Assembly: GCA_947175545.1 (NCBI GenBank)
Contig: CAMWNI010000003.1
Span: forward strand, 62,001 to 126,000
Direction of reading: 5' to 3'
DNA: 64,000 bases
Source: an uncultured Porphyromonadaceae bacterium
GTDB lineage: Bacteria; Bacteroidota; Bacteroidia; Bacteroidales; Muribaculaceae
The notes below the pieces were generated by a model. It made no database searches. It was not told the DNA's origin and saw only the letters and a program-made list of their open reading frames with translations. Below are positions 1 through 64,000 of this stretch, piece after piece. Position numbers and translations under genes: made by a program. Numbering within the stretch: position 1 is the first letter of the stretch; every line of letters starts with the position of its first letter.

Positions 1-161
1 GTGGCGAAAATATCGTTAACAAGTCCACGGCCGAGGTCAACGTAACCGACTTCATGCCGCTGCTTGGAGCCGGAGCAGGTTCGACGTCTAAATTTACCTT
101 CACTATCACTGATAACAAGGGTAACGTCAAGGTAACCACTTTTACTATCAAAGTCGCATAA
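1..161 (+). CDS. C-terminal end of an exported/surface protein (partial, cut by window start)
   Basis: Open frame from base 3 (GENIVNKSTAEVNVTDFMPLLGAGAGSTSKFTFTITDNKGNVKVTTFTIKVA*) ending at TAA 159-161, followed closely by the next lipoprotein gene. Confidence 0.6.
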   Translation, partial: GENIVNKSTAEVNVTDFMPLLGAGAGSTSKFTFTITDNKGNVKVTTFTIKVA

Positions 162-188
162 ATCTTATCCTTTAATTATTGAATCGTT

Positions 189-2369
189 ATGAAAATCAGT
201 AAGATTTATCCCATTTTTGGCGCTGCTGCAATGATTGCGGTGCTGGCAGGCTGCTCAGAGGAGCAGACCCTTCCCGTGGGCGAGGGTAAGATTTTTCTCT
301 CGGCCCGCGTAAACTCCGATGTAGTCGTCGAATCGCGCGCTGAAGCCGAAGATGAACTTGCCGCCTCAACCCAGATTTGGATTAGCTCTTCCGAGGGCGT
401 TGTACGCAAATATTCATCCATGAGTGAAGTGCCTGCATCGGGTGTGACGCTTCTGAGCGGACAGTACACGATTCAGGCCTGGGCCGGCAAGGCTGCCTAT
501 GCCTCGTTCGACGACCGTTGGTTTGAAGGCTCCGAGTCCTTCGAAATTACGGCCGGTGACCGTAAGTCAATCGAAGTTACATGCAAAATTGCCAATGTCT
601 GCGCATCTGTCAGCTATGACGAAGACCTTGCCGGACTGCTGACCGATGCCGTAATGACTGTCGGCCACCGTGGCGGAACTCTCGAATTTGAAGGCACCGA
701 TGATGCTCGTCGCGGCTATTTCATGATGCCTGACGGCATTACCTCGCTTGACTGGACTCTGACTGCCACTGCCGACGGCAAGGCGTTTACAAAGACCGGC
801 GTGATTGAAAACGTAGAACCGGCCCATGAATATCGTCTCAACATTGTTTCCAATGCGTCAAAGGAGGAAATCGGCGGCGCTTGGATTACCATTGAGGTTG
901 ACGACACGATGATTGAAAGCGAGGACCAGGTGACAATCACAACCCCGCCCGCTATTACCGGCTACGGATTTGATATCAAAACGCCCGTAGCGGCCGAGAG
1001 TGGCTCTGTCGGACGAAAGAGTGTGTACGTCAGTGCATCCTCCAGGCTCACCGAAGTGCAGATCAGCGGCCTTCCCGGAATTGAGGCGTTCGACTTTGTC
1101 CGCGCCAATGCTCAGGTAATTGAAGATCTTGCTGCGAAGGGCATAATGGCTCAGGTTGAGAACTTTGACAACGGCGCTCAGATGATGAAGCTTATTTTTG
1201 AAGACACGTTCCTCAATGAGCTTCCCAATAGTGATGAACCTTATGAAATCTGCATCCGGGCCAAGGACCTTGGCAATAAGGTGACCTCGGCCGTCCTGAC
1301 CCTCAAGATCAGCGAGGCTCCCGTTATCACAACAGACGCTCCTGAGGCTGACAGTTATGACTCAGTGACCCTGCAGGGCCAGGTTGTAAAGGACGGACTG
1401 GAAAGCGTCGGTTTCCTATATCGTCTTAAGGGCGGCGACGCAGACTGGCAATATGTCGCCGGTCAGGCCGTATCTGGTGGTGGATTCGCTAAGGGCGATA
1501 TTTATCAGGCTGTAGTTTCTGCCGGCTCTTATGACGCTGAGGTCGAATACAAGGCCGTCTGCGGAACCGCTGCCGACCCGACTTCATTCCAGGCCGACGT
1601 GATGGCCGTTGCGACCAAACCGACTCCTCAGCTCCCTAACCGAGACATGGAGGAATGGTCAAATACCGGCACCAAGAATTGCATAATCCCCGTAGCAAAC
1701 GGTGGCGTTGCTTTCTGGGACTGCGGTAATCATGGAGCTATCACTATGGGCAAGAACGTGACCGAATCATCCTCAGAGAAGCGCCACAGCGGTTCGCTGT
1801 CAGCCAGACTGAAGTCTGATTTTGTCGGAGTTGGCGCATTGGGTAAGCTTGCTTCCGGCAACATCTGTGTCGGTGAATATCTGAAGACTGACGGCACTAA
1901 CGGCGTGTTCGGATTCGGCCGTCAGTTCAACTTTGACGGTCTGCGCCCGAAAGCGCTCCGCCTCTGGGTTCACTACACCCCCGTAGCGGTCTCTCATACA
2001 GGCAAGGGTTGCACTCTCAAAAAGGGTGACATGGACATGGCCCACATCTTCGTCGCTCTGTTTGACGACACTGACCCCGACACTGCCGATGGTGTGGCAC
2101 CCTTCATTGTGCGCACCAATCCGTCAAAGCCTAAGTATTTTAATCGCGATGCCGATTGGATTATGGCCTACGGCGAAAAGATCCTGACTGACGCTACTCC
2201 CGGCTCTTCAATGGTTGAACTTGAAATCCCGATTGAATATAAGTCCGGCTCAGACGCCCGCATTCCGCAGTATCTGACAATTGTCTGCACTGCCTCAAAG
2301 GAGGGTGACTATTATACCGGCGGCAGCGGCTCCACGCTCTATGTCGACGACTTCCAGCTCGTCTACTGA
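189..2369 (+). CDS. Exported lipoprotein, DUF4493/PCMD-like (putative carbohydrate-binding surface protein)
   Basis: Lipobox-like signal MKISKIYPIFGAAAMIAVLAGC; repeated beta-sandwich-like segments; C-terminal ...STLYVDDFQLVY typical of PCMD-type ends. Confidence 0.65.
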   Translation: MKISKIYPIFGAAAMIAVLAGCSEEQTLPVGEGKIFLSARVNSDVVVESRAEAEDELAASTQIWISSSEGVVRKYSSMSEVPASGVTLLSGQYTIQAWAGKAAYASFDDRWFEGSESFEITAGDRKSIEVTCKIANVCASVSYDEDLAGLLTDAVMTVGHRGGTLEFEGTDDARRGYFMMPDGITSLDWTLTATADGKAFTKTGVIENVEPAHEYRLNIVSNASKEEIGGAWITIEVDDTMIESEDQVTITTPPAITGYGFDIKTPVAAESGSVGRKSVYVSASSRLTEVQISGLPGIEAFDFVRANAQVIEDLAAKGIMAQVENFDNGAQMMKLIFEDTFLNELPNSDEPYEICIRAKDLGNKVTSAVLTLKISEAPVITTDAPEADSYDSVTLQGQVVKDGLESVGFLYRLKGGDADWQYVAGQAVSGGGFAKGDIYQAVVSAGSYDAEVEYKAVCGTAADPTSFQADVMAVATKPTPQLPNRDMEEWSNTGTKNCIIPVANGGVAFWDCGNHGAITMGKNVTESSSEKRHSGSLSARLKSDFVGVGALGKLASGNICVGEYLKTDGTNGVFGFGRQFNFDGLRPKALRLWVHYTPVAVSHTGKGCTLKKGDMDMAHIFVALFDDTDPDTADGVAPFIVRTNPSKPKYFNRDADWIMAYGEKILTDATPGSSMVELEIPIEYKSGSDARIPQYLTIVCTASKEGDYYTGGSGSTLYVDDFQLVY

Positions 2370-2458
2370 TTAATATCAACCTGATTCTTACCGGGCGGCG
2401 CATTGGTTCTCAGCTTATGTGTCGCCCGTTATTTTTATTTCTAAATTCCTCTTACCCC

Positions 2459-2926
2459 ATGATTCGGAAATGCATGCTCAGCAGCCGGTCTCTGATCTCA
2501 ACAATCATTACGCTGCTCTTACTCATAGGTCTGATGGTCTTCTTGATGATGAACGGCCAGGTTCTTGCCGGTGAAATAATTGCGGCTACGATCGTTGCGC
2601 TCTCTGTCGCTGCCATGTTCTATATGCCGATGAAAGTCGAGGTGACGCCCCGTGACCTCATCATATATTGCTCGGCTCGCGTTAAGGTCATTCCTCTTGA
2701 AACGATTGAGTCTGCCCGTCTGTTCAACGCAATGTCTACGCCAACAATGCGTCTTTGCGGCAGTGGCGGCCTCTATGGCTACTGGGGCTGGTTCAGGAAC
2801 CGCTCCGTCGGCACTTTCTTCGCCTACTGCTCCAATCTCTCCGACGGGATACTCATTCGCCTGACCTCCGGCCGCCAATACCTCATCAGCCCTGCTGACG
2901 CCCCCGCCTTCCTCTCCGCCCTCTGA
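2459..2926 (+). CDS. Small membrane protein with PH-like domain
   Basis: ORF 2417-2926; likely start ATG 2459 (MIRKCMLSSRSLIS); two N-terminal TM segments followed by a PH-like beta domain (VEVTPRDLIIYCSARVKVIPLETIESARLF). Confidence 0.5.
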   Translation: MIRKCMLSSRSLISTIITLLLLIGLMVFLMMNGQVLAGEIIAATIVALSVAAMFYMPMKVEVTPRDLIIYCSARVKVIPLETIESARLFNAMSTPTMRLCGSGGLYGYWGWFRNRSVGTFFAYCSNLSDGILIRLTSGRQYLISPADAPAFLSAL

Positions 2927-3045
2927 TTTTGGCAAACACTGACTGAGAGAGATTCTTTTCGGTAATGTGATTGTACTATTTCTGTTTTTTTGTCCTTAAA
3001 AACTCATTTTTTCTCATTCGTGTTTCATGTTTCATTTAAAATACG

Positions 3046-3053
3046 TAAATTTG
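3046..3053 (+). promoter_or_regulatory. Bacteroidetes -7 box (TAAATTTG) of alaS
   Basis: TAAATTTGC about 33 nt upstream of alaS ATG; matches consensus TAnnTTTG. Confidence 0.55.
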
Positions 3054-3086
3054 CGTGTTAAAAACTATTGAAACAAAAGTAAATCT

Positions 3087-5711
3087 ATGCTTACCGCAAA
3101 GGAAATACGCGAGTCTTTCAAGGACTTTTTCCAAACCAAGGGCCACCAGATTGTGCCTTCTGCCCCCATGGTCATCAAGGATGACCCCACTCTGATGTTT
3201 ACAAACGCCGGAATGAACCAGTTTAAGGATATCATTCTCGGCAACAAGGCTGCGAAGTACCGGCGCGTCGCTGACTCGCAGAAGTGTCTCCGCGTCAGCG
3301 GCAAGCACAACGACCTTGAGGAGGTCGGAATGGACACATATCATCACACCATGTTTGAGATGCTCGGAAACTGGAGCTTCGGCGACTATTTCAAGCAAGA
3401 AGCCATTGACTGGGCATGGGAATATCTCGTTGACGTTCTCAAACTGGACCCTGAACGGCTTTATGCAACCGTTTTTGAAGGCTCAAAAGAAGAGGGCCTG
3501 ACGCGTGACGACGAAGCCGCTGCTATCTGGGAAAAGCATCTGCCCGCTGACCATATCATCAACGGCAACAAGCACGATAACTTTTGGGAAATGGGCGACA
3601 CCGGCCCCTGCGGCCCCTGCTCCGAAATTCACATTGACCTGCGTCCGCAGGCCGAACGCGAACAGATTCCCGGCCGTGACCTGGTCAACCATGACCATCC
3701 GCAGGTAATTGAAATCTGGAACCTCGTGTTCATGCAGTATAACCGAAAGGCCGATGGCTCGCTGGAACCCCTGCCCGCCAAGGTTATTGACACCGGCATG
3801 GGCTTCGAACGTCTCTGCATGGCTCTTCAGGGCAAGACCTCAAACTATGATACCGACGTCTTCACCCCTCTGATCGCAACAATCTCGCGTCTGAGTGGCA
3901 AGAAGTATGGCGACGACAAGAAGGTCGACATCGCAATGCGCGTCATTGCCGACCATGTCCGCACAATTGCTTTCTCCATTGCTGACAGTCAGCTGCCCGG
4001 AAACGCCAAGGCCGGCTATGTTATCCGCCGAATCCTGCGTCGTGCCGTCCGTTATGCCTATACCTTCCTCGAACGTCGCGAAGCGTTCATGTATCAGCTT
4101 GTCGACACTCTGATTGAGTCAATGGGCGAGGCTTATCCTGAACTGCCCAAGCAGCGTGAACTCATCATGCGTGTAATCAAGGAAGAGGAAGACTCTTTCC
4201 TCCGCACGCTTGAAAACGGCATCCGTCTGCTTGACCAGGCAATGGCCGAGGCAAAATCCAAGGGGCAGACGGAAATCTCCGGCAAACAGGCCTTCGTTCT
4301 GTACGATACTTACGGTTTCCCGCTTGACCTGACTGAACTGATCCTGAAAGAAAACGGCATGACCTTGGACAATAAGGAGTTTGACGCTGAAATGCAGGCT
4401 CAGAAAGATCGCGCGCGTGCCGCCGCCGCCGTTGAGGCTACTGACTGGGTTGTGCTGAACCAGGGCGAGCAGGAATTCGTCGGCTACGACCTGACGGCAT
4501 GTCCGGCCCGGATTCTCCGTTACCGCAAGGTGAAGCAGAAAGGTCGCGAATATTACCAGATTGTCCTTTCCCGGACTCCGTTCTACGGTGAAATGGGTGG
4601 CCAGGTCGGTGACCGGGGCTATCTCAGCGACGATATTACCGGCGAAAAAAACGAAATTTATGACACCAAGCGCGAAAATGGCATGAGCGTGCATCTTGCC
4701 GCAAAACTCCCCTCCAATCCTCAGGCGCAGTTCACTGCCGCCATTGACGTTGAGGCCCGTCGCGCAACTGAATGTAACCACACGGCGACTCACTTGCTCC
4801 ATTTGGCCCTGCGCCAGGTTCTCGGAACCCATGTGGAACAGAAAGGCTCGTTCGTTAGCCCTGATCTGCTCCGTTTTGACTTCAGCCACTTCCAGAAGGT
4901 GACACCTGAGGAACTCCGCAAGGTCGAACACCTGGCCAATGCGATTGTACGCAAGGCGATTCCGCTTGATGAACACCGCTCGATTCCAATTGAATCGGCC
5001 CGCGAAATGGGTGCAATGGCCCTGTTTGGCGAAAAGTATGGCGACGAAGTCCGCGTGATCCGCTATGGCGAAAGCATCGAACTCTGCGGTGGCACTCATG
5101 TGCCTAACACCGGCTGCATCGGCATGATTCGTATTGTTTCCGAAGGATCTACCGCCGCTGGCATTCGTCGCATCGAAGCCCGCACGGGCGAGGCTGTTGA
5201 AAACGACCTTGACATGCTTCAGGACACCCTGGACGACATCGCAAAGATGTTCAACAACGCCTCTGACCTGCGCGCCGCACTGCGCAAAGCCCTTGCTGAA
5301 AACGCTGAACTGCGCAAGCAGGCCGAGGAAGTGGCCAAACAGAAACTCAGCGAAATGGCTGCTGCCTTGGTCAAGAAGGCCACTATGGTCAATGGCGTTC
5401 AGATAATCGACTTCCGCGGCAAGATGCGTTCGGATGCGGTGAAGAATCTCGCATTTGCCGTTCGTCAGTTGGTTGGCGATCACACGGCCTTCCTTTCTGC
5501 AACAACAGATGATGCCGGCAAGCCCTTACTCACCGTAATGCTGACCGAAGACCTCGTCAAGGGTGGCATGAACGCGTCGGCAATTGTTCGCGAAGCGGCC
5601 AAGGCCATTAAGGGTGGTGGCGGCGGTCAACCCGGATTCGCCCAGGCCGGCGGCAAGGATAGCGAAGGCCTCGGAACTGCGGCTGATGCCCTTCTGGCGA
5701 ACTTTAAGTAA
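3087..5711 (+). CDS. alaS: Alanyl-tRNA synthetase
   Basis: [29 protein letters not shown]...[10 protein letters not shown]; editing-domain HTATHLLH and [11 protein letters not shown]-terminal [16 protein letters not shown]. Confidence 0.98.
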
Positions 5712-5728
5712 TCATAAATGGTTATAAT

Positions 5729-5770
5729 AGTTGTGAGGGGCTAAGCCTTGGCGCTTGCCCTTTCGCAACT
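5729..5770. other. Strong intergenic stem-loop between alaS and the acyl-CoA ligase
   Basis: AGTTGTGAGGGGC...GCCCTTTCGCAACT, ~12 bp stem with GU pairs plus inner AAGC/GCTT; no T-run after it. Confidence 0.5.
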
Positions 5771-5790
5771 CACGAATAATTAAGTAATTT

Positions 5791-7449
5791 ATGAGAAAAG
5801 ACGTTGTCATTCTGGTCGAAGAAATAATCCGTAAGCAGTGGGAGCATCTCGCGCTCACTGATTTCTACGGTATGGAGTTACAATACAAGGATGTGGCTCG
5901 CAAGATTGCGAAACTGCATCTGCTGTTTGAGCATGCCGGCATTCACCCCGGCGATAAAATTGCTATCTGTGGCAAAAATTCGGCTCAGTGGACGGTTGCG
6001 TTCTTTTCCGTTATGGCTTATGGCGCCGTGGTTGTGCCTCTGCTCCATGAGTTCAAACCTGACAACCTTCACCATCTGCTGACGCATAGTGACGCGCGTC
6101 TCTTTTTCGTTGACGACAGTGTCTACGAGAATCTCGACCCGTCTAACATGGCGGCGCTTGAGGGTGTCATCTCGCTCAAGGACTTCTCGCTGCTCCATAG
6201 CCGTTCGGCTCAGTTGACCGATGCCAGGTCACGCCTCAACGAACTGTTCGGTCAGAAATATCCCGAGCGCTTTACCCCGGAGGATGTGAAATACTTCGAG
6301 GTGACCGATGCTGAATCGCTTGCATTGATTAACTATACCAGCGGCTCAACCGGATTCAGCAAGGGTGTCATGCTGAGCCACAAGGCAATCTGGAGCAACA
6401 TCTACGCAATCCAATGTCTGCTGCCCGACCTGCCCAAGGCCGGCGACTCGATGGTCTGCCTGCTGCCGATGGCCCACATGTATGGCCTCGTAATCGAGAT
6501 GATTCATGGGTTCATCAAGGGCGCCCATCTGTTCTTCCTGACCCGCCAGCCCTCGCCGAAGGTGCTTCTTGATGCCTTCCGCATGGCCAAACCCAGGTTG
6601 ATTATCACCGTGCCGCTGATTATCGAAAAAATAATCAAGACAAAGGTTTTCCCGACCCTTGACAAGCCAATGACGCGCTTGCTGTTGAAAACGCCTGTTG
6701 TTGACAAGAAAATTCTCGAAAAAGTGCGAGTCGCGCTGATGGAGACATTTGGCGGCAACCTTGAGATGATGATTGTCGGGGGGGCGGCGCTCAACCGGGA
6801 AGTGGAAGAGTTCCTGACGCGCATCAAGTTCCCGATTACCGTAGGCTACGGTATGACCGAGTGCGCACCGCTGATCGGCTACACTCATCATTCGACGTTC
6901 CGCCACGGATGTTGTGGACAGGTCGTTCCGCGCATGGATGTCAAGATTCAGAGTCCCGACCCTGAACACATTCCCGGCGAAATTCTCGTTAAGGGCGACA
7001 ACGTCATGCTTGGTTACTACAAGAACCCTGATGCGACCAAGGCCGTGATGAGGCCCGATGGCTGGATGCTCACCGGCGACGTCGGCACCCTTGACAAGGA
7101 TAACTATATCTATATCCGCGGCCGCAATAAGACGATGATTCTTGGTCCGAGCGGTCAGAACATCTATCCGGAGGAAATCGAGCAGAAAATTAACAACATG
7201 CCGCTCGTTGCTGAAAGTCTCGTTATTGATGCCGGCGAGGGCAAGTTGCAGGCTCTGATTTATCCTGACCTGGACGAGGTCCGCAAAGAGGGTCTCACTC
7301 AGGAGCAGATTCGCGAACGTCTTCAGACGGAAATAGACGAAGTCAACGCATTGCTCGAAACTTACAGCCGCATTTCGTCGCTGAAAGTGATGTCCGAGGA
7401 GTTCGAAAAGACCCCGAAGCGTTCAATAAAGCGTTATCTATACACATAA
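5791..7449 (+). CDS. AMP-dependent synthetase / long-chain fatty acid-CoA ligase
   Basis: AMP-binding motif NYTSGSTGFSKGVMLSH; GYGMTECAP; TGDVGTLDKDNYIYIRGR; C-terminal KTPKRSIKRYLY. Confidence 0.93.
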   Translation: MRKDVVILVEEIIRKQWEHLALTDFYGMELQYKDVARKIAKLHLLFEHAGIHPGDKIAICGKNSAQWTVAFFSVMAYGAVVVPLLHEFKPDNLHHLLTHSDARLFFVDDSVYENLDPSNMAALEGVISLKDFSLLHSRSAQLTDARSRLNELFGQKYPERFTPEDVKYFEVTDAESLALINYTSGSTGFSKGVMLSHKAIWSNIYAIQCLLPDLPKAGDSMVCLLPMAHMYGLVIEMIHGFIKGAHLFFLTRQPSPKVLLDAFRMAKPRLIITVPLIIEKIIKTKVFPTLDKPMTRLLLKTPVVDKKILEKVRVALMETFGGNLEMMIVGGAALNREVEEFLTRIKFPITVGYGMTECAPLIGYTHHSTFRHGCCGQVVPRMDVKIQSPDPEHIPGEILVKGDNVMLGYYKNPDATKAVMRPDGWMLTGDVGTLDKDNYIYIRGRNKTMILGPSGQNIYPEEIEQKINNMPLVAESLVIDAGEGKLQALIYPDLDEVRKEGLTQEQIRERLQTEIDEVNALLETYSRISSLKVMSEEFEKTPKRSIKRYLYT

Positions 7450-7498
7450 ATTATAAAACAACTGAAAATAAACCGATTTTTACGTATTTCTCTCACAC

Positions 7499-9580
7499 AT
7501 GAAAAAACTGATACTCTCATCTTTGATAGCCTCCATGGCCCTCTCGGCAAGTGCTGTTCCGGCAAAGCGCGGTCCTTACCGCTCATTCAACGCTGACGGC
7601 ACGGAAATCACAGTTCAGCGCGTAGGTGATGAAAATGGCTCATGGTTCCTCGATATGGATGGTAACCTGCTGATGTCGACCGAACGCGGTTTCGAATATG
7701 CCCGCATAGAGGCTGACGGATCGCTACGTCGCTCCGAGGCGCCGGTCAAGTTTTCCCGCTCGCTGCTGCCTGCCAAGGCGCCGCTGACGTCCGTGACTGC
7801 TTCGGCCATCGGCCGATTCCCCGGCACTGCTTTCCCCTCGACAGGAAAGCAGAAGGCCCTCGTCGTTCTCGTTGAATTTCAGGACACCAAGTTCAAACTT
7901 GGCGACAAGGCCCACCAGTATTTTTCTGACATGCTCAACAAGGAAGGTTTCAGCGAATACAATGGCACAGGTTGCGCCCACGAGTATTTCTTGGAAATGA
8001 GCGGCGGCAACTTTGACTGCGATTTTGACGTCTATGGTCCGGTAACGCTTGCAAACAACTACAAGACTTATGGCGCGAACGCATCGAACGGCGCCATTGA
8101 CCCCAATGCTTACAAGATGGTTGTCGAGGCCTGCGACGCTCTGGATTCGACCGTGGATTTCAGCCAGTATGATCGCGATAATGACGGATATATTGACAAC
8201 GTATTCGTTTTTTATGCCGGCGAAGGCGAGGCCACGGCCTATCCTGAAAACTCGAACCTGATCTGGCCGCATGCTTACGACGTGTCTTATTATGGCCGCT
8301 GGACCTACGACGGCAAGATTCTGGGTTCATACGGATGCACCAACGAGTGGCAGACGGAATATGAGCAGACCGGTTGGAACAAAGTTGAACTGGTCGATGA
8401 ATATCCTGACGGAGTCGGAACGTTTGTCCACGAGTTCAGTCACATCCTCGGCCTTCCTGACCTCTATCTGACCGATGAAGACGAACTTGGCTCGAACGAA
8501 CAGGGTTACTTCACTCCCGGCGAATGGAGTGTGCTTGACTACGGTCCTTACAATAACAACGGCAGAACTCCTCCGGCCTATTCCGCATTCGAGCGTAACG
8601 CCCTCGGTTGGATGACGCTTGAGGAACTGACCGCTGAAACCGAAACCGGCAAACTCACGCATATCGAAGAGTCGAACCACGCCTATTCGATTACGAACCC
8701 GAAGAATGCAAATGAATTCTATCTGTTCGAATGTCGCAAGCGTTCCGGCTGGGACAAATATATCCCTGCCGACGGCATGCTCGTCTGGCATATTGACTAT
8801 GACACTAACCGCTGGGCGCAGAACACGGTCAATAACAAAGGATCGCACCAGTACGTCGATCTTATCGAAGCTGACGGTATAACCGAAAAAATGTATCGTA
8901 ACGGCGGTGACTGCTTCCCCGGAACCTCGAAAGTCACTGAACTGTCAACCAAATGGTGGAACAACACATCAACCGGTCTGAAACTTTCTGAAATTACGCT
9001 GAATGCCGATAAGGAAGTGACGTTTACGGTCTCAGGGCCTAAGAATCCGAGCGGCGGCAATGGTGAAACGGGCGATTGGCTTTCGATTGTTGACGTCATC
9101 AACTCTTCGATGAACGGCGATGATGCGACGGTGCGCGGCTACATTGTCGGTTATGTGAAGTCTGGCCAGTTCTCGGCTAGGGGCGTTGAATTCAGCGCCA
9201 CAAACGCTGTTTTGACAAATATTGTCATGGCTGATACTCCTGACGAAACCGATATCACCAACTGCATCCCGGTTCAGCTTGAAAAGCAATCCGAAGCGCG
9301 CCAGGACCTTAACCTGTCCGATAATCCGTCAATGCTCGGCAAGCAGGTTGAAGTTTACGGCAAACTGTCGACCTACATGAGCGTATCGGCGCTGAAACAG
9401 GTGAAAACCTACACTTTGATAGGCGCCGCTGAACCGGACCCGGATCCGGACGAATCGTCTATTGTCGAGGTCGGTGCCACTTCTGTTGGCGCTCCGCTCT
9501 TTGACCTTCAGGGACGTCGGGTTCTCGCTCCGCGCGCAGGTAGCCTCTACATCCGTGCCGGAAAAGTAATACGCTATTAA
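7499..9580 (+). CDS. Exported M6-family metalloprotease with C-terminal OB-fold/DUF6359-like region
   Basis: Signal peptide; zinc motif HEFSHILGLPDLY; GYIDNVFVFYAGEGEA; C-terminal OB-like domain (VRGYIVGYVKSG...VQLEK) and LFDLQGRRV tail. Confidence 0.88.
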   Translation: MKKLILSSLIASMALSASAVPAKRGPYRSFNADGTEITVQRVGDENGSWFLDMDGNLLMSTERGFEYARIEADGSLRRSEAPVKFSRSLLPAKAPLTSVTASAIGRFPGTAFPSTGKQKALVVLVEFQDTKFKLGDKAHQYFSDMLNKEGFSEYNGTGCAHEYFLEMSGGNFDCDFDVYGPVTLANNYKTYGANASNGAIDPNAYKMVVEACDALDSTVDFSQYDRDNDGYIDNVFVFYAGEGEATAYPENSNLIWPHAYDVSYYGRWTYDGKILGSYGCTNEWQTEYEQTGWNKVELVDEYPDGVGTFVHEFSHILGLPDLYLTDEDELGSNEQGYFTPGEWSVLDYGPYNNNGRTPPAYSAFERNALGWMTLEELTAETETGKLTHIEESNHAYSITNPKNANEFYLFECRKRSGWDKYIPADGMLVWHIDYDTNRWAQNTVNNKGSHQYVDLIEADGITEKMYRNGGDCFPGTSKVTELSTKWWNNTSTGLKLSEITLNADKEVTFTVSGPKNPSGGNGETGDWLSIVDVINSSMNGDDATVRGYIVGYVKSGQFSARGVEFSATNAVLTNIVMADTPDETDITNCIPVQLEKQSEARQDLNLSDNPSMLGKQVEVYGKLSTYMSVSALKQVKTYTLIGAAEPDPDPDESSIVEVGATSVGAPLFDLQGRRVLAPRAGSLYIRAGKVIRY

Positions 9581-9619
9581 CCACTCTTTTTTATAAACCA
9601 ATTAAACCAATCAATTATC

Positions 9620-12577
9620 ATGAGAACCAGAATGACTCTGCTGCTGGTTGCCCTCCTGGCGCTTTGCGGCACTGTTAAGGCCGAACTCGGCAATCTGATT
9701 CCCGCTCCGGCACACATGACCGTCGGAGCCGGCGAACTCACCTTGCCCGCCGGGTTCAATGTCTCGACAGCAGGATTGTCTGACGACATGAAGGCAGAGG
9801 CCGACAAATTTGTTGCAGCAATCAACAAGGCAACAGCTCTCAATGCGACCGCAACCGACGCCAACGGCCTTTTCTCCGTCAGCGTTGACGCAAATCTGCC
9901 TGCTGAAGGTTACGTCCTCAACGTTAGTCCCGAAGCGGTAAACATCACGGCCGGAACCCCTGCCGGACTGTTCTATGCTTTCCAGACTGTCAAGAAAATC
10001 CTGCCCGTAAACGTTATGGCCGGAGTTGCAGGAGCCGAGGGTGCTGAGTATAAGCTTCCCGTTGTCAGCATTACTGACGAGCCGCGCTTTGAATATCGTG
10101 GATTCATGCTTGACGTGAGCCGCCACTTTTTCGATGCCGCTCAGGTCAAGAAGATGCTTGACGTTATGGCAATGTACAAACTGAACCGCTTCCACTGGCA
10201 CCTGACCGATGACCAGGGCTGGCGTTTCCCTGTGGAGAAGTACCCCCTGCTCACAACCCAGGGCGCGACCAACCATAATATTCTCCATGTTAACTTTGAC
10301 GAGCAGACTCGCTATCGCGAAGACAGCGACAACGCAACCTATGACTGCGGCAGCCCTTATGGTCCGTACTTTTACACTCTTGACGAACTGAAGGATATTG
10401 TTGCATATGCGAAGAGCCTTCATATTGAGGTTATCCCCGAAGTTGATATGCCCGGCCACATGATTGCCGCCATCAACTGTTACCCCGAGTTCTCAACCGA
10501 CCCCGAGAGCAACATCGCACTTGCCGCCGGTTACAACAAGAATACTCAGCCGATTCCCGGACAGCAGGACAGCCACTTCACTCATAACATCTGGAACGAC
10601 GGCGGCGTCTCAAAGGACGTTCTCGACGTTTCCAAGCCCGAAGTAGTTCAGTTCTGCAAGGACGTGATTGACGTTCTGGCCAATATATTCCCTTATGAGT
10701 ATATCCACATCGGCGGCGACGAATGTCCCACTTACGCATGGAGCAAGAGTGCCGATGTCCAGAACTTCAAGGAAACTATCGGTTACAAGAAGTCTGACTC
10801 TGACCATGTTCTTCAGACCTGGTTCACCAAACAGATTGCCGACTATGCCAAGCAGAACTATGGCAAGAAAATCATGGCATGGAACGAACTCATCACTGCC
10901 GGCGGTGCTGACATGAACGTGGTCAAGGAAATGGATCCGGCGATTTTCTGCTGGCTTGGTGGTGAACAGAAGGCTCAGAACAACGGCTTGAAGTTTATCT
11001 ATACCCCCTTCAACGGCGGTTACTATATCAACCGCTCTTATGCCGGCTATGACAAAGTCGGTGCCGTTGGTGACGGTCGCCTCTTGACCACTCTCACCGT
11101 AATGCCTCCGCTCTATGACAACTGCATTGGTGTGCAAGGCACTTTCTGGACAGAACAGGTTGAGCGCGGACGCGACGTTGAGTATCTTGCGCTGCCCCGT
11201 CTGCTCGGCATCGCTGAACAGGGCTGGTCTCCCGTTGCCGGACGTGACAATGATGAAGTGATGGAGCGCATCTGCAACGACGCTGCCCTTCTGGATGCCG
11301 CCGGCTATAACTACGGTGCGCACCAGCTTATCCGACCCTCCTCTTATCAGAGTCCCGACCCGATGAAATGGTATCGCCTCCAGAGCATCTGCGGCGACGA
11401 ACGCGCCAATCGTGTCATCGAACTCGTCGTTGCCGGTTCTCCGCTGATATCTTCTAATAGCGCTGTTGAAGGCAAACTCTGGTCCAATACCGTTGACGCC
11501 AACAATGATGCGCAGCTGTTCCGCTTTGTCGAAGACCCCTCGAAGAAGGGTCGCTATGCAATTGTATGCCGGGCTTCCAAAGCCGGTTCAGTCGATGCCA
11601 CTCCGACCGGAACAGCCAATACAGACCGTTGGAACTACTCGGACGACAAGGTTAACTATGGATTCGAACTCAGCAAGGACCACTATTCTGAAGCAGATGG
11701 CGTTTTCCGTTATGCAATCCGTCCGCTCGGGGCAAACTACTATATGAACTATGCCAAGAGCGGTCAGAAGCTTGCAATCAACGTCTGGAATAATCCCAAC
11801 GACGGCAACGGCGGCATCATCTCATTTATTGAAGCTGGCGAGGTTGACCCCTCTGAAGTCGTTACCCCTGAGCCTCCCGTTTCAGCAACCGTTCCCGAAG
11901 AGGGCAAATATTACCGTCTGCTGACCCGTTTCAACGGTGATTCTAACCAGGAACGCTTCGGTTCTTGCATCGAACTCCTCGGCAGCAATCATGACAAGGG
12001 CGGCAACGCACAGTACAACCGCCTTTGGAGCAACGCTCCGGCTTCTCCCGACGCCAACAACTACGACAATCAGTTCTTCACGTTCATCCCTGACCCCGCA
12101 GGCACCGGCTATTATGCAATGGTCTGCAAGGCTATGCCCGGCGGTTCGGTAAAATCTGTCCCCTCCGAGTCGAACAACAGCAACACCGCCCGCTGGGACT
12201 ATGACGACACCGTGCGTCACTTCGGCTTCTACCTTGTCGACTCCTACAATGGCAATTCGACTCAGGGAACCGACGAGGATGGCTTCTACTCGGCTCTGAC
12301 CTCAAAAGACGCAGCCGCAGGCTGGTTCATGAACACTTCGGCCGCCGGCCAGAACTTCTCGATTCATCTCTGGAGTAACCCGCTTGACCAAAACGCAGGT
12401 ATTTATACCTTTGAACCCCTGCCCGAAACAGAAAACCCTAATCCGGGCGAAGAAAGCTCAATGGACACCGTGAATGCGGAAGCTGGCTTCGCCCACATCT
12501 ATGATCTCCAGGGCCGTCGTGTCGTTCCGGGCCGCCGCGGCCTCTATGTCCAGTCCGGTTCACTCATTGTGAAGTAA
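9620..12577 (+). CDS. GH20 beta-N-acetylhexosaminidase with duplicated C-terminal domain
   Basis: Signal peptide; FEYRGFMLDVSRHFF, NRFHWHLTDDQGWR, PEVDMPGH, HIGGDECP catalytic motifs; tandem ~160 aa C-terminal repeats; IYDLQGRRV tail. Confidence 0.95.
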   Translation: MRTRMTLLLVALLALCGTVKAELGNLIPAPAHMTVGAGELTLPAGFNVSTAGLSDDMKAEADKFVAAINKATALNATATDANGLFSVSVDANLPAEGYVLNVSPEAVNITAGTPAGLFYAFQTVKKILPVNVMAGVAGAEGAEYKLPVVSITDEPRFEYRGFMLDVSRHFFDAAQVKKMLDVMAMYKLNRFHWHLTDDQGWRFPVEKYPLLTTQGATNHNILHVNFDEQTRYREDSDNATYDCGSPYGPYFYTLDELKDIVAYAKSLHIEVIPEVDMPGHMIAAINCYPEFSTDPESNIALAAGYNKNTQPIPGQQDSHFTHNIWNDGGVSKDVLDVSKPEVVQFCKDVIDVLANIFPYEYIHIGGDECPTYAWSKSADVQNFKETIGYKKSDSDHVLQTWFTKQIADYAKQNYGKKIMAWNELITAGGADMNVVKEMDPAIFCWLGGEQKAQNNGLKFIYTPFNGGYYINRSYAGYDKVGAVGDGRLLTTLTVMPPLYDNCIGVQGTFWTEQVERGRDVEYLALPRLLGIAEQGWSPVAGRDNDEVMERICNDAALLDAAGYNYGAHQLIRPSSYQSPDPMKWYRLQSICGDERANRVIELVVAGSPLISSNSAVEGKLWSNTVDANNDAQLFRFVEDPSKKGRYAIVCRASKAGSVDATPTGTANTDRWNYSDDKVNYGFELSKDHYSEADGVFRYAIRPLGANYYMNYAKSGQKLAINVWNNPNDGNGGIISFIEAGEVDPSEVVTPEPPVSATVPEEGKYYRLLTRFNGDSNQERFGSCIELLGSNHDKGGNAQYNRLWSNAPASPDANNYDNQFFTFIPDPAGTGYYAMVCKAMPGGSVKSVPSESNNSNTARWDYDDTVRHFGFYLVDSYNGNSTQGTDEDGFYSALTSKDAAAGWFMNTSAAGQNFSIHLWSNPLDQNAGIYTFEPLPETENPNPGEESSMDTVNAEAGFAHIYDLQGRRVVPGRRGLYVQSGSLIVK

Positions 12578-12624
12578 TTTCGGAACGGGCCAAGTCCCCT
12601 TGCATAAAAAGGAGAATAAACCAA

Positions 12625-12666
12625 CTCCGGCGACTGGTTATGAAGAACCGGTCGCCGGAGTTTTTT
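12625..12666 (+). terminator. Rho-independent terminator of GH20 gene
   Basis: CTCCGGCGACTGGTT-ATGAAG-AACCGGTCGCCGGAG followed by TTTTTT. Confidence 0.9.
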
Positions 12667-12714
12667 GCTGAACTGAACTATTGGTGATTTTTCACATTAA
12701 AAAGAGCGATGCTG

Positions 12715-13788
12715 TTATTCTTCACGCTCCTTTTTCAGGATGTAGCGTTCGTAGTAGGAGATGAGCAGGGTTGTCATCGGCAGGGCGATAATCATGCCGA
12801 GGAGGCCGAGCAGCGATCCCCAGATGCTCAGGCTCAGAAGGATAATTGCCGGATTGAGGCCCATGACCTTTCCCATTATCTTCGGGACCAGGAATAGGTC
12901 TTGTATGGCTTGGACAATGATGTAGACGAGCATGGCCTCGCCGAAGTAGACCCAGAATTCAGTGCCGGTTTGCATTGAATAGACAATGCAGAGCAGGGTT
13001 GTGATTGGAATTGAAACCAACTGGAGGTAAGGAACGAGGTTCAGCAGTCCGATGAAAAGTCCAAGAATGACTGCCAACGGCAATCCCATTATGAGAAAAC
13101 CGATGCTGAAGAGAATGCCGACACAGAAAGCAACGAGGGTTTGGCCGCGGAAATAATGGTTCATTGAGGTTTTCAAATCGCGTGCAATCCCGAAAACGAG
13201 GTGGCGGTAAGGCGCGGGAACCAGGGCGCGCATGCCGCGCCCGAGGCGTTCATAGTCAAGCAGAATAAACACTACATACAGAATGACCAGAAGCCAGTTG
13301 AACATTTCAAGGACAAAATTTATGCCGCTGCTGACAAGCCCGGAAACCCAGGTGGCAATCGCGCGCCAGTCGGCCGCAATCAGCCAGTCGCCTATCGCCT
13401 GCAGGTTGATGCGCTCGATGATGTAATGGTGGAGCGACTCCGGAATGAACGGTAAAACGTGGTCAGAGCTTGTCGAGTAGGCGCGGATGAAATCGCCGAC
13501 GGAGCGCATTTCGCTAACAATCGACGGCACGAAGAAGTAGGCCAGCACTCCTCCGAAGAACAATAGGCCGAACAGTGTGACCATGACCGCGATGACTCGC
13601 CCTTTCAGATGGAGCAGGCGCCGGTTGAACTGCACCAGCGGCTCGCACAGGTAGGCGATGATGACGGAGATGCCGAATGGCAGCAGCACTCCGCGAAGAA
13701 TGTAAATCAGCCAGATTGCAATGCAAAATGCGAGTGTTGTGATGGACATCCGGACAACCCGGTCGAATGTATAAGGTCTTTGAGGCAT
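12715..13788 (-). CDS. AI-2E family transporter / PerM-like permease
   Basis: Multi-TM protein; ILRGVLLPFGISVIIAYLCEPLV, GLFIGLLNLVPYLQL, GLNPAIILLSLSIWGSLLGLLGMIIALP; start placed at MPQRPYTF rather than the longer ORF start 13845. Confidence 0.88.
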   Translation of the reverse strand: MPQRPYTFDRVVRMSITTLAFCIAIWLIYILRGVLLPFGISVIIAYLCEPLVQFNRRLLHLKGRVIAVMVTLFGLLFFGGVLAYFFVPSIVSEMRSVGDFIRAYSTSSDHVLPFIPESLHHYIIERINLQAIGDWLIAADWRAIATWVSGLVSSGINFVLEMFNWLLVILYVVFILLDYERLGRGMRALVPAPYRHLVFGIARDLKTSMNHYFRGQTLVAFCVGILFSIGFLIMGLPLAVILGLFIGLLNLVPYLQLVSIPITTLLCIVYSMQTGTEFWVYFGEAMLVYIIVQAIQDLFLVPKIMGKVMGLNPAIILLSLSIWGSLLGLLGMIIALPMTTLLISYYERYILKKEREE

Positions 13789-13807
13789 AAAAAGATGAAT
13801 TAATAGC

Positions 13808-13837
13808 GCAAAATTACAAGATTTTCCGTAATTTTGC
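13808..13837. promoter_or_regulatory. Back-to-back divergent -7 boxes forming an inverted repeat
   Basis: GCAAAATTAC-N10-GTAATTTTGC; each arm is a TAATTTTG -7 box for one of the divergent genes. Confidence 0.6.
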
Positions 13838-13857
13838 AACGACAAATAATTTCATAA

Positions 13858-15555
13858 ATGGAAAAGACTCAAGTTTATCTTAATGACAAGGCATGGGCGC
13901 GTTGGACTGCGCTTTTGCTTCTGGCGCTTGCAATGTTTTGCAGCTACATCTTCATGGATGTGATGTCGCCAATCAAAAATCTGGTTCAGAGTACCCTCGG
14001 TTGGGACAACACCGCGTTCGGCACGATGCAAGGCTCTGAGACCTTCCTCAACGTGTTCATTTTCTTCCTGATTTTCGCAGGTATCATTCTTGATAAGATT
14101 GGAGTGCGCTATACCGCTCTGCTTTCAGGAGTGGTCATGCTGATTGGTGCGACCATCAACTGGTATGCCGTCACATCTTATTTCGCAGGCTCGAATCTGG
14201 AAGTGTGGTTTACGGACCACCTCAACTATATTCCGGTTTTTGACCAGCTCGGCGTCAGTCCCTTCTATGAGGGTATGCCCGCGTCGGCCAAGCTGTCGGC
14301 CATCGGCTTCATGATTTTCGGTTGCGGCGTGGAAATGGCTGGTATCACAGTTAGCCGCGGCATTGTGAAGTGGTTCAAGGGTCGCGAAATGGCCTTGGCT
14401 ATGGGATCAGAAATGGCTCTTGCGCGACTGGGCGTTGCAACTTGCATGATTTTCTCGCCGCTGTTCGCCTACATGGGTGGCACTCCGAAGGTGAGCAATG
14501 CGGTTGCATTCGGTGTAGTTCTGTTGATGATTGCCCTGATAATGTTCATTGTTTACTTCTTTATGGACCGCAAGCTCGACTCGCAGACCCATGCCGAAGA
14601 GGAGAAGGATGATCCATTCCGCATCTCCGACCTCGGCCAGATTCTGACCAGCTCCGGCTTCTGGCTTGTAGCCTTGCTTTGTGTGCTATACTATTCGGCT
14701 ATTTTCCCGTTCCAGAAGTATGCGGTTAACATGCTTCAGTGCAATCTGACCTTTACTGAGGTCGACCCGGAGAGCTTCTGGGCTTCAGACGCCGAGACAT
14801 ATATTCAGTATTGTGTGATGCTGCTTGCCGCCGGCGCTGCGTTCGTCAGCAACTTCATGTCGAGCCGGGGCGCCCGTGCCGGTTTGCTCACTCTTGCTGT
14901 TGTTGCCCTTGTCGGCTATTGCTGGATGGGCTATATGTGTCAGAGCGCGGCTTCGATTTTCGCCGTGTTCCCCCTGCTTGCCGTTGGCATCACCCCGATG
15001 CTCGGCAAATATGTCGACCATAAGGGTAAAGCAGCCTCAATGCTCGTTATCGGCGCTCTGCTGCTGATTTTATGCCACCTGACTTTTGCGTTTGTTCTGC
15101 CGCTCTTTAAGGGCAACCCCGTTGGCGGCGTGTCTGTCGCTTATCTGACAATTCTTGTGCTGGGCGCATCGTTCTCGCTCGTTCCTGCTTCGCTCTGGCC
15201 CTCGGTGCCGAAGCTTGTCGATGCAAAAATTATCGGCTCGGCCTATGCTCTGATTTTCTGGATTCAGAACATTGGTCTCTGGCTCTTCCCGCTGCTGATC
15301 GGTAAGGTTCTTGACAAGACTAACCCTGAAATTACTGAAGGCCTGGCCAACGGAACAATCTCTGAGGCCGCCGCTTCCGTAAGTTATGACTACACATGGC
15401 CTCTGGTGATGCTTGCGTCGCTCGGCGTTGCCGCCCTGCTGATTGGTCTCTGGCTGAAGGTCATTGACCGCAAGCATCATCTCGGACTTGAGGAACCGAA
15501 CATCAAACCTTTGGTCGAGAGCGCCGAGATGGAAGTTGCCGATCAGGAACTCTGA
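13858..15555 (+). CDS. MFS transporter
   Basis: 12-TM-type protein; ARWTALLLLALAMFCSYIFMDVMSPIKNLVQ, WFKGREMALAMGSEMALARLG, SLVPASLWPSVPKLV. Confidence 0.9.
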   Translation: MEKTQVYLNDKAWARWTALLLLALAMFCSYIFMDVMSPIKNLVQSTLGWDNTAFGTMQGSETFLNVFIFFLIFAGIILDKIGVRYTALLSGVVMLIGATINWYAVTSYFAGSNLEVWFTDHLNYIPVFDQLGVSPFYEGMPASAKLSAIGFMIFGCGVEMAGITVSRGIVKWFKGREMALAMGSEMALARLGVATCMIFSPLFAYMGGTPKVSNAVAFGVVLLMIALIMFIVYFFMDRKLDSQTHAEEEKDDPFRISDLGQILTSSGFWLVALLCVLYYSAIFPFQKYAVNMLQCNLTFTEVDPESFWASDAETYIQYCVMLLAAGAAFVSNFMSSRGARAGLLTLAVVALVGYCWMGYMCQSAASIFAVFPLLAVGITPMLGKYVDHKGKAASMLVIGALLLILCHLTFAFVLPLFKGNPVGGVSVAYLTILVLGASFSLVPASLWPSVPKLVDAKIIGSAYALIFWIQNIGLWLFPLLIGKVLDKTNPEITEGLANGTISEAAASVSYDYTWPLVMLASLGVAALLIGLWLKVIDRKHHLGLEEPNIKPLVESAEMEVADQEL

Positions 15556-15558
15556 TGC

Positions 15559-16335
15559 ATGCGTAAGGAAACTGAAATCAAAGGTTGCCGGATTGTATAT
15601 GACTTTACTCCCGGCCAGGGCGCCCCGGTTGTGCTTATGCACGGCTGGGGTTGCCGCGCTTCAACGCTCGAGTCTGTCGCCAGGTCGGTGCGTGAACTTG
15701 AACGCCCGGTCATCAACATTGACTTCCCCGGATTCGGCGACTCGGCTGAGCCTGACGCCGTCTGGGGTGTCGAGCAGTACACCGAGGCTGTTGAGGAACT
15801 TCTGCGCCGCGAGGAAGTCGGTCCTGACGTAGTCCTGCTGGGTCATTCGTTCGGAGGCAGGGTTGGCATTGTCTACGCTTCGCGTAACCCTGTTGGCAAG
15901 CTGATTCTTGTCGATGCCGCCGGAGTGAAACCTAAGCGCACTCTCCGGTATTACGTAAAGGTTTACTCCTTCAAGACGAAAAAGCAACTTCTAAAACTTG
16001 TTTTAGGCAAAAAGAAGGCCGAGACATATCTGGACAAGCTTCGGGCCAAGGCCGGCTCGAGCGATTATCGCAACTCATCGCCGCGCATGCGTGCAATCAT
16101 GAGTCGTGTGGTCAATGAAGATCTCTGCCATCTGATGCCGAAGATTACGGCTCCGACACTGCTCGTCTGGGGTACGGCCGACACGGCCACACCGCTTGCC
16201 GATGCAAAGAAAATGGAGCGGCTCATTCCTGGGGCCGGACTTGTCGCGTTTGAGGGAGCGGGCCATTATTCTTTCCTTGACCGTCCCGGCCAGTTTGCCG
16301 CAGTGCTTAAGTCTTTTCTGGCCTCTCAGTCCTAA
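15559..16335 (+). CDS. Alpha/beta hydrolase
   Basis: VVLMHGWGCRAST, GHSFGGRVG nucleophile elbow, LLVWGTADTATPL, GAGHYSFLDRPGQF. Confidence 0.92.
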   Translation: MRKETEIKGCRIVYDFTPGQGAPVVLMHGWGCRASTLESVARSVRELERPVINIDFPGFGDSAEPDAVWGVEQYTEAVEELLRREEVGPDVVLLGHSFGGRVGIVYASRNPVGKLILVDAAGVKPKRTLRYYVKVYSFKTKKQLLKLVLGKKKAETYLDKLRAKAGSSDYRNSSPRMRAIMSRVVNEDLCHLMPKITAPTLLVWGTADTATPLADAKKMERLIPGAGLVAFEGAGHYSFLDRPGQFAAVLKSFLASQS

Positions 16336-16375
16336 AAAACTTCTTATATTCAATTCTTCTTTTTTCATTTAATTA

Positions 16376-17947
16376 ATGGAAATTCTTTTTATTTTCGCCG
16401 CCATCGCCGGACTTGATGCAATATGGAGCGAATTCCGTCGCACACTGATGATGCTTCAGCAGAACTCATACCGCATTGACCGCTACAACCGCTATCTGAA
16501 AACATCGGGAGAGATGACTTCATATGGCAAGTTGACGGCGGTTATCCTGCTGCTTTTCTCTCTCATTGCTGCAGTGCCTGAATGGATGGCCGCATCGTTG
16601 CAGATTGTGTTTTTCTTCATCATGGCCGTCAAGGCGGCTATGGCTCAGAAAAAGTATAAGAAGCCGCTTGTCCGGACTAAACGCGTCAACCGGATTTTCG
16701 TCGTCATGTATCTGCTCGTAGCCCTGCTCTGCGTCTGGTTTGGCTTTGGTCAGGATGTTGCAGGCGTCTTCTTTTCGATTTCAACGGTCTGTCTTGCCGC
16801 TTGGTTTGCTTCCTCCTGGTTTGCAATCATAGCCGTCTGGATGTTACAGCCCGTAGAAAAGCATATCAATAAAGGATATGTCAACGATGCCGCCCGCATT
16901 CTTAAGGCCATGCCTGACCTTAAGGTTATCGGCATTACCGGCAGCTATGGCAAGACCTCGACCAAACACTACCTGCAACGTATCCTGTCGGAAAAATTCA
17001 GTGTCTGCATGACTCCAGGCTCGTTTAACACAACGATGGGCGTTGTGCGCACTGTCCGCGAATACCTTAAGCCATACGACCAGGTCTTCATTTGCGAAAT
17101 GGGCGCCAAGCAGCGCGGCGACATCAAGGAAATCTGTGACCTTGTCCATCCCTCTGTCGGAATCGTTACGGCCGTAGGTCCGCAGCATCTCGAAAGCTTC
17201 AAGACAATCGAGAATGTTCAGCATACGAAGTTTGAACTGATTGACTCGCTGCCGGCCAACGGTCTCGCCGTCATCAACGACGACTTCGAGTATGTTGCTA
17301 ACCGACCCGTTGGCAATGTCGAGGCTGTTCGCTATGGAGTCAAGGACCGTCCGGAAATTGAATGTTGGGTTGAAGATATCAACTATTCCGCAACCGGAAC
17401 GGATTTTACCATTATGAGCCGCAAGGCAGAGCCGTTGAGGCTCCATACGCAGCTCGTCGGCGAATGTAATGTCAGCAACCTTGTTGCCGCCGTCATTGTC
17501 GCGCTTAATCTTGGAGTTGACCGTGACCGCATCCGCTATGCCGTCGAGAAAATCGAGCAGGTTGAACATCGCCTGAGCATCAAGCGGATTCCCGGCGGCG
17601 TGACCATCATTGACGATGCGTTCAACTCCAACCCGACCGGTTCATCAATGGCGCTTGACGTATTGGCCGCCATGCCCGGCCGACGAATCATAATCACCCC
17701 CGGCATGATTGAACTCGGCGACGAGCAGTTTGAACTCAACCGTCAGTTCGGTGAAAAAATTGCCCGCAGTTGTGACGTGGCGATTATCGTCGGCCACTAT
17801 AACCGGGAGGCAATCCTTGCCGGCCTCGGAACTCCGAAGGGGGTCAACGTCATGCCGGTCGAGACGTTTGCCGAGGCCATTACGCTGCTTCCGAAGTCTG
17901 ACTATACCGTACTGTACGAAAACGACCTTCCCGATACGTTCAAATGA
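16376..17947 (+). CDS. Membrane-anchored Mur ligase family protein (MurF-like catalytic core with N-terminal TM domain)
   Basis: N-terminal ~150 aa of hydrophobic helices, then ATP-binding GITGSYGKTSTKHYL, EMGAKQRGDI, DDAFNSNP, TPGMIELG. Confidence 0.85.
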   Translation: MEILFIFAAIAGLDAIWSEFRRTLMMLQQNSYRIDRYNRYLKTSGEMTSYGKLTAVILLLFSLIAAVPEWMAASLQIVFFFIMAVKAAMAQKKYKKPLVRTKRVNRIFVVMYLLVALLCVWFGFGQDVAGVFFSISTVCLAAWFASSWFAIIAVWMLQPVEKHINKGYVNDAARILKAMPDLKVIGITGSYGKTSTKHYLQRILSEKFSVCMTPGSFNTTMGVVRTVREYLKPYDQVFICEMGAKQRGDIKEICDLVHPSVGIVTAVGPQHLESFKTIENVQHTKFELIDSLPANGLAVINDDFEYVANRPVGNVEAVRYGVKDRPEIECWVEDINYSATGTDFTIMSRKAEPLRLHTQLVGECNVSNLVAAVIVALNLGVDRDRIRYAVEKIEQVEHRLSIKRIPGGVTIIDDAFNSNPTGSSMALDVLAAMPGRRIIITPGMIELGDEQFELNRQFGEKIARSCDVAIIVGHYNREAILAGLGTPKGVNVMPVETFAEAITLLPKSDYTVLYENDLPDTFK

Positions 17948-18687
17948 AGCGCATGGTCATCATGGGGGCCTCGTCCGGAATAGGTCTGGCCGTTGCCCGC
18001 GCTCTTGCGTCGCGCGGTGTCCGTGTCGGTCTCGCCGCCCGCAGGCTTGAGCCTCTCCGTGAGTTGCAGCGCCTTTATCCTGACAGTGTCGAAATTGCCG
18101 AAATTGACATTAATTCGGCCGACGCTCCCGGTCGGCTTCATGAACTGATTGAGCGACTTGGCGGAATGGAAATTTACTTCCATGTTGCCGGCATCGGCTA
18201 TGACAATCCTGATTTCAAGCCGGAGCGCGAGGCCTCAATTCTGGAGACCAATGCGGTTGGGTTTGCCCGGATGGTCAGCTCTGCCTATGGCTGGTTCAGC
18301 AAGCGTGGCAATGGCGGGCAGATTGCCGCCGTCACCTCCGTTGCCGGTACGAACGGAATTGGCCCGCTCAGCGCGTATTCGGCCTCAAAAAAGTGTGCGC
18401 AGACTTATCTGACCGCTCTTGAACATCTGTCGCGCTCGCGTCATGACAACATCGTGATAACGGATATTCGTCCGGGATGGATTGCAACACCGTTGCTGCG
18501 CGCCGATAGGCGCTACCCGATGGCAATGTCCATCGAATACGCTCTGCCTCAGATTTTGAAAGCAATTGTAAGGGGCCGACGTATTGTTTACATTGACTGT
18601 CGTTGGGGACTGGTTGCGGCTGCGTGGCGCTTGATTCCGAACTGTTTGTGGACGCGCATGCGGATTCCGGTTGATCTGCCGAAATAA
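17944..18687 (+). CDS. SDR family NAD(P)-dependent oxidoreductase
   Basis: MGASSGIGLAVARALASRG, catalytic YSASK, RPGWIATPL; ATGA overlap with upstream gene. Confidence 0.92.
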   Translation: MKRMVIMGASSGIGLAVARALASRGVRVGLAARRLEPLRELQRLYPDSVEIAEIDINSADAPGRLHELIERLGGMEIYFHVAGIGYDNPDFKPEREASILETNAVGFARMVSSAYGWFSKRGNGGQIAAVTSVAGTNGIGPLSAYSASKKCAQTYLTALEHLSRSRHDNIVITDIRPGWIATPLLRADRRYPMAMSIEYALPQILKAIVRGRRIVYIDCRWGLVAAAWRLIPNCLWTRMRIPVDLPK

Positions 18688-18898
18688 AGTCGAACAGTCC
18701 GAAGTCACACATAACCGCGCGCACCAGTTGCGCGTCAAGGTTCAGAATATAAGCAATGCGTTTGCTGTCAGCCGGTGAGCGCATTGCCTTTTTACTTGAG
18801 AAATAGTCAACAAGTAGACAGTAAACGCCATAGCCCTCTATTCCGTGGGCAATCAGCAGATCAATAACTCGGGAATCCTTGCGTGAAAGAAGTTTCAT
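18368..18898 (-). CDS. Lin1244/Lin1753-like (DUF4373-type) N-terminal domain protein; C-terminal part overprinted on the SDR gene, possibly truncated
   Basis: MKLLSRKDSRVIDLLIAHGIEGYGVYCLLVDYF...YILNLDAQLVRAVMCDFGLFDF; upstream TAACTTTGC -7 box; last ~105 codons antisense to the SDR gene and Ser/Ala/Arg-rich. Confidence 0.5.
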   Translation of the reverse strand: MKLLSRKDSRVIDLLIAHGIEGYGVYCLLVDYFSSKKAMRSPADSKRIAYILNLDAQLVRAVMCDFGLFDFISADQPESACASTNSSESSATQPQPVPNDSQCKQYVGPLQLLSKSEAERIRWTLPSGSAYRRAATVLQSIPDEYPLSRCCHDASATDVQERSDKSAHTFLRPNTR

Positions 18899-19063
18899 AG
18901 CTAAATGAGTTGCAAAAAGTTTGGTGTGTGTTTATTTTTCGTTCTGCAAAGTTACAACAAAAAATGCCCTTTGTCAAGTATTTTTGCCAAAATTTTGCCA
19001 ATGCCTCCTTAAATCTATATTAGATAACGTCCGATGAGGAGACTTACATTGGGGAACGATGTC

Positions 19064-19855
19064 TTAAGGACGGGAAATGTTTTTTAGTTGCTTGACGGTT
19101 GTCAGATAGCCGGATTCGACAAGTAGTTCAAGGTCGTGGAGGTCAAAGGTCTGATGGTTGGCGGTTTCGGTCAAGTTAACAACGACGTCACACATTTCGA
19201 GGTCAGGGGTGACGTTGTTTTTTGACATAAGGCGGTAAGTGCGCTTGGCAATTTCAACGATTCCCTTGGCGGGTGGAGTGTCACCCATCGGTGAGCAGTT
19301 TATGCCGATCAGGAAGTCGCAGAGGTGACGGATTGCATAGGCCGGAAGGTTGCGCAGTACCCCGCCGTCAACGTAGCGCCGACCGTCAATATCAACCGGT
19401 TCGAACACAATCGGAATCGAGCAGCTTGCAACGACGCGCTCCGAGAGGTGGCCGCGGTCAAAAGCCATTTTCGTTCCTGAGTCGATATCCGAGGCGCAGA
19501 CAATGGTTTTCAGTGGCAGGTCTTCAATGTTCTGGTAAGGAATCAGGATTTCCAGCTGGTGGCGGAACTTGTCAAGTGAGAAAAAGCCGTCGTGAGGTAT
19601 GCGAGGTTTGGCGAAATCAGTGAATTTTCCTCCCGAGAAGAGCTTCAGAAGTTTGTCGTCATGGCGGTCAAGGAGTCCGGCGGCATAGAAAACGGCCACG
19701 ACGGCACCGGCACTGACGCCGGCAACGATGTCAGGCGTCAGACCGAGGTCCTGGATTGCATGGATTGCTCCGATATGGGCAAAACCGCGCGCACCGCCGC
19801 CGCTGAATGCGACGCCGATGCGATATGGTTTTTTCTGCTTATCAGGGAGTTTCAT
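19064..19855 (-). CDS. Patatin-like phospholipase
   Basis: GVAFSGGGARGFAHIGAIHA, GVSAGAVVAVFYA (GXSXG), DGGVLRNLP. Confidence 0.95.
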   Translation of the reverse strand: MKLPDKQKKPYRIGVAFSGGGARGFAHIGAIHAIQDLGLTPDIVAGVSAGAVVAVFYAAGLLDRHDDKLLKLFSGGKFTDFAKPRIPHDGFFSLDKFRHQLEILIPYQNIEDLPLKTIVCASDIDSGTKMAFDRGHLSERVVASCSIPIVFEPVDIDGRRYVDGGVLRNLPAYAIRHLCDFLIGINCSPMGDTPPAKGIVEIAKRTYRLMSKNNVTPDLEMCDVVVNLTETANHQTFDLHDLELLVESGYLTTVKQLKNISRP

Positions 19856-19865
19856 ATATTCGCGA

Positions 19866-21185
19866 TTATTTCTCGCGCATGAAGATGCTTATCGGAGTGC
19901 CGCAGAAGTCCCAGTTCTGGCGGATTTTATTTTCCAGATAGCGGCGGTATGGTTCCTTGACCCACTGAGGCAGGTTGCAGAAGAATACGAAGGTTGGTAT
20001 GCGCTGCTCTTTGAGTTGGGTGACATACTTGATTTTAATGAATTTGCCCTTGTTGGCCGGCGGAGGATAAGCGCCGATTGCTTCGAGCATGACATCGTTG
20101 AGTTTGGCTGTCGGAACCTGGCGGTTGCGGTTTTCGTAGACCTGCATTGCGGTTTCCAGCACCTTATGGATTCGCTGTTTGGTCAGTGCGGAGGCGAAGA
20201 TGATCGGGAAGTCATCAAACGGGGCGAACTTGCGGCGAATTGCTTCCTCGAAGAGCTTAATTGATTCCTGACTCTTATCCTCGACAAGATCCCATTTGTT
20301 TACGCAGACAACGAGGCCTTTTTTGTTTTTCTGAATCAGCGAGAAGATGTTGCCGTCCTGAGCCTCGATTCCGCGAGTGGCGTCAATCATCAATATGCAG
20401 ACATCGGAGGCCTCGATTGCGCGTACGGACCGAATTACGGAGTAATACTCAATGTCTTCGTTGACTTTGGTCTTTTTGCGGATGCCGGCAGTGTCGACAA
20501 GATAGAAGTCAAAGCCAAATTTGTTGTATCGAGTGTAGATGCTGTCGCGCGTAGTGCCGGCAATGTCGGTCACAATGTGGCGGTCTTCGCCAATAAATGC
20601 GTTGATAAGGCTCGACTTTCCGGCGTTCGGGCGTCCGACAATAGCGAACTTTGGCAGTGCTTCGAGGCGGGCGGCTTCTTCATCGTCAATCTCGGGGAGC
20701 TTCTTGACGATTTCGTCAAGAAGGTCGCCGGTGCCGAAGCCGCTGACGGCGCTGACGGGATAGGGTTCGCCGAGGCCGAGCGAGTAAAACTCAGGTACGT
20801 TGTACAACCAGTCGTTCGAGTCAACCTTGTTGGTCACCAGAAGAACCGGTTTTTTTGAGCGTCGCAGAATTGCGGCAACATGGTCGTCGAGGTCTGTCAC
20901 ACCGTTCATGGCGTCGACCACGAATAGAATTTCATCGGCCTGTTCGATTGCAAGCTGGACTTGTTTGTTGATTTCTCCTTCGAAAATATCCTCGGAGTTG
21001 ACAACCCAGCCGCCGGTGTCGATAATCGAAAATTCGCGGCCGTTCCAGTCGACCTTGCCATACTGGCGGTCGCGGGTTGTGCCGGCGGTTTCGTCAACAA
21101 TGGCTCGACGGCTCTGCGTCAGTCTGTTAAAGAGAGTGGACTTCCCGACGTTCGGACGTCCGACTATTGCTACTAATTGTCCCAT
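19866..21185 (-). CDS. der: Ribosome biogenesis GTPase Der
   Basis: Two GTPase domains: [17 protein letters not shown] and [18 protein letters not shown]-terminal KH-like end. Confidence 0.98.
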
Positions 21186-21202
21186 ATAATCAGGTTGATG
21201 GT

Positions 21203-22114
21203 TTATTGGATATAGCCGAATGATTTCAGTTTGTTCTCGCGGTTGCGCCAGTTGGCTTCAACTTTGACAAAGAGTTCGAGATAGACACTCTTGCCGAAGA
21301 ACTGTTCGATTTCTTTTCGGGCTTGCATGCCGACTTTTTTCAACATCGAACCCTGGCGACCGATAAGGATTCCCTTCTGCGAGTCGCGTTCGACGTAGAT
21401 GACGGCCATGATGTGGATACTTTTTTCTTTTTCTTCGAATTTTTCGACAATGACTTCAGTGGAGTAGGGTACTTCTTTGTCGTAATTCTCAAGAATTTTT
21501 TCGCGGATAATTTCCGTTACGAAGAAACGGGCGGGCTTGTCGGTCAGTGCATCCTTGCCGAAGTAAGGGGGCGAAGGCGGCAGAAGCTCGACAATACGTT
21601 TCATCAGGTTGTCGACATTGAAGTCCTCGGTTGCCGAAATCGGGAAAATTTCAGCGTTTGGCAGACGGTTTTGCCAGGCGTTGACAATGTTTATCAGGTT
21701 GGCTCCGTCGCCGGACAGAAGGTCGATTTTATTGATTACGAGCAGCACGGGAATTTTCTCCTTTGCCACTTTTTGCAGGAAATCAGCGTTTTTCTCGGGG
21801 TCTTCAACAACGTCGGTCACGTAAAGCAGGATGTCTGCATCGGTCAGCGCACCTTCGCTGAAGTTGAGCATTGCCTCTTGCATTTTGTAACGGGGCTTGA
21901 GAACTCCGGGGGTGTCGGAGAAGACAATCTGATAGTCGTCCGTATTGACAATGCCGGTGATGCGATGGCGTGTTGTCTGTGCTTTCGGGGTTATGATACT
22001 CATGCGTTCGCCGACAAGGCGATTCATTAAAGTTGACTTGCCAACGTTCGGGTTCCCCACTATATTGACGAATCCGGCTTTGTGCGGATTGCAGGTGTTT
22101 TGTTCTTCAGACAT
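21203..22114 (-). CDS. era: GTPase Era
   Basis: [39 protein letters not shown] domain [22 protein letters not shown]. Confidence 0.98.
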
Positions 22115-22213
22115 ACTTGAGTCAGGTTCTTTTAGGTAATCACGTTTTTTGTTATCACAGATATAACGTCTTGACGGAGCGTAAGGTTTTCGGGGCCTTG
22201 CTTGAAAAATTTG

Positions 22214-22262
22214 GCGCGGATGTTTGCCCTCCCGTATTCGGGTTCAGGGTAAGCATCCGCGC
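22214..22262. other. Stem-loop in the fabH-era intergenic region
   Basis: GCGCGGATG...CATCCGCGC perfect 9 bp outer stem with inner TTGCCCT/AGGGTAA pairing. Confidence 0.5.
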
Positions 22263-22297
22263 GTAAGAGTTCGGAATTTCGGCTACGGGGCTAAAAA

Positions 22298-23281
22298 TCA
22301 GATGTCCCAGATAATGTACATTGCTCCCCAGGTAAAGCCGGCGCCGAATGCGGTCAGCAGCAGCTTGTCTCCCTTCTTGATGCGGTCTTTATATTCTGCA
22401 ATACAGATGGGGATAGATGCGGCCGAGGTATTGCCGGTGTGGTCAATGTTGACCAGCACCTTGGCGCGGTCAATGCCTGCGCGGTCGGCAACTGCCTCGA
22501 TAATGCGGGCATTTGCCTGGTGAGGAATGAGCCAGTCGACGGTCTCCATTGTCAGCCCGTTGCGCTGTGCAACCTCCATTGTGGAGTTGAGCATGTTGGT
22601 CACGGCATGCTTATAGACGGCGCGACCTTCCTGGTAGACGTAATGCTCATGAGCGTCAATGGTTTCGTGGCTTGCGGGTTTGGCTGAGCCGCCGGCCTTC
22701 ATTATTAAGTTGTTCAGACCGTTGCCGTCAACGTAGAACTGGCCGTCCATTACTCCGACCTCAGCTTCAGTCGGTTCAAGAAGCATTGCTCCCGCGCCGT
22801 CGCCAAACAGGGGGCAGGTGGCACGGTCCGTGTAGTCAACCATTGATGACATTTTTTCGCATGCAACGACGACTACCTTCTTGCGGAGTCCGGAGCGGAC
22901 ATAGGCCGAACCGTCCTGAAGGCCAACGAGGAATCCGGCGCATGCTGCCTGAAGGTCATAGCTGTAAGCGTTTGTCAGGCCAAGTTCATGGCAGATAATA
23001 GAGCCGGTTGACGGGAAGCGATAGTCAGGGTTGCAGGTGCAGCAGATCAGCAGGTCGACCTCTTCTGGTTTTGTGCCGGTCTGGGCAAGCAACTCCTCAA
23101 CCGCTTTCTTTCCAAGGTATGATGAACCGAGGTTCGGGTCCTTGAGGATGTGGCGGGTCTTGATGCCGACGCGAGTGGTAATCCACTCATCGTTTGTGTC
23201 GACCATCTTTGACAGCATTTCGTTGTCAAGGATGTCGTCAGGTACGTAGGCTGCCACTCCGGAAATTCGAGCGTGAAGCAT
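22298..23281 (-). CDS. fabH: Beta-ketoacyl-ACP synthase III
   Basis: ARISGVAAYVPDDILDNEMLSKMVDTNDEWI; AACAGFLVGL active-site Cys; PHQANARII; NIDHTGNTSAASIP. Confidence 0.97.
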   Translation of the reverse strand: MLHARISGVAAYVPDDILDNEMLSKMVDTNDEWITTRVGIKTRHILKDPNLGSSYLGKKAVEELLAQTGTKPEEVDLLICCTCNPDYRFPSTGSIICHELGLTNAYSYDLQAACAGFLVGLQDGSAYVRSGLRKKVVVVACEKMSSMVDYTDRATCPLFGDGAGAMLLEPTEAEVGVMDGQFYVDGNGLNNLIMKAGGSAKPASHETIDAHEHYVYQEGRAVYKHAVTNMLNSTMEVAQRNGLTMETVDWLIPHQANARIIEAVADRAGIDRAKVLVNIDHTGNTSAASIPICIAEYKDRIKKGDKLLLTAFGAGFTWGAMYIIWDI

Positions 23282-23337
23282 TGTCAGGATGGTTAAGTCT
23301 GGGAAATTTGAGTGAAATTCTTTCTTTTCGGAGCGAT

Positions 23338-23523
23338 TTAGATAGCTTCAGCCTTCTCAATCACTACATGACCGCGATAGAAACCGCATTCGCCGCAAAC
23401 ACAGTGGTAGATGTGCCATGCGCCGCAGTTGGGGCATACAGCGATTGTGGGCATTTTAGCTACGTCATGGGTACGACGTTTGGCGGTACGGGTCTTTGAT
23501 TGTCTGCGTTTAGGATGTGCCAT
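23338..23523 (-). CDS. rpmF: 50S ribosomal protein L32
   Basis: MAHPKRRQSKTRTAKRRTHDVAKMPTIAVCPNCGAWHIYHCVCGECGFYRGHVVI. Confidence 0.97.
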   Translation of the reverse strand: MAHPKRRQSKTRTAKRRTHDVAKMPTIAVCPNCGAWHIYHCVCGECGFYRGHVVIEKAEAI

Positions 23524-23579
23524 TGTTTTTTATAGTTAATCTGTTATTTTTTGTTTTTTTGTCGGGTATGTTGATTGAG

Positions 23580-24101
23580 CTAATCTTCGGCTGAGCTGTC
23601 GTCAAGCAACAGGTCGGAGTCGATGTCTGTTTCTTCTTCGCCGGCGTCCTTGACGAGGTATTTTTTGTTCAGTGCGCTCATTGCGCGGTTACATTTGCCC
23701 TGAGGGTGAACGTGGCGCGGAGGAATTGCAAGCACCGCTGTGTCGGAAATCATGTAGGCGACGTTCAGATAGTTGTCGCTTTCAGGAATGACGAGCAGGG
23801 TGTCGCTTTCGTTGTCGTAATTCTCGCCATATTTGACCGTCAGGTTGTAGGTCGCGTCAATGTCAAGGGGAAGTTCGTCCAGACAGCGGTCACAGAGAAC
23901 TGTCAGTGTGCCGGTCAGATGGAATGCGAGCTGATAGGCGTCGTTGCTATGGTTGACTTCAAGGTCAACTTTCACGTCGGCGTCACGCACGTCCTGATTC
24001 TCCATGTTGATGAAGAATTGCTTGTCCAAATGGTACTCAAAATGGTGCTTGCCGAGGGGCAAACTCTTGAGCATCAGTTTGAAATCTGAGAACTTTCCCA
24101 T
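23580..24101 (-). CDS. DUF177 (YceD-like) protein
   Basis: Upstream of rpmF; CDRCLDELPLDID; PRHVHPQGKCNRAMSALNKKYL. Confidence 0.9.
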   Translation of the reverse strand: MGKFSDFKLMLKSLPLGKHHFEYHLDKQFFINMENQDVRDADVKVDLEVNHSNDAYQLAFHLTGTLTVLCDRCLDELPLDIDATYNLTVKYGENYDNESDTLLVIPESDNYLNVAYMISDTAVLAIPPRHVHPQGKCNRAMSALNKKYLVKDAGEEETDIDSDLLLDDSSAED

Positions 24102-24217
24102 TGTTGACGTTTACTGAGTGGTTAGAAAAACTCCGCAAAGTTACGAAATAATCCGGAAATAATGAAAGAATCGGGCGAAAAATGTTGTGTTTTTACCTTA
24201 CGAAACGCTATTTTCTT

Positions 24218-27070
24218 TTAGCGGACCACCTGCTTTTTGCCGTTGATGATGTAGACTCCGGGCTTTGCGCCGCGGAGAGTTTGCAGTGCTACTCCGGTCA
24301 GCGTGTAGATTGACGTTCCAGTGTCTGATATTTCAACTTCGCCTATGGAAGAGTCCGGATCAGGATCAACCGGTTCTGGCATGGCAGTCAACTCAAATCG
24401 AAACTTGCAACCCGTGTCCGATGTGTTTGTACCGTCCCCCCAGTTGTAAATCTGGTAGCCGAGGCTGGCGTTGGTCTGGTTCCACTGCGTCTTGTTAGAG
24501 GTCAGAATCATGTAGCCGATTTCGTCGGAAGCTGCGGGAGTCCAGCCGCGGGAGGGTTGGGACTTGACGGTTTTCAGAGCGCTGTTGGTCGAGGCGGATG
24601 GAGAGACATAGCCGCCGTCGGCATAGTTTATTATATTATAGGTGTCGGTATCGGTGCGCTTTTTGAAGGTCCATTTGGCGTCGTCGGTGATGCTTTCGAT
24701 TCCTGAGAGGGCTTTGTTCAGTCCGCCCGTGGCGGCATAGCGTCCGTTGCGCAGGGGCGTTGAAAGAGCGTAGGTCGCTCCGTCAACCGGCATGGAGAGG
24801 CCGGCTGCGGCGGCTGCCGTTTTCATTGCTTCGAAAGCTTCGCGCAGCTGCCGGGCCTGGGTTTCTCGCTCATTGGCCGTAAGGGTCTGGCTGAGGGTCT
24901 CGCGTATTTCAGCGGCAAGGCGGTCAAAGGATTCCGCAACTGCTTCAGGGTAGAATCCGGGAGTATCGCTTATGGAGGCGTTGCGCCACGAAGTCATTTC
25001 GGCCAGTTCGTCCATCAGGGCTTCGGCCTCCTGCTGTAGAATCCGGTTGGGCGAATAGATCAGTCCGTCGAGTGCTGTGTTGCCTTCAGGGTCGGTAATT
25101 ACAAAGGTGAATTGCCATTTATCGCGCCCTGTGCCGCCATTATTGGCATGGGGAAGCTTCATGAACACCTTGTTCCAGCCTTCGTTGAGGTGGATTCGGA
25201 CCGCAGGCCGCGCGGTGAAGTTTTCGTTCCGGAGGCCGGAGGAGATCTGGTCTTGCTTTATGTTAGCTCCGGGCTGAGTCCATTCGGGGGCGGCTATTTC
25301 GGTTCCGTTGAGCCACACGCGCGAGCCTCGGCGGTCCCATTTTCCGGCGTCCGGGCCTTTTTCGTTGCCTGAGCGACTGTAAGTGTAGAATTCAATCAGG
25401 GCGCCGGCTTCCTGCTCGCAGGGAGAGTAGACGTAGGTCCAGGCATAGGCGGTCATGTTGTTTTGCGGATTCTGATAGAAGCCTTTGACCGTGGGGTGCC
25501 AGATGTGGCGCAGATAGATTCCGGCGCCTGTGGCCGTACGGCCCGAGACTGATGAGGGCATCGTCTCGTCGGCAAGATAGTTTTCCGGTTCGAGAACGGC
25601 CGAGGGGTCTCCGCCGTTGGGAAGCTGATCTGTGACGAGCCAGCGAACGTTGGATTGTTTCACGTAGGGGATGAGATGGGCCGTTTCGGCCATAGTCGTG
25701 TGCTTGTGGTGTAGAAAACGGCGTTCCCAGTCGGCAAATTCTTCAAATTCGACTCCTGAGTTGGGGAGCGTGACGCCTCCCTGTTCGATGTACTGCTCGC
25801 CGCCTCCGGTCCACGCTCGCTCGCAGCTTGCAAGAATGTTTGCATATATGTTGTTCTGGCGCACGATGTCTTCCCATGACGGAGTCATTGTGTCGTTCCA
25901 TGCCGCGGAGATTGTGCCGGCAATGTCAGGATTGCCCTGCGTCTGGCCGAAGATTGTCGACTTGAAGATGCCGACGACATCGGCAAACACGTCGAAGTGG
26001 TTTGTATAGTTATAACGCATGTCAATGTTAGGCACTCCGGCACTCAGGGTGCCTGACGTGGCCCAGTTGGTTGTCAGGTCACAGGGAATCACCTTCGGAT
26101 CGACCGTCTTTGCCGGACTGTTGTAGCGATTCCAGATTACAGCTTTCTTGCCAAGAGAGTGGACATAGTCAATCATGTCAATCAGATAGCTGTCCTGGAA
26201 GCCGATTTCATCACCGCCGATGTGGATATATGGTGCTTTGTCAAACAGGTTGGCAACCTCCCTGAGTATAACCTTAAGCTCGGCGATGCCCTCGGCGGTC
26301 TGCATTGAATGGCCCATGGCGCTCTCGAATGGGTGCGAGTGGCCGGGCATATCAATTTCCGGAATGACGGTCATGCCGCGCTCGGCGGCATAGTCCTGAA
26401 TCTCGCGGGCCTGTTCCTGAGTGTAGAACATGCCGGGGAAGCGAGTAATTCCTTTTTCGCCGGTCAGCTGCGGGTAAGCCTTTATTTCGAGGCGCCAGCC
26501 GGTGTAGTCGGTCAGATGCCAGTGGAAAGTGTTGACCTTAAAGCGGCTGAGCAGGTCAATTTCGCGTTTGAGTTCATCAACTGGAATAAACGATCGGCCA
26601 ACGTCGTGCATGAAGCCGCGCAGCTTGAACGCGGGCCAGTCCTTGATTGTAGAACCCTCAATGACGCCATCGCAGTCCTGTGCCATCAGGCGCAGGGTCT
26701 GGGCGGCGCGGGTCACGCCGAGGACCGTCGGGGCCGTGATTGAGATTTCGTCAGACGCGACTGTCAGCAAGTAGGCCTCGGCAGGGTATCCGGCCAATTC
26801 ATAGTCGAAGGCGCCCTCGACCGGAGCGATAGTGACGGAGATGCGAGGTGCGTCGGCGTCGGCTGACAGGGTCAGGCCTGCGTCTGCCATAAAGCGTTTG
26901 AGTTCGGCTGATTCAGTGGGGTCGGAAATCAAAACCTGGCGATTGGTCGCGAAGCCTCCTGCTGCATCAAGAGAGACCTGCTTGGGTTTTGGCATGATAT
27001 TTTCGATTGTGGCGAATGCCGGAGAAGTCATTGCGAGTGCCAGTTCGGCAATGATTAGCTTGCGATTCAT
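24218..27070 (-). CDS. GH20-family beta-N-acetylhexosaminidase, multidomain, exported
   Basis: KLRGFMHDVGRSFIPVDEL, NTFHWHLTDYTGWRLEIKAYP, PEIDMPGHS, HIGGDEIGF; C-terminal ligand-binding-like domains and IYTLTGVAL...PGVYIINGKKQVVR tail. Confidence 0.92.
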   Translation of the reverse strand: MNRKLIIAELALAMTSPAFATIENIMPKPKQVSLDAAGGFATNRQVLISDPTESAELKRFMADAGLTLSADADAPRISVTIAPVEGAFDYELAGYPAEAYLLTVASDEISITAPTVLGVTRAAQTLRLMAQDCDGVIEGSTIKDWPAFKLRGFMHDVGRSFIPVDELKREIDLLSRFKVNTFHWHLTDYTGWRLEIKAYPQLTGEKGITRFPGMFYTQEQAREIQDYAAERGMTVIPEIDMPGHSHPFESAMGHSMQTAEGIAELKVILREVANLFDKAPYIHIGGDEIGFQDSYLIDMIDYVHSLGKKAVIWNRYNSPAKTVDPKVIPCDLTTNWATSGTLSAGVPNIDMRYNYTNHFDVFADVVGIFKSTIFGQTQGNPDIAGTISAAWNDTMTPSWEDIVRQNNIYANILASCERAWTGGGEQYIEQGGVTLPNSGVEFEEFADWERRFLHHKHTTMAETAHLIPYVKQSNVRWLVTDQLPNGGDPSAVLEPENYLADETMPSSVSGRTATGAGIYLRHIWHPTVKGFYQNPQNNMTAYAWTYVYSPCEQEAGALIEFYTYSRSGNEKGPDAGKWDRRGSRVWLNGTEIAAPEWTQPGANIKQDQISSGLRNENFTARPAVRIHLNEGWNKVFMKLPHANNGGTGRDKWQFTFVITDPEGNTALDGLIYSPNRILQQEAEALMDELAEMTSWRNASISDTPGFYPEAVAESFDRLAAEIRETLSQTLTANERETQARQLREAFEAMKTAAAAAGLSMPVDGATYALSTPLRNGRYAATGGLNKALSGIESITDDAKWTFKKRTDTDTYNIINYADGGYVSPSASTNSALKTVKSQPSRGWTPAASDEIGYMILTSNKTQWNQTNASLGYQIYNWGDGTNTSDTGCKFRFELTAMPEPVDPDPDSSIGEVEISDTGTSIYTLTGVALQTLRGAKPGVYIINGKKQVVR

Positions 27071-27127
27071 GGAAGAGCGATGATGTATGTTGTGTTAAAT
27101 TACTTGTTAACCGGAGTGTTAACTACT

Positions 27128-27137
27128 GCAAATATAG
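27128..27137 (-). promoter_or_regulatory. -7 box (TATATTTG) for GH20 gene, just after the candidate sRNA terminator
   Basis: Minus strand CTATATTTGCAG about 60 nt upstream of the GH20 ATG. Confidence 0.5.
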
Positions 27138-27154
27138 TGATTTATTTTTATTTA

Positions 27155-27243
27155 GACAAAAAAATCAGGACGTCATCACGACGTCCTGATTCCTTAACCT
27201 TTATCTTAATCTAATACTATGAAAAACACACGCTGCAAAGTTA
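27155..27243 (-). ncRNA. Candidate small RNA transcription unit (promoter to terminator)
   Basis: Minus strand: TTG-N19-TAACTTTG (-7 box 27236-27243), ~75 nt, then ATCAGGACGTC-GTGAT-GACGTCCTGAT followed by TTTTTTT; no ORF. Confidence 0.55.
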
Positions 27244-27505
27244 GTAACATTTTTCGAAACTGCAACACTCTCCACATTAGATTTAACCCATTTTAACAAA
27301 ATTATAACTCTTAATTGACTCTTTCACGGATTTTTTTGCGGACTTTCAGTTTTATATGGTTAAATCCTATCTTGAATACTCAAAGTGGACGATTCGGCTT
27401 ATATCTTGGGTAAATGGCTATTTCAGATTTTTGATTCTCAGTCATTCTTTCAGTTGATTTGCTGAATAGTTCCCTCCAGTTTATCTGTTGCTTTTGTGGA
27501 TAGGA

Positions 27506-28606
27506 TTAATAATCTATTTCTCTTATTAGCATTCCATCAAGAATATCGGTTCCCTGAAGGACTTCAAATTCGGTGAATTGAGGTTCCGATGATGTGTTTG
27601 CATTAACCGTATACCTGTTGTCTGCAATTTTTCCCTCAATAGGTTTGATGATCCCTCTTTTATGATATGTTATAATGCCGTCTGCGTTTTGTTCGGATTC
27701 GAGAATTTCAAAATAACTTGATGAAGTTAATCCTTCCTTTAGTCCGATATCTGCGGCTAGAGGAGATGTAGACCTAATAGGCGTTATTATTCGGAAGGGG
27801 GGATATTTTGTCTGCAGTTTAGCTATGTTTAAATCCAAACAACGTTTGACCACTTGTTGAATGAGCTGACGCTGAGATAGAGATGTGGAAGTCTCAGAAT
27901 ATTGTGTTGTTACCTTGTCCTGAAACTTGTACGAATAATTAGACTCCTTGATAAACTCTTTAGAGCCTGGGATGTAATGTACGCCATAAAATTCATCCAT
28001 ATGGTCAATATTCCAATCAAGTGAGTAGATATATGAAGTAACTTCTATGCAGAAGGAAACCTCCAAGCCTGTTTTGTCGAAGTCAGCTTTCTTGTTGCTA
28101 TATTTGCCATTGAAACAAATGTCATGAAAAATCAAGAATGTTTTGGGAATTAATCTCTCGCCGGCATCTTCTAATATACTTACCCCTCGCACTAATTGTT
28201 GAGCAATTTGACGGTCTAACTCGTTGGCATTATAAAGTCCGCGGGATTTAATCAAATCTACGTTAAAGTTTCCGGTTGTTTTATCCCACCCGAACCATTT
28301 TGCAACAGCTCGTGACCCAATATTTGTTTTTCGTATGAATGAATCAATATATTTTGTTTGATCGGTATATTCCTGAGTCGCAAATTTCACCACATTGACC
28401 CCTAATCCATGATCATTAAAGCGCGCATTAAGTGGAATTGATTTGTATGCTTCAACAATTTGATCGTTGAACGGATACATTGGATGTTCTATCATTATTT
28501 GAGTCAATGATGCCCGTTGATAGTTTTGGGACTCCTGACCTTTGGCAAATGATGATAGAACAGCCGGTAGAATTAGCGTTAGGAGTCTAATATATCCAGT
28601 CTTCAT
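27506..28606 (-). CDS. Exported hypothetical protein
   Basis: Signal peptide MKTGYIRLLTLILPAVLSSFAKGQ; start refined from 28630; overlaps the upstream gene stop by ~20 nt. Confidence 0.65.
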   Translation of the reverse strand: MKTGYIRLLTLILPAVLSSFAKGQESQNYQRASLTQIMIEHPMYPFNDQIVEAYKSIPLNARFNDHGLGVNVVKFATQEYTDQTKYIDSFIRKTNIGSRAVAKWFGWDKTTGNFNVDLIKSRGLYNANELDRQIAQQLVRGVSILEDAGERLIPKTFLIFHDICFNGKYSNKKADFDKTGLEVSFCIEVTSYIYSLDWNIDHMDEFYGVHYIPGSKEFIKESNYSYKFQDKVTTQYSETSTSLSQRQLIQQVVKRCLDLNIAKLQTKYPPFRIITPIRSTSPLAADIGLKEGLTSSSYFEILESEQNADGIITYHKRGIIKPIEGKIADNRYTVNANTSSEPQFTEFEVLQGTDILDGMLIREIDY

Positions 28607-29456
28607 CTTCGAGTTCAAATATAACTTCATCGTCTTTGGGATATAATCCTTTTTTCTTTAAATGTTTAATATTTTTCTTTATAAAACGATTCCATTTGAT
28701 GAAGCCTCCTTTTTTTATTTTTATATCTGAAGGTATTTCAAAGATTGAATCCGGCAAATCTGCATTTGGGATAATTTCTGTTACATCAAGTCCTAGGTAT
28801 GATTTTATGTGTTTTTTAAAAACTTTCATTTCCACTCTAATTTCCATGATGGCCTTGATTCTTGCCGGAATGCCATCTATATCTATACAATTAGCAATTG
28901 CTCCTGATGCGGCCTCGGATAATATAAATTGTGGAATGGTCTCAATAACTATATCATTTCGTGAATTGGATATCGGATTGTGAATCTCGAAATTTACATT
29001 ATATATTTTTGAAGAATAGCATAATACCTCACAATTTTCTTTGATAGGTGTAATTGTATATACATCGTAGGGAGGAAGTATATTACCTTTATATTGACGT
29101 TGGGCGTTTGACCAACTTTTTAACACCATCTCATAATCATCCCAGGATATTGCTACCCCCTTTCTCATGTAATGTCCCCACATTGTTATCGTCCCGGCGG
29201 AAGGATCATATAGAGTACTATAGTGTAGAGTGCTATCTACGGCTAAAGCCTTGTCATCTTTTATGAAATAACTAAACTTAGTCGCTCCGTTATATCCGAA
29301 TCCGCCGGAGATTTTCTCGGTGTTTCTGTCAAGATTATTGGTGCGTATTGCTTTGATTTCGCCTTCAAATTTAGTAGGAACTGGAACTGTCTGCCCGTGA
29401 AGATTAAGGCCGATGTTTCCACATAGTAGAATTGTTAGAGAAATAAGTTTTTTCAT
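28587..29456 (-). CDS. Exported hypothetical protein
   Basis: Signal peptide MKKLISLTILLCGNIGLNLHGQ; start refined from 29495. Confidence 0.65.
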   Translation of the reverse strand: MKKLISLTILLCGNIGLNLHGQTVPVPTKFEGEIKAIRTNNLDRNTEKISGGFGYNGATKFSYFIKDDKALAVDSTLHYSTLYDPSAGTITMWGHYMRKGVAISWDDYEMVLKSWSNAQRQYKGNILPPYDVYTITPIKENCEVLCYSSKIYNVNFEIHNPISNSRNDIVIETIPQFILSEAASGAIANCIDIDGIPARIKAIMEIRVEMKVFKKHIKSYLGLDVTEIIPNADLPDSIFEIPSDIKIKKGGFIKWNRFIKKNIKHLKKKGLYPKDDEVIFELEDEDWIY

Positions 29457-29482
29457 ATAAAAAGTATGGTTTGGTGTTTTAG

Positions 29483-30421
29483 TTAATGAAGCCACATCAG
29501 ATTGGTTGTATGTTGTTGCTGTCCTTTGCCGTATGCGACGCCTACTTCGCGGGCTGCTTCGATGCGTCGTTTTTCAATATCAATTGCATCATTGTATTTC
29601 TGGCGTAATTCAAAGTCGCGGTCGCTCTTGACTGACGACTTGATTTCTGTGGCTAAAGCCAGCGCCTGAGGGTAGGCTGATGTGTCGGGGTCAATCTGAA
29701 CGAGATATCCAAATGCATCGGAGGCTGCTTCTGCGTCATGGCCGGATGACCAGATTGCATTGGCGCGAGCCAATAGTGCGGTTCCTTGTTGGTCTATATA
29801 ACTCTGGAACATTTTCAGGCTCGTTTCACTTGCCTGCTTGTAACCTTTGCTGCATTCCGGAATCATGCTCAGTTTCCATAACGCTTCGTCGTAGTTGTGT
29901 TGAACCGCGGCCCTATCTGCCTGAGCAAGTATCTGAGGAAAGTTCGAGTCAAAGTAGCTGATGATTTTTTTCTTTGCGCTTGATATGAAGGCTGCTATGG
30001 TTTTATTCTGACCGTTGAGCAAACGCATTGAATTTATATATGCGCGCTCACTTGATGTCCCCACTCCGCGAAGGTCAAGTATGGTGGTTGCGTAGACGGT
30101 TTCGGACTGAATGTCGCCAATATAAAGTGTCAGGGTGGTATGGAGTGCCATCTGAGAAGGTGGCCCCGGAATCACATCTTCCATTATATGAGTGAATCGT
30201 CCGGCTATAAAGAATTGATTTGAGCTTTCGTCAACGGAAATCCCGTCGGAAGTCATGATGTTTTGCAGTTTGGTGACCATATAGTTCTCTGCGGCAGCGG
30301 GTACCGCCTCTGTTTGTGGAACTCGCACAATCGAAAGATTGATATTGCATTCTGCGTTTCCAACGGAGGATACCGCCAGGGAAAATAACGCGCATGCAGT
30401 TAGTTTGAAGATCTGTTTCAT
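29483..30421 (-). CDS. Exported protein with repeat-rich (TPR-like) C-terminal half
   Basis: Signal peptide MKQIFKLTACALFSLAVSSVGNA; helical A/Q-rich C-terminal half (AQADRAAVQHNYDEALWKLSMIPECSKGY). Confidence 0.65.
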   Translation of the reverse strand: MKQIFKLTACALFSLAVSSVGNAECNINLSIVRVPQTEAVPAAAENYMVTKLQNIMTSDGISVDESSNQFFIAGRFTHIMEDVIPGPPSQMALHTTLTLYIGDIQSETVYATTILDLRGVGTSSERAYINSMRLLNGQNKTIAAFISSAKKKIISYFDSNFPQILAQADRAAVQHNYDEALWKLSMIPECSKGYKQASETSLKMFQSYIDQQGTALLARANAIWSSGHDAEAASDAFGYLVQIDPDTSAYPQALALATEIKSSVKSDRDFELRQKYNDAIDIEKRRIEAAREVGVAYGKGQQQHTTNLMWLH

Positions 30422-30423
30422 GA

Positions 30424-31374
30424 TTATTTTTCTCCTAAAATTAAATCAACGCGTCCAAGGCCCTTGGTCACGACTTTCGATTGTATATTATATGGAGCCT
30501 GACGTAGATGTTTGCGCAGGTTTGTTGCAAAATGACGCGTATCCATTGGCATCCCGTTTTCGCGATATAAAGGGATGCGTACCTGTTCGAAGGCTAAGTG
30601 TGTTTCGCCGGCAGCGGACAGATTATAGCGATGGTTTACCGTGTTGTTCGCCATCCAGTTGTCAATTATATCGGTAAGCTCTTCTCCGCCATATTCGGAC
30701 TCAAGCGATAAATCTGAACCATTGTCGAACACTTTTACATTAAAGACTATTTCTCGCCCGTTTTCAAGCAGATCATCGAAATGAGCCTGAAGTTGAGAAA
30801 TAAAGTTATCCATATTTGCAAGCACAGCCTCCTCAATCAGAACCGGAATTTCGGCTGTGAATGATTGTGGACCGGTACCCTGAGCGGCTGCAATTTGCTT
30901 ATTCGTGTACGCGTCAATTCCGCGTAGTGTGTAAGTTATGGAGCGTTTGGGCCCTATAGTATTAACTTTCCATGCGAGTTCAACCAGTATGTCTCCTTTC
31001 GCGCGTGCCATCAACTTCTCCAAAGGAGTCTCTGCAAGCACTGCTCCGGAATTGCGGCTTGTTGTCATTTCGTCTTCGATTACTGACCGGTTGAGGTCGC
31101 GGATGGTTGAGTGCATATCCTTTAACGGGAATCCGCGTTCTGCCATCAATTCTCCTATTTTGGTTGTCGCGTTAAACAGATTGCTGTTTTCCTGATATGC
31201 ACGTTCATAGTCGGCAACTTTGGTCGATTTTCCCTGCATACTGTAGGTGGTCGTGTACCCATTTTCAAAACACCATACTTCTGCCGGCATTACCATGAGG
31301 GTAGGTTTCTTTGCTTGTCCGTATGCCCACGCTGTCGTGGCAATTATTGCAAAAATGCTTACTATTCTTTTCAT
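30424..31374 (-). CDS. Exported protein resembling DUF6175
   Basis: Signal peptide MKRIVSIFAIIATTAWAYGQ; KPTLMVMPAEVWCFENGYT...; family name recalled, not searched. Confidence 0.6.
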   Translation of the reverse strand: MKRIVSIFAIIATTAWAYGQAKKPTLMVMPAEVWCFENGYTTTYSMQGKSTKVADYERAYQENSNLFNATTKIGELMAERGFPLKDMHSTIRDLNRSVIEDEMTTSRNSGAVLAETPLEKLMARAKGDILVELAWKVNTIGPKRSITYTLRGIDAYTNKQIAAAQGTGPQSFTAEIPVLIEEAVLANMDNFISQLQAHFDDLLENGREIVFNVKVFDNGSDLSLESEYGGEELTDIIDNWMANNTVNHRYNLSAAGETHLAFEQVRIPLYRENGMPMDTRHFATNLRKHLRQAPYNIQSKVVTKGLGRVDLILGEK

Positions 31375-31379
31375 TTTGG

Positions 31380-31871
31380 TTAGATTTTTATGACGTTGTC
31401 ATCTGTCAACCGTTTCTTCAAGGATGTGCGGTCAACTATCACCACAACCCCCCATGCTTCCATTGATGAATTTGCCGATTTGATTCGTGAGGTTCGTCTC
31501 TCTTCCAGTTGCACATAGTTGTTAAAAGCGCCCCCGTCGGAAAAGAACGCGTTAAAGTAATCCTCATATCGTTTGCGGGCGTTAGGCTCGTTAACTAACG
31601 GACGCTTGTTACACTCCGCCGTTCCGGAGGTGATACCACTGAAAATAACCGTTTCAATCGCCCTGCGTTTGGCTTGCTCAATGGCTTTGTCCTTGTTAAT
31701 ACCATTACCCCAAGAGCGCAGTGTCTGCATTCCTTCCGGGTCAACACCCATACATTCAACCTTGAAACGAGAGGTGGCATATTCATTTGAGATGTGAGTT
31801 TGAGTCTTACATGACGAAAACCCAAGTAGGATTACGGATATTGCTGTAATTATAATCTTTTTTGTTGACAT
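31380..31871 (-). CDS. LPP20-like lipoprotein
   Basis: Lipobox MSTKKIIITAISVILLGFSSC; AIEQAKRRAIETVIFSGI; FNAFFSDGGAFNNYV. Confidence 0.6.
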   Translation of the reverse strand: MSTKKIIITAISVILLGFSSCKTQTHISNEYATSRFKVECMGVDPEGMQTLRSWGNGINKDKAIEQAKRRAIETVIFSGITSGTAECNKRPLVNEPNARKRYEDYFNAFFSDGGAFNNYVQLEERRTSRIKSANSSMEAWGVVVIVDRTSLKKRLTDDNVIKI

Positions 31872-32117
31872 ATAAGTTATTTAAATTAGTAGTCTATTAT
31901 ATTGTTAAGATTATTTTTTATGGTATAATCATCTGGATAACAGGTTGGTACTGGGCCTATTGCCCGATTTATACGTGAGATGCGATAAATGTCGAGCAAC
32001 GTGGCTATTTGGAATAAGGTTATCATATTTGCCAATGGCATAGTGCAAGTATACTTCGAAAAGTTCTGCCGCGCAGAAAACGATGAGTTAACATAACAGC
32101 TGTATTTATGAATTGTA

Positions 32118-32603
32118 TCAGAACGCCGAATTAAGTGATTTAACTACTCCTGCCTCTTGCAGGTATTTTATCAGAACCTCTTTCTCTACTGTTACTTTTG
32201 CGGATACTCTAAATTCTTTCCCCACTTTTGTGATTGAACGAGAGCCATTGATTACATTTCCGTAATTCTTTGAAAGTCCGGTTGCACTGAAAAAGTCTTT
32301 GTAGAAGTCAGCGTGTTGAGCCTCATTTGACGCACTACCCGCAAGTGGTTTCTGGAAACCTCTGCCGTTGGGATTGCTGAATCCGCGGAAAAGAACACCG
32401 TGAACAGCCGCACTGATGAGTTGTTGGTCCGATACGGTCTTATTTTTGGATAAAACTGAGATGTCAACTAGATAAGACCCTTGAATTGCAGTGCCTGCGC
32501 CTGCAATTTCATAGTGTGGAACACCATCTTCTATCTTTTTAGCCTCAATAGGGGAGACAAGAAGGCTGAGAATCGCAATCAGACAAAGATATATTTTTCC
32601 CAT
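32118..32603 (-). CDS. Exported protein, divergent paralogue of the LPP20-like lipoprotein
   Basis: Signal peptide MGKIYLCLIAILSLLVSPIEA; AAVHGVLFRGF...DFYKDFFSATGLSKNYGNVI aligns with the 31380-31871 product. Confidence 0.6.
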   Translation of the reverse strand: MGKIYLCLIAILSLLVSPIEAKKIEDGVPHYEIAGAGTAIQGSYLVDISVLSKNKTVSDQQLISAAVHGVLFRGFSNPNGRGFQKPLAGSASNEAQHADFYKDFFSATGLSKNYGNVINGSRSITKVGKEFRVSAKVTVEKEVLIKYLQEAGVVKSLNSAF

Positions 32604-32642
32604 AATTGTTTAATTGATGAATTAAATTATATTTGTTCGTCA

Positions 32643-32698
32643 CAAAGTTAAATAAAATTTCACAGTTTACCCCCCCCAATTGTTAAACTATGTTAAAT
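32643..32698 (-). promoter_or_regulatory. Operator/G8/-7 promoter, copy A
   Basis: Minus strand: TTTAACATAGTTTAAC-AATT-G8-N19-TAACTTTG. Confidence 0.6.
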
Positions 32699-32800
32699 GT
32701 AGGATTAATAATGGCACTTGAACAATTTGAGGGTCAGGGGCGTTTCTATGATATAGCAAATGTTTTCAACTTTTATTTACTCTGAAACTGATAATTTCTT

Positions 32801-33583
32801 ATGAAACTTACTTTTCTTGGTACCGGAACCAGTACCGGTGTGCCGCAAATTATGTGTAACTGCCCGACGTGTCAGAGCCGTGATGATCATGACAAGCGTC
32901 TGCGCTGTTCGGCAATGGTGACTTATAAGGGCAAGAATATTCTGATTGATTGCGGACCGGACTTCCGTCAGCAGATGTTAACCCAGGGATCTCCTATGCT
33001 GGAGGCTCTTCTGGTGACCCACAGTCATTACGACCACGTTGGTGGCGTTGACGATTTGCGGCCTTATTGCGCCATGGGTGACGGTTTCCCGATTTATTGT
33101 CGTCCGGATGTTGCCGGCGATCTTCGCGACCGCGTTCCTTATTGTTTCGCTGAGGCGCCTTATCCCGGAGTTCCGGCGTTTAATATTACGGAAGTGACAA
33201 CGAAGCCGTTTCAGGTTGCCGATCTTGAGGTTGTGCCGTTGCCGGTGATGCATCATAGGCTGCCGATTATCGGTTTCAAGATGGAAAATCTTGCGTACAT
33301 TACCGACGCGAAGATTATTCCTGATTCAACTCTGGAGCTGATTCGCGGTGTGGATACTTTGGTTATCAATGCGCTTAGGCTGAAGGACCATCACTCACAC
33401 ATGAATCTCCAGCAGGCTCTGGACGTTATTGCAGAGGTAAAACCCCGAGTGGCATATCTGACTCATCTGAGCCATGGCATCGGTCCGGCGGTGGAGGCGA
33501 GTCTGCGTCTGCCCGATGGTGTCAAACTTGCCTACGACGGATTAGTAATTCATATCCCTGATCAATTCGATGAAAATGAATAG
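32801..33583 (+). CDS. MBL-fold metallohydrolase (PhnP-like)
   Basis: MKLTFLGTGTSTGVPQIMCNCPTC; THSHYDHVGGVDDLRPYC; LKDHHSHMNLQQALD; YLTHLSHGI. Confidence 0.93.
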   Translation: MKLTFLGTGTSTGVPQIMCNCPTCQSRDDHDKRLRCSAMVTYKGKNILIDCGPDFRQQMLTQGSPMLEALLVTHSHYDHVGGVDDLRPYCAMGDGFPIYCRPDVAGDLRDRVPYCFAEAPYPGVPAFNITEVTTKPFQVADLEVVPLPVMHHRLPIIGFKMENLAYITDAKIIPDSTLELIRGVDTLVINALRLKDHHSHMNLQQALDVIAEVKPRVAYLTHLSHGIGPAVEASLRLPDGVKLAYDGLVIHIPDQFDENE

Positions 33584-33974
33584 CACAACTTTATCTCCCC
33601 GAATAGTTGCCCTTGGCGGCGACGGCATAGCCGCTGTTTTCCCTTCAGGAGTGGTAGTTTTTAATTTTGAAAACGATGATGAAGGCAAATTGTCACAGCT
33701 GTTGAGCGCAGCGCCCATAAAGCCGGTGACATTTCTTGCGACGAGGTTTACTCCGCAGGTATTCTCGCAGGCTGAAACCCGCAATCGTACGTTCATTTTT
33801 TCGGAAAAGTTCATTGATCGCAACGGTGTCAGCGCGGAATATCCCGTCCAGTGGCTTGCCGAAGGCAATCTGATTCCGATGGTGCCGGGCAATTTTCAGG
33901 TAACCGCTACGTCGACCGGCTTTGAGGTCGAAACGGTTGATCCTGACCCTGCCATGAAGTATGTGTTCGATTAA
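33570..33974 (+). CDS. Hypothetical protein
   Basis: 134 aa ORF overlapping the MBL gene stop by 14 nt, same strand. Confidence 0.55.
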   Translation: MKMNSTTLSPRIVALGGDGIAAVFPSGVVVFNFENDDEGKLSQLLSAAPIKPVTFLATRFTPQVFSQAETRNRTFIFSEKFIDRNGVSAEYPVQWLAEGNLIPMVPGNFQVTATSTGFEVETVDPDPAMKYVFD

Positions 33975-34036
33975 TTCGAAATTAAAGTTAAAAGTAATAT
34001 TCCCTTTGTGGGGCGAGAGCCTCAGGATGCGGGAAT

Positions 34037-34077
34037 AGAAAAACCGGGAGGTTGCCCTTGGGGCGACCTCCCGGTTT
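34037..34077 (-). terminator. Rho-independent terminator of the rplM-rpsI-rpsB-tsf operon
   Basis: Minus strand ACCGGGAGGTCGCCCCAAGGGCAACCTCCCGGT followed by TTTT. Confidence 0.88.
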
Positions 34078-34103
34078 ATGTTGGCGTTGAGAAATTCTCG
34101 AGA

Positions 34104-35096
34104 TTAGTCCTGGTTGAGGTTTACGCGCTTGAAGGAAACGACGGTCAGACCCTTCTGAGTCTGTTCGAGATACTGACCGATGGTCAGGCTGCTGTCCTTC
34201 ACGAATTCCTGCTCAACGAGTACGTTTTCTTTGTAGAACTTGTTGATGCGGCCCTTGACGATGTTTTCAATCATCTGAGCGGGGAGGTTTGCAGCCTTCT
34301 GTTCAGAAACTTCGGCGATAATCTTGCGTGCCTGTTCAGCCTGCTCGGGGGTAATCCAGCCCTTGCTCATATTAGACTCGATGTGGGCTTCAGAGTCAAC
34401 GTGGGCGGGGTTGATGCCGGCCTTGCTCAGAGCGGCGGCAACAGCCTTCTGCACCTGTTCCTGCTTGGTCTTTTCGATTGCTACGTTCTTTTCAGACTCA
34501 ATGATGGCTTCCGAAACAGACTCGCGGTTAACAGCAACGGGGTTCATTGAAGCAACCTGCATTGCAACGTCGCGGCCAACCTGATAGTCAACGCCTTCTA
34601 CGTTGAATCCGCAGATTGTAGCGAGCTTGTTGCCAAGGTGGTTGTAAGAAGTGGTTGAGGGCGCTTCAATCCATTCGTAAGAACCGATTTCGGTCTTTTC
34701 GCCTGTCTTGCCGCCTTCTTCAATAACGAGGTCGGCAACGGTCAGACCGTCAACTGTTACAGCCTTGAGTTCGTCGAGGCTCTTGCATTTGTTGGCAACA
34801 GCCAGGTCAAGAAGTTTCTGGGTGAGGGCAACGAATCCGGCGTTCTTTGCAACGAAGTCGGTTTCGCAGTTGAGGGCAACGATAGCGGCGAACGAGCCTT
34901 CGTTCTTAGCCAGCACGCATCCTTCTGCTGCGTTGCGGTCTTCACGCTTTGCGGCAACTGCCTGTCCTTTTTTGCGAAGGATTTCAACTGCTGCTTCGAT
35001 GTCACCGTTGGTTTCGGCCAGAGCCTTTTTGCAGTCCATCAGGCCGGCGCTGGTGAGGTGGCGCAGCTTGGTGATTTCTGCCATTGTAACTGCCAT
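34104..35096 (-). CDS. tsf: Elongation factor Ts
   Basis: [48 protein letters not shown]. Confidence 0.98.
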
Positions 35097-35139
35097 ATAT
35101 CTTAAGGTATTAAGGGAGTTAATGATTGTTTAATGAATA

Positions 35140-35182
35140 AATCGGGGCTGTCTCTTTTGCGAGGCATCCCCGATTTACTGTT
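35140..35182 (-). other. Stem-loop between rpsB and tsf
   Basis: Minus strand AAATCGGGGATGCCTC-GCAAAA-GAGACAGCCCCGATTT. Confidence 0.55.
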
Positions 35183-35233
35183 GTTAGCTTGTTTTTTTGT
35201 TGATTCGGGGCTTGAATCCGTCGGGGCTGTTTT

Positions 35234-36055
35234 TTATTCAGCAGCAGCTTCGCCTTCGGCGGGAGCGGCAGCAGCGGGACGAGCCACGCGACGACGCTCG
35301 CGGCGGGGAGCAGCGGCTTCGCCTTCAGTAGCTTCAGCTTCGGCGGCAGCGGAGTCAGCCTTTTCAACCTTGCGCTCTTCGATGCCTTCGTTCATGGCAG
35401 CGATGACGGTGTCAAGTACGAGTTCGATGCTCTTTGAAGCGTCATCGTTGGCGGGGATAACGAAGTCTACGCCATTGGGGTTTGAGTTGGTGTCAACCAT
35501 AGCGAACACGGGGATACCGAGACGGATGGCTTCGGCAACTGCGATGTGTTCCTTGTGGACGTCAATAACGAACAGAGCGGCGGGCAGACGGTTGAGGTCA
35601 GCGATTGAGCCGAGGTTCTTCTCGAGTTTGGCGCGCTGGCGGGTGATTTGCAGTTTTTCGCGCTTTGAGAGGTTATCGAAGGTGCCGTCCTTGGTCATCT
35701 TGTCAATAGCGGTCATTTTCTTGACAGCCTTGCGGATGGTCGGGAAGTTGGTCAGCATGCCGCCGGGCCAGCGCTCGATAACGTAAGGCATACCAACGGA
35801 AGATGCCTTGTCGGCAACGACCTGTTTGGCCTGCTTTTTGGTGGCAACGAAGAGAACCTTCTTGCCGCTCTTGGCGATAGACTTCAGCGCGTTAGCAGCT
35901 TCTTCAAGCTTGGCCTGGGTCTTGTAGAGGTCAAGGATGTGGATACCGTTACGCTCCATGAAGATGTAAGGAGCCATTGCGGGATTCCATTTACGTTTGA
36001 GGTGGCCGAAGTGACAGCCGGCTTCGAGCAGTTGCTCAAAAGAGGGAGTTGACAT
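35234..36055 (-). CDS. rpsB: 30S ribosomal protein S2 with Ala/Glu/Arg-rich C-terminal extension
   Basis: EQLLEAGCHFGHLKRKWNPAMAPYIFMERNGIHILDL; tail EATEGEAAAPRRERRRVARPAAAAPAEGEAAAE. Confidence 0.98.
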   Translation of the reverse strand: MSTPSFEQLLEAGCHFGHLKRKWNPAMAPYIFMERNGIHILDLYKTQAKLEEAANALKSIAKSGKKVLFVATKKQAKQVVADKASSVGMPYVIERWPGGMLTNFPTIRKAVKKMTAIDKMTKDGTFDNLSKREKLQITRQRAKLEKNLGSIADLNRLPAALFVIDVHKEHIAVAEAIRLGIPVFAMVDTNSNPNGVDFVIPANDDASKSIELVLDTVIAAMNEGIEERKVEKADSAAAEAEATEGEAAAPRRERRRVARPAAAAPAEGEAAAE

Positions 36056-36091
36056 TTTAAATAATCTTTTTTAATTGTTTTGTTTACGTTC

Positions 36092-36149
36092 TTTTCAAAA
36101 TCAATCCCGGAGTAGGGAGCCGTTGATCGGCTCCATCGCCGGGATTTAG
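36092..36149 (-). other. Stem-loop between rpsI and rpsB
   Basis: Minus strand AATCCCGG...GGAGCC-GATCAA-CGGCTCC...CCGGGATT. Confidence 0.55.
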
Positions 36150-36166
36150 ATGCTAAACAAGTCCGA

Positions 36167-36553
36167 TTAACGCTTAGAGAACTGGAAGCGCTTGCGGGCC
36201 TTGGGCTGACCGGGCTTCTTACGCTCGACGGCACGGGGGTCGCGGGTCATGAAGCCTTCAGCACGAAGGGCGGGTTTGTCTTCGGGGTTAACCTTTACGA
36301 GAGCGCGGGCAATTGCGAGACGCAGAGCCTCGGCCTGGCCTTTGTAGCCGCCGCCGTCGAGGTTAACCTGAATGTCATACTTCTCCGGGCAGTTCAGAGT
36401 CAGCAGGGGCTGCTTCACAATGTACTGAAGGATTTCCGAGGGGAAGTATTCGGTCAGGGTACGCTTGTTGATGGTGATTACGCCGTTACCTTCTTTGAGG
36501 ATTACGCGGGCAATGGCTGCCTTGCGGCGACCAACGGTGTTGATAGTTTCCAT
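36167..36553 (-). CDS. rpsI: 30S ribosomal protein S9
   Basis: NTVGRRKAAIARVILKEGNG; KPGQPKARKRFQFSKR. Confidence 0.98.
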   Translation of the reverse strand: METINTVGRRKAAIARVILKEGNGVITINKRTLTEYFPSEILQYIVKQPLLTLNCPEKYDIQVNLDGGGYKGQAEALRLAIARALVKVNPEDKPALRAEGFMTRDPRAVERKKPGQPKARKRFQFSKR

Positions 36554-36573
36554 TATTGCTGCAGGCAGGTTAA

Positions 36574-37056
36574 TTATTTATTGAGTTTGCTGAGGTCAAG
36601 CACTTTAGGCTCCTGGGCAGCGTGGGGATGCTCGGCGCCGTTGTAAACGTGCATGTTTTCAATGAGTTTGCGACCCAGACGGTTCTTGGGAAGCATGCCC
36701 TTCATAACGCGGTTGAAGAGCGGGTGGATGCCGGGCTTGAGGTGCTTGTTGAAGCTCTTCTTCATCAGCACTTCAGGAGTCAGTTCCTTCTGACCGCCGG
36801 GATAGCCTGAGAAGGTCAGGTAGATGTGGTCAGTCATCTTTTTGCCGGTCAGGACAACCTTGTCGGCGTTGATGATGATTACGTTGTCGCCACATTCAAC
36901 GTTGGGCGAGTAGCAGGGCTTGTTTTTGCCCATCAGAATTTTGGCTACCTCAGAGCAGAGACGACCGAGATGCAGGCCGGTTGCGTCAATCACATACCAT
37001 TCGTGATTGATGCTGGCGGCATTGGGAGAGAGGGTTCTGTAACTTAATGAATCCAC
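36574..37056 (-). CDS. rplM: 50S ribosomal protein L13
   Basis: EWYVIDATGLHLGRLCSEVAKILMGKNKPCYSP; RVMKGMLPKNRLGRKL; HPHAAQEPKVL. Confidence 0.98.
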   Translation of the reverse strand: MDSLSYRTLSPNAASINHEWYVIDATGLHLGRLCSEVAKILMGKNKPCYSPNVECGDNVIIINADKVVLTGKKMTDHIYLTFSGYPGGQKELTPEVLMKKSFNKHLKPGIHPLFNRVMKGMLPKNRLGRKLIENMHVYNGAEHPHAAQEPKVLDLSKLNK

Positions 37057-37178
37057 GATTTAATGGTTTATTTATCAGTTCTTTACATTTGGTTCCTGCT
37101 GGCGGTTTGCTTGGCCAAAAGCGCCCCGTCCGGCGGTGCTACCGGAGTTAGATTGGATAAAATCGGTGTGCAAAGTTA
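37057..37178 (-). promoter_or_regulatory. Promoter (TAACTTTG 37171-37178) and ~105 nt structured 5' leader of rplM
   Basis: Minus strand TAACTTTGC, then GC-rich leader containing TCCGGTAGCACCGCCGGA and GGCGCTTTTGGCC. Confidence 0.5.
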
Positions 37179-37244
37179 CGAATTTTTCGCGAATTGACAA
37201 TGTTTTTGCCAAAAAAAGTTTTTTTGAGAGGTTAAATGCTGTGA

Positions 37245-37298
37245 TTTAACATAGTTTAACAAATGGGGGGGGTAGTTGCTACTTTTTCTTTAACTTTG
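37245..37298 (+). promoter_or_regulatory. Operator/G8/-7 promoter, copy B
   Basis: TTTAACATAGTTTAAC-AAAT-G8-N18-TAACTTTG. Confidence 0.6.
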
Positions 37299-37348
37299 TC
37301 GCGATTTTACAACCCCAAGTTATTTATTATTATCAAATTAGTAAAGTT

Positions 37349-37738
37349 ATGAAAAAAGTTTCAACGATTTTAACCCTTTTCTTTGCCAGCGTTTTCATGC
37401 TGACATTAAGTTCTTGTGGTGACAGTTCCGATGGCCTCAGCGGGTGGTATGTAAGCTCCGGTGCTGATAATGGTGGTGGCGGTGCCTATAATTTTGTTAG
37501 CAGCAAAAATGTTGAGGTTTATACATCCTTGTACCCTTATCGGTATAGTTATCCGGATTGGATGAAAAACAATATTGTCACAGTCAAAGGTACGAAGTAC
37601 CGCTATAATTATAAGAGCAATTACACCTATACATATAAAGATGGAGTCATCTATATCCCGATGGCAGGTCAGATGCTGAACAAGTCAGGCAATACGCTTC
37701 GTCGCGACGGCTCAAGCGACACTTTCATCAAGCGCTGA
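37349..37738 (+). CDS. Small hypothetical lipoprotein
   Basis: Lipobox MKKVSTILTLFFASVFMLTLSSC; Tyr/Gly-rich. Confidence 0.7.
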   Translation: MKKVSTILTLFFASVFMLTLSSCGDSSDGLSGWYVSSGADNGGGGAYNFVSSKNVEVYTSLYPYRYSYPDWMKNNIVTVKGTKYRYNYKSNYTYTYKDGVIYIPMAGQMLNKSGNTLRRDGSSDTFIKR

Positions 37739-37757
37739 CACATACATTATAAAATAC

Positions 37758-37819
37758 TCCCGGAGGAATGTCTGATAGGCTGCACATCGGCCCAAGACGT
37801 TCCTCCGGGATTTCTTTTG
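37758..37819 (+). terminator. Rho-independent terminator of the lipoprotein gene
   Basis: TCCCGGAGGAA...TTCCTCCGGGA followed by TTTCTTTTGT. Confidence 0.8.
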
Positions 37820-37859
37820 TGGCGGTCTGCGACGGTGGCAGACACGGTTTGGGGCAGGG

Positions 37860-38900
37860 TCAGCGGTCATATTTCTCGGCGCGGATGCCTTTGCGCGGAA
37901 GTCCGACCATGCCCCGGAGGCGGTTGATCATTTTTTCTTTTGGCGAAAGAGGCTTCAGGCTGAGACCGGCAAGGTTTTCGTCCGGTTTGGCTTTCACTCG
38001 CAGTCCGGTGTGGTCAATCGAGTCCACTCGGCATATAAGTCGGGCTATGTCGGACGAGAGTTCGGGGAGATTGTCGGGCATCATGGCTTGCAGCATGTCT
38101 GCTTCCGGCCGCTTCTGTTCCAGATGTCTGGCTTCGCTGACGGAAAGGTTCTCGCGGCCGGCTATGTAAAGTTCAGCATAGGTCCTGACGCTGAAAGGCT
38201 CTGACGGGCGGTTGAACTTGAACATGTTGCGTCCGCGCCCGTTCGATTCGATATTGAAGGTCATCATCTCCAGGTTGCTTTCAGTGATTGTCCGGCCGCT
38301 GACAGCCCGGAAGTAGTAGTTGATGTCGAAACGTTCGAAGTCAACTCCGCGTGCAAAGAAGTCGTTCAATCCCGGAACCCAACGGCGGCTGTCGGGGTGG
38401 GCCAGTACATTGACTTTAAGGTCAACCTGGTCGTCATTGCGCAGCCATATTTCCGTCGGCCGGTATTTGCCGGCTATGGTGTCGGTCGAAAAAGGCTCGT
38501 TAAGATTTCCCGGTATTGGAATACGGCTTGGAATTCTTATCCAGTCAGACCATGAGAAGTGTTGATTGAAGCGGTTACTGACGCTGTCAGTTCCAGCTGA
38601 GTCGATGAAGCGGTAGTATGACTTCGATGATAGAATCCGGGGGGTATGCCATCCGGTGAAACGCTTGACGTTGTTTGACGGGGTCATGAAGTCGACCCAT
38701 TTTTCGCGAAACATGAAAACGGTGTCGCCACCCGCTGTCAGTTCGGAATATTCGCGCAGATAGCCGATGGTGTGAAGTACCTGCTGTTTGTGGGCGCTGA
38801 CCGTCACTTCGTTCAGGCGTATGTTTTTATCCGGCAAAGTGGCGGAAGGTGATGTAAATGGTAAAATCGGGCAAGCGGCTGCGATGAGGAAACGTTTCAT
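37860..38900 (-). CDS. Exported hypothetical protein
   Basis: N-terminal signal-like MKRFLIAAACPILPFTSPSA, then NIRLNEVTVSAHKQQ. Confidence 0.6.
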   Translation of the reverse strand: MKRFLIAAACPILPFTSPSATLPDKNIRLNEVTVSAHKQQVLHTIGYLREYSELTAGGDTVFMFREKWVDFMTPSNNVKRFTGWHTPRILSSKSYYRFIDSAGTDSVSNRFNQHFSWSDWIRIPSRIPIPGNLNEPFSTDTIAGKYRPTEIWLRNDDQVDLKVNVLAHPDSRRWVPGLNDFFARGVDFERFDINYYFRAVSGRTITESNLEMMTFNIESNGRGRNMFKFNRPSEPFSVRTYAELYIAGRENLSVSEARHLEQKRPEADMLQAMMPDNLPELSSDIARLICRVDSIDHTGLRVKAKPDENLAGLSLKPLSPKEKMINRLRGMVGLPRKGIRAEKYDR

Positions 38901-39044
38901 GGGCGCAAATATACGTCAATCAGTCAAATAAGTCTCGCTCACTTATGAAAGTTTGAGAAATTTTCACTCTCTTTATTATATATAAGGTGTCTGTGTGAAA
39001 ATTTGTTTAGAACTTGTTTAGATAAATTTGCGTATATTTGCGCC

Positions 39045-41279
39045 ATGATGAAAGGTATTATTACATTGTTGAGTTTCCTGTTGGCTGCGGATGTTGCGAC
39101 AGCTCAGGATTTTGATTTGTCAAGCCAGCGCGGCGAGGAGCAGACGGTCAATAAGGTGTCAGGCGCGGCTGTTGAACGTCAGATTGCACCGATTAACCCG
39201 ACGCCTAAGTCAGTGGTTCAGAAAGCGGGAACGCCTCTTGCGTTAGTCAACGGTTTTAAAATCAATGATAAACGCAAAGCGTTTGCGGGCGACGTTGACG
39301 ATATAGTCGTATCGCCCCGAGGAGCGACATTGACTGTTGATTTCGGGCCGAAGCAGGCCGCCAAAGCCGGAGTGAAGCCTGTTTCAGGCGCATATCGCCT
39401 GAGCGTTACCGGCAAGGGTGTAACGATTACCGGTTATGACGAGACGGGTGCGTTCTATGGACTGCAAACCCTGCGTCAGTTGCTTGCCGACGCGCCGGTA
39501 GCGCTTGCTCAGATGGAGATTCTTGACTGGCCTGAACTGCCCCATCGCGGAGTGGTTGAGGGGTTTTACGGCACTCCATGGAGCCATCTTGTGCGTCTTT
39601 CGCTGATTGACTTTTACGGCAAGAATAAGCTGAATGATTATATATATGGTCCGAAAGACGACCCATATCACAGTTCGCCGAACTGGCGCTTGCCTTATCC
39701 GCCGGACCAGGCCGAGAAAATCCGCGAACTTGTCGACGCCTGCCGGAGAGCGCGCGTCAATTTCGTGTGGGCCATTCATCCGGGTAAGGATATCCGATGG
39801 GATAAGGCCGACTATGACAGTCTGCTTTGTAAACTTGACCATATGTATGGCCTTGGGGTCAGGGATTTCGCGCTCTTCTTTGATGACATTGAGGGCATCG
39901 GGACCGATCCGCACCGTCAGGCAGCCCTTGTCAACGATCTGACCCGCGATTTCGTAGAGAAGAAAGGAGACGTGGCCGATCTGATGATTTGTCCGACTGA
40001 CTATTCGCAGATGTGGGCTAATCCGACCGAACGAGGCACGTTGGCTGTCTATGGCCGTGAACTGACCGACAAGGCCGAGGTGTTTTGGACCGGAGCCGTT
40101 GTTTGCAGCAATCTGACGCCTCAAACGCTTGATTTTGTCAATTCACGTATCAGACGCCCGGCGCTGTTCTGGTGGAACTTCCCCGTTACAGACTATTGCA
40201 GGAACTATCTGCTTCAGGGTCCCGTTTACGGACTTGACACGACGTTGACGGCGACTGATGTCGCAGGCATAGAGAGTAACCCGATGGAGCATGGCGAGGC
40301 GTCGAAGCTGGCCCTCTACGGAGAGGCGGATTATGCCTGGAATCCTGCGGCGTATAATCCGCTTGATAATTGGGAACGCGGTCTGCGCTATATGATGCCG
40401 GATGCGGCCGAGGCTTATCGCACGTTTGCCATTCATAACTGCGATACGGAAACGGGCTATCGCCGCGACGAGTCGTGGGAGACCGAAACATTCGCGTTCG
40501 ATTCATATACTCCGGAACAATTTGAGGCTCTGCGCGAGGAATTTGAGCGTGTTGCGTCCGCTCCTGCGAAGATTCGCGCCGCAGCAGGCAACGATCTGCT
40601 GCTCATGGAGCTGGATCCTTGGCTTGTCGAGTTTGAAAAACTTGGACAGCGCGGTTTGCGCGTGTTGGACCTTATCAAGTCTTTCGAAGCAGGCAACGAC
40701 TCGCTGTTTAAGGTTGAATATCAGGCGAGTCTGATGTCTGCCGATGATCGGGCGGCCTACGATGCCCACAAGGTGGCCACGATGAAGTTGCAGCCTTTCT
40801 ATGAGAAGGCGATGGACGATATGTATTGCGCGTTTTATCAGCGTATGACCGGAGAGGTCGCTCCCCTTTACCGGGGGATTGGAACTTATGCGAATCTTGA
40901 GTCGGTCCAAAGCAAAATGATGACCGACGGCAATGATTCCACGTTCTATACAAGTGCGGTTGGACAAAACCCCGGCGATTGGATTGGTCTTGACCTTATG
41001 GCTCCACGTGAAATCAGGGAGATTGACATAAAACAGGGACGCAATTCGGTTGATGATGTGGACTATTTTGACCATGTGGTCCTTGAGGCTTCGCTTGATG
41101 GCGAAACATGGACCGCGCTGACCGAACCGTTTGTGTGTACATATGAACTCGGCTACCACGGTGAGCCGTTTACGGCTCGTTACGTCCGCCTGCGCCGTTT
41201 GGACTCCGAGCGCCGTAATTGGGTGGCTATACGCGAATTCAGTGTTGGGCTGACACGCGAATTGCCGAAGTTGTTCTAA
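39045..41279 (+). CDS. GH84 beta-N-acetylglucosaminidase (O-GlcNAcase-like) with C-terminal discoidin-like domain
   Basis: MKGIITLLSFLLAADVATAQ; VEGFYGTPWSHLVRLSLIDFYGKNKLNDYIYGPKDDPYH; FALFFDDIEG; start refined from 39003. Confidence 0.94.
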   Translation: MMKGIITLLSFLLAADVATAQDFDLSSQRGEEQTVNKVSGAAVERQIAPINPTPKSVVQKAGTPLALVNGFKINDKRKAFAGDVDDIVVSPRGATLTVDFGPKQAAKAGVKPVSGAYRLSVTGKGVTITGYDETGAFYGLQTLRQLLADAPVALAQMEILDWPELPHRGVVEGFYGTPWSHLVRLSLIDFYGKNKLNDYIYGPKDDPYHSSPNWRLPYPPDQAEKIRELVDACRRARVNFVWAIHPGKDIRWDKADYDSLLCKLDHMYGLGVRDFALFFDDIEGIGTDPHRQAALVNDLTRDFVEKKGDVADLMICPTDYSQMWANPTERGTLAVYGRELTDKAEVFWTGAVVCSNLTPQTLDFVNSRIRRPALFWWNFPVTDYCRNYLLQGPVYGLDTTLTATDVAGIESNPMEHGEASKLALYGEADYAWNPAAYNPLDNWERGLRYMMPDAAEAYRTFAIHNCDTETGYRRDESWETETFAFDSYTPEQFEALREEFERVASAPAKIRAAAGNDLLLMELDPWLVEFEKLGQRGLRVLDLIKSFEAGNDSLFKVEYQASLMSADDRAAYDAHKVATMKLQPFYEKAMDDMYCAFYQRMTGEVAPLYRGIGTYANLESVQSKMMTDGNDSTFYTSAVGQNPGDWIGLDLMAPREIREIDIKQGRNSVDDVDYFDHVVLEASLDGETWTALTEPFVCTYELGYHGEPFTARYVRLRRLDSERRNWVAIREFSVGLTRELPKLF

Positions 41280-41285
41280 ATGCAC

Positions 41286-41315
41286 AAAAAAACATCCGCT
41301 TTTCAGCGGATGTTT
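41286..41315. terminator. Bidirectional terminator between GH84 and queE
   Basis: AAAAAAACATCCGCTTTTCAGCGGATGTTT between convergent genes. Confidence 0.85.
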
Positions 41316-41851
41316 AACAGTTTATGCGTTTGGAGCGAGAGTCGCCAACGGGGATGATTCTTGATATAGTCAATCACAGGCTCGATAGGTTCGCCTGCAA
41401 GAGGTTGCAGCGCGTAAGACTTTGCCTGCGGGAGCGAAGCCGCAATGCCTTCGGGGTCTACGCCGGGAGTGAAAAGGAGTTTCAGTTCGTCAATACGCTT
41501 TATATTATAAGGCGGAGTCTTTGGCGAGCAGGTTACCCAGTCCGGATTTGATGGTATAGGCAGCGAGCCGTTTGTTTCCACGTGTACTCGCTTGCCGGCA
41601 TTGTGAAGCCCATTGACCAGTGATTCCGTTAGCTGCATGGCCGGTTCGCCACCGGTAATTACGACGATTTCAGCCGGAAAGGCACTGACAGAGTCAATAA
41701 TCTCGGTTTCGCTCATTTCGGTAAACGCGGCGAAGTCTGTATCGCAGAAGGGGCAGGCGCGATTGCATCCGCTCAGTCTGACAAATATGGCCGGGCAACC
41801 TGTGAAATGGCCTTCTCCCTGGAGGGAATAGAAGATTTCATTTACCTTCAT
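41303..41851 (-). CDS. queE: 7-carboxy-7-deazaguanine synthase (radical SAM)
   Basis: VNEIFYSLQGEGHFTGCPAIFVRLSGCNRACPFCDTDF; VITGGEPAMQ. Confidence 0.96.
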   Translation of the reverse strand: MKVNEIFYSLQGEGHFTGCPAIFVRLSGCNRACPFCDTDFAAFTEMSETEIIDSVSAFPAEIVVITGGEPAMQLTESLVNGLHNAGKRVHVETNGSLPIPSNPDWVTCSPKTPPYNIKRIDELKLLFTPGVDPEGIAASLPQAKSYALQPLAGEPIEPVIDYIKNHPRWRLSLQTHKLLNIR

Positions 41852-42177
41852 CGCAGATAGCTTGCTACGTTTCCTTCGCTTTCCTGGACGTCAACGCGGA
41901 CACAGGTCGGAATTTGTTCGCAGATCCAGCGCGCAATGTTTTCGGCCGTCGGGTTAAACGGCAACACGGCGTTGAGGTCGGCATGGTCAAGACGGCCTTG
42001 GACCATTTCTTTGATGGCCGTGAAGTCTTCGACCATACCGTTTGCGTTGAGCGTTTCGCTTTGGCAGGTAACGGTTATGATCCAGTTATGGCCGTGGAGA
42101 TTCGTACACTTGCTCGGGTAGTCAAGGTCGAGTCGGTGGCATGCGGAGATTTCTATGCGTTTGGTTACAATGTACAT
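41848..42177 (-). CDS. queD: 6-carboxytetrahydropterin synthase
   Basis: EISACHRLDLDYPSKCTNLHGHNWIITV; MVEDFTAIK; LDHADLN. Confidence 0.95.
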   Translation of the reverse strand: MYIVTKRIEISACHRLDLDYPSKCTNLHGHNWIITVTCQSETLNANGMVEDFTAIKEMVQGRLDHADLNAVLPFNPTAENIARWICEQIPTCVRVDVQESEGNVASYLR

Positions 42178-42181
42178 TTTC

Positions 42182-43624
42182 TTATTTGTTCAATTCAGGT
42201 TCAGGTTCGGGGAGATCACGGACTTGGGCAAGACCAATTTCCGCAGCAATCGGAAGCATGAACTCAAAGGCAGCCTGGCGGTCGTTCGGAATCTTACCGT
42301 CAAGAATCGCGTCTTTGATTGCTTCTTTAAGTGTTTTGATTGGCATTGACGGCGGAATGTCAAATATGTGCATGATGTCGTTGCCTGTAATCGGTGGCTG
42401 GAAATTCCGGATGCGGTCACGCTCTTCAAGTTCGACAAGTTTCTGGCGCACGATTGCGAAGTTTGCCAGGCATGAGCGAAGTTTCTCAGGACGCCCGGTC
42501 GTGATGTCGGCCTCGCAGAGTGTCATCAGTGAATCAATGTCGTTGCCGGCGTCGAACAGCAGACGACGAACGGCGGAATCCGTGACGATTTCTTCGCTCA
42601 GAACAATCGGACGCATGTGAAGTTCAACCATTTTTGCAACAAACTTCATTTCGGCCCCCATCGGCAGTTTCATGTCACGGAATAGTCGCGGAATCATTTT
42701 TGCGCCGACGAAGTTATGGTTATGGAATGTCCAGCCAATTTTCGGGTCCCAGCGTTTGGTTTGCGGTTTTGCAATGTCATGAAGCAGGGCGCCCCAACGA
42801 AGCCAGACATCATCGGATTTGGCGGCGACATTGTCAAGCACCTTCATCGTATGGTCAAAGTTGTCTTTATGGGCGCGCCCGTTGACAACGTCGACCTTCT
42901 GCATCTCCTCCAGCTCCGGCAGAATATGGTGGAGCAAACCGGTTTCGAGTAGCATGCGCCAGCCGATTGAGGGCTTGGGGGCGCGCATGATTTTCATCAG
43001 TTCGTCGGCTATGCGTTCGCGCGAGATGATTTCCAGTCGGGCAGCGTTGCGGCAGATTCCATCGTAAGTTTCTGCGGCTATGGCGAAGCGGAGCTGCGTT
43101 GCGAATCTGACGGCGCGCATCATTCGCAGAGGATCGTCGCTGAACGTAACGTCGGGGTCAAGTGGCGTTCTTAGGATCCGGCGCTCCATGTCAAGCAGTC
43201 CGCCAAACATGTCAACAATGCCGCCGAATCCGGATTGGTTGACGCGCATTGCGAGGGCATTGACCGTAAAGTCGCGGCGCGAGATGTCGTCCTCGAGACT
43301 TCCGTCTTCAACAATCGGTTTGCGGGAGTCATGAGAGTAACTTTCTTTGCGTGCGCCGACAAATTCAAGCTCAACTCCGCGCCAATCAATGCGTGCGGTG
43401 CCGAAGTTGCGGAATACGCTGAGATGCGCACCCTTGCCGAGGTCGTGCGCGACGGCGCGAGCCAGTTCGATGCCTGAGCCGACGGTTACGAAGTCAATAT
43501 CTTTGCTCGGTCGCTGGAGAAAACAGTCGCGGACGTATCCTCCAACGGCATATGCGTCGAGTCCCAGCGCATCAGCGACGGCGCCGACACGGCGCAAAAT
43601 CGGTTCGTCTTTTTCCGGAATCAT
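42182..43624 (-). CDS. CCA tRNA nucleotidyltransferase / polyA polymerase family with HD domain
   Basis: AYAVGGYVRDCFLQRPSKDIDFVTVG; RRDFTVNALAM; HDIAKPQTKRW. Confidence 0.95.
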   Translation of the reverse strand: MIPEKDEPILRRVGAVADALGLDAYAVGGYVRDCFLQRPSKDIDFVTVGSGIELARAVAHDLGKGAHLSVFRNFGTARIDWRGVELEFVGARKESYSHDSRKPIVEDGSLEDDISRRDFTVNALAMRVNQSGFGGIVDMFGGLLDMERRILRTPLDPDVTFSDDPLRMMRAVRFATQLRFAIAAETYDGICRNAARLEIISRERIADELMKIMRAPKPSIGWRMLLETGLLHHILPELEEMQKVDVVNGRAHKDNFDHTMKVLDNVAAKSDDVWLRWGALLHDIAKPQTKRWDPKIGWTFHNHNFVGAKMIPRLFRDMKLPMGAEMKFVAKMVELHMRPIVLSEEIVTDSAVRRLLFDAGNDIDSLMTLCEADITTGRPEKLRSCLANFAIVRQKLVELEERDRIRNFQPPITGNDIMHIFDIPPSMPIKTLKEAIKDAILDGKIPNDRQAAFEFMLPIAAEIGLAQVRDLPEPEPELNK

Positions 43625-44769
43625 AGCAGCTGAATCAGTTCTTCAGGCGCGTTGGTGATACATTCAAGACCGTCGGCCGTGCAGATGTAAGTATTTTCAA
43701 TGCCGACGGCACCGACACCCTCAATTACGAATTTCGGTTCGATTGCAATTACGTTGCCTTCGGTCAGCACCATTTTCGAGCGCGGAGCAAGGACCGGAAG
43801 CTCGTTAATCTGAATTCCGACGCCGTGGCCGACAAAGCCGGCATGATATTTATGGCCCATGAAGCAATCGGCAAATCCGGCTTCGCGAGCTATGTTAAGG
43901 GCCGTTTCGTAGAGCTGCTTGCAGTCGGCTCCGGGTTTGCCTCGGCTGGCAAGTTCATGACAGATGTCAATCGAACACTGATGTGCTTTGACCGCCTTTT
44001 CAGGCAGAGTGCCGCAGGCATATGTACGCGTCATGTCAGTCATGTAGCCGTTAAAGTTTCCGTTCATGTCAACCATTACGGCTTGTCCGGGTTTGATTTC
44101 TTCGCCGCTCGCGCCGACGGGGAGCGACGGGGAGAGTCCGGCTCCGCCCATTGCGAAATCATAAGGCGAAGGGGTGTCGGCATTAAGTCCGGTGATGACA
44201 TTGCCCATATGGATTTCCATGTCAGTGCCGTTGACGCGGAATTGCCCGAGGCAGCCGTGGAGACGGTCAATACGTTCGATTTCCGCTTGCAGTTCGATGT
44301 CTGTCATGCCCTCGCGGAAAAGCCCCGGAATACGAGCATATACTCCGGCATGACGGATGCCGTCTTCGCGCAGGAGTTGCTGTTCGAGCAGCGTTTTGAC
44401 TGAGCGTGAACGCATTATATTGCCGCTGATGTCGATAAGCTCTGTTGCGCCGAACGCGGCCTGCAAGCGCATGGCCTGAGCATAGGCGAGCGAGCCGAGT
44501 TCAAGCCCGAGGGCCGGACATGTGAGGCCGATGTCTTCCGGCTTGCGGATTAACGTGATGTTGTCGCCTTTGAGTTCGGACGGGCGCTTGACGAAGTATT
44601 GCGGCGCTTCGCCGGGTTGCAGAAACAGATAACCGCAAAAAACTCTGCCGGTCAGATAGAAAAGGTTTGCATTATCGCATATCAGCGCCGGAGAGTCAAG
44701 GCGGAGTCTCTCGATTCGGCGCTGCTGCTCGTCAGCGGAGAGCAGGCAGATGTTCAAATCGTAGTTCAT
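43621..44769 (-). CDS. M24 family Xaa-Pro peptidase
   Basis: VMVDMNGNFNGYMTDMTRTY; HKYHAGFVGHGVGIQINELPVLAP; IAIEPKFVIEG. Confidence 0.93.
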   Translation of the reverse strand: MNYDLNICLLSADEQQRRIERLRLDSPALICDNANLFYLTGRVFCGYLFLQPGEAPQYFVKRPSELKGDNITLIRKPEDIGLTCPALGLELGSLAYAQAMRLQAAFGATELIDISGNIMRSRSVKTLLEQQLLREDGIRHAGVYARIPGLFREGMTDIELQAEIERIDRLHGCLGQFRVNGTDMEIHMGNVITGLNADTPSPYDFAMGGAGLSPSLPVGASGEEIKPGQAVMVDMNGNFNGYMTDMTRTYACGTLPEKAVKAHQCSIDICHELASRGKPGADCKQLYETALNIAREAGFADCFMGHKYHAGFVGHGVGIQINELPVLAPRSKMVLTEGNVIAIEPKFVIEGVGAVGIENTYICTADGLECITNAPEELIQLL

Positions 44770-45245
44770 TGTTTTTCGAAAATTATGCCGACTTGTTCAA
44801 GCTCGGGAACGCGTTCAACACGCATTATGTGGCGCAGTCGAATCGGGGCGCCGGGAATCAGCCTGAAGTCCGTACGGACAGTGTCGGCTTTCTGAAACGT
44901 AGTTCCGAGGCCTCTGCCAAGCCAGTTGCCATAAGGGTCGGCAAGCGTGATGTTGATGGTGTCGGCCCGGAAGCTGATTGTACTGTCAGGTGCTTCAACC
45001 TGATATGACACTTCCAGCCAGAGATTGCGGAACGGATAGTCATTCGTGTGTCGGACCGCAACGCGGAGCAGGCCGTTGGCTAACGAGTCGGCAATTGTGG
45101 GGCGATAAACATAAGTATGGCCATACTCCCAGCCTTCAGAATTTATTGTCGAAAAGGCCGAGTAGTCATTGTCATGGGCCGAGCAGGATGCCAGCAGCCC
45201 GAAAAAAGTTAGTGAAAACCACTTATTTCGGAGCCTGATTGTCAT
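44766..45245 (-). CDS. gldH: Gliding motility lipoprotein GldH
   Basis: Lipobox LTFFGLLASC; YRFNEW-type N-terminal region; directly downstream of PSP1 gene; start refined from 45323. Confidence 0.85.
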   Translation of the reverse strand: MTIRLRNKWFSLTFFGLLASCSAHDNDYSAFSTINSEGWEYGHTYVYRPTIADSLANGLLRVAVRHTNDYPFRNLWLEVSYQVEAPDSTISFRADTINITLADPYGNWLGRGLGTTFQKADTVRTDFRLIPGAPIRLRHIMRVERVPELEQVGIIFEKQ

Positions 45246-46374
45246 TTTTCGGCTTCGATTTGCGCTTTTTCTTGCGCTTTTTCTTGTCAAAACGGTTAAT
45301 GTTGTCCTGGTCGAGCAGGTCAACCGGACGATTCTGCGCGGCTTCGGCTTCCACTTCTTCGTCGCGACGGAGCTGGAGCGGCTTCTCGCCCTGTTTGTTC
45401 ATCTCGATAATCTCGAATGCTCGCTTGCGGTCAATGACGGTCAGATTAGCGGGAATCTTACGGTCAGTCGAATAGGTAATTTCGCCCTTGAAGATATCGG
45501 CCTTGAAGAAATACCAGGTCGCATCGGCGGTTTCAAGGTGGATATCCTTGGCCGGAAGTTTACGTGAGGCCTCAAGATAAGCGTCAACCTCGTAGTTCAG
45601 ACAGCATTTCAGCTTAGCACACTGGCCGGCGAGTTTCTGAGGGTTGAGCGAGAGGTCCTGGATGCGTGCCGCACCGGTTGCGACGCTCATGAAGTTGCTG
45701 ATCCATGTCGAGCAACAGAGCGGTCGGCCGCAGGGTCCGATGCCGCCAATGCGTCCGGCTTCCTGGCGGGCGCCAATCTGGCGCATTTCAATTCGAACCT
45801 TGAATGCGTCGGCAAGCACCTTGATCAGTTGGCGGAAGTCAACTCGTTCGTCAGCGATATAGTAGAAAATCGCTTTGTTGCCGTCGCCCTGATACTCAAC
45901 GTCACCGATTTTCATGTTCAGGCCGAGTTCTTCGGCCAGTCGGCGTGCGCGAATCATCGTTTCCTCTTCCTTGGCCCGCGATTCTTCATATTTTTCAATG
46001 TCGGCGGGTTTGGCAAGCCGGAATACTCGTTTTAGCTCGGAATCGCGGCGCACTCCGGCGCGTTTCATCTGAATCCACACCAGGGGGCCGGTCAGGGATA
46101 CCTTGCCGATGTCATGGCCGGGAGATGACTCGACGGCAACCATGTCGCCAACGGAGAGATCAAGTCCGAGGGAGTTCAGATAGAATCCCTTGCGGGTGTT
46201 CTTGAAAAGCACTTCGACAATCGGACAACTCTCCATTGCGCCGGGAATGTCGTCCACCCAGTTGAAAGCGTGGAGCTTTCCGCGAGGACATTCGCCGGCA
46301 TCACACCGGCGGGGGGGACGGGGAGTTGAGGGGATGTTTTCCGCAGCCTCGTTGATGTCAACTATTTCATCCAT
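45223..46374 (-). CDS. PSP1 domain protein (YaaT/RicT-like)
   Basis: CSTWISNFMSVATGAARIQDLSLNPQKLAGQCAKLKCCLNYE; GGIGPCGRPLCC. Confidence 0.94.
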   Translation of the reverse strand: MDEIVDINEAAENIPSTPRPPRRCDAGECPRGKLHAFNWVDDIPGAMESCPIVEVLFKNTRKGFYLNSLGLDLSVGDMVAVESSPGHDIGKVSLTGPLVWIQMKRAGVRRDSELKRVFRLAKPADIEKYEESRAKEEETMIRARRLAEELGLNMKIGDVEYQGDGNKAIFYYIADERVDFRQLIKVLADAFKVRIEMRQIGARQEAGRIGGIGPCGRPLCCSTWISNFMSVATGAARIQDLSLNPQKLAGQCAKLKCCLNYEVDAYLEASRKLPAKDIHLETADATWYFFKADIFKGEITYSTDRKIPANLTVIDRKRAFEIIEMNKQGEKPLQLRRDEEVEAEAAQNRPVDLLDQDNINRFDKKKRKKKRKSKPKNDNQAPK

Positions 46375-46406
46375 ATTGCAGGTCGGTTGGGAGGGGGAGG
46401 CGACGG

Positions 46407-47942
46407 TTATTTAGCGAAGGCTACGGAACGGGTTTCGCGGATTACGGTGATTTTTACCTGACCGGGATAGGTCATTTCATCCTGAATCTTCTTGGCGATT
46501 TCGGCTGAGAGCTTTTCGGTTTCGGCATCGTCAATCTTGTCGGCACCGACAATTACCCGGAGTTCGCGTCCGGCCTGGATTGCGTAGGTTTTGATTACGC
46601 CGGGATAGCTCAGGGCCAGCTGCTCGAGGTCGTTAAGGCGTTTGAGGTATGCTTCGACGATTTCACGGCGTGCGCCGGGGCGTGCGCCGGAAATGGCGTC
46701 ACAGATCTGAACGATGGGAGCCAGGAGGGTTGTCGGTTCAATTTCGTCATGGTGAGCGCCGATTGCATTGCAGATATCGGGCTTCTCCTTGTACTTCTCG
46801 GCCAGTTTCATGCCGAGGAGAGCGTGGGGCAGTTCGGGTTCTTCGTCAGGCACTTTGCCAATGTCGTGGAGCAAGCCGGCGCGACGTGCCTTTTTCGGGT
46901 TCAGACCGAGCTCTGAGGCCATGACCGCACAGAGGTTTGCGGTTTCGCGGGCGTGCTGAAGAAGATTCTGACCGTAGGATGAACGGTATTTCATTTTGCC
47001 GACCATACGTATCAGTTCGGGGTTCAGACCGTGTATTCCGAGGTCGATGGCCGTGCGCTTGCCGGTTTCGATAATTTCTTCTTCAACCTGTTTGCGGACC
47101 TTGGCAACAACTTCCTCGATGCGGGCGGGGTGGATACGGCCGTCGGCAACGAGCTGGTGAAGGGCAAGACGTGCGATTTCGCGACGCACGGGGTCAAATC
47201 CGCTGAGGACGATGGCTTCAGGAGTGTCGTCAACAATGATTTCAATGCCGGTGTGAGCTTCGAGGGCGCGGATGTTGCGGCCTTCGCGTCCAATGATGCG
47301 ACCCTTGATTTCATCGCTGTCAATGTGAAACACGGTGACGGAATTTTCAACGGCTGTTTCTGTAGCTACACGTTGGATTGTCTGGATTACGATGCGTTTG
47401 GCTTCCTTGTTGGCGGTCAGCTTGGCTTCGTCCATGATTTCATTGATATAGGATGCAGCAGCTGTTTTAGCTTCGTCCTTGAGACTTTCAACAAGTTTTT
47501 CCTTTGCTTCTTCGGAACTGAGACCGGAGATATGTTCAAGGGTTTCAATTACAGATTTGTGAGCTTTGTCAAGTTCCGCCTTTTTTTCTTCACAGACAGC
47601 CAGCTGAGCTTCCAGATGAGTGCGGGTGGCCTCGTTTTCGTTCTTGGCACGCTGATTTTCACTCTGCTGCTGGTTGAGTTGGAGTTCACGCTGTTTGGCG
47701 CGAGCTTCGGCATTCTGGACCTTCTGCATGCGCTGGTTGGCTTGTTTTTCCGCCTCGTTGGTTATGCGCAGTTCTTCAGCCTTTGCTTCGAGTAATTTGT
47801 CTTTTTTGATGCTTTCGGCCTGCATCTGAGCCTCTTCAATAATAGTTTTGGCTCCGGTGCGCGCCATGTTACGCTGAACCGCAATGGCTACTACTGCACC
47901 AACTGCAAGGGCAATGACCGCGGTAAGTATAATTCCTATCAT
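46407..47942 (-). CDS. rny: Ribonuclease Y
   Basis: N-terminal TM + coiled coil; [59 protein letters not shown]. Confidence 0.98.
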
Positions 47943-48069
47943 AATGTGGTTAATGGTTTGTTAATCTGTCTATTATTTTTGCGTTCGTTAAAAAATGATT
48001 GGTTCATGGTTCAAAATGTCAGCGTACGCAAATAGACTGAATAACCGACGATTCTTTGGCGACAGACAA

Positions 48070-48384
48070 TTAGTCCAGTCCGGGAAGATTTTTCAGCAGT
48101 TCGCTCAACTCAGCATCAAGTTCTGCCATTTTTTTTGCGTTGCGTTCACCTCTCAGGTAAAGTACCGCAAATTGAAAAGCGACCCTGGACATCACCATCA
48201 GTTGCGACTCAGAAGCATAAGTGGACGTTGTCCATCGGCTCCAAAGTTCGTTGACCAGGTTCTCCGCACGGCGCATCATTTCTTCATCGCGCCGGTCAAC
48301 CGCCAGCGCCATCTTCGATAGACCCGCAAGGCGGATTGTTATGTTCTGTTTATCGTTCGTCGTCATCGGTGTCTGCATCAGCAA
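48070..48384 (-). CDS. zapA: Cell division protein ZapA
   Basis: NITIRLAGLSKMALAVDRRDEEMMRRAENLVNEL; upstream of rny. Confidence 0.8.
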   Translation of the reverse strand: MLMQTPMTTNDKQNITIRLAGLSKMALAVDRRDEEMMRRAENLVNELWSRWTTSTYASESQLMVMSRVAFQFAVLYLRGERNAKKMAELDAELSELLKNLPGLD

Positions 48385-48674
48385 GCGTTAAGTTCGGCAA
48401 TGCAGCGGTCTATTTCGCGTACCAATCCGGAAATTAAAGCACGGGAATCGGCAATCTGTTGCGGATTCGATCCTAAAGAGCGCGCAACCGCCATATATTC
48501 CAAGTCAGCTTTCAGGCGGTCAATCTCGGTTCGAAGCCGTTCGTTTTCGAGGCGAAGCGAATCGCGTTCGGCGCGTGCTTCATTGACGGCGTTGACAAGC
48601 AGCGACTGACGTTCAATGATTACGTGCGCCTTCGAGAGAATCGACGAGTATATGTCATGCACCTTCTCGGCCAT
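48378..48674 (-). CDS. Coiled-coil protein upstream of zapA (ZapB-like candidate)
   Basis: EARAERDSLRLENERLRTEIDRLKADLEY heptads; overlaps zapA. Confidence 0.6.
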   Translation of the reverse strand: MAEKVHDIYSSILSKAHVIIERQSLLVNAVNEARAERDSLRLENERLRTEIDRLKADLEYMAVARSLGSNPQQIADSRALISGLVREIDRCIAELNAC

Positions 48675-48799
48675 ATTTTTCCAAATTGTCCGACAAATTT
48701 ACAAAAACTTCCATTCTCCACCAAATTTCTCCTCTCTTTTTTCAAAAAAATCACGGAATAAATTCCCGTTTTACTGCCATGATCGGTATAATAAATTAG

Positions 48800-48940
48800 C
48801 GGGGAGTGACTGTCTCAGCCACTCCTCGTCCAATAATCAACCAATCATTATCACATTTCTTTCACAATGAAAAAAGTCTTGTCGTTGTGTGCGTCTCGAA
48901 GATATAACAACGCCGGATGCGAAACAGTTCACACCCGGCA
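48800..48940 (-). repeat. Dispersed two-hairpin element, copy 1
   Basis: Shares ACAAGACTTTTTTCATTGTGAAAGAAATGTGATAATGATTGGTT.ATTATT core and flanking hairpins with copies at 50661-50801 and 61420-61556. Confidence 0.85.
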
Positions 48941-48944
48941 TGAA

Positions 48945-49000
48945 ATTCGAAGAATCCAATCTCCAACTATTGTTAAATTGGCTGATTGGATTCCTCGAAT
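48945..49000. other. Long imperfect hairpin downstream of guaA
   Basis: ATTCGA-A-GAATCCAATC...CCAA-loop-TTGG...GATTGGATTC-C-TCGAAT; T5 follows on + strand. Confidence 0.7.
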
Positions 49001-49030
49001 CTATGTTTTTGTTATGTCAGAGTAGGTAAA

Positions 49031-50557
49031 TTATTCCCACTCAATTGTCGACGGGGGCTTGGAGGAGATGTCGTAGCAGACGCGGTTGACGCCGCGCACT
49101 TTGTTGATGATTTCATTGCTGACGTGGGCCAGGAATTCGTAGGGGAGATGGGCCCAATCGGCAGTCATGGCGTCAGTCGAGGTTACGGCGCGAAGAGCAA
49201 CGGCACGTTCGTAGGTTCGTTCGTCGCCCATGACTCCGACGCTCTGGACCGGCAGCAGAATGACGCCGGCCTGCCATACTTTGTCGTATAGACCCCAGTC
49301 GCGCAGTCCTTGTATAAAGATGTGGTCAGCTTCCTGAAGTACGGCTACTTTTTCCGGAGTGATGTCGCCAAGAATGCGCACTGCCAGTCCGGGACCGGGG
49401 AAGGGGTGGCGGCCAATGAGATGTTCGGGTATGCCAAGTTCTCGGCCAACGGCGCGCACTTCGTCTTTGAAGAGCAGGCGCAGCGGCTCGCAGAGCTTGA
49501 GATTCATTTTTTCAGGCAGGCCGCCAACATTGTGATGGCTCTTGATGGTTGTGCCGGTAATCGAGAGGGACTCAATGCAGTCAGGGTAAATGGTGCCTTG
49601 TGCAAGCCATTTGGCATCAGTGATTTTGCTTGCTTCACGGTCAAAGACGTCAATGAAGCCCGCGCCGATAATTTTGCGTTTGCGCTCCGGGTCGGTCACT
49701 CCGGCGAGTTTATCGAAGAACTCGGCCGATGCGTCTACTCCAATCACGTTCAAGCCAAGACATTCGTAGTCGCGCATGACGTTTTTGAATTCGTCTTTGC
49801 GCAACATGCCGTGGTCAACGAAAATGCAGGTAAGGTTCGAACCGATTGCCTTGTTGAGCAGGACGGCTGCGACAGAAGAATCAACGCCGCCGCTCAGACC
49901 AAGAATTATGCGGTCGTTGCCAAGTTGCTCACGGAGTTCCTTGACGGTGCTTTCGATGAACGACGCGGCGCTCCAGTCACACTTGCTGCCGCAGATGTCA
50001 ACAACGAAGTTGCGGAGAAGCTGCATGCCACATTCTGAGTGGTACACCTCAGGATGGAATTGAACGCCCCAGGTTTTCTCACCGTCAGTGGCCTGATAGG
50101 CGGCAACGGGGACATCTTCGGTAGATGCGATGGGGTGGAAAATGTCGGGCAGGGACGTAATAGTGTCGCCATGACTCATCCAGACCTGAGCGCCGGGTTC
50201 AATGCCGGTCAGCAGCGGATTGGAGTTGTCGACCTTGGTCAGGCGTGCGCGTCCATACTCGCGAGAGGGTGCGCTTTCGACATTGCCGCCAAGTTCCCAG
50301 GCCATGAGCTGGGCGCCGTAGCAGATGCCGAGAACGGGCATTTTCTTGCGAAGTGAATTAACGTCGATTTTGAAAGATTTTTCATCGTAGACGCTGAACG
50401 GTGATCCGGAGAGAATTACTCCGATAACCGATGGGTCGTCATACGGGAACTTATTGTAGGGGAGAATCTCGCAATAAGTATTGAGTTCACGGACTCTGCG
50501 GCCAATCAGCTGAGTTGTCTGCGAACCGAAGTCAAGGATAATGATTTTTTCCTGCAT
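49031..50557 (-). CDS. guaA: GMP synthase (glutamine-hydrolysing)
   Basis: [64 protein letters not shown]. Confidence 0.98.
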
Positions 50558-50660
50558 GAATCGGGAATGTAGGGATTAAACTTTCCGCAAAGTTACGATT
50601 TTTAAATGAAAAAAATGAATAATGAATAAGGAAAAAATGATTTGAGGGTCTAAAGATTAA

Positions 50661-50801
50661 CAAGGAGTGGCTGTCTCAGTCACTCCTCGTCAAATAATAA
50701 ACCAATCATTATCACATTTCTTTCACAATGAAAAAAGTCTTGTTCTGTGTGCTTTTCGAAAATATAACAACGTCCGGCGGAAAAAGGTTCGCTCCGGGCG
50801 T
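50661..50801 (-). repeat. Dispersed two-hairpin element, copy 2
   Basis: Same core block as copies 1 and 3; lies upstream of the guaA TAACTTTG box (50588-50595). Confidence 0.85.
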
Positions 50802-50890
50802 CGATTTTTTGTTACTCTTACTGCTGGTTTGAGAATATAACACCTTTTAGCGAAGGAAAGGCTGTGTATTCGTTCCACCGGAGTGGGGGA

Positions 50891-50922
50891 GTTGTGAGAT
50901 TTTTGGAAAATACGTAAATTTG
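50891..50922 (+). promoter_or_regulatory. Promoter of DUF4105 gene: GTTG-N20-TAAATTTG, 5 nt from ATG
   Basis: Bacteroidetes -33/-7 spacing seen directly; -7 box 50915-50922, ATG 50928. Confidence 0.6.
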
Positions 50923-50927
50923 CGGGG

Positions 50928-52037
50928 ATGAAGAAACTGATATTAATGCTTATGCTTGCCGTGGCCTGTGTCGCGGCGGGAGAGGTGCCGCGGATTTCGC
51001 TGCTGACGGCGCTTCCGGGTGCAGAGATTTATGAGTTGGAAGGTCACACGAGTTTGCGGGTGCGCTCTGCGGAATCCGATATTGTGGTGAATTGGGGCGT
51101 TTTTGACTTTAATTCGCCCAACTTTGTCTATCGGTTTGTCAAGGGGGAGACTGATTATCTCTGTGCAGCATATCCGACGGAACTGTTTTTTGAAGATTAT
51201 CGGCGACAGGGCAGGGCGGTTGTTGAACAGCCGCTGTTGCTTGATTCGGTTGAGACCGTGCGGCTGATTGGCTTGCTTGAAGAAAACCTGCGGCCAGAAA
51301 ACCGGGTCTATCGTTACAACTATGTGAAAGATAATTGCGCTACGCGTCCGCTCTTGATGATTGAACAGGCGGTTGGCAAGCAGTTGATTGCTTCCGAAGA
51401 GGACTGGACTTGTTTTCGCAATGAGATGAGGCGTTACCATCGCGATTATCCATGGTATCAATTCGGCATAGACATGGCCCTGGGGCGCGGAATTGATAAG
51501 AAAATCGGGAGCAGAGAGGCTGCTTTTGCGCCTGTCAGCCTGATGCAGTCCTTGGAACTGTCGCCGATGGTCGGCGAGTCAACAATTATCGGAAAACAGA
51601 CCCTGAAACACAAAAAAACTCCGTGGGTGCTGACTCCTTTAGCGATTGGCCTGTTGGTGCTTCTGCTGGCATGTGTTGTGAAGGGGCGAGTTGCGAAAGT
51701 ATATGATACGCTGATGTTTACGGCTTATGGCCTGGCCGGCTGTGTGCTGTTCTTTCTGTTTGCAGTCTCGACTCATGAGGCAACCTCGCCCAACCTGCTT
51801 TTGCTCTGGCTGAATCCGCTCTGCCTGCTTGGCGCTGTGCTTCCGTGGATAAAATCGGCGAAAAGAGTGAAAGTTTGCTATTTTTTTCTTAACTTTGCGC
51901 TGATTATTTTGCTCGCGATACTCGCTCCGATGCTCGGACGCCAGATGAATCCGGCTTTTTGGATGTTTATGGCTGCCGATGGGGTCAGGAGTCTCGCGAA
52001 CGCAAGGCATATATGTCTCAAAGAAAACCGCTCATAA
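50928..52037 (+). CDS. DUF4105 (Lnb-type N-terminal) membrane protein
   Basis: ISLLTALPGAEIYELEGHTSLRVRSAESDIVVNWGVFDFNSPNFVYRFVKGETDY; YRYNYVKDNCATRPL; C-terminal TM helices. Confidence 0.88.
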   Translation: MKKLILMLMLAVACVAAGEVPRISLLTALPGAEIYELEGHTSLRVRSAESDIVVNWGVFDFNSPNFVYRFVKGETDYLCAAYPTELFFEDYRRQGRAVVEQPLLLDSVETVRLIGLLEENLRPENRVYRYNYVKDNCATRPLLMIEQAVGKQLIASEEDWTCFRNEMRRYHRDYPWYQFGIDMALGRGIDKKIGSREAAFAPVSLMQSLELSPMVGESTIIGKQTLKHKKTPWVLTPLAIGLLVLLLACVVKGRVAKVYDTLMFTAYGLAGCVLFFLFAVSTHEATSPNLLLLWLNPLCLLGAVLPWIKSAKRVKVCYFFLNFALIILLAILAPMLGRQMNPAFWMFMAADGVRSLANARHICLKENRS

Positions 52038-53635
52038 TCGGAGCGCCTGCGTTGGCGCTGATTGCGACGCTGCTGACCGCCTTCCCTGTGAAGGTGTCGG
52101 CGGCTGTTGACGCATCGTCTTCGCACTATAAGCGTCCGCAGCTCGTGTTGAGCATCATGGTTGACGGCTTGCGGAGCGATTATCTGGAACTGCTGTCGAA
52201 TCATTTCGGGCCGGACGGGTTCAACCTGTTGCTTCGTGACGGAGTGACGCTTGAAGAAGTTGAATTTGGTCCGGGTGTTGATGCTGCCGGAGCTGTGGCT
52301 ATGATTTACACCGGGGCCGCACCCTCAGTGAACGGTATCGCTTTGGCCGATGTCTATTCAACCGAGAGGAAAATTACCCAGCCGTCGCTGTTCGACTCTA
52401 CTAAAATCGGCAATTACACAGACGAGACCCTTTCGCCTGCGGCGCTGAAGGTTTCGACCCTGAGCGATGAAATCAGAATTGACGGCGGGGGCGCCGCTTA
52501 CTCGCATGCGATTGCGCCTGACGCCGCCCGGGCCATCCTCATGGGCGGTCATGCCGGAAATTCAGCATTCTGGGTTAATTCGATTAATGGACAGTGGGCA
52601 ACTACGACGCACTATCGCGACGTGCCGACAAGTGTTACGGCCCGCAACTTCACGCGCCCGTTGTCGTCCAGAATCGACACCGTGCTTTGGGCGCCGTCAA
52701 TGGACGTGAGCCTCTATCCGGGTTTGCCGGCCCATAAACGGCATTATCCATTCCGTCACACGTTCAGCGGGTCTGCACCTGAGAAGTATCGTCGGTTCAA
52801 GACAGCGGCGCCGGTCAATGTCGAGATAACGGATCTTGCGCTGGATTATCTGAACGAAATGAAGTTGGGTAAGCGTGACGCAATGGATATGCTATCTGTT
52901 GCTTACACTCTTACACCATACTCCGGAAGTACTGACACCGACGCCCGCCTCGAAACAATGGACGCATATCTGAAGCTTGACCGCCAGATTGCGCGTTTGC
53001 TGAAGGCAGCCGACGGCGAGACAACCGTCGTCATTCTCGGCGGAACACCTGCGGACCCGGCAAAGGATCCTGACGATCCGCAATGGGGCCTGCCGGGCGG
53101 CGAATTTTCGGCTAAAAAGGCCATGTCGCTACTCAATATGTATCTGATTGCCAAATTAGGCAACGGAGAATGGGTGACGGCCTATAACAACGGCGCTTTT
53201 TATCTGAATCACCGGCTTATTGGCGAGAAACGGCTCGAGCCGGAAGAGGTTCGCACCGAAGCGGCCAAATTTCTTACCCGGATGAGTGGCGTTGCAGGCG
53301 CCTTCACGATTGATGACATACTGGAAGGACGCACGTCGGAAGCCTTGCGCCGTAACACGGTTGTAGGCAATGCTGCCGATGTTTACGTGCAGGTGACTCC
53401 CGGATGGACGCTGACCGACGATACGACCCCGACTCCTGTCCGTCAGGTTGTGCGTTACGCACACTCGACTGCGCCGGTGGTCATTTATGCCCCTCAACTT
53501 CTCGAATCGGCAAGGATTTCGACTCCGGTCGATGCCAGACGGGTTGCTCCGACGGTTGCGCGCGTTTTGCGCATCCGGTCTCCGAACGCAGCCAGCGAAC
53601 CCCCGATTAATTTGAAAATTAAGAACACAAAATAA
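52013..53635 (+). CDS. Alkaline phosphatase family protein (nucleotide pyrophosphatase/phosphodiesterase-like)
   Basis: [42 protein letters not shown]; start refined from 51959. Confidence 0.85.
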
Positions 53636-53655
53636 AAAATATAAAATACAGATAT

Positions 53656-56600
53656 ATGTCGCTCAATTCATTTCTTAGTAAACTTTTCGGCAACAAATCG
53701 CAGCGCGACCTGCGTGAAATTCAGCCGATTGTAAATAAAATTAACTCGCTTCGCCCTGAAATGGAGTCGAAGACTCCCGATCAGTTGCGAGCCAATATCG
53801 ACAACGTGCGGGCCGACATCCGTTCGGTTGTCGGTCCTCATGAGAATGCAGTCAAGGAACTCCGCGCGAAAATCGAGACTCTTCCTTTTGATGAACGTCA
53901 GCCCCTGTGGGATAAAATTGACGAGCATGAAAAGCAGATTCTTGATTCAATCGAAGATAAACTGAACGAACATCTGCCCCTGGTTTTTGCAACCATGCGC
54001 GAAACTGCTGCCCGTTTTGCCAAGGGGCCGGTTGAGGTAACCGCAACCGCCCAGGACCGCGAATATGCCGCCCAGGGCCGCGAATTTGTGACCATCACTC
54101 CTGAAGGTAAAGCCATCTATCAGAACAAATGGCATGCCGGCGGCAACGAAATGACCTGGGACATGGTCCACTATGATGTTCAGCTCATTGGCGGCATCGT
54201 GTTGCATCAGGGCAAGATTGCCGAGATGGCAACCGGTGAAGGTAAGACCCTTGTCGCGACCCTTCCGGTCTTCTTGCGCTCGCTCTCTGGTCGCGGCGTC
54301 CATGTCGTGACAGTCAATGACTATTTGTCGAAGCGAGACTCGGAATGGATGGGGCCGCTCTATATGTTCCACGGACAGACGGTTGATTGTATCGACAAGC
54401 ATCAGCCCAACACCCCCGAGCGTCGGGCCGCCTATAACTGTGACATAACCTTCGGCACGAACAACGAATTTGGCTTCGACTATCTTCGCGATAACATGGC
54501 TATGAGTCCTGACGATATGGTTCAGCGCAAGCATTACTACGCTATCGTCGATGAGGTCGACTCCGTGTTGATTGACGACGCCCGCACCCCGCTGATTATC
54601 TCAGGTCCGGTTCCGCAGGGCGAAGACCAGTACTTCAACGAGTACAAAGGCAACGTTCAGAACGTTGTTGAAGCCCAGCGCAAGTTGCAAATCAAACTGA
54701 TTGCCGAAGCAAAGGAAAAAATCAGTTCTGACGACTCGGAAGTGCGTAAGGAGGGTGCCTTGGCACTCTACCGAGCCTATCTTGCCGGCCCGAAGTATCA
54801 GCCACTGATTAAACTGCTCAGCCAGGACGGCATGAAGACCCTGCTGCTCAAAACCGAGGGCTATTATCTTCAGGATAATGCGCGCGAGATGCCCGTAGCC
54901 GTTGAACCGTTATATTATAAGGTAGACGAAAAGACGCGTCAGGTTGATTTGACGGACAAGGGATTCGACGTGCTGACCGGTAAGATTTCGGATCCGACGT
55001 TCTTCGTGCTTCCTGACATTGCCGCCCAGCTTTCCGAACTGGAAGCCCGCCCGGATTCGCCCGAAAAGGCTGAGGAGAAGGACCGTCTGCTCCAGGAGTA
55101 TGCCGTAAAGGCTGAGCGCGTACATACCGTCAGCCAGCTGCTGAAGGCTTACACTTTATTTAATAAGGACGAAGAGTATGTCATAGACGACAACAAAATC
55201 AAGATTGTTGACGAGCAGACCGGCCGTATTATGGAAGGTCGCCGTTATTCTGACGGCCTTCATCAAGCGATTGAGGCCAAGGAGGGCGTTAAGGTAGAGG
55301 CCGCAACCCAGACCTTTGCAACCATTACTTTGCAGAACTACTTCCGAATGTACCATAAACTTTCCGGCATGACCGGTACGGCCGAAACTGAGGCTGGAGA
55401 ATTTTGGGACATTTATAAACTTGACGTGGTCAGCATCCCGACTAACCGCCCGATTGCGCGTGTCGACATGAATGACCGTGTCTATAAGACCAAGAAGGCG
55501 AAGTATGCCGCCGTCATCAAGGAAATTGAGGAGCTGGTAGCCGCCGGTCGCCCCGTGCTTGTCGGCACAACTTCGGTTGACATTTCCGAGAATCTGTCGC
55601 GCCAGCTGGCAATGCGTCATATTCCACACAACGTCCTCAACGCCAAACTCCACCAGAAAGAGGCCGACATTGTTGCCCAGGCCGGTCGGCCCGGAACTGT
55701 CACCATTGCAACCAACATGGCAGGCCGCGGTACAGACATCAAGCTTCCCGAGGGCGTTAAGGATGCCGGTGGTCTTGCGATTATCGGCACCGAGCGCCAT
55801 GAGTCGCGCCGCGTTGACCGCCAGCTGCGTGGTCGTGCCGGACGTCAGGGCGACCCGGGTTCATCCGTGTTCTTCGTCTCGTTCGAGGACCAGTTGATGC
55901 GCATGTTCGCATCCGATTCCGTCATGAAGACTCTTGACCGCCTCGGATTCAAGGAAGATGAGATGCTTGAAAGTTCAATGGTCAACAAATCAATCGAGAA
56001 AGCCCAAAAGCGAGTCGAAGAGAATAACTACGGCATCCGTAAGCGTCTGCTGGAGTATGACGACGTCATGAACAAACAGCGTACCTACATTTACTCACGC
56101 CGTCAGCATGCGCTCAAGGGCGAACGCATCGGTATTGATATTACGAATATGCTCTACGACGTTGTTGAAAACATCGTCAACGAACATGACGCAAACGTTA
56201 CCGGAGACTACGAACACATGAACCATGAGCTGATGACCCTGATGACCATCAGCGCACCCTTTACTGAGCAGGAGTATAAAAAAATGGGCAAGGAGGAGCT
56301 GATTGACGCGCTCCACTCCGCCGCAATCGAAACAATGAACCGCAAGAGCGAGCGCATTGTCGAGGTTGCGATGCCTGTAATCACGGACCTGTATGAAAAT
56401 CAGCATTACGAAGGCATTATCCAAGTGCCGATTACGGACGGTAAGCGTCTGTTCCGTCTGATTGTGAATGTGAAGGAGAGCATGGATGCCGGATGTCGCA
56501 ATATTGTGACCGAATGGCATAAACTCCTTATGCTTGCCTGCATTGACGAACTCTGGAAAGAACACTTGCGCGAACTTGACGACCTTCGCCAGAGCGTTCA

Positions 56601-57036
56601 GAATGCAAGTTATGAGCAGAAAGATCCTCTGGTAATCTATAAGGTAGAGTCGTTCCATCTGTTTGAAGGCATGCTCAAGAAACTCAATGACAAGGCGACG
56701 GCAGCACTGATGCGCGGTCAGATTTACGTCCGTCAGGCACCGCCGGCACCGGCCCAGCAGCCGGCCCAGAGCGAACAGCCGAAGCCTGAACAGCCCAAGG
56801 CTCAACCGGAGGTCCAGCGTGCGCAGGCCGTCAAGACCGACTATTCGCGTTATAACGCGTCGAAGGCCGAAGCCTATGACGGAGCTGACGCGCAGCGCCA
56901 GGCTGCGTCGGCCCAGCAGGGTCAGCAGCCGGCCGCCCCTCAGCCCGTAAAGGCTGCCCCTCGAATTGGCCGCAATGACCCATGTCCTTGTGGTAGCGGC
57001 AAGAAGTATAAAGCGTGCCACGGACGCGGTCTGTGA
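53656..57036 (+). CDS. secA: Preprotein translocase subunit SecA
   Basis: [48 protein letters not shown]; Zn-binding [18 protein letters not shown]. Confidence 0.98.
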
Positions 57037-60000
57037 AGCGTACTTATAGAATAATTAGAACCATACTGGTGTCCCTGCTGTCGCTGACAGTGGGGATGCC
57101 GGTTTTAATTTATCTGTCGCTCTGGCTAAGCCCGACCAGGGAGCGATTGCGTTCCGAAGCCGAACAGCAGCTTTCAGCGCTGATTGGAGCTGAAGTGACC
57201 ATCCGCGACCTTAATATAGAACCCTTTACGCGGCTCAGGCTTGAGAGAGCAAGCGTATTGACCGCTCCGGGCGATACGGCTCTGACCCTGCGTGAGCTTG
57301 GAGCCGGCTTCAGCTTGCGAGATTTGCTTGTCAGACGGCGGTTTGTCATAACCGACGTCGAATTGATGGAGCCGGAGTTGCGTCTCCGGCGCGATTCAGT
57401 GGGCGCTGCGCTGAATGTCGCACCTATCCTTGAGATGCTGAAGGGCGACGGGACAAAGCCGCCGACGCGCTTTAATCTTGCCGTAAACACGGTTATTATC
57501 CGAGGCGGTACAGTCTGCTATGATGTTGATAAATGCGAACATCAAGAAGAGGGAATGCTTGACCCCAATCATCTTAAGATTCTGGGGCTAAACGCTGATA
57601 TCAATGCGCCGCGTATCAGTTCTGACAGCATCAGCGTCAGATTGCGTCGGCTTCAGTTCCATGAGCGAAGCGGAATTGTCCTGACTCGCCTGAGCGGCGA
57701 CGTTGTATACACTCCAGAACGGCTGACCGTTGACAATCTGACACTTCGCATGCCGCAGTCATGCCTTGAATTCAGCGATATAGATCTGGCTTTGACGGGA
57801 GAGCGAATGGGTTTCATTGACCTTAGACGGGGGTCAAGCATCAGTGCGGCGGATTTGGAGCCGGTTTTGCCGTTTAATGCTGCGCTTCTTGACGATCCCG
57901 TGATGCTTAGAGGCAGGATTGAACTGTTTCGCGACTCGATTCAATTGAGCAGGCTTGACGTCAGGGTAGGCGACATGCTCTCCGTGAGCGGTCACGGCAA
58001 CAAGCATGAGCAGATGATTTCACAGTTTGCGCTCGCTTCAACTTCGAGTGAGGTTGAACGCATTGCAAGTGCGTTTACGCGGCTGTCGCCGCAGGCTGCT
58101 GGTATCCTTTCTCGACTTGGTTCGTTTTCTGTCAGTGGCTCGGCTTCGCGCGTGGGAAATGAGATTGTGAAGTTAAATGCGACATTGGAGTCTGCTACCG
58201 TCGGCGATTTGGATGTCAATGGTGTGCTTCGCAAGCAACGTCTGTCAGGAAAAGCCCGCTCAGGCGGTATGGACCTTGATGTCTTGTTTCCTGGCAAGGA
58301 GTTGGGCTATGCGGCTTTTGAGACTGAATTCGACCTCGGACGCCGCGCCGGACGTGCTGAAGCGTCAGTCGGTTCAGTTGAGTGGCGCGGCCATCGCTAT
58401 AACAATATTTACGCCGATATCGAGTATTCAGGCCGGAGTTATCAGGCTGATGTTGAGGTTGCGGATTCAGTGCTTGCACTTACATTGTCGGCCAGTGCAG
58501 ATCTGACGCCCGGAGAAATGGCTGCTTCCCTGGTGGTTGATGTCGAACGTTTGCGTCCGGACGTTATGCGTCTTTGGACAAAACATCCCGGCTTTGCATT
58601 TTCAGGAAATTTCCTTGCCGAATTTTCCGGTCCGGAATTCACCCGTCCCTCCGGCTTTCTTCGGGCTGATAATTTAAAGTTCGCTAACGCTGAAACCGGC
58701 GAGGAGTACGTTGAACGCCCTCTTAGACTTCAATCTGATTTCGAGTCGTCGCTCAATCGGATTGAGTTGTGTTCTGGACCGCTTGATTTGGCCGTCAATG
58801 GCTTTATTGACATAAAAACGATACCTGCGGCAGCGAAAAAAATTGCGGCAGCGGCATTCCCGCAACTTTTTTTCTTCGATAACGCGCCTGAAAGTCCGGG
58901 TTCGACAAATGATTTCCGTCTGTCTGCGACGGTCCATGAGCAGTCGCCGCTGTTCGACCTGATATCTTTGCCGGTTCGTCCGCTGTTTGATGTCGATATC
59001 AATGGAGGAATGATTGAATCGGCCGACTCGGCATGGCTTACCGTCAAAATGCCTTATCTGCAACAGGGAAAGAAACTTGTCCGCGACACGGAACTCAATG
59101 TGTTTGCCGGAGCGCGAGGTTTGGTGTCGGCTCAGACCGAGATGGACAATAAGCATGGTCGGCCGATGAACTTCCGCTTGCTTTCGGAATTTGAGGGCGG
59201 GACGGCGCATACCCGTATGGACTGGAATGTAGTTTCCGACCGCCGTTTTGACGGGGCCATAGGTATGGATATTAAGCCGCTGCCGTCGGGAGGAGACGTG
59301 TTGATACATGAGTCAGAGATGGTTTTCAATGATGCTGTCTGGACTGTCAAACCGGCTTACGCCGGGGTTCGCTCGGGGTCAGTTGTCGTTGGCAATCTTG
59401 TTGTGGAGGGTCCGGGTCAGCAGGCGGTTATTCGCGGAGTCGCATCAGCTGATTCCGTCGATGTACTTTCCGTCAGTCTTGATAACATTGACCTGGACTA
59501 TCTGTTTGAAACCTTATCGCTTGGTCCCTCGATTACGTTCGGCGGAACGGCAACGGGAACCGTGACCGGACGTTCGCTGCTTTCGCCTGAGGCTATTCTG
59601 CTGACCGATGACCTTTTTGTTCGCGATTTCAGTTACAATCATTGCCGCTTCGGCAATGCTGAAATCCGCGCCGATTGGGATCCGGCGGACCGCGGTATAA
59701 ACATCCATGCCGACGTTGACGGAGGTTCGGAGAGCAGTGCCGTTGTTGACGGTGTCATTTATCCCCTTAGTCAGCACCTTGATTTCCGGTTTGATGCCCA
59801 TCGGCTTCCGGCCGGCTTTCTCAGACCGTTTATGGCGTCGTGGGCCGACGATGTCGGCGGTTTCGCTTCAGGCAAGGCCCGCCTTTTTGGCAGTTTCGCT
59901 CTTGTTGATCTTGAAGGAGACCTGAAGGCCGACGATTTCTCGCTTAAGGTCGGTTACACCGGAGTTACTTACCATGCGACTGACTCCGTTCATATTCGTC

Positions 60001-61397
60001 CAGGCCGAATTGAACTGAATGGCATAACTGTCAGTGATTCGCGAGGCCATACAGCCCGCCTTGACGGCTATCTGAGCCATGACCATTTCATTGAGTCGGT
60101 TTTTGATTTCAGAGTGAGTGATGCGCGCTCGATTCAAGTGATTGACTTGCCGCCCGGCCCGGATGAAATCTGGTATGGTTCCGTATTCGGAAACGGATTG
60201 GTATCGATTACGGGGAGAACCGGAAAGGTTGCCATCTCCGCAGACATGCAGACGGCTTCCGGATCCGATTTCACGTTTGCGCTTACCTCAGCCGAGCAGG
60301 CTGCAGAGTATGATTTTCTGACTTTCCGCTCGGCCGCCGGACTTTCGGCCGCCGATTCGCTCGAACTTGCGCTGAAAACCAGACTGAAGGCGAACCGCAG
60401 AATGGAGGAGGTCATGCGGCGCAAGGAGATGCTTGCTGATATGCCAGCCTCGTTCGACATAAAAATACGCATGGATGTGACTCCCGGTGCGCGGATCAAT
60501 CTTTTGATGGACCCGGTTGCCGGCGACAAGATTACGGCCTTCGGCTCAGGCCACCTGGATCTGAATTACGAGTCTGCCAACGACGATTTGCGGCTTTATG
60601 GCGACTATCTGATCAATCGGGGCGACTATAATTTCACCCTCCAGGACATTATTATCAAAAATTTCTCGATTCGTGAAGGTTCCGTCGTTGCGTTCCACGG
60701 CGATCCGCTCGACGCCTCACTGAATGTCTCGGCCGCCTATCAGCTTAACGCCAACCTGAGTGATCTTGACGATTCGTTCCTTCATGACAAGGAAGTGCAG
60801 CGTACCAATGTGCCTGTCCAGGCGGTTTTGAACCTCGGCGGCGACCTTCAGAACCCGGAAATATCCTTCGATCTGGATTTCCCGACCCTGACCCCGGACG
60901 TTAAGCGAAAGGTTAGGTCAATTGTCTCAACTGATGAAATGATGAACCGACAGATAATCTATCTGCTTGCCCTCAACCGATTCTATACACCTGACTATAT
61001 GGCCGGGGCAACCAAGGGCAATGAGCTTGCGTCACTCGCCTCCGGCACGATTTCGTCGCAGTTGAGTAATATTCTTGGACAGCTGAGCGATAAATTCTCG
61101 GTGGCGCCCAGCGTTCGTTCCGATGCCGGCGACTTCTCTGACATAGAGGTGGACGTTGCATTGTCATCAACGCTACTCAACAACCGGCTGTTATTGAACG
61201 GAAACTTCGGCTATCGTGACAAAACGTTAAACAATAATCAGTTTATTGGTGACTTTGATATTGAATATCTGCTCAATCGCACAGGAAACTGGCGCCTGAA
61301 GGCGTACAACCATTTCAACGACCGCAACTTATACGTCAAAACCGCACTGACCACCCAAGGCCTCGGTATTGTCTTCAAACACGACTGGGGAAAGTAA
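57015..61397 (+). CDS. Translocation/assembly module TamB-like protein
   Basis: N-terminal signal anchor, very long beta-rich protein, C-terminal DUF490-type domain ([49 protein letters not shown]); GTG start overlapping secA end. Confidence 0.9.
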
Positions 61398-61419
61398 ATA
61401 ACAGAATGCAGAAATTTAT

Positions 61420-61556
61420 GCCGGACGCGAACAATTTCGCGTCCGGTGTTGTTATAATGATGAAATGCATACAGACAAGACTTTTTTCATTGTGAAAGAA
61501 ATGTGATAATGATTGGTTTATTATTGACGAGGAGTGACTGCGACAGCCACTCCCCG
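61420..61556 (+). repeat. Dispersed two-hairpin element, copy 3
   Basis: Inverted relative to copies 1/2; GCCGGACGCGAA-CAAT-TTCGCGTCCGG hairpin, core block, GGAGTGACTG-CGA-CAGCCACTCC hairpin, TTTTTT at 61561. Confidence 0.85.
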
Positions 61557-61634
61557 CTAATTTTTTATGGTATAGTAATTTTTCATTTTTAATTTTTCAT
61601 TTTTAATTTAATTATCGTAACTTTGCGGGCGCTT

Positions 61635-63002
61635 ATGAAGGAATATAGCCCCGAATATCTGGAGAACATCCGCGAGATTATTTCACGCGGGGATACGGAA
61701 GCGGCCCGAAAGGAACTCGAGTCGCTCCATCCGGCTGATATTGCCGAACTATATCAGGACCTGGACCTGAGGCAGGCGGAATTTCTTTATAAGTTACTCG
61801 ACGAAGAGACTGCGGCCGATGTGCTTCTTGAACTTGACGAGGACGACCGCCGCAAGTTGCTTGACGCTCTGCCCAATGAGGTCATCGCGAAGCAGATTGA
61901 CCACATGGACACGGATGATGCCGCCGACGTCCTTCAGGAAATGGACAAGGAGGACCAGGAAGAGGTGCTTTCGAAGCTCGATGACGTCGAGCAGGCCGGC
62001 GACATTATCGACCTGATGAAGTATGACGAGGACACTGCCGGCGCCTTGATGGGTACGGAAATGATTGTTGTCAACGAAAACTGGTCGATGCCCGAATGTA
62101 TTAAGGAGATGCGACTCCAGGCCGAGGAACTTGACGAGATTTATTATGTCTATGTCGTTGACAATGACGAGCGTCTGCGTGGCGTTTTGCCGCTTAAAAA
62201 GATGCTGACTCATCCGTCGGTCAGTAAGATTAAACATGTTATGGAGGAGGACCCTGTCAGCGTAAAGACGGATACTCCGATTGACGAGGTGGCTCAGGAC
62301 TTCGAGAAATATGACATTGTTGCGATGCCGGTTATTGATGCCGTCGGGTGTCTGGTTGGTCAGATTACGTTTGACGACGTCATGGATACTGTCCGCGAGA
62401 GTGCCGAGCGTGACTATCAGCTGGCGTCCGGTCTTAGCTCCGACGTCGAGACTGACGACTCCTGGTTCGCGCAGACCAAGGCCCGACTGCCGTGGCTGCT
62501 GATTGGCATTGCCGGTGGTATCGGTAATTCGCTTATTCTTGGCAACTTCGAGGCCGGTTTCGCTACAAATCCGGCAATGGCGTTGTTCATTCCCCTGATT
62601 GGTGGCACGGGCGGAAATGTCGGAATCCAGTCGAGCGCTATCGTGGTTCAGGGTCTTGCCAACGGTTCGTTGAACATTGCTCATGCCTCCAGGCAGGTTG
62701 TAAAGGAACTTGGCGTCGGTTTGCTCAATGCGTCAATTATCGCTCTGCTTGTATTCATCTATAACTGTTTTCGGCTTGGAGCGACTCAGGTGACGACTGT
62801 TGCCGTTGCGTTGAGCCTCTTTGCGGTTGTTATTTTTGCGTCAGTTTTTGGAACGTTTGTTCCTTTGACTCTCGAAAAATTTAAAATAGACCCTGCGCTT
62901 GCAACCGGTCCGTTCATCTCAATTACGAATGACATTATCGGCATGGTTATTTACATGTCAATCTCGTCATGGTTCCTGACTCACTTCGGTTTATCGGTCT
63001 GA
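61635..63002 (+). CDS. mgtE: Magnesium transporter MgtE
   Basis: LHPADIAELYQDLDLRQAEFLYKLL; CBS domains; TM domain GIAGGIGNSLILGNFEAG...GGTGGNVGIQSSAIVVQGLA; start refined from 61623. Confidence 0.96.
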   Translation: MKEYSPEYLENIREIISRGDTEAARKELESLHPADIAELYQDLDLRQAEFLYKLLDEETAADVLLELDEDDRRKLLDALPNEVIAKQIDHMDTDDAADVLQEMDKEDQEEVLSKLDDVEQAGDIIDLMKYDEDTAGALMGTEMIVVNENWSMPECIKEMRLQAEELDEIYYVYVVDNDERLRGVLPLKKMLTHPSVSKIKHVMEEDPVSVKTDTPIDEVAQDFEKYDIVAMPVIDAVGCLVGQITFDDVMDTVRESAERDYQLASGLSSDVETDDSWFAQTKARLPWLLIGIAGGIGNSLILGNFEAGFATNPAMALFIPLIGGTGGNVGIQSSAIVVQGLANGSLNIAHASRQVVKELGVGLLNASIIALLVFIYNCFRLGATQVTTVAVALSLFAVVIFASVFGTFVPLTLEKFKIDPALATGPFISITNDIIGMVIYMSISSWFLTHFGLSV

Positions 63003-63035
63003 TGTTATAACACCTCGATAGTGTATAAAAGTAAG

Positions 63036-63083
63036 CCGAGGAGCAATCTGACATGTGTCGGATTTGCTCCTCGGTTGTTTTTT
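63036..63083 (+). terminator. Rho-independent terminator of mgtE
   Basis: CCGAGGAGCAA...TTGCTCCTCGG followed by TTGTTTTTTT. Confidence 0.9.
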
Positions 63084-63104
63084 TATTCAGCGTTCCGCGA
63101 CTGC

Positions 63105-64000
63105 TTAATAGTTGAAGGTGCCGTGAGGTCCGTGAATTGTCAGCGAAGCGGGTGCGCCGGGGTTGGCTTCTACGCGACCGATTATCTGCGCGGGAATCCC
63201 GAATGAGGCAGCCGTTTCGATTACGGCCTCGGCATCAGCCGGGTCAACATAGATTTCCATTCGTGTTCCAAGGTTGAAAACCTTGTACATTTCCTGCCAA
63301 TCCGTGCCTGATTCGCGCTGAATCAGGGTGAACAGCGGCGGAATCGGGAGCAGATTGTCCTTAACGACCTTCAGTTCGGGGGCAAGGAAATGAAGAATCT
63401 TAGTCTGCGCGCCGCCGGAGCAGTGAATCATGCCGTGGATGCGATTGCGCATTTTGTCAAGCAGAGCCTTTATGACCGGGGCGTAGGTGCGGGTGGGGGA
63501 AAGGACGAGTTTGCCGGCATCAACCCCTTCGATTTCGGTCGGGTCCGTCAACTTGACCGATCCGGAGTAGACCAGTTCGGAGGGCGTTGCGGCGTCGAAA
63601 CTTTCAGGATATTTTTCGGCAAGATATTTTGCGAACACGTCATGGCGGGCAGACGTCAGTCCGTTAGAACCCATGCCGCCGTTATAGTCTGACTCATAGT
63701 CGGCCTGACCGTAGGAGGCCAGTCCGACAATTACATTTCCAGCGCCGATGTTGCCGTTGTCAATCACTTCGTCGCGACGCATGCGGCAGGTAACCGTTGA
63801 GTCAACGATGATTGTGCGGACAAGGTCGCCGACGTCGGCTGTTTCGCCTCCGGTCGAGTGAATATCAATTCCGTGTTTGCGGAGGTCATCAAGGAGTTCT
63901 TCGGTTCCGTTGATTATGGCGGCGATGACTTCGCCCGGAATCAAATGCTTGTTGCGGCCAATGGTTGAACTCACAAGGATTCCGGATGTTGCGCCGACGC
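63105..64000 (-). CDS. purM: Phosphoribosylformylglycinamidine cyclo-ligase-like (AIR synthase family), partial
   Basis: Frame open to window end: ATSGILVSSTIGRNKHLI; DIHSTGGETADVGDLVRTIIVDSTV; GLASYGQ; MIHCSGGAQTKILHF. Confidence 0.9.
   Translation of the reverse strand, partial: VGATSGILVSSTIGRNKHLIPGEVIAAIINGTEELLDDLRKHGIDIHSTGGETADVGDLVRTIIVDSTVTCRMRRDEVIDNGNIGAGNVIVGLASYGQADYESDYNGGMGSNGLTSARHDVFAKYLAEKYPESFDAATPSELVYSGSVKLTDPTEIEGVDAGKLVLSPTRTYAPVIKALLDKMRNRIHGMIHCSGGAQTKILHFLAPELKVVKDNLLPIPPLFTLIQRESGTDWQEMYKVFNLGTRMEIYVDPADAEAVIETAASFGIPAQIIGRVEANPGAPASLTIHGPHGTFNY

Follow-up and report, generated by a model that had tools for sequence, protein, structure and literature searches.

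Two near-identical elements in the window, i.e., the whole stretch of 64,000 nucleotides analysed here, lie in front of genes for exported proteins. We propose, with a probability of about 0.74, that both are promoters of a single regulon, composed mostly of surface proteins, that is bound by the response regulator RR1 and has a run of G residues in place of the usual -33 element. We conclude that the element is a regulated promoter belonging to a surface-protein regulon spread across the lineage, the G run at -33 being its new feature, and promoters of this type have apparently not been described so far: a search of open-access full text for a poly-G or TTAAC promoter in Muribaculaceae found no description of the motif. 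The window is part of contig C3 of a 2.23-Mb draft genome (G000).

Copy A occupies positions 32698-32643 on the minus strand. It has an operator-like direct repeat with a 10-bp period (TTTAAC-ATAG-TTTAAC, i.e., TTTAACATAGTTTAAC, at 32682..32697), which matches the family-wide consensus TTAAC-N5-TTAAC, followed by eight G residues in the -33 position (G8; 32670..32677) and a -7 box, TAACTTTG, at 32643..32650, which conforms to the consensus TAnnTTTG (PMC7366714, PMC9723704). Copy B lies on the plus strand (37245-37298) and has the same operator (TTTAAC-ATAG-TTTAAC, 37245..37260), a G8 run (37265..37272) and the same -7 box, TAACTTTG (37291..37298). The minus-strand sequence of copy A was identical to that quoted in a preliminary description of this DNA. 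Its statements that the two copies are nearly the same through the G run, and that their spacers are unlike, also proved accurate, since 27 of 28 positions agreed and the distance from the G run to the box was 19 bp in copy A and 18 bp in copy B. From the first TTAAC through the last base of the box, the copies span 54 and 53 bp, respectively, and their flanks are unrelated. Allowing up to three mismatches, the operator 16-mer occurred four times in the window against an expectation of 0.25, two of these occurrences being exact. Runs of seven Gs by themselves were not enriched in the window (six found, five expected), so the composite, rather than the G run alone, was tested as the signal.

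In its general form the composite reads TTAAC-N5-TTAAC-N(0-6)-G(6-12)-TA-...-TAnnTTTG. The genome-wide search that the preliminary description had called for revealed that the motif recurs both throughout the genome and throughout the family, in front of genes for exported proteins. The exact 16-mer was rejected as a search pattern because it was too strict, the family consensus being the shorter TTAAC-N5-TTAAC. The full composite was present five times in G000, with no match for the reversed pattern used as a control; there were at least six sites at which a TTTAAC pair (one mismatch allowed) was followed by at least six Gs, and six sites with a G run and a -7 box fitted one form. Using the pattern TTAAC-N5-TTAAC-N(1-6)-G6+-N-TAnnTTTG, we found the composite in 88 of 159 sampled Muribaculaceae genomes, in which the reversed pattern gave one match in total. 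When 394 genomes from across the order were sampled, only Muribaculaceae and two further families (f22 and f28) contained matches, the other Bacteroidales families in that sample giving zero. A strict search among GTDB representatives gave 24 stretches, almost all from Bacteroidales or its families, and in 20 of them the TAnnTTTG box ended 44-55 bp after the start of the operator.

Several individual loci merit a brief description. At one (L032:5950-6638), two promoters with G runs of seven and eight, both with the 54-bp geometry, are arranged in series, 175 bp apart, in front of one lipoprotein gene. In genome G020 there are two pairs (L325/L328 and L326/L327) of near-identical promoter, leader and signal-peptide start, with G runs of 10/10 and 9/9; these pairs are duplicated expression cassettes for exported proteins. 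The sequence TTTAACATTCTTTAAC lies in a repeat common to four contig ends of G000 (L008, L011, L013 and L015, on C10, C12, C21 and C33); this repeat is probably a mobile element at which the assembly was interrupted.

The spacing of the composite is constrained. Among 145 parsed sites the G run varied from 6 to 12 residues, with a mode of 8, and in more than 90% of them the next two bases were TA. The span that starts at the first TTAAC and closes with the -7 box measured 54 bp in 67 of these sites and 53-55 bp in 111. In the main group of 136 sites, the variance of the total length was 1.49, compared with 4.53 when the three segments were permuted independently, and none of 5000 permutations gave a variance as low as that observed. 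Longer G runs were paired with shorter flanks; with both the G run and its flanks variable and the distance from operator to box nonetheless close to 54 bp, these lengths compensate for one another. The preliminary description had placed an operator in front of a -7 box and had argued that slippage in the G run would alter the spacing between them; an operator-like direct repeat at a fixed distance from the box was borne out, and the permutation test adds to the second point that the distance is one under constraint.

We also examined what occupies the -33 position. Promoters of Bacteroides fragilis have TAnnTTTG at -7 and TTTG at about -33 (PMC7366714). In the composite, the TAnnTTTG box characteristic of the Bacteroidota primary sigma factor lies shortly upstream of the coding region, whereas the -33 TTTG of such promoters (PMC7366714, PMC9723704) is replaced by the G run, which in most sites precedes the -7 box by 18-21 nt. 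Of 57 ordinary G000 promoters, 16 had a TTG whose last base was 20 nt upstream of that box and 5 had one at 19 nt, i.e., in the slot to which the preliminary description had assigned the G8 run. The operator has the form expected for regulators of the OmpR/PhoB type, with half-sites of 5-6 bp repeated directly every 10-11 bp close to a promoter. When Gs were not required, 64 sites with a TTTAAC pair and a -7 box were recovered, of which 32 had a G run of 6-9 and 26 had at most 2 Gs, so the G run is close to all-or-none. The two groups peaked at different spacings. As the G-poor pairs (about half of the sites) do not share the spacing peak of the G-run group, they mostly look like background and were set aside, the promoters of RR1 being the exception.

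Copy A precedes six genes on the minus strand, all of which encode exported proteins. The first (32118..32603) encodes a protein of 161 aa with a signal peptide and has orthologues with the same promoter in three other genomes. It is followed by a putative lipoprotein of 163 aa (31380..31871), a conserved neighbor; an exported DUF6175 protein (PF19672, by Pfam match; 30424..31374); another conserved neighbor, exported, of 312 aa (29483..30421); a protein of 302 aa with a signal peptide starting from an internal Met (28587..29495), for which no relatives were found among the loci compared; and a sparsely conserved exported protein of 374 aa (27506..28630). DUF6175 was the sole family above cut-off in a Pfam/NCBIfam scan of this cluster. 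Behind copy B, on the plus strand, is a gene for a lipoprotein of 129 aa with the lipobox LSSC (37349..37738). The region around the exported cluster (26001-34000) has a G+C content of 39-46%, compared with about 52% elsewhere, which is compatible with either foreign origin or relaxed composition.

The order of the first four genes of the cluster is kept in many genomes of the family. The same promoter, always with a G8 run, was present at the orthologous clusters of G003, G004 and G154, the last of these belonging to another genus. At the orthologous cluster of G007 the TTAAC pair and the -7 box were present and the tract was interrupted (GGTAAGGGTGGGTGGGAG; AAGGGTGGGTGGGAG). In several other genomes the gene cluster was found and such a promoter was not seen there, and when DUF6175 loci were used as a stand-in for copy A, a G-run site was present in only 3 of 30 in the flank examined.

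A signal peptide or lipobox was predicted, by a home-made heuristic based on a simple hydropathy rule, for 80 of 108 distinct genes downstream of the composite, against 53 of 176 open frames of G000 regions (Fisher p = 3e-13). Read by eye rather than by profile matches, the downstream genes comprised lipoproteins, proteins like TonB-dependent receptors, and, recurrently, members of a family (about 195 aa) similar to proteins of fimbrial clusters. The regulon thus appears to be mostly one of cell-surface or exported proteins, with predicted targets that include proteins resembling the products of fimbrial-cluster and adhesin genes as well as the DUF6175 cluster. At two loci of genus g4 (L099 and L124), the genes directly after the G-run promoters are small and XRE-like, with a helix-turn-helix, and in this differ from the usual exported targets.

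G000 encodes just two DNA-binding domains of the OmpR type. One is that of RprY, an NCBIfam equivalog match at 447 bits (cut-off 370), and the other is that of RR1, a protein of 234 aa encoded on contig C1 at about 280,458-281,159 (L291:3956-4660). RR1 matched the NCBIfam model for Bacteroidota PhoB, NF053854, with 299 bits (cut-off 270). The kinase encoded downstream of RR1 scored 336 bits, below the PhoR cut-off of 500, with only its C-terminal kinase part in the best stretch; of the two partners of a Pho regulon, a PhoB-family regulator was found and a PhoR kinase was not. In a tree, RR1 stood apart from both Muribaculaceae PhoB paralogues and from PhoB of other families, and the one paralogue and one other-family member tested matched the PhoB model with higher scores than RR1.

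RR1 has a matching site in its own promoter, a feature expected of an OmpR/PhoB-type regulator: in G000, GTTAACATTATTTAAC lies 33 nt before TAACTTTG. A strict TTAAC pair was found within 260 bp upstream of RR1 in 22 of 30 orthologues, and a strict or near-match pair in 28 of 30, compared with a strict pair in 5 of 410 control upstream regions. Two of four further members of the RR1 clade also had the pair (24 of 34 for the clade), and none of 16 PhoB paralogues or other-family PhoB genes had it upstream. In the RR1 promoters the distance between the TTAAC pair and the -7 box was mostly 45-46 or 56-57 bp, two values about one helical turn apart, with no G run; the -7 boxes of these promoters (L291, L295-L324) are often degenerate. 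Genomes in which RR1 reached at least 55% identity carried more sites (mean 1.6 versus 0.4, p = 6e-4), a difference that is inflated by shared ancestry. Some genomes with RR1 had no strict site, and four (G038, G057, G068 and G072) had sites and no RR1 match at the threshold used.

DAP-seq of PhoP from Riemerella anatipestifer, a distantly related member of the Bacteroidota, identified TTTAACA as the most conserved bases and gave a peak at the operon of PhoP itself; the majority of the annotated direct targets are in the membrane (PMC9603813). The TTTAAC core, the bound promoter of the regulator itself and the membrane-protein targets are therefore points of likeness with the system described here, the comparison of RR1 with Riemerella PhoP being made at the level of motif and targets. 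Because the TTAAC pair is present in RR1's own promoter and Riemerella PhoP binds TTTAACA, the regulator of the pair is likely to be a PhoB-type response regulator. The TTAAC pair also resembles operators of the PhoB/PhoP type, including those of B. fragilis PhoB (PMC3547664), in being a direct repeat with a period of about one turn and in having a candidate regulator of the NF053854 family. RR1 differs in belonging to a clade apart from Muribaculaceae PhoB and in having a partner kinase that fails the PhoR cut-off, and here the targets are surface proteins whose promoters have a G run at -33. Overall, the earlier suggestion that copy A is a regulator-controlled promoter is well supported by the recurrence of the motif, its fixed spacing and the existence of RR1 as a candidate regulator.

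On this basis we infer that RR1 is the binder. RR1, a member of the OmpR/PhoB winged-helix class, would bind the TTAAC-N5-TTAAC repeat at about -58 to -44 and would recruit RNA polymerase containing the primary sigma factor to a TAnnTTTG box ending about 54 bp after the start of the operator. With a G run of 6-12 residues in place of the TTTG that is normally contacted at -33, little promoter activity would be expected unless the regulator is present. Activation is the presumed effect, and RR1 could instead repress. Each base gained or lost by slippage in the G run would shift the operator by 1 bp with respect to the box, which would make graded variation in expression possible.

What the G run does may be read in two ways, both compatible with binding by RR1. 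It could be a fixed contact element, with a second protein or the polymerase reading G-rich DNA at -33 and a homopolymer being its simplest version; we consider the odds of this to be about even. It would account for the position of the run, in most sites 18-21 nt ahead of the -7 box, with TA after it in over 90% of sites, and for the G-rich variants in the same place, i.e., an interrupted one at L244 and AGAAATGG variants in G209. Moreover, the TTAAC pair is used without Gs in the promoters of RR1 itself, and the G run may therefore depend on a further factor. However, a range of 6 to 12 is unusual for a base-specific contact, and interruptions of the run are rare.

Alternatively, the homopolymer may have been retained for its slippage. 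A changed run length would displace the operator with respect to the -7 box, or modify the -33 region, and would thereby switch or grade expression of surface proteins among the cells of a clonal population; the regulon would then be phase-variable, as the preliminary description had suggested for the promoter at copy A. Surface genes are the usual targets of phase variation, and uninterrupted runs of 6-12 Gs lie in front of such genes at a position that bears on promoter geometry. Some near-identical promoters differ in tract length (9 and 8 Gs in G007; 7, 7 and 6 in G209; 8 and 7 in G033), as do the orthologues L105 and L109, which have 11 and 9 Gs between nearly identical flanks. Because the spacing is constrained, an insertion or deletion in the run should matter. 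There are also precedents. In Treponema pallidum, poly-G tracts of about 7-11 lie in the promoters of tpr outer-membrane-protein genes, and these promoters are bound by a CRP homologue, Tp0262, as well (PMC7864442). Those tracts are proven to vary in length, but T. pallidum has no operator or regulator in common with the Muribaculaceae promoter, in which the G run separates the operator from the -7 box with the distance compensated. In Neisseria meningitidis, a simple repeat between operators sets the spacing between the sites for NadR and the core promoter of nadA (PMC2791445), and at opc a repeat, in that case poly-C, covers the -35 region (as described in PMC7864442). Both differ in being demonstrated cases of phase variation that concern single genes rather than a lineage-wide regulon, and nadA is controlled by a repressor.

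Against phase variation, G8 was kept at copy A in four orthologous clusters, the tract of the fifth being interrupted; the modal length of 8 is short; and tract lengths were equal within the two duplicate pairs of G020. Changes between paralogues or orthologues were usually 0-2 bp, and many of the genomes are draft metagenome assemblies in which homopolymer length can be wrong. As 111 of 145 sites have a spacing of 53-55 bp, a deviation of about 1 bp in either direction is tolerated, and a single slip may therefore have little effect. We therefore regard phase variation as a tentative proposal, with the balance tipped against it. The combined scheme, in which a response regulator and slippage of the tract at -33 jointly set many Muribaculaceae surface proteins, so that cells would carry stochastically tuned combinations of promoters under one signal, is slightly less probable still.

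Another regulator, either RprY or a factor outside the OmpR class, might bind the TTAAC pair and control RR1, although we think this improbable. RprY is the only other OmpR-type regulator in G000, and some genomes with sites lack an RR1 match at the threshold. However, the strict pair was absent from the 8-kb region around rprXY, and among the families sampled only Muribaculaceae and two others have the motif, whereas RprY is a regulator conserved across Bacteroidota. Nor was the pair found upstream of the PhoB paralogues of RR1, and the Riemerella protein that binds TTTAACA is a PhoP (PMC9603813). Finally, a chance or copied repeat, i.e., non-regulatory remnants of mobile sequence, to which the duplicated leaders and gene starts of G020 might point, is refuted by the spacing constraint and the family-wide recurrence, the flanks of copies A and B being unrelated, spacer sequences differing while spacing is kept, and the 145 parsed sites lying in diverse contexts, mostly just upstream of start codons.

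The reading that we favor, a surface-protein regulon bound by RR1, bears on a family that dominates the mouse gut and about whose gene regulation, to our knowledge, little has been reported. It provides a concrete regulon for Muribaculaceae: the promoter can be recognized, a two-component regulator is proposed as a candidate, and the surface-protein targets are listed, each of which can be tested in cultured members. Surface variation in Bacteroidales is known mainly from DNA inversion; if the G run also slips, a simple repeat, i.e., a homopolymer, would be a source of surface variation alongside those inversions.

Follow-up and report, generated by a model that had tools for sequence, protein, structure and literature searches.

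Within a 64-kb stretch of Muribaculaceae DNA (called the window here, in its whole length), an intergenic element was found in three copies, each of which is very probably the gene of a small RNA (sRNA). The best explanation of the element is probably that of a multicopy trans-acting sRNA with an ECF-type promoter, which would pair with the starts of susC genes and lower the synthesis of the importers they encode. What was read directly from the DNA is the anatomy of the gene, its promoter motif and covariation, where it occurs, and how far seed and targets are complementary. Muribaculaceae are dominant in the mouse gut, and no RNA regulator of this family was found in the open-licence literature.

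Copies in the window and in the genome

A sequence-only reading of the window had described three near-identical copies of an intergenic element, and these do exist, since a core of 29 nt is found exactly at 48841-48869 (-), 50702-50730 (-) and 61488-61516 (+) while no such exact triplet occurred in 100 dinucleotide shuffles of the window. The ~50-nt core, the 3' hairpin (GAGGAGTG..CACTCC) and the relative orientation of the copies are all as that reading described them. Its count of three holds for the window, but the total is higher, with 7 copies, one of them degenerate, recovered by the covariance model search of the own genome (2.23 Mb, 34 contigs) and a maximum of ~8 copies per Muribaculaceae genome. 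The search of related genomes with a covariance model, which it had proposed, returned further copies, and the aligned copies covary in the terminator stem. The features of the three copies and of one predicted target site are collected in Table 1.

Two other structures were noted in the window. A weak match to the sRNA model at 35088-35182 (+) (25.6 bits, E 0.0067), in which TTAATGATTGTTTAATGAATAA is followed by a strong hairpin, is either a degenerate copy or another terminator. Directly past guaA, at 48944-49001, lies a long near-perfect inverted repeat (ATTCGAAGAATCCAATC...GATTGGATTCCTCGAAT), which is probably the guaA terminator.

Table 1. Coordinates of the sRNA gene copies and of a predicted target site in the window.
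Feature	Position	Strand	Basis or remark
Copy 1, promoter to terminator	48791-48930	-	
Copy 1, -35-like box GAAC of ECF-type promoter	48927-48930	-	motif match; family-wide conservation 119/126
Copy 1, -10-like box GTTATA, spacer 18 nt	48903-48908	-	motif match
Copy 1, predicted sRNA transcript, start ~7 nt past -10 box	48790-48896	-	anatomy; ends inferred
Copy 1, core/seed TGTGATAATGATTGGTTGA, 1 change against family TGTGATAATGATTGGTTTA	48837-48855	-	alignment
Copy 1, terminator hairpin CGAGGAGTGGCTGAGACAGTCACTCCCCG	48800-48828	-	fold, covariation
Copy 2, promoter to terminator	50652-50790	-	
Copy 2, -35-like box GAAC	50787-50790	-	motif match
Copy 2, -10-like box GTTATA	50763-50768	-	motif match
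Copy 2, predicted sRNA transcript, guaA downstream on same strand	50652-50756	-	ends inferred
Copy 2, core/seed	50698-50716	-	alignment
Copy 2, terminator hairpin	50661-50689	-	
Copy 3, promoter to terminator	61429-61566	+	
Copy 3, -35-like box GAAC	61429-61432	+	motif match
Copy 3, -10-like box GTTATA	61451-61456	+	motif match
Copy 3, predicted sRNA transcript, mgtE downstream	61463-61568	+	ends inferred
Copy 3, core/seed TGTGATAATGATTGGTTTA	61502-61520	+	alignment
Copy 3, terminator hairpin and T run	61528-61566	+	
Predicted target site AAACCAATTAAACCAATCAATTATC	9590-9620	+	abuts ATG of GH20 hexosaminidase gene 9620-12577; -20.2 kcal/mol, p<0.01

Anatomy of the element

An alignment was built from 52, later 132, distinct Muribaculaceae copies, and it gives the order of parts as GAAC-N17/18-GTTWTA, a variable stretch, in many copies a U-rich segment (ACTTTTTCCATTG), ATGTGATAATGATTGGTTTA, a terminator hairpin and a T run. 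This order supports the small RNA family that the sequence-only reading had offered among its explanations. The near-invariant core of the 132-copy alignment is AUGUGAUAAUGAUUGGUUUA, its invariance being partly a matter of ascertainment as core matches were the source of most copies. The leader ahead of it is variable in sequence and missing from some copies; the promoter-core distance ranges from 10 to 55 nt, the ends of the alignment are variable, and in 16 of the folded copies the core starts less than 34 nt past the -10 box, so that they lack all or most of the U-rich segment. Predicted folds of the long copies place part of the seed in base pairs.

The terminator hairpin displayed two-sided changes at all 11 of its pairs among 106 distinct rows, with a covariation of 0.747 in the same rows compared to 0.259 for shuffled rows and at most 0.15 with slid partners. 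Its loop is GNGA in every one of 109 rows, and a T run lies 3' of the hairpin in 99 of 123 copies.

The 5' hairpin with CCGG, on the other hand, which had been described as part of a two-hairpin element, folds no better than shuffled sequence over all copies (median -4.2 against -4.7 kcal/mol, 119 copies in which the promoter was located) and was ruled out, leaving the 3' hairpin as the only one that belongs to the element. Folds at or below -10 kcal/mol were obtained for 16 of the 119 copies, 3 of these 16 being the window copies. In the window copies, as in ~10 others, the CCGG hairpin straddles the GAAC box, overlapping the promoter spacer in a few cases, and what is conserved at this stretch is GAAC-N17/18-GTTNTA; the hairpin itself probably terminates the gene before it or is an inverted repeat of local origin. 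Selection preserving G.U pairs in it, as once suggested, found no support outside the own genome, the strong covariation being in the 3' hairpin instead.

Three further candidates were also set aside. A hairpin that RNAalifold places inside the core (GATAATGA/TTATTATT) is invariant in the set and missing where the 3' sequence differs, and is therefore unproven. An antisense leader peptide (MKKVL...), spotted by eye in the window copies, has a start that is not kept in short copies and a frame that is not conserved, and for a sense peptide (MIGL...) the open reading frames from ATGATTGG vary in length from 3 to at least 30, again without a conserved frame.

Promoter motif and predicted transcribed strand

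A pair of boxes, GAAC and GTTNTA, with a spacer of 17 or 18 was found in 119 of the 126 copies with full upstream sequence. The strict form GAAC-N17/18-GTTWTA is present in 88 of 125 copies compared to 0.4 in shuffled sets, and on the antisense side it was found in 0 of 123. The -7 box of the housekeeping factor sigma-ABfr (TAnnTTTG) was seen in 6 of 125 copies against a shuffled expectation of 7.2, which is chance level. Since promoter, core and terminator are ordered on the strand of the core, and the T run follows the hairpin, that strand would be the transcribed one. The question of orientation, left open by the sequence-only reading, is thus decided in favour of the ACAAGACTTTTTTCATTGTGAAAG strand, which is the minus strand for copies 1 and 2 and the plus strand for copy 3.

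The promoter is near-palindromic and usually has T or C ahead of GTT (TGTT/CGTT at -10). PM2 of Bacteroides is a non-canonical, near-palindromic promoter with boxes near -10 and -30 (PMC7366714), it has TGTT at -10, and an ECF reading has been proposed for it (PMC12596196). Compared with this published description, the promoter of the element fits in its boxes at ~-30 and ~-10, its near-palindromic form and TGTT at -10, and it is likely of ECF type and would be used by an ECF factor here.

Throughout the own genome, the motif gave 17 matches as against 11 for a reversed-pattern control, barely above it, and with no clear excess of this kind a genome-wide promoter regulon was not retained. Outside the sRNA loci there are 13 matches, several of which lie 23-54 nt ahead of exported-protein genes. 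At 6 own-genome loci GAAC-N-GTTNTA boxes precede exported or stress genes, named by inspection of their translations as lipoproteins, PepSY-like and rubrerythrin-like. Such genes may possibly form a regulon of the same sigma factor, the excess of matches over the control being unclear.

Genomic context and distribution

Flanking sequence was sufficient for 92 copies. Of these, 91 lie between genes, and the downstream gene shares the strand of the copy in 41 cases and is opposite to it in 51, which is random. Consequently, the element is an independent gene and not a cis leader.

By BLAST, copies were detected in 40 of 99 related genomes, and a DNA scan of named genomes located them in Duncaniella muris DSM 103720, Paramuribaculum intestinale DSM 100749, Muribaculum and many MAGs. 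With the covariance model, the RNA is present in 97 of 147 near-complete Muribaculaceae genomes and in 17 of 26 genera, and within a genus it is usually in all genomes or in none. Outside Muribaculaceae the model returned 0 copies in an order-level sample, and the bare 19-mer pattern only two matches, each with 1 mismatch.

Comparison with the sampled loci, those of congeners among them, showed the window copies to be at non-orthologous sites; copy positions may turn over quickly under a seed and promoter that appear fixed. In 5 loci of other genera, copies stand in tandem or in close clusters, at distances of ~180 bp to 1.2 kb. Contig ends of draft assemblies often abut copies.

Predicted targets

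When 12 TonB receptors from the own genome were examined, predicted duplexes of -20.2 and -19.7 kcal/mol were obtained for two susC genes, with sites that end at the start codon (AUAAACCGAUCUAUUAGCACAUA|AUG and AAUAAACCAUUCACUAUCAGAGAACCUU|AUG). A wider test took in 71 susC start regions from 7 genomes with the RNA and 70 from 6 genomes without it, start codons being predicted and paralogues not fully independent. At a shuffled-seed p<=0.02, 22 of 71 susC genes passed in genomes with the RNA compared to 4 of 70 in those without (Fisher p=1.4e-4). With dinucleotide-shuffled targets, the counts were 20/68 with the RNA, 1/34 in genomes of the same family without it and 3/36 in other families. When other seeds were run against the 71 susC genes, 24 passed with the core, 2 with the seed of a FopS RNA in the window, 7 with the reversed core and 6 with the U-rich leader. 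Perfect 12-nt matches (ACCAAUCAUUAU) lie 9-26 nt ahead of the ATG in susC start regions, and the pairing is mostly at -30 to -1. A strong site is missing in about two thirds of susC genes. A search with the seed-complement pattern at up to 3 mismatches returned the sRNA loci themselves as its sole matches.

Other genes in RNA-carrying loci passed in 31 of 455 cases, and in a repeat with new shuffles 14 of 105 signal-peptide genes and 16 of the 350 remaining ones did so. The best duplex of these 455 background genes belongs to the GH20 hexosaminidase gene of the window (9620-12577, +; Pfam GH20), which has a tandem AAACCAAT directly ahead of its ATG. A conserved seed with predicted complementarity to several outer-membrane-protein start regions, as would be expected of a trans-acting repressing sRNA, was found, and the targets are likely susC together with exported glycan-use proteins.

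Proposed mechanism and alternative explanations

It is proposed that each copy would be its own gene for a trans-acting sRNA of ~75-105 nt, transcribed by an ECF-type alternative sigma factor from a promoter like Bacteroides 'PM2' and built of a leader that can be dispensed with, a seed of ~20 invariant nt and an intrinsic terminator with a GNGA tetraloop. The seed would pair ~30 to 1 nt ahead of the start codon of susC-type TonB-dependent importers and of some exported glycan-use proteins, most likely blocking ribosome access, whereby an active sigma factor would lead to less synthesis of outer-membrane nutrient importers; the multiple copies would serve dosage, which could be raised quickly. 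We infer transcription, the class of sigma factor, the direction of repression and the stress signal, repression being expected because of the position of the sites and the FopS precedent (PMC11697453). With modest confidence, the RNA may be regarded as the arm by which an envelope (or starvation/redox) stress response of Muribaculaceae in general represses genes through noncoding RNA, with a single invariant seed directed at susC importers and exported glycan hydrolases.

A genuine sRNA family whose core is mainly a protein-binding site (RbpB-like or sponge), with susC pairing as a side effect of A/U-rich leaders, is unlikely, even if the invariance is longer than that of a typical seed, FopS RNAs bind RbpB via their conserved 5' part (PMC11697453) and a slight excess of matches over shuffles is seen in genomes without the RNA, as the enrichment is confined to RNA-carrying genomes, concerns susC and exported genes specifically, and requires the core to be read in the right direction. 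It is quite improbable that an sRNA of the same anatomy has its main targets elsewhere or acts by activation: the pairing is mostly located where the Bacteroidota precedent (FopS, PMC11697453) predicts blocking, although strong sites are restricted to ~1/3 of susC genes and the GH20 gene and other exported genes score too.

The sequence-only reading had also considered a small non-autonomous repeat; a mobile repeat (MITE, REP) devoid of RNA function would account for non-orthologous sites even between sampled congeners, for tandem copies and for contig ends that abut copies, but is very improbable given that the ends are not fixed, common terminal inverted repeats are missing, internal spacing including the promoter-core distance is variable, the promoter boxes are kept with a spacer free to vary, the core is invariant and the changes in the terminator stem are compensatory. 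Hardly to be credited is a cis-acting role as 5' leader or attenuator of whatever gene lies downstream, for which all three window copies would speak by facing a same-strand gene (the coiled-coil/rny operon, guaA and mgtE), since downstream genes are split 41 to 51 between the strands, the element has a terminator of its own with a T run, and promoter, core and terminator form a closed unit.

As for the trans-acting sRNA, the predictions of its promoter class, its unvarying seed and its susC and hydrolase targets make it directly testable whether stress sigma factors of Bacteroidota shut down polysaccharide import via RNA.

Comparison with known RNAs

No paper on the Muribaculaceae sRNA family described here was found in the open-licence literature. 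The comparison with Rfam, proposed earlier, was run and no family covers the element copies, which gave no match to RF04319 at E<=5 and E<=10; a match to BTnc231 at one locus was discarded as a terminator resemblance below the Rfam cut-off.

FopS (RF04319) of Bacteroides is a paralogous sRNA family that pairs with susC starts and blocks translation (PMC11697453). The Muribaculaceae RNA resembles it in being multicopy, in its predicted susC start pairing and in its plan, FopS being ~65-70 nt with a single-stranded conserved 5' part and an intrinsic terminator. FopS genes have housekeeping sigma-ABfr promoters, whereas those of the Muribaculaceae RNA are ECF-type GAAC/GTT boxes, and the R1' seed of FopS is not that of the core, the seed of the window FopS showing no excess of susC pairing (2/71). 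By model, promoter or seed, the Muribaculaceae RNA is thus not FopS. A separate FopS sRNA was located in the window at 27155-27229 (-) (58.1 bits, cut-off 56), ~85 nt upstream of the GH20 gene 24218-27070 (-) and with TAACTTTG upstream of it; as FopS has been described for Bacteroidaceae, this copy extends its range to Muribaculaceae. Next to FopS, the element would be another family of multicopy RNAs directed at susC, independent of the first, and this hints at convergent recruitment of such RNAs for the control of glycan uptake.

GibS (BTnc035) of Bacteroides thetaiotaomicron has a PM2 promoter, trans action and start-region pairing (PMC7366714), like those predicted for the Muribaculaceae RNA, but was described as a single intergenic RNA with seeds R1 and R2; this comparison is by description, and the cmscan of the copies listed no GibS match.

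An enterobacterial parallel is the shut-down of porins through RNA by stress sigma factors. RybB, one such RNA, is Hfq-dependent. RybB and MicA (PMC1804206) have an envelope-stress ECF sigma promoter and a seed and lower outer-membrane-protein mRNAs, as is proposed for the Muribaculaceae RNA, but there is no sequence relation, and phylum, targets and promoter details differ. FoxI and FoxJ of Fusobacterium (sigma-E-dependent, PMC11005410), from an unrelated phylum, are, as the Muribaculaceae RNA would be, the noncoding branch of an ECF regulon in a phylum other than Pseudomonadota. If the proposed reading is true, the Muribaculaceae RNA would be the Bacteroidota counterpart of RybB/MicA, with copies whose positions turn over more quickly than species do, the seed remaining unchanged.
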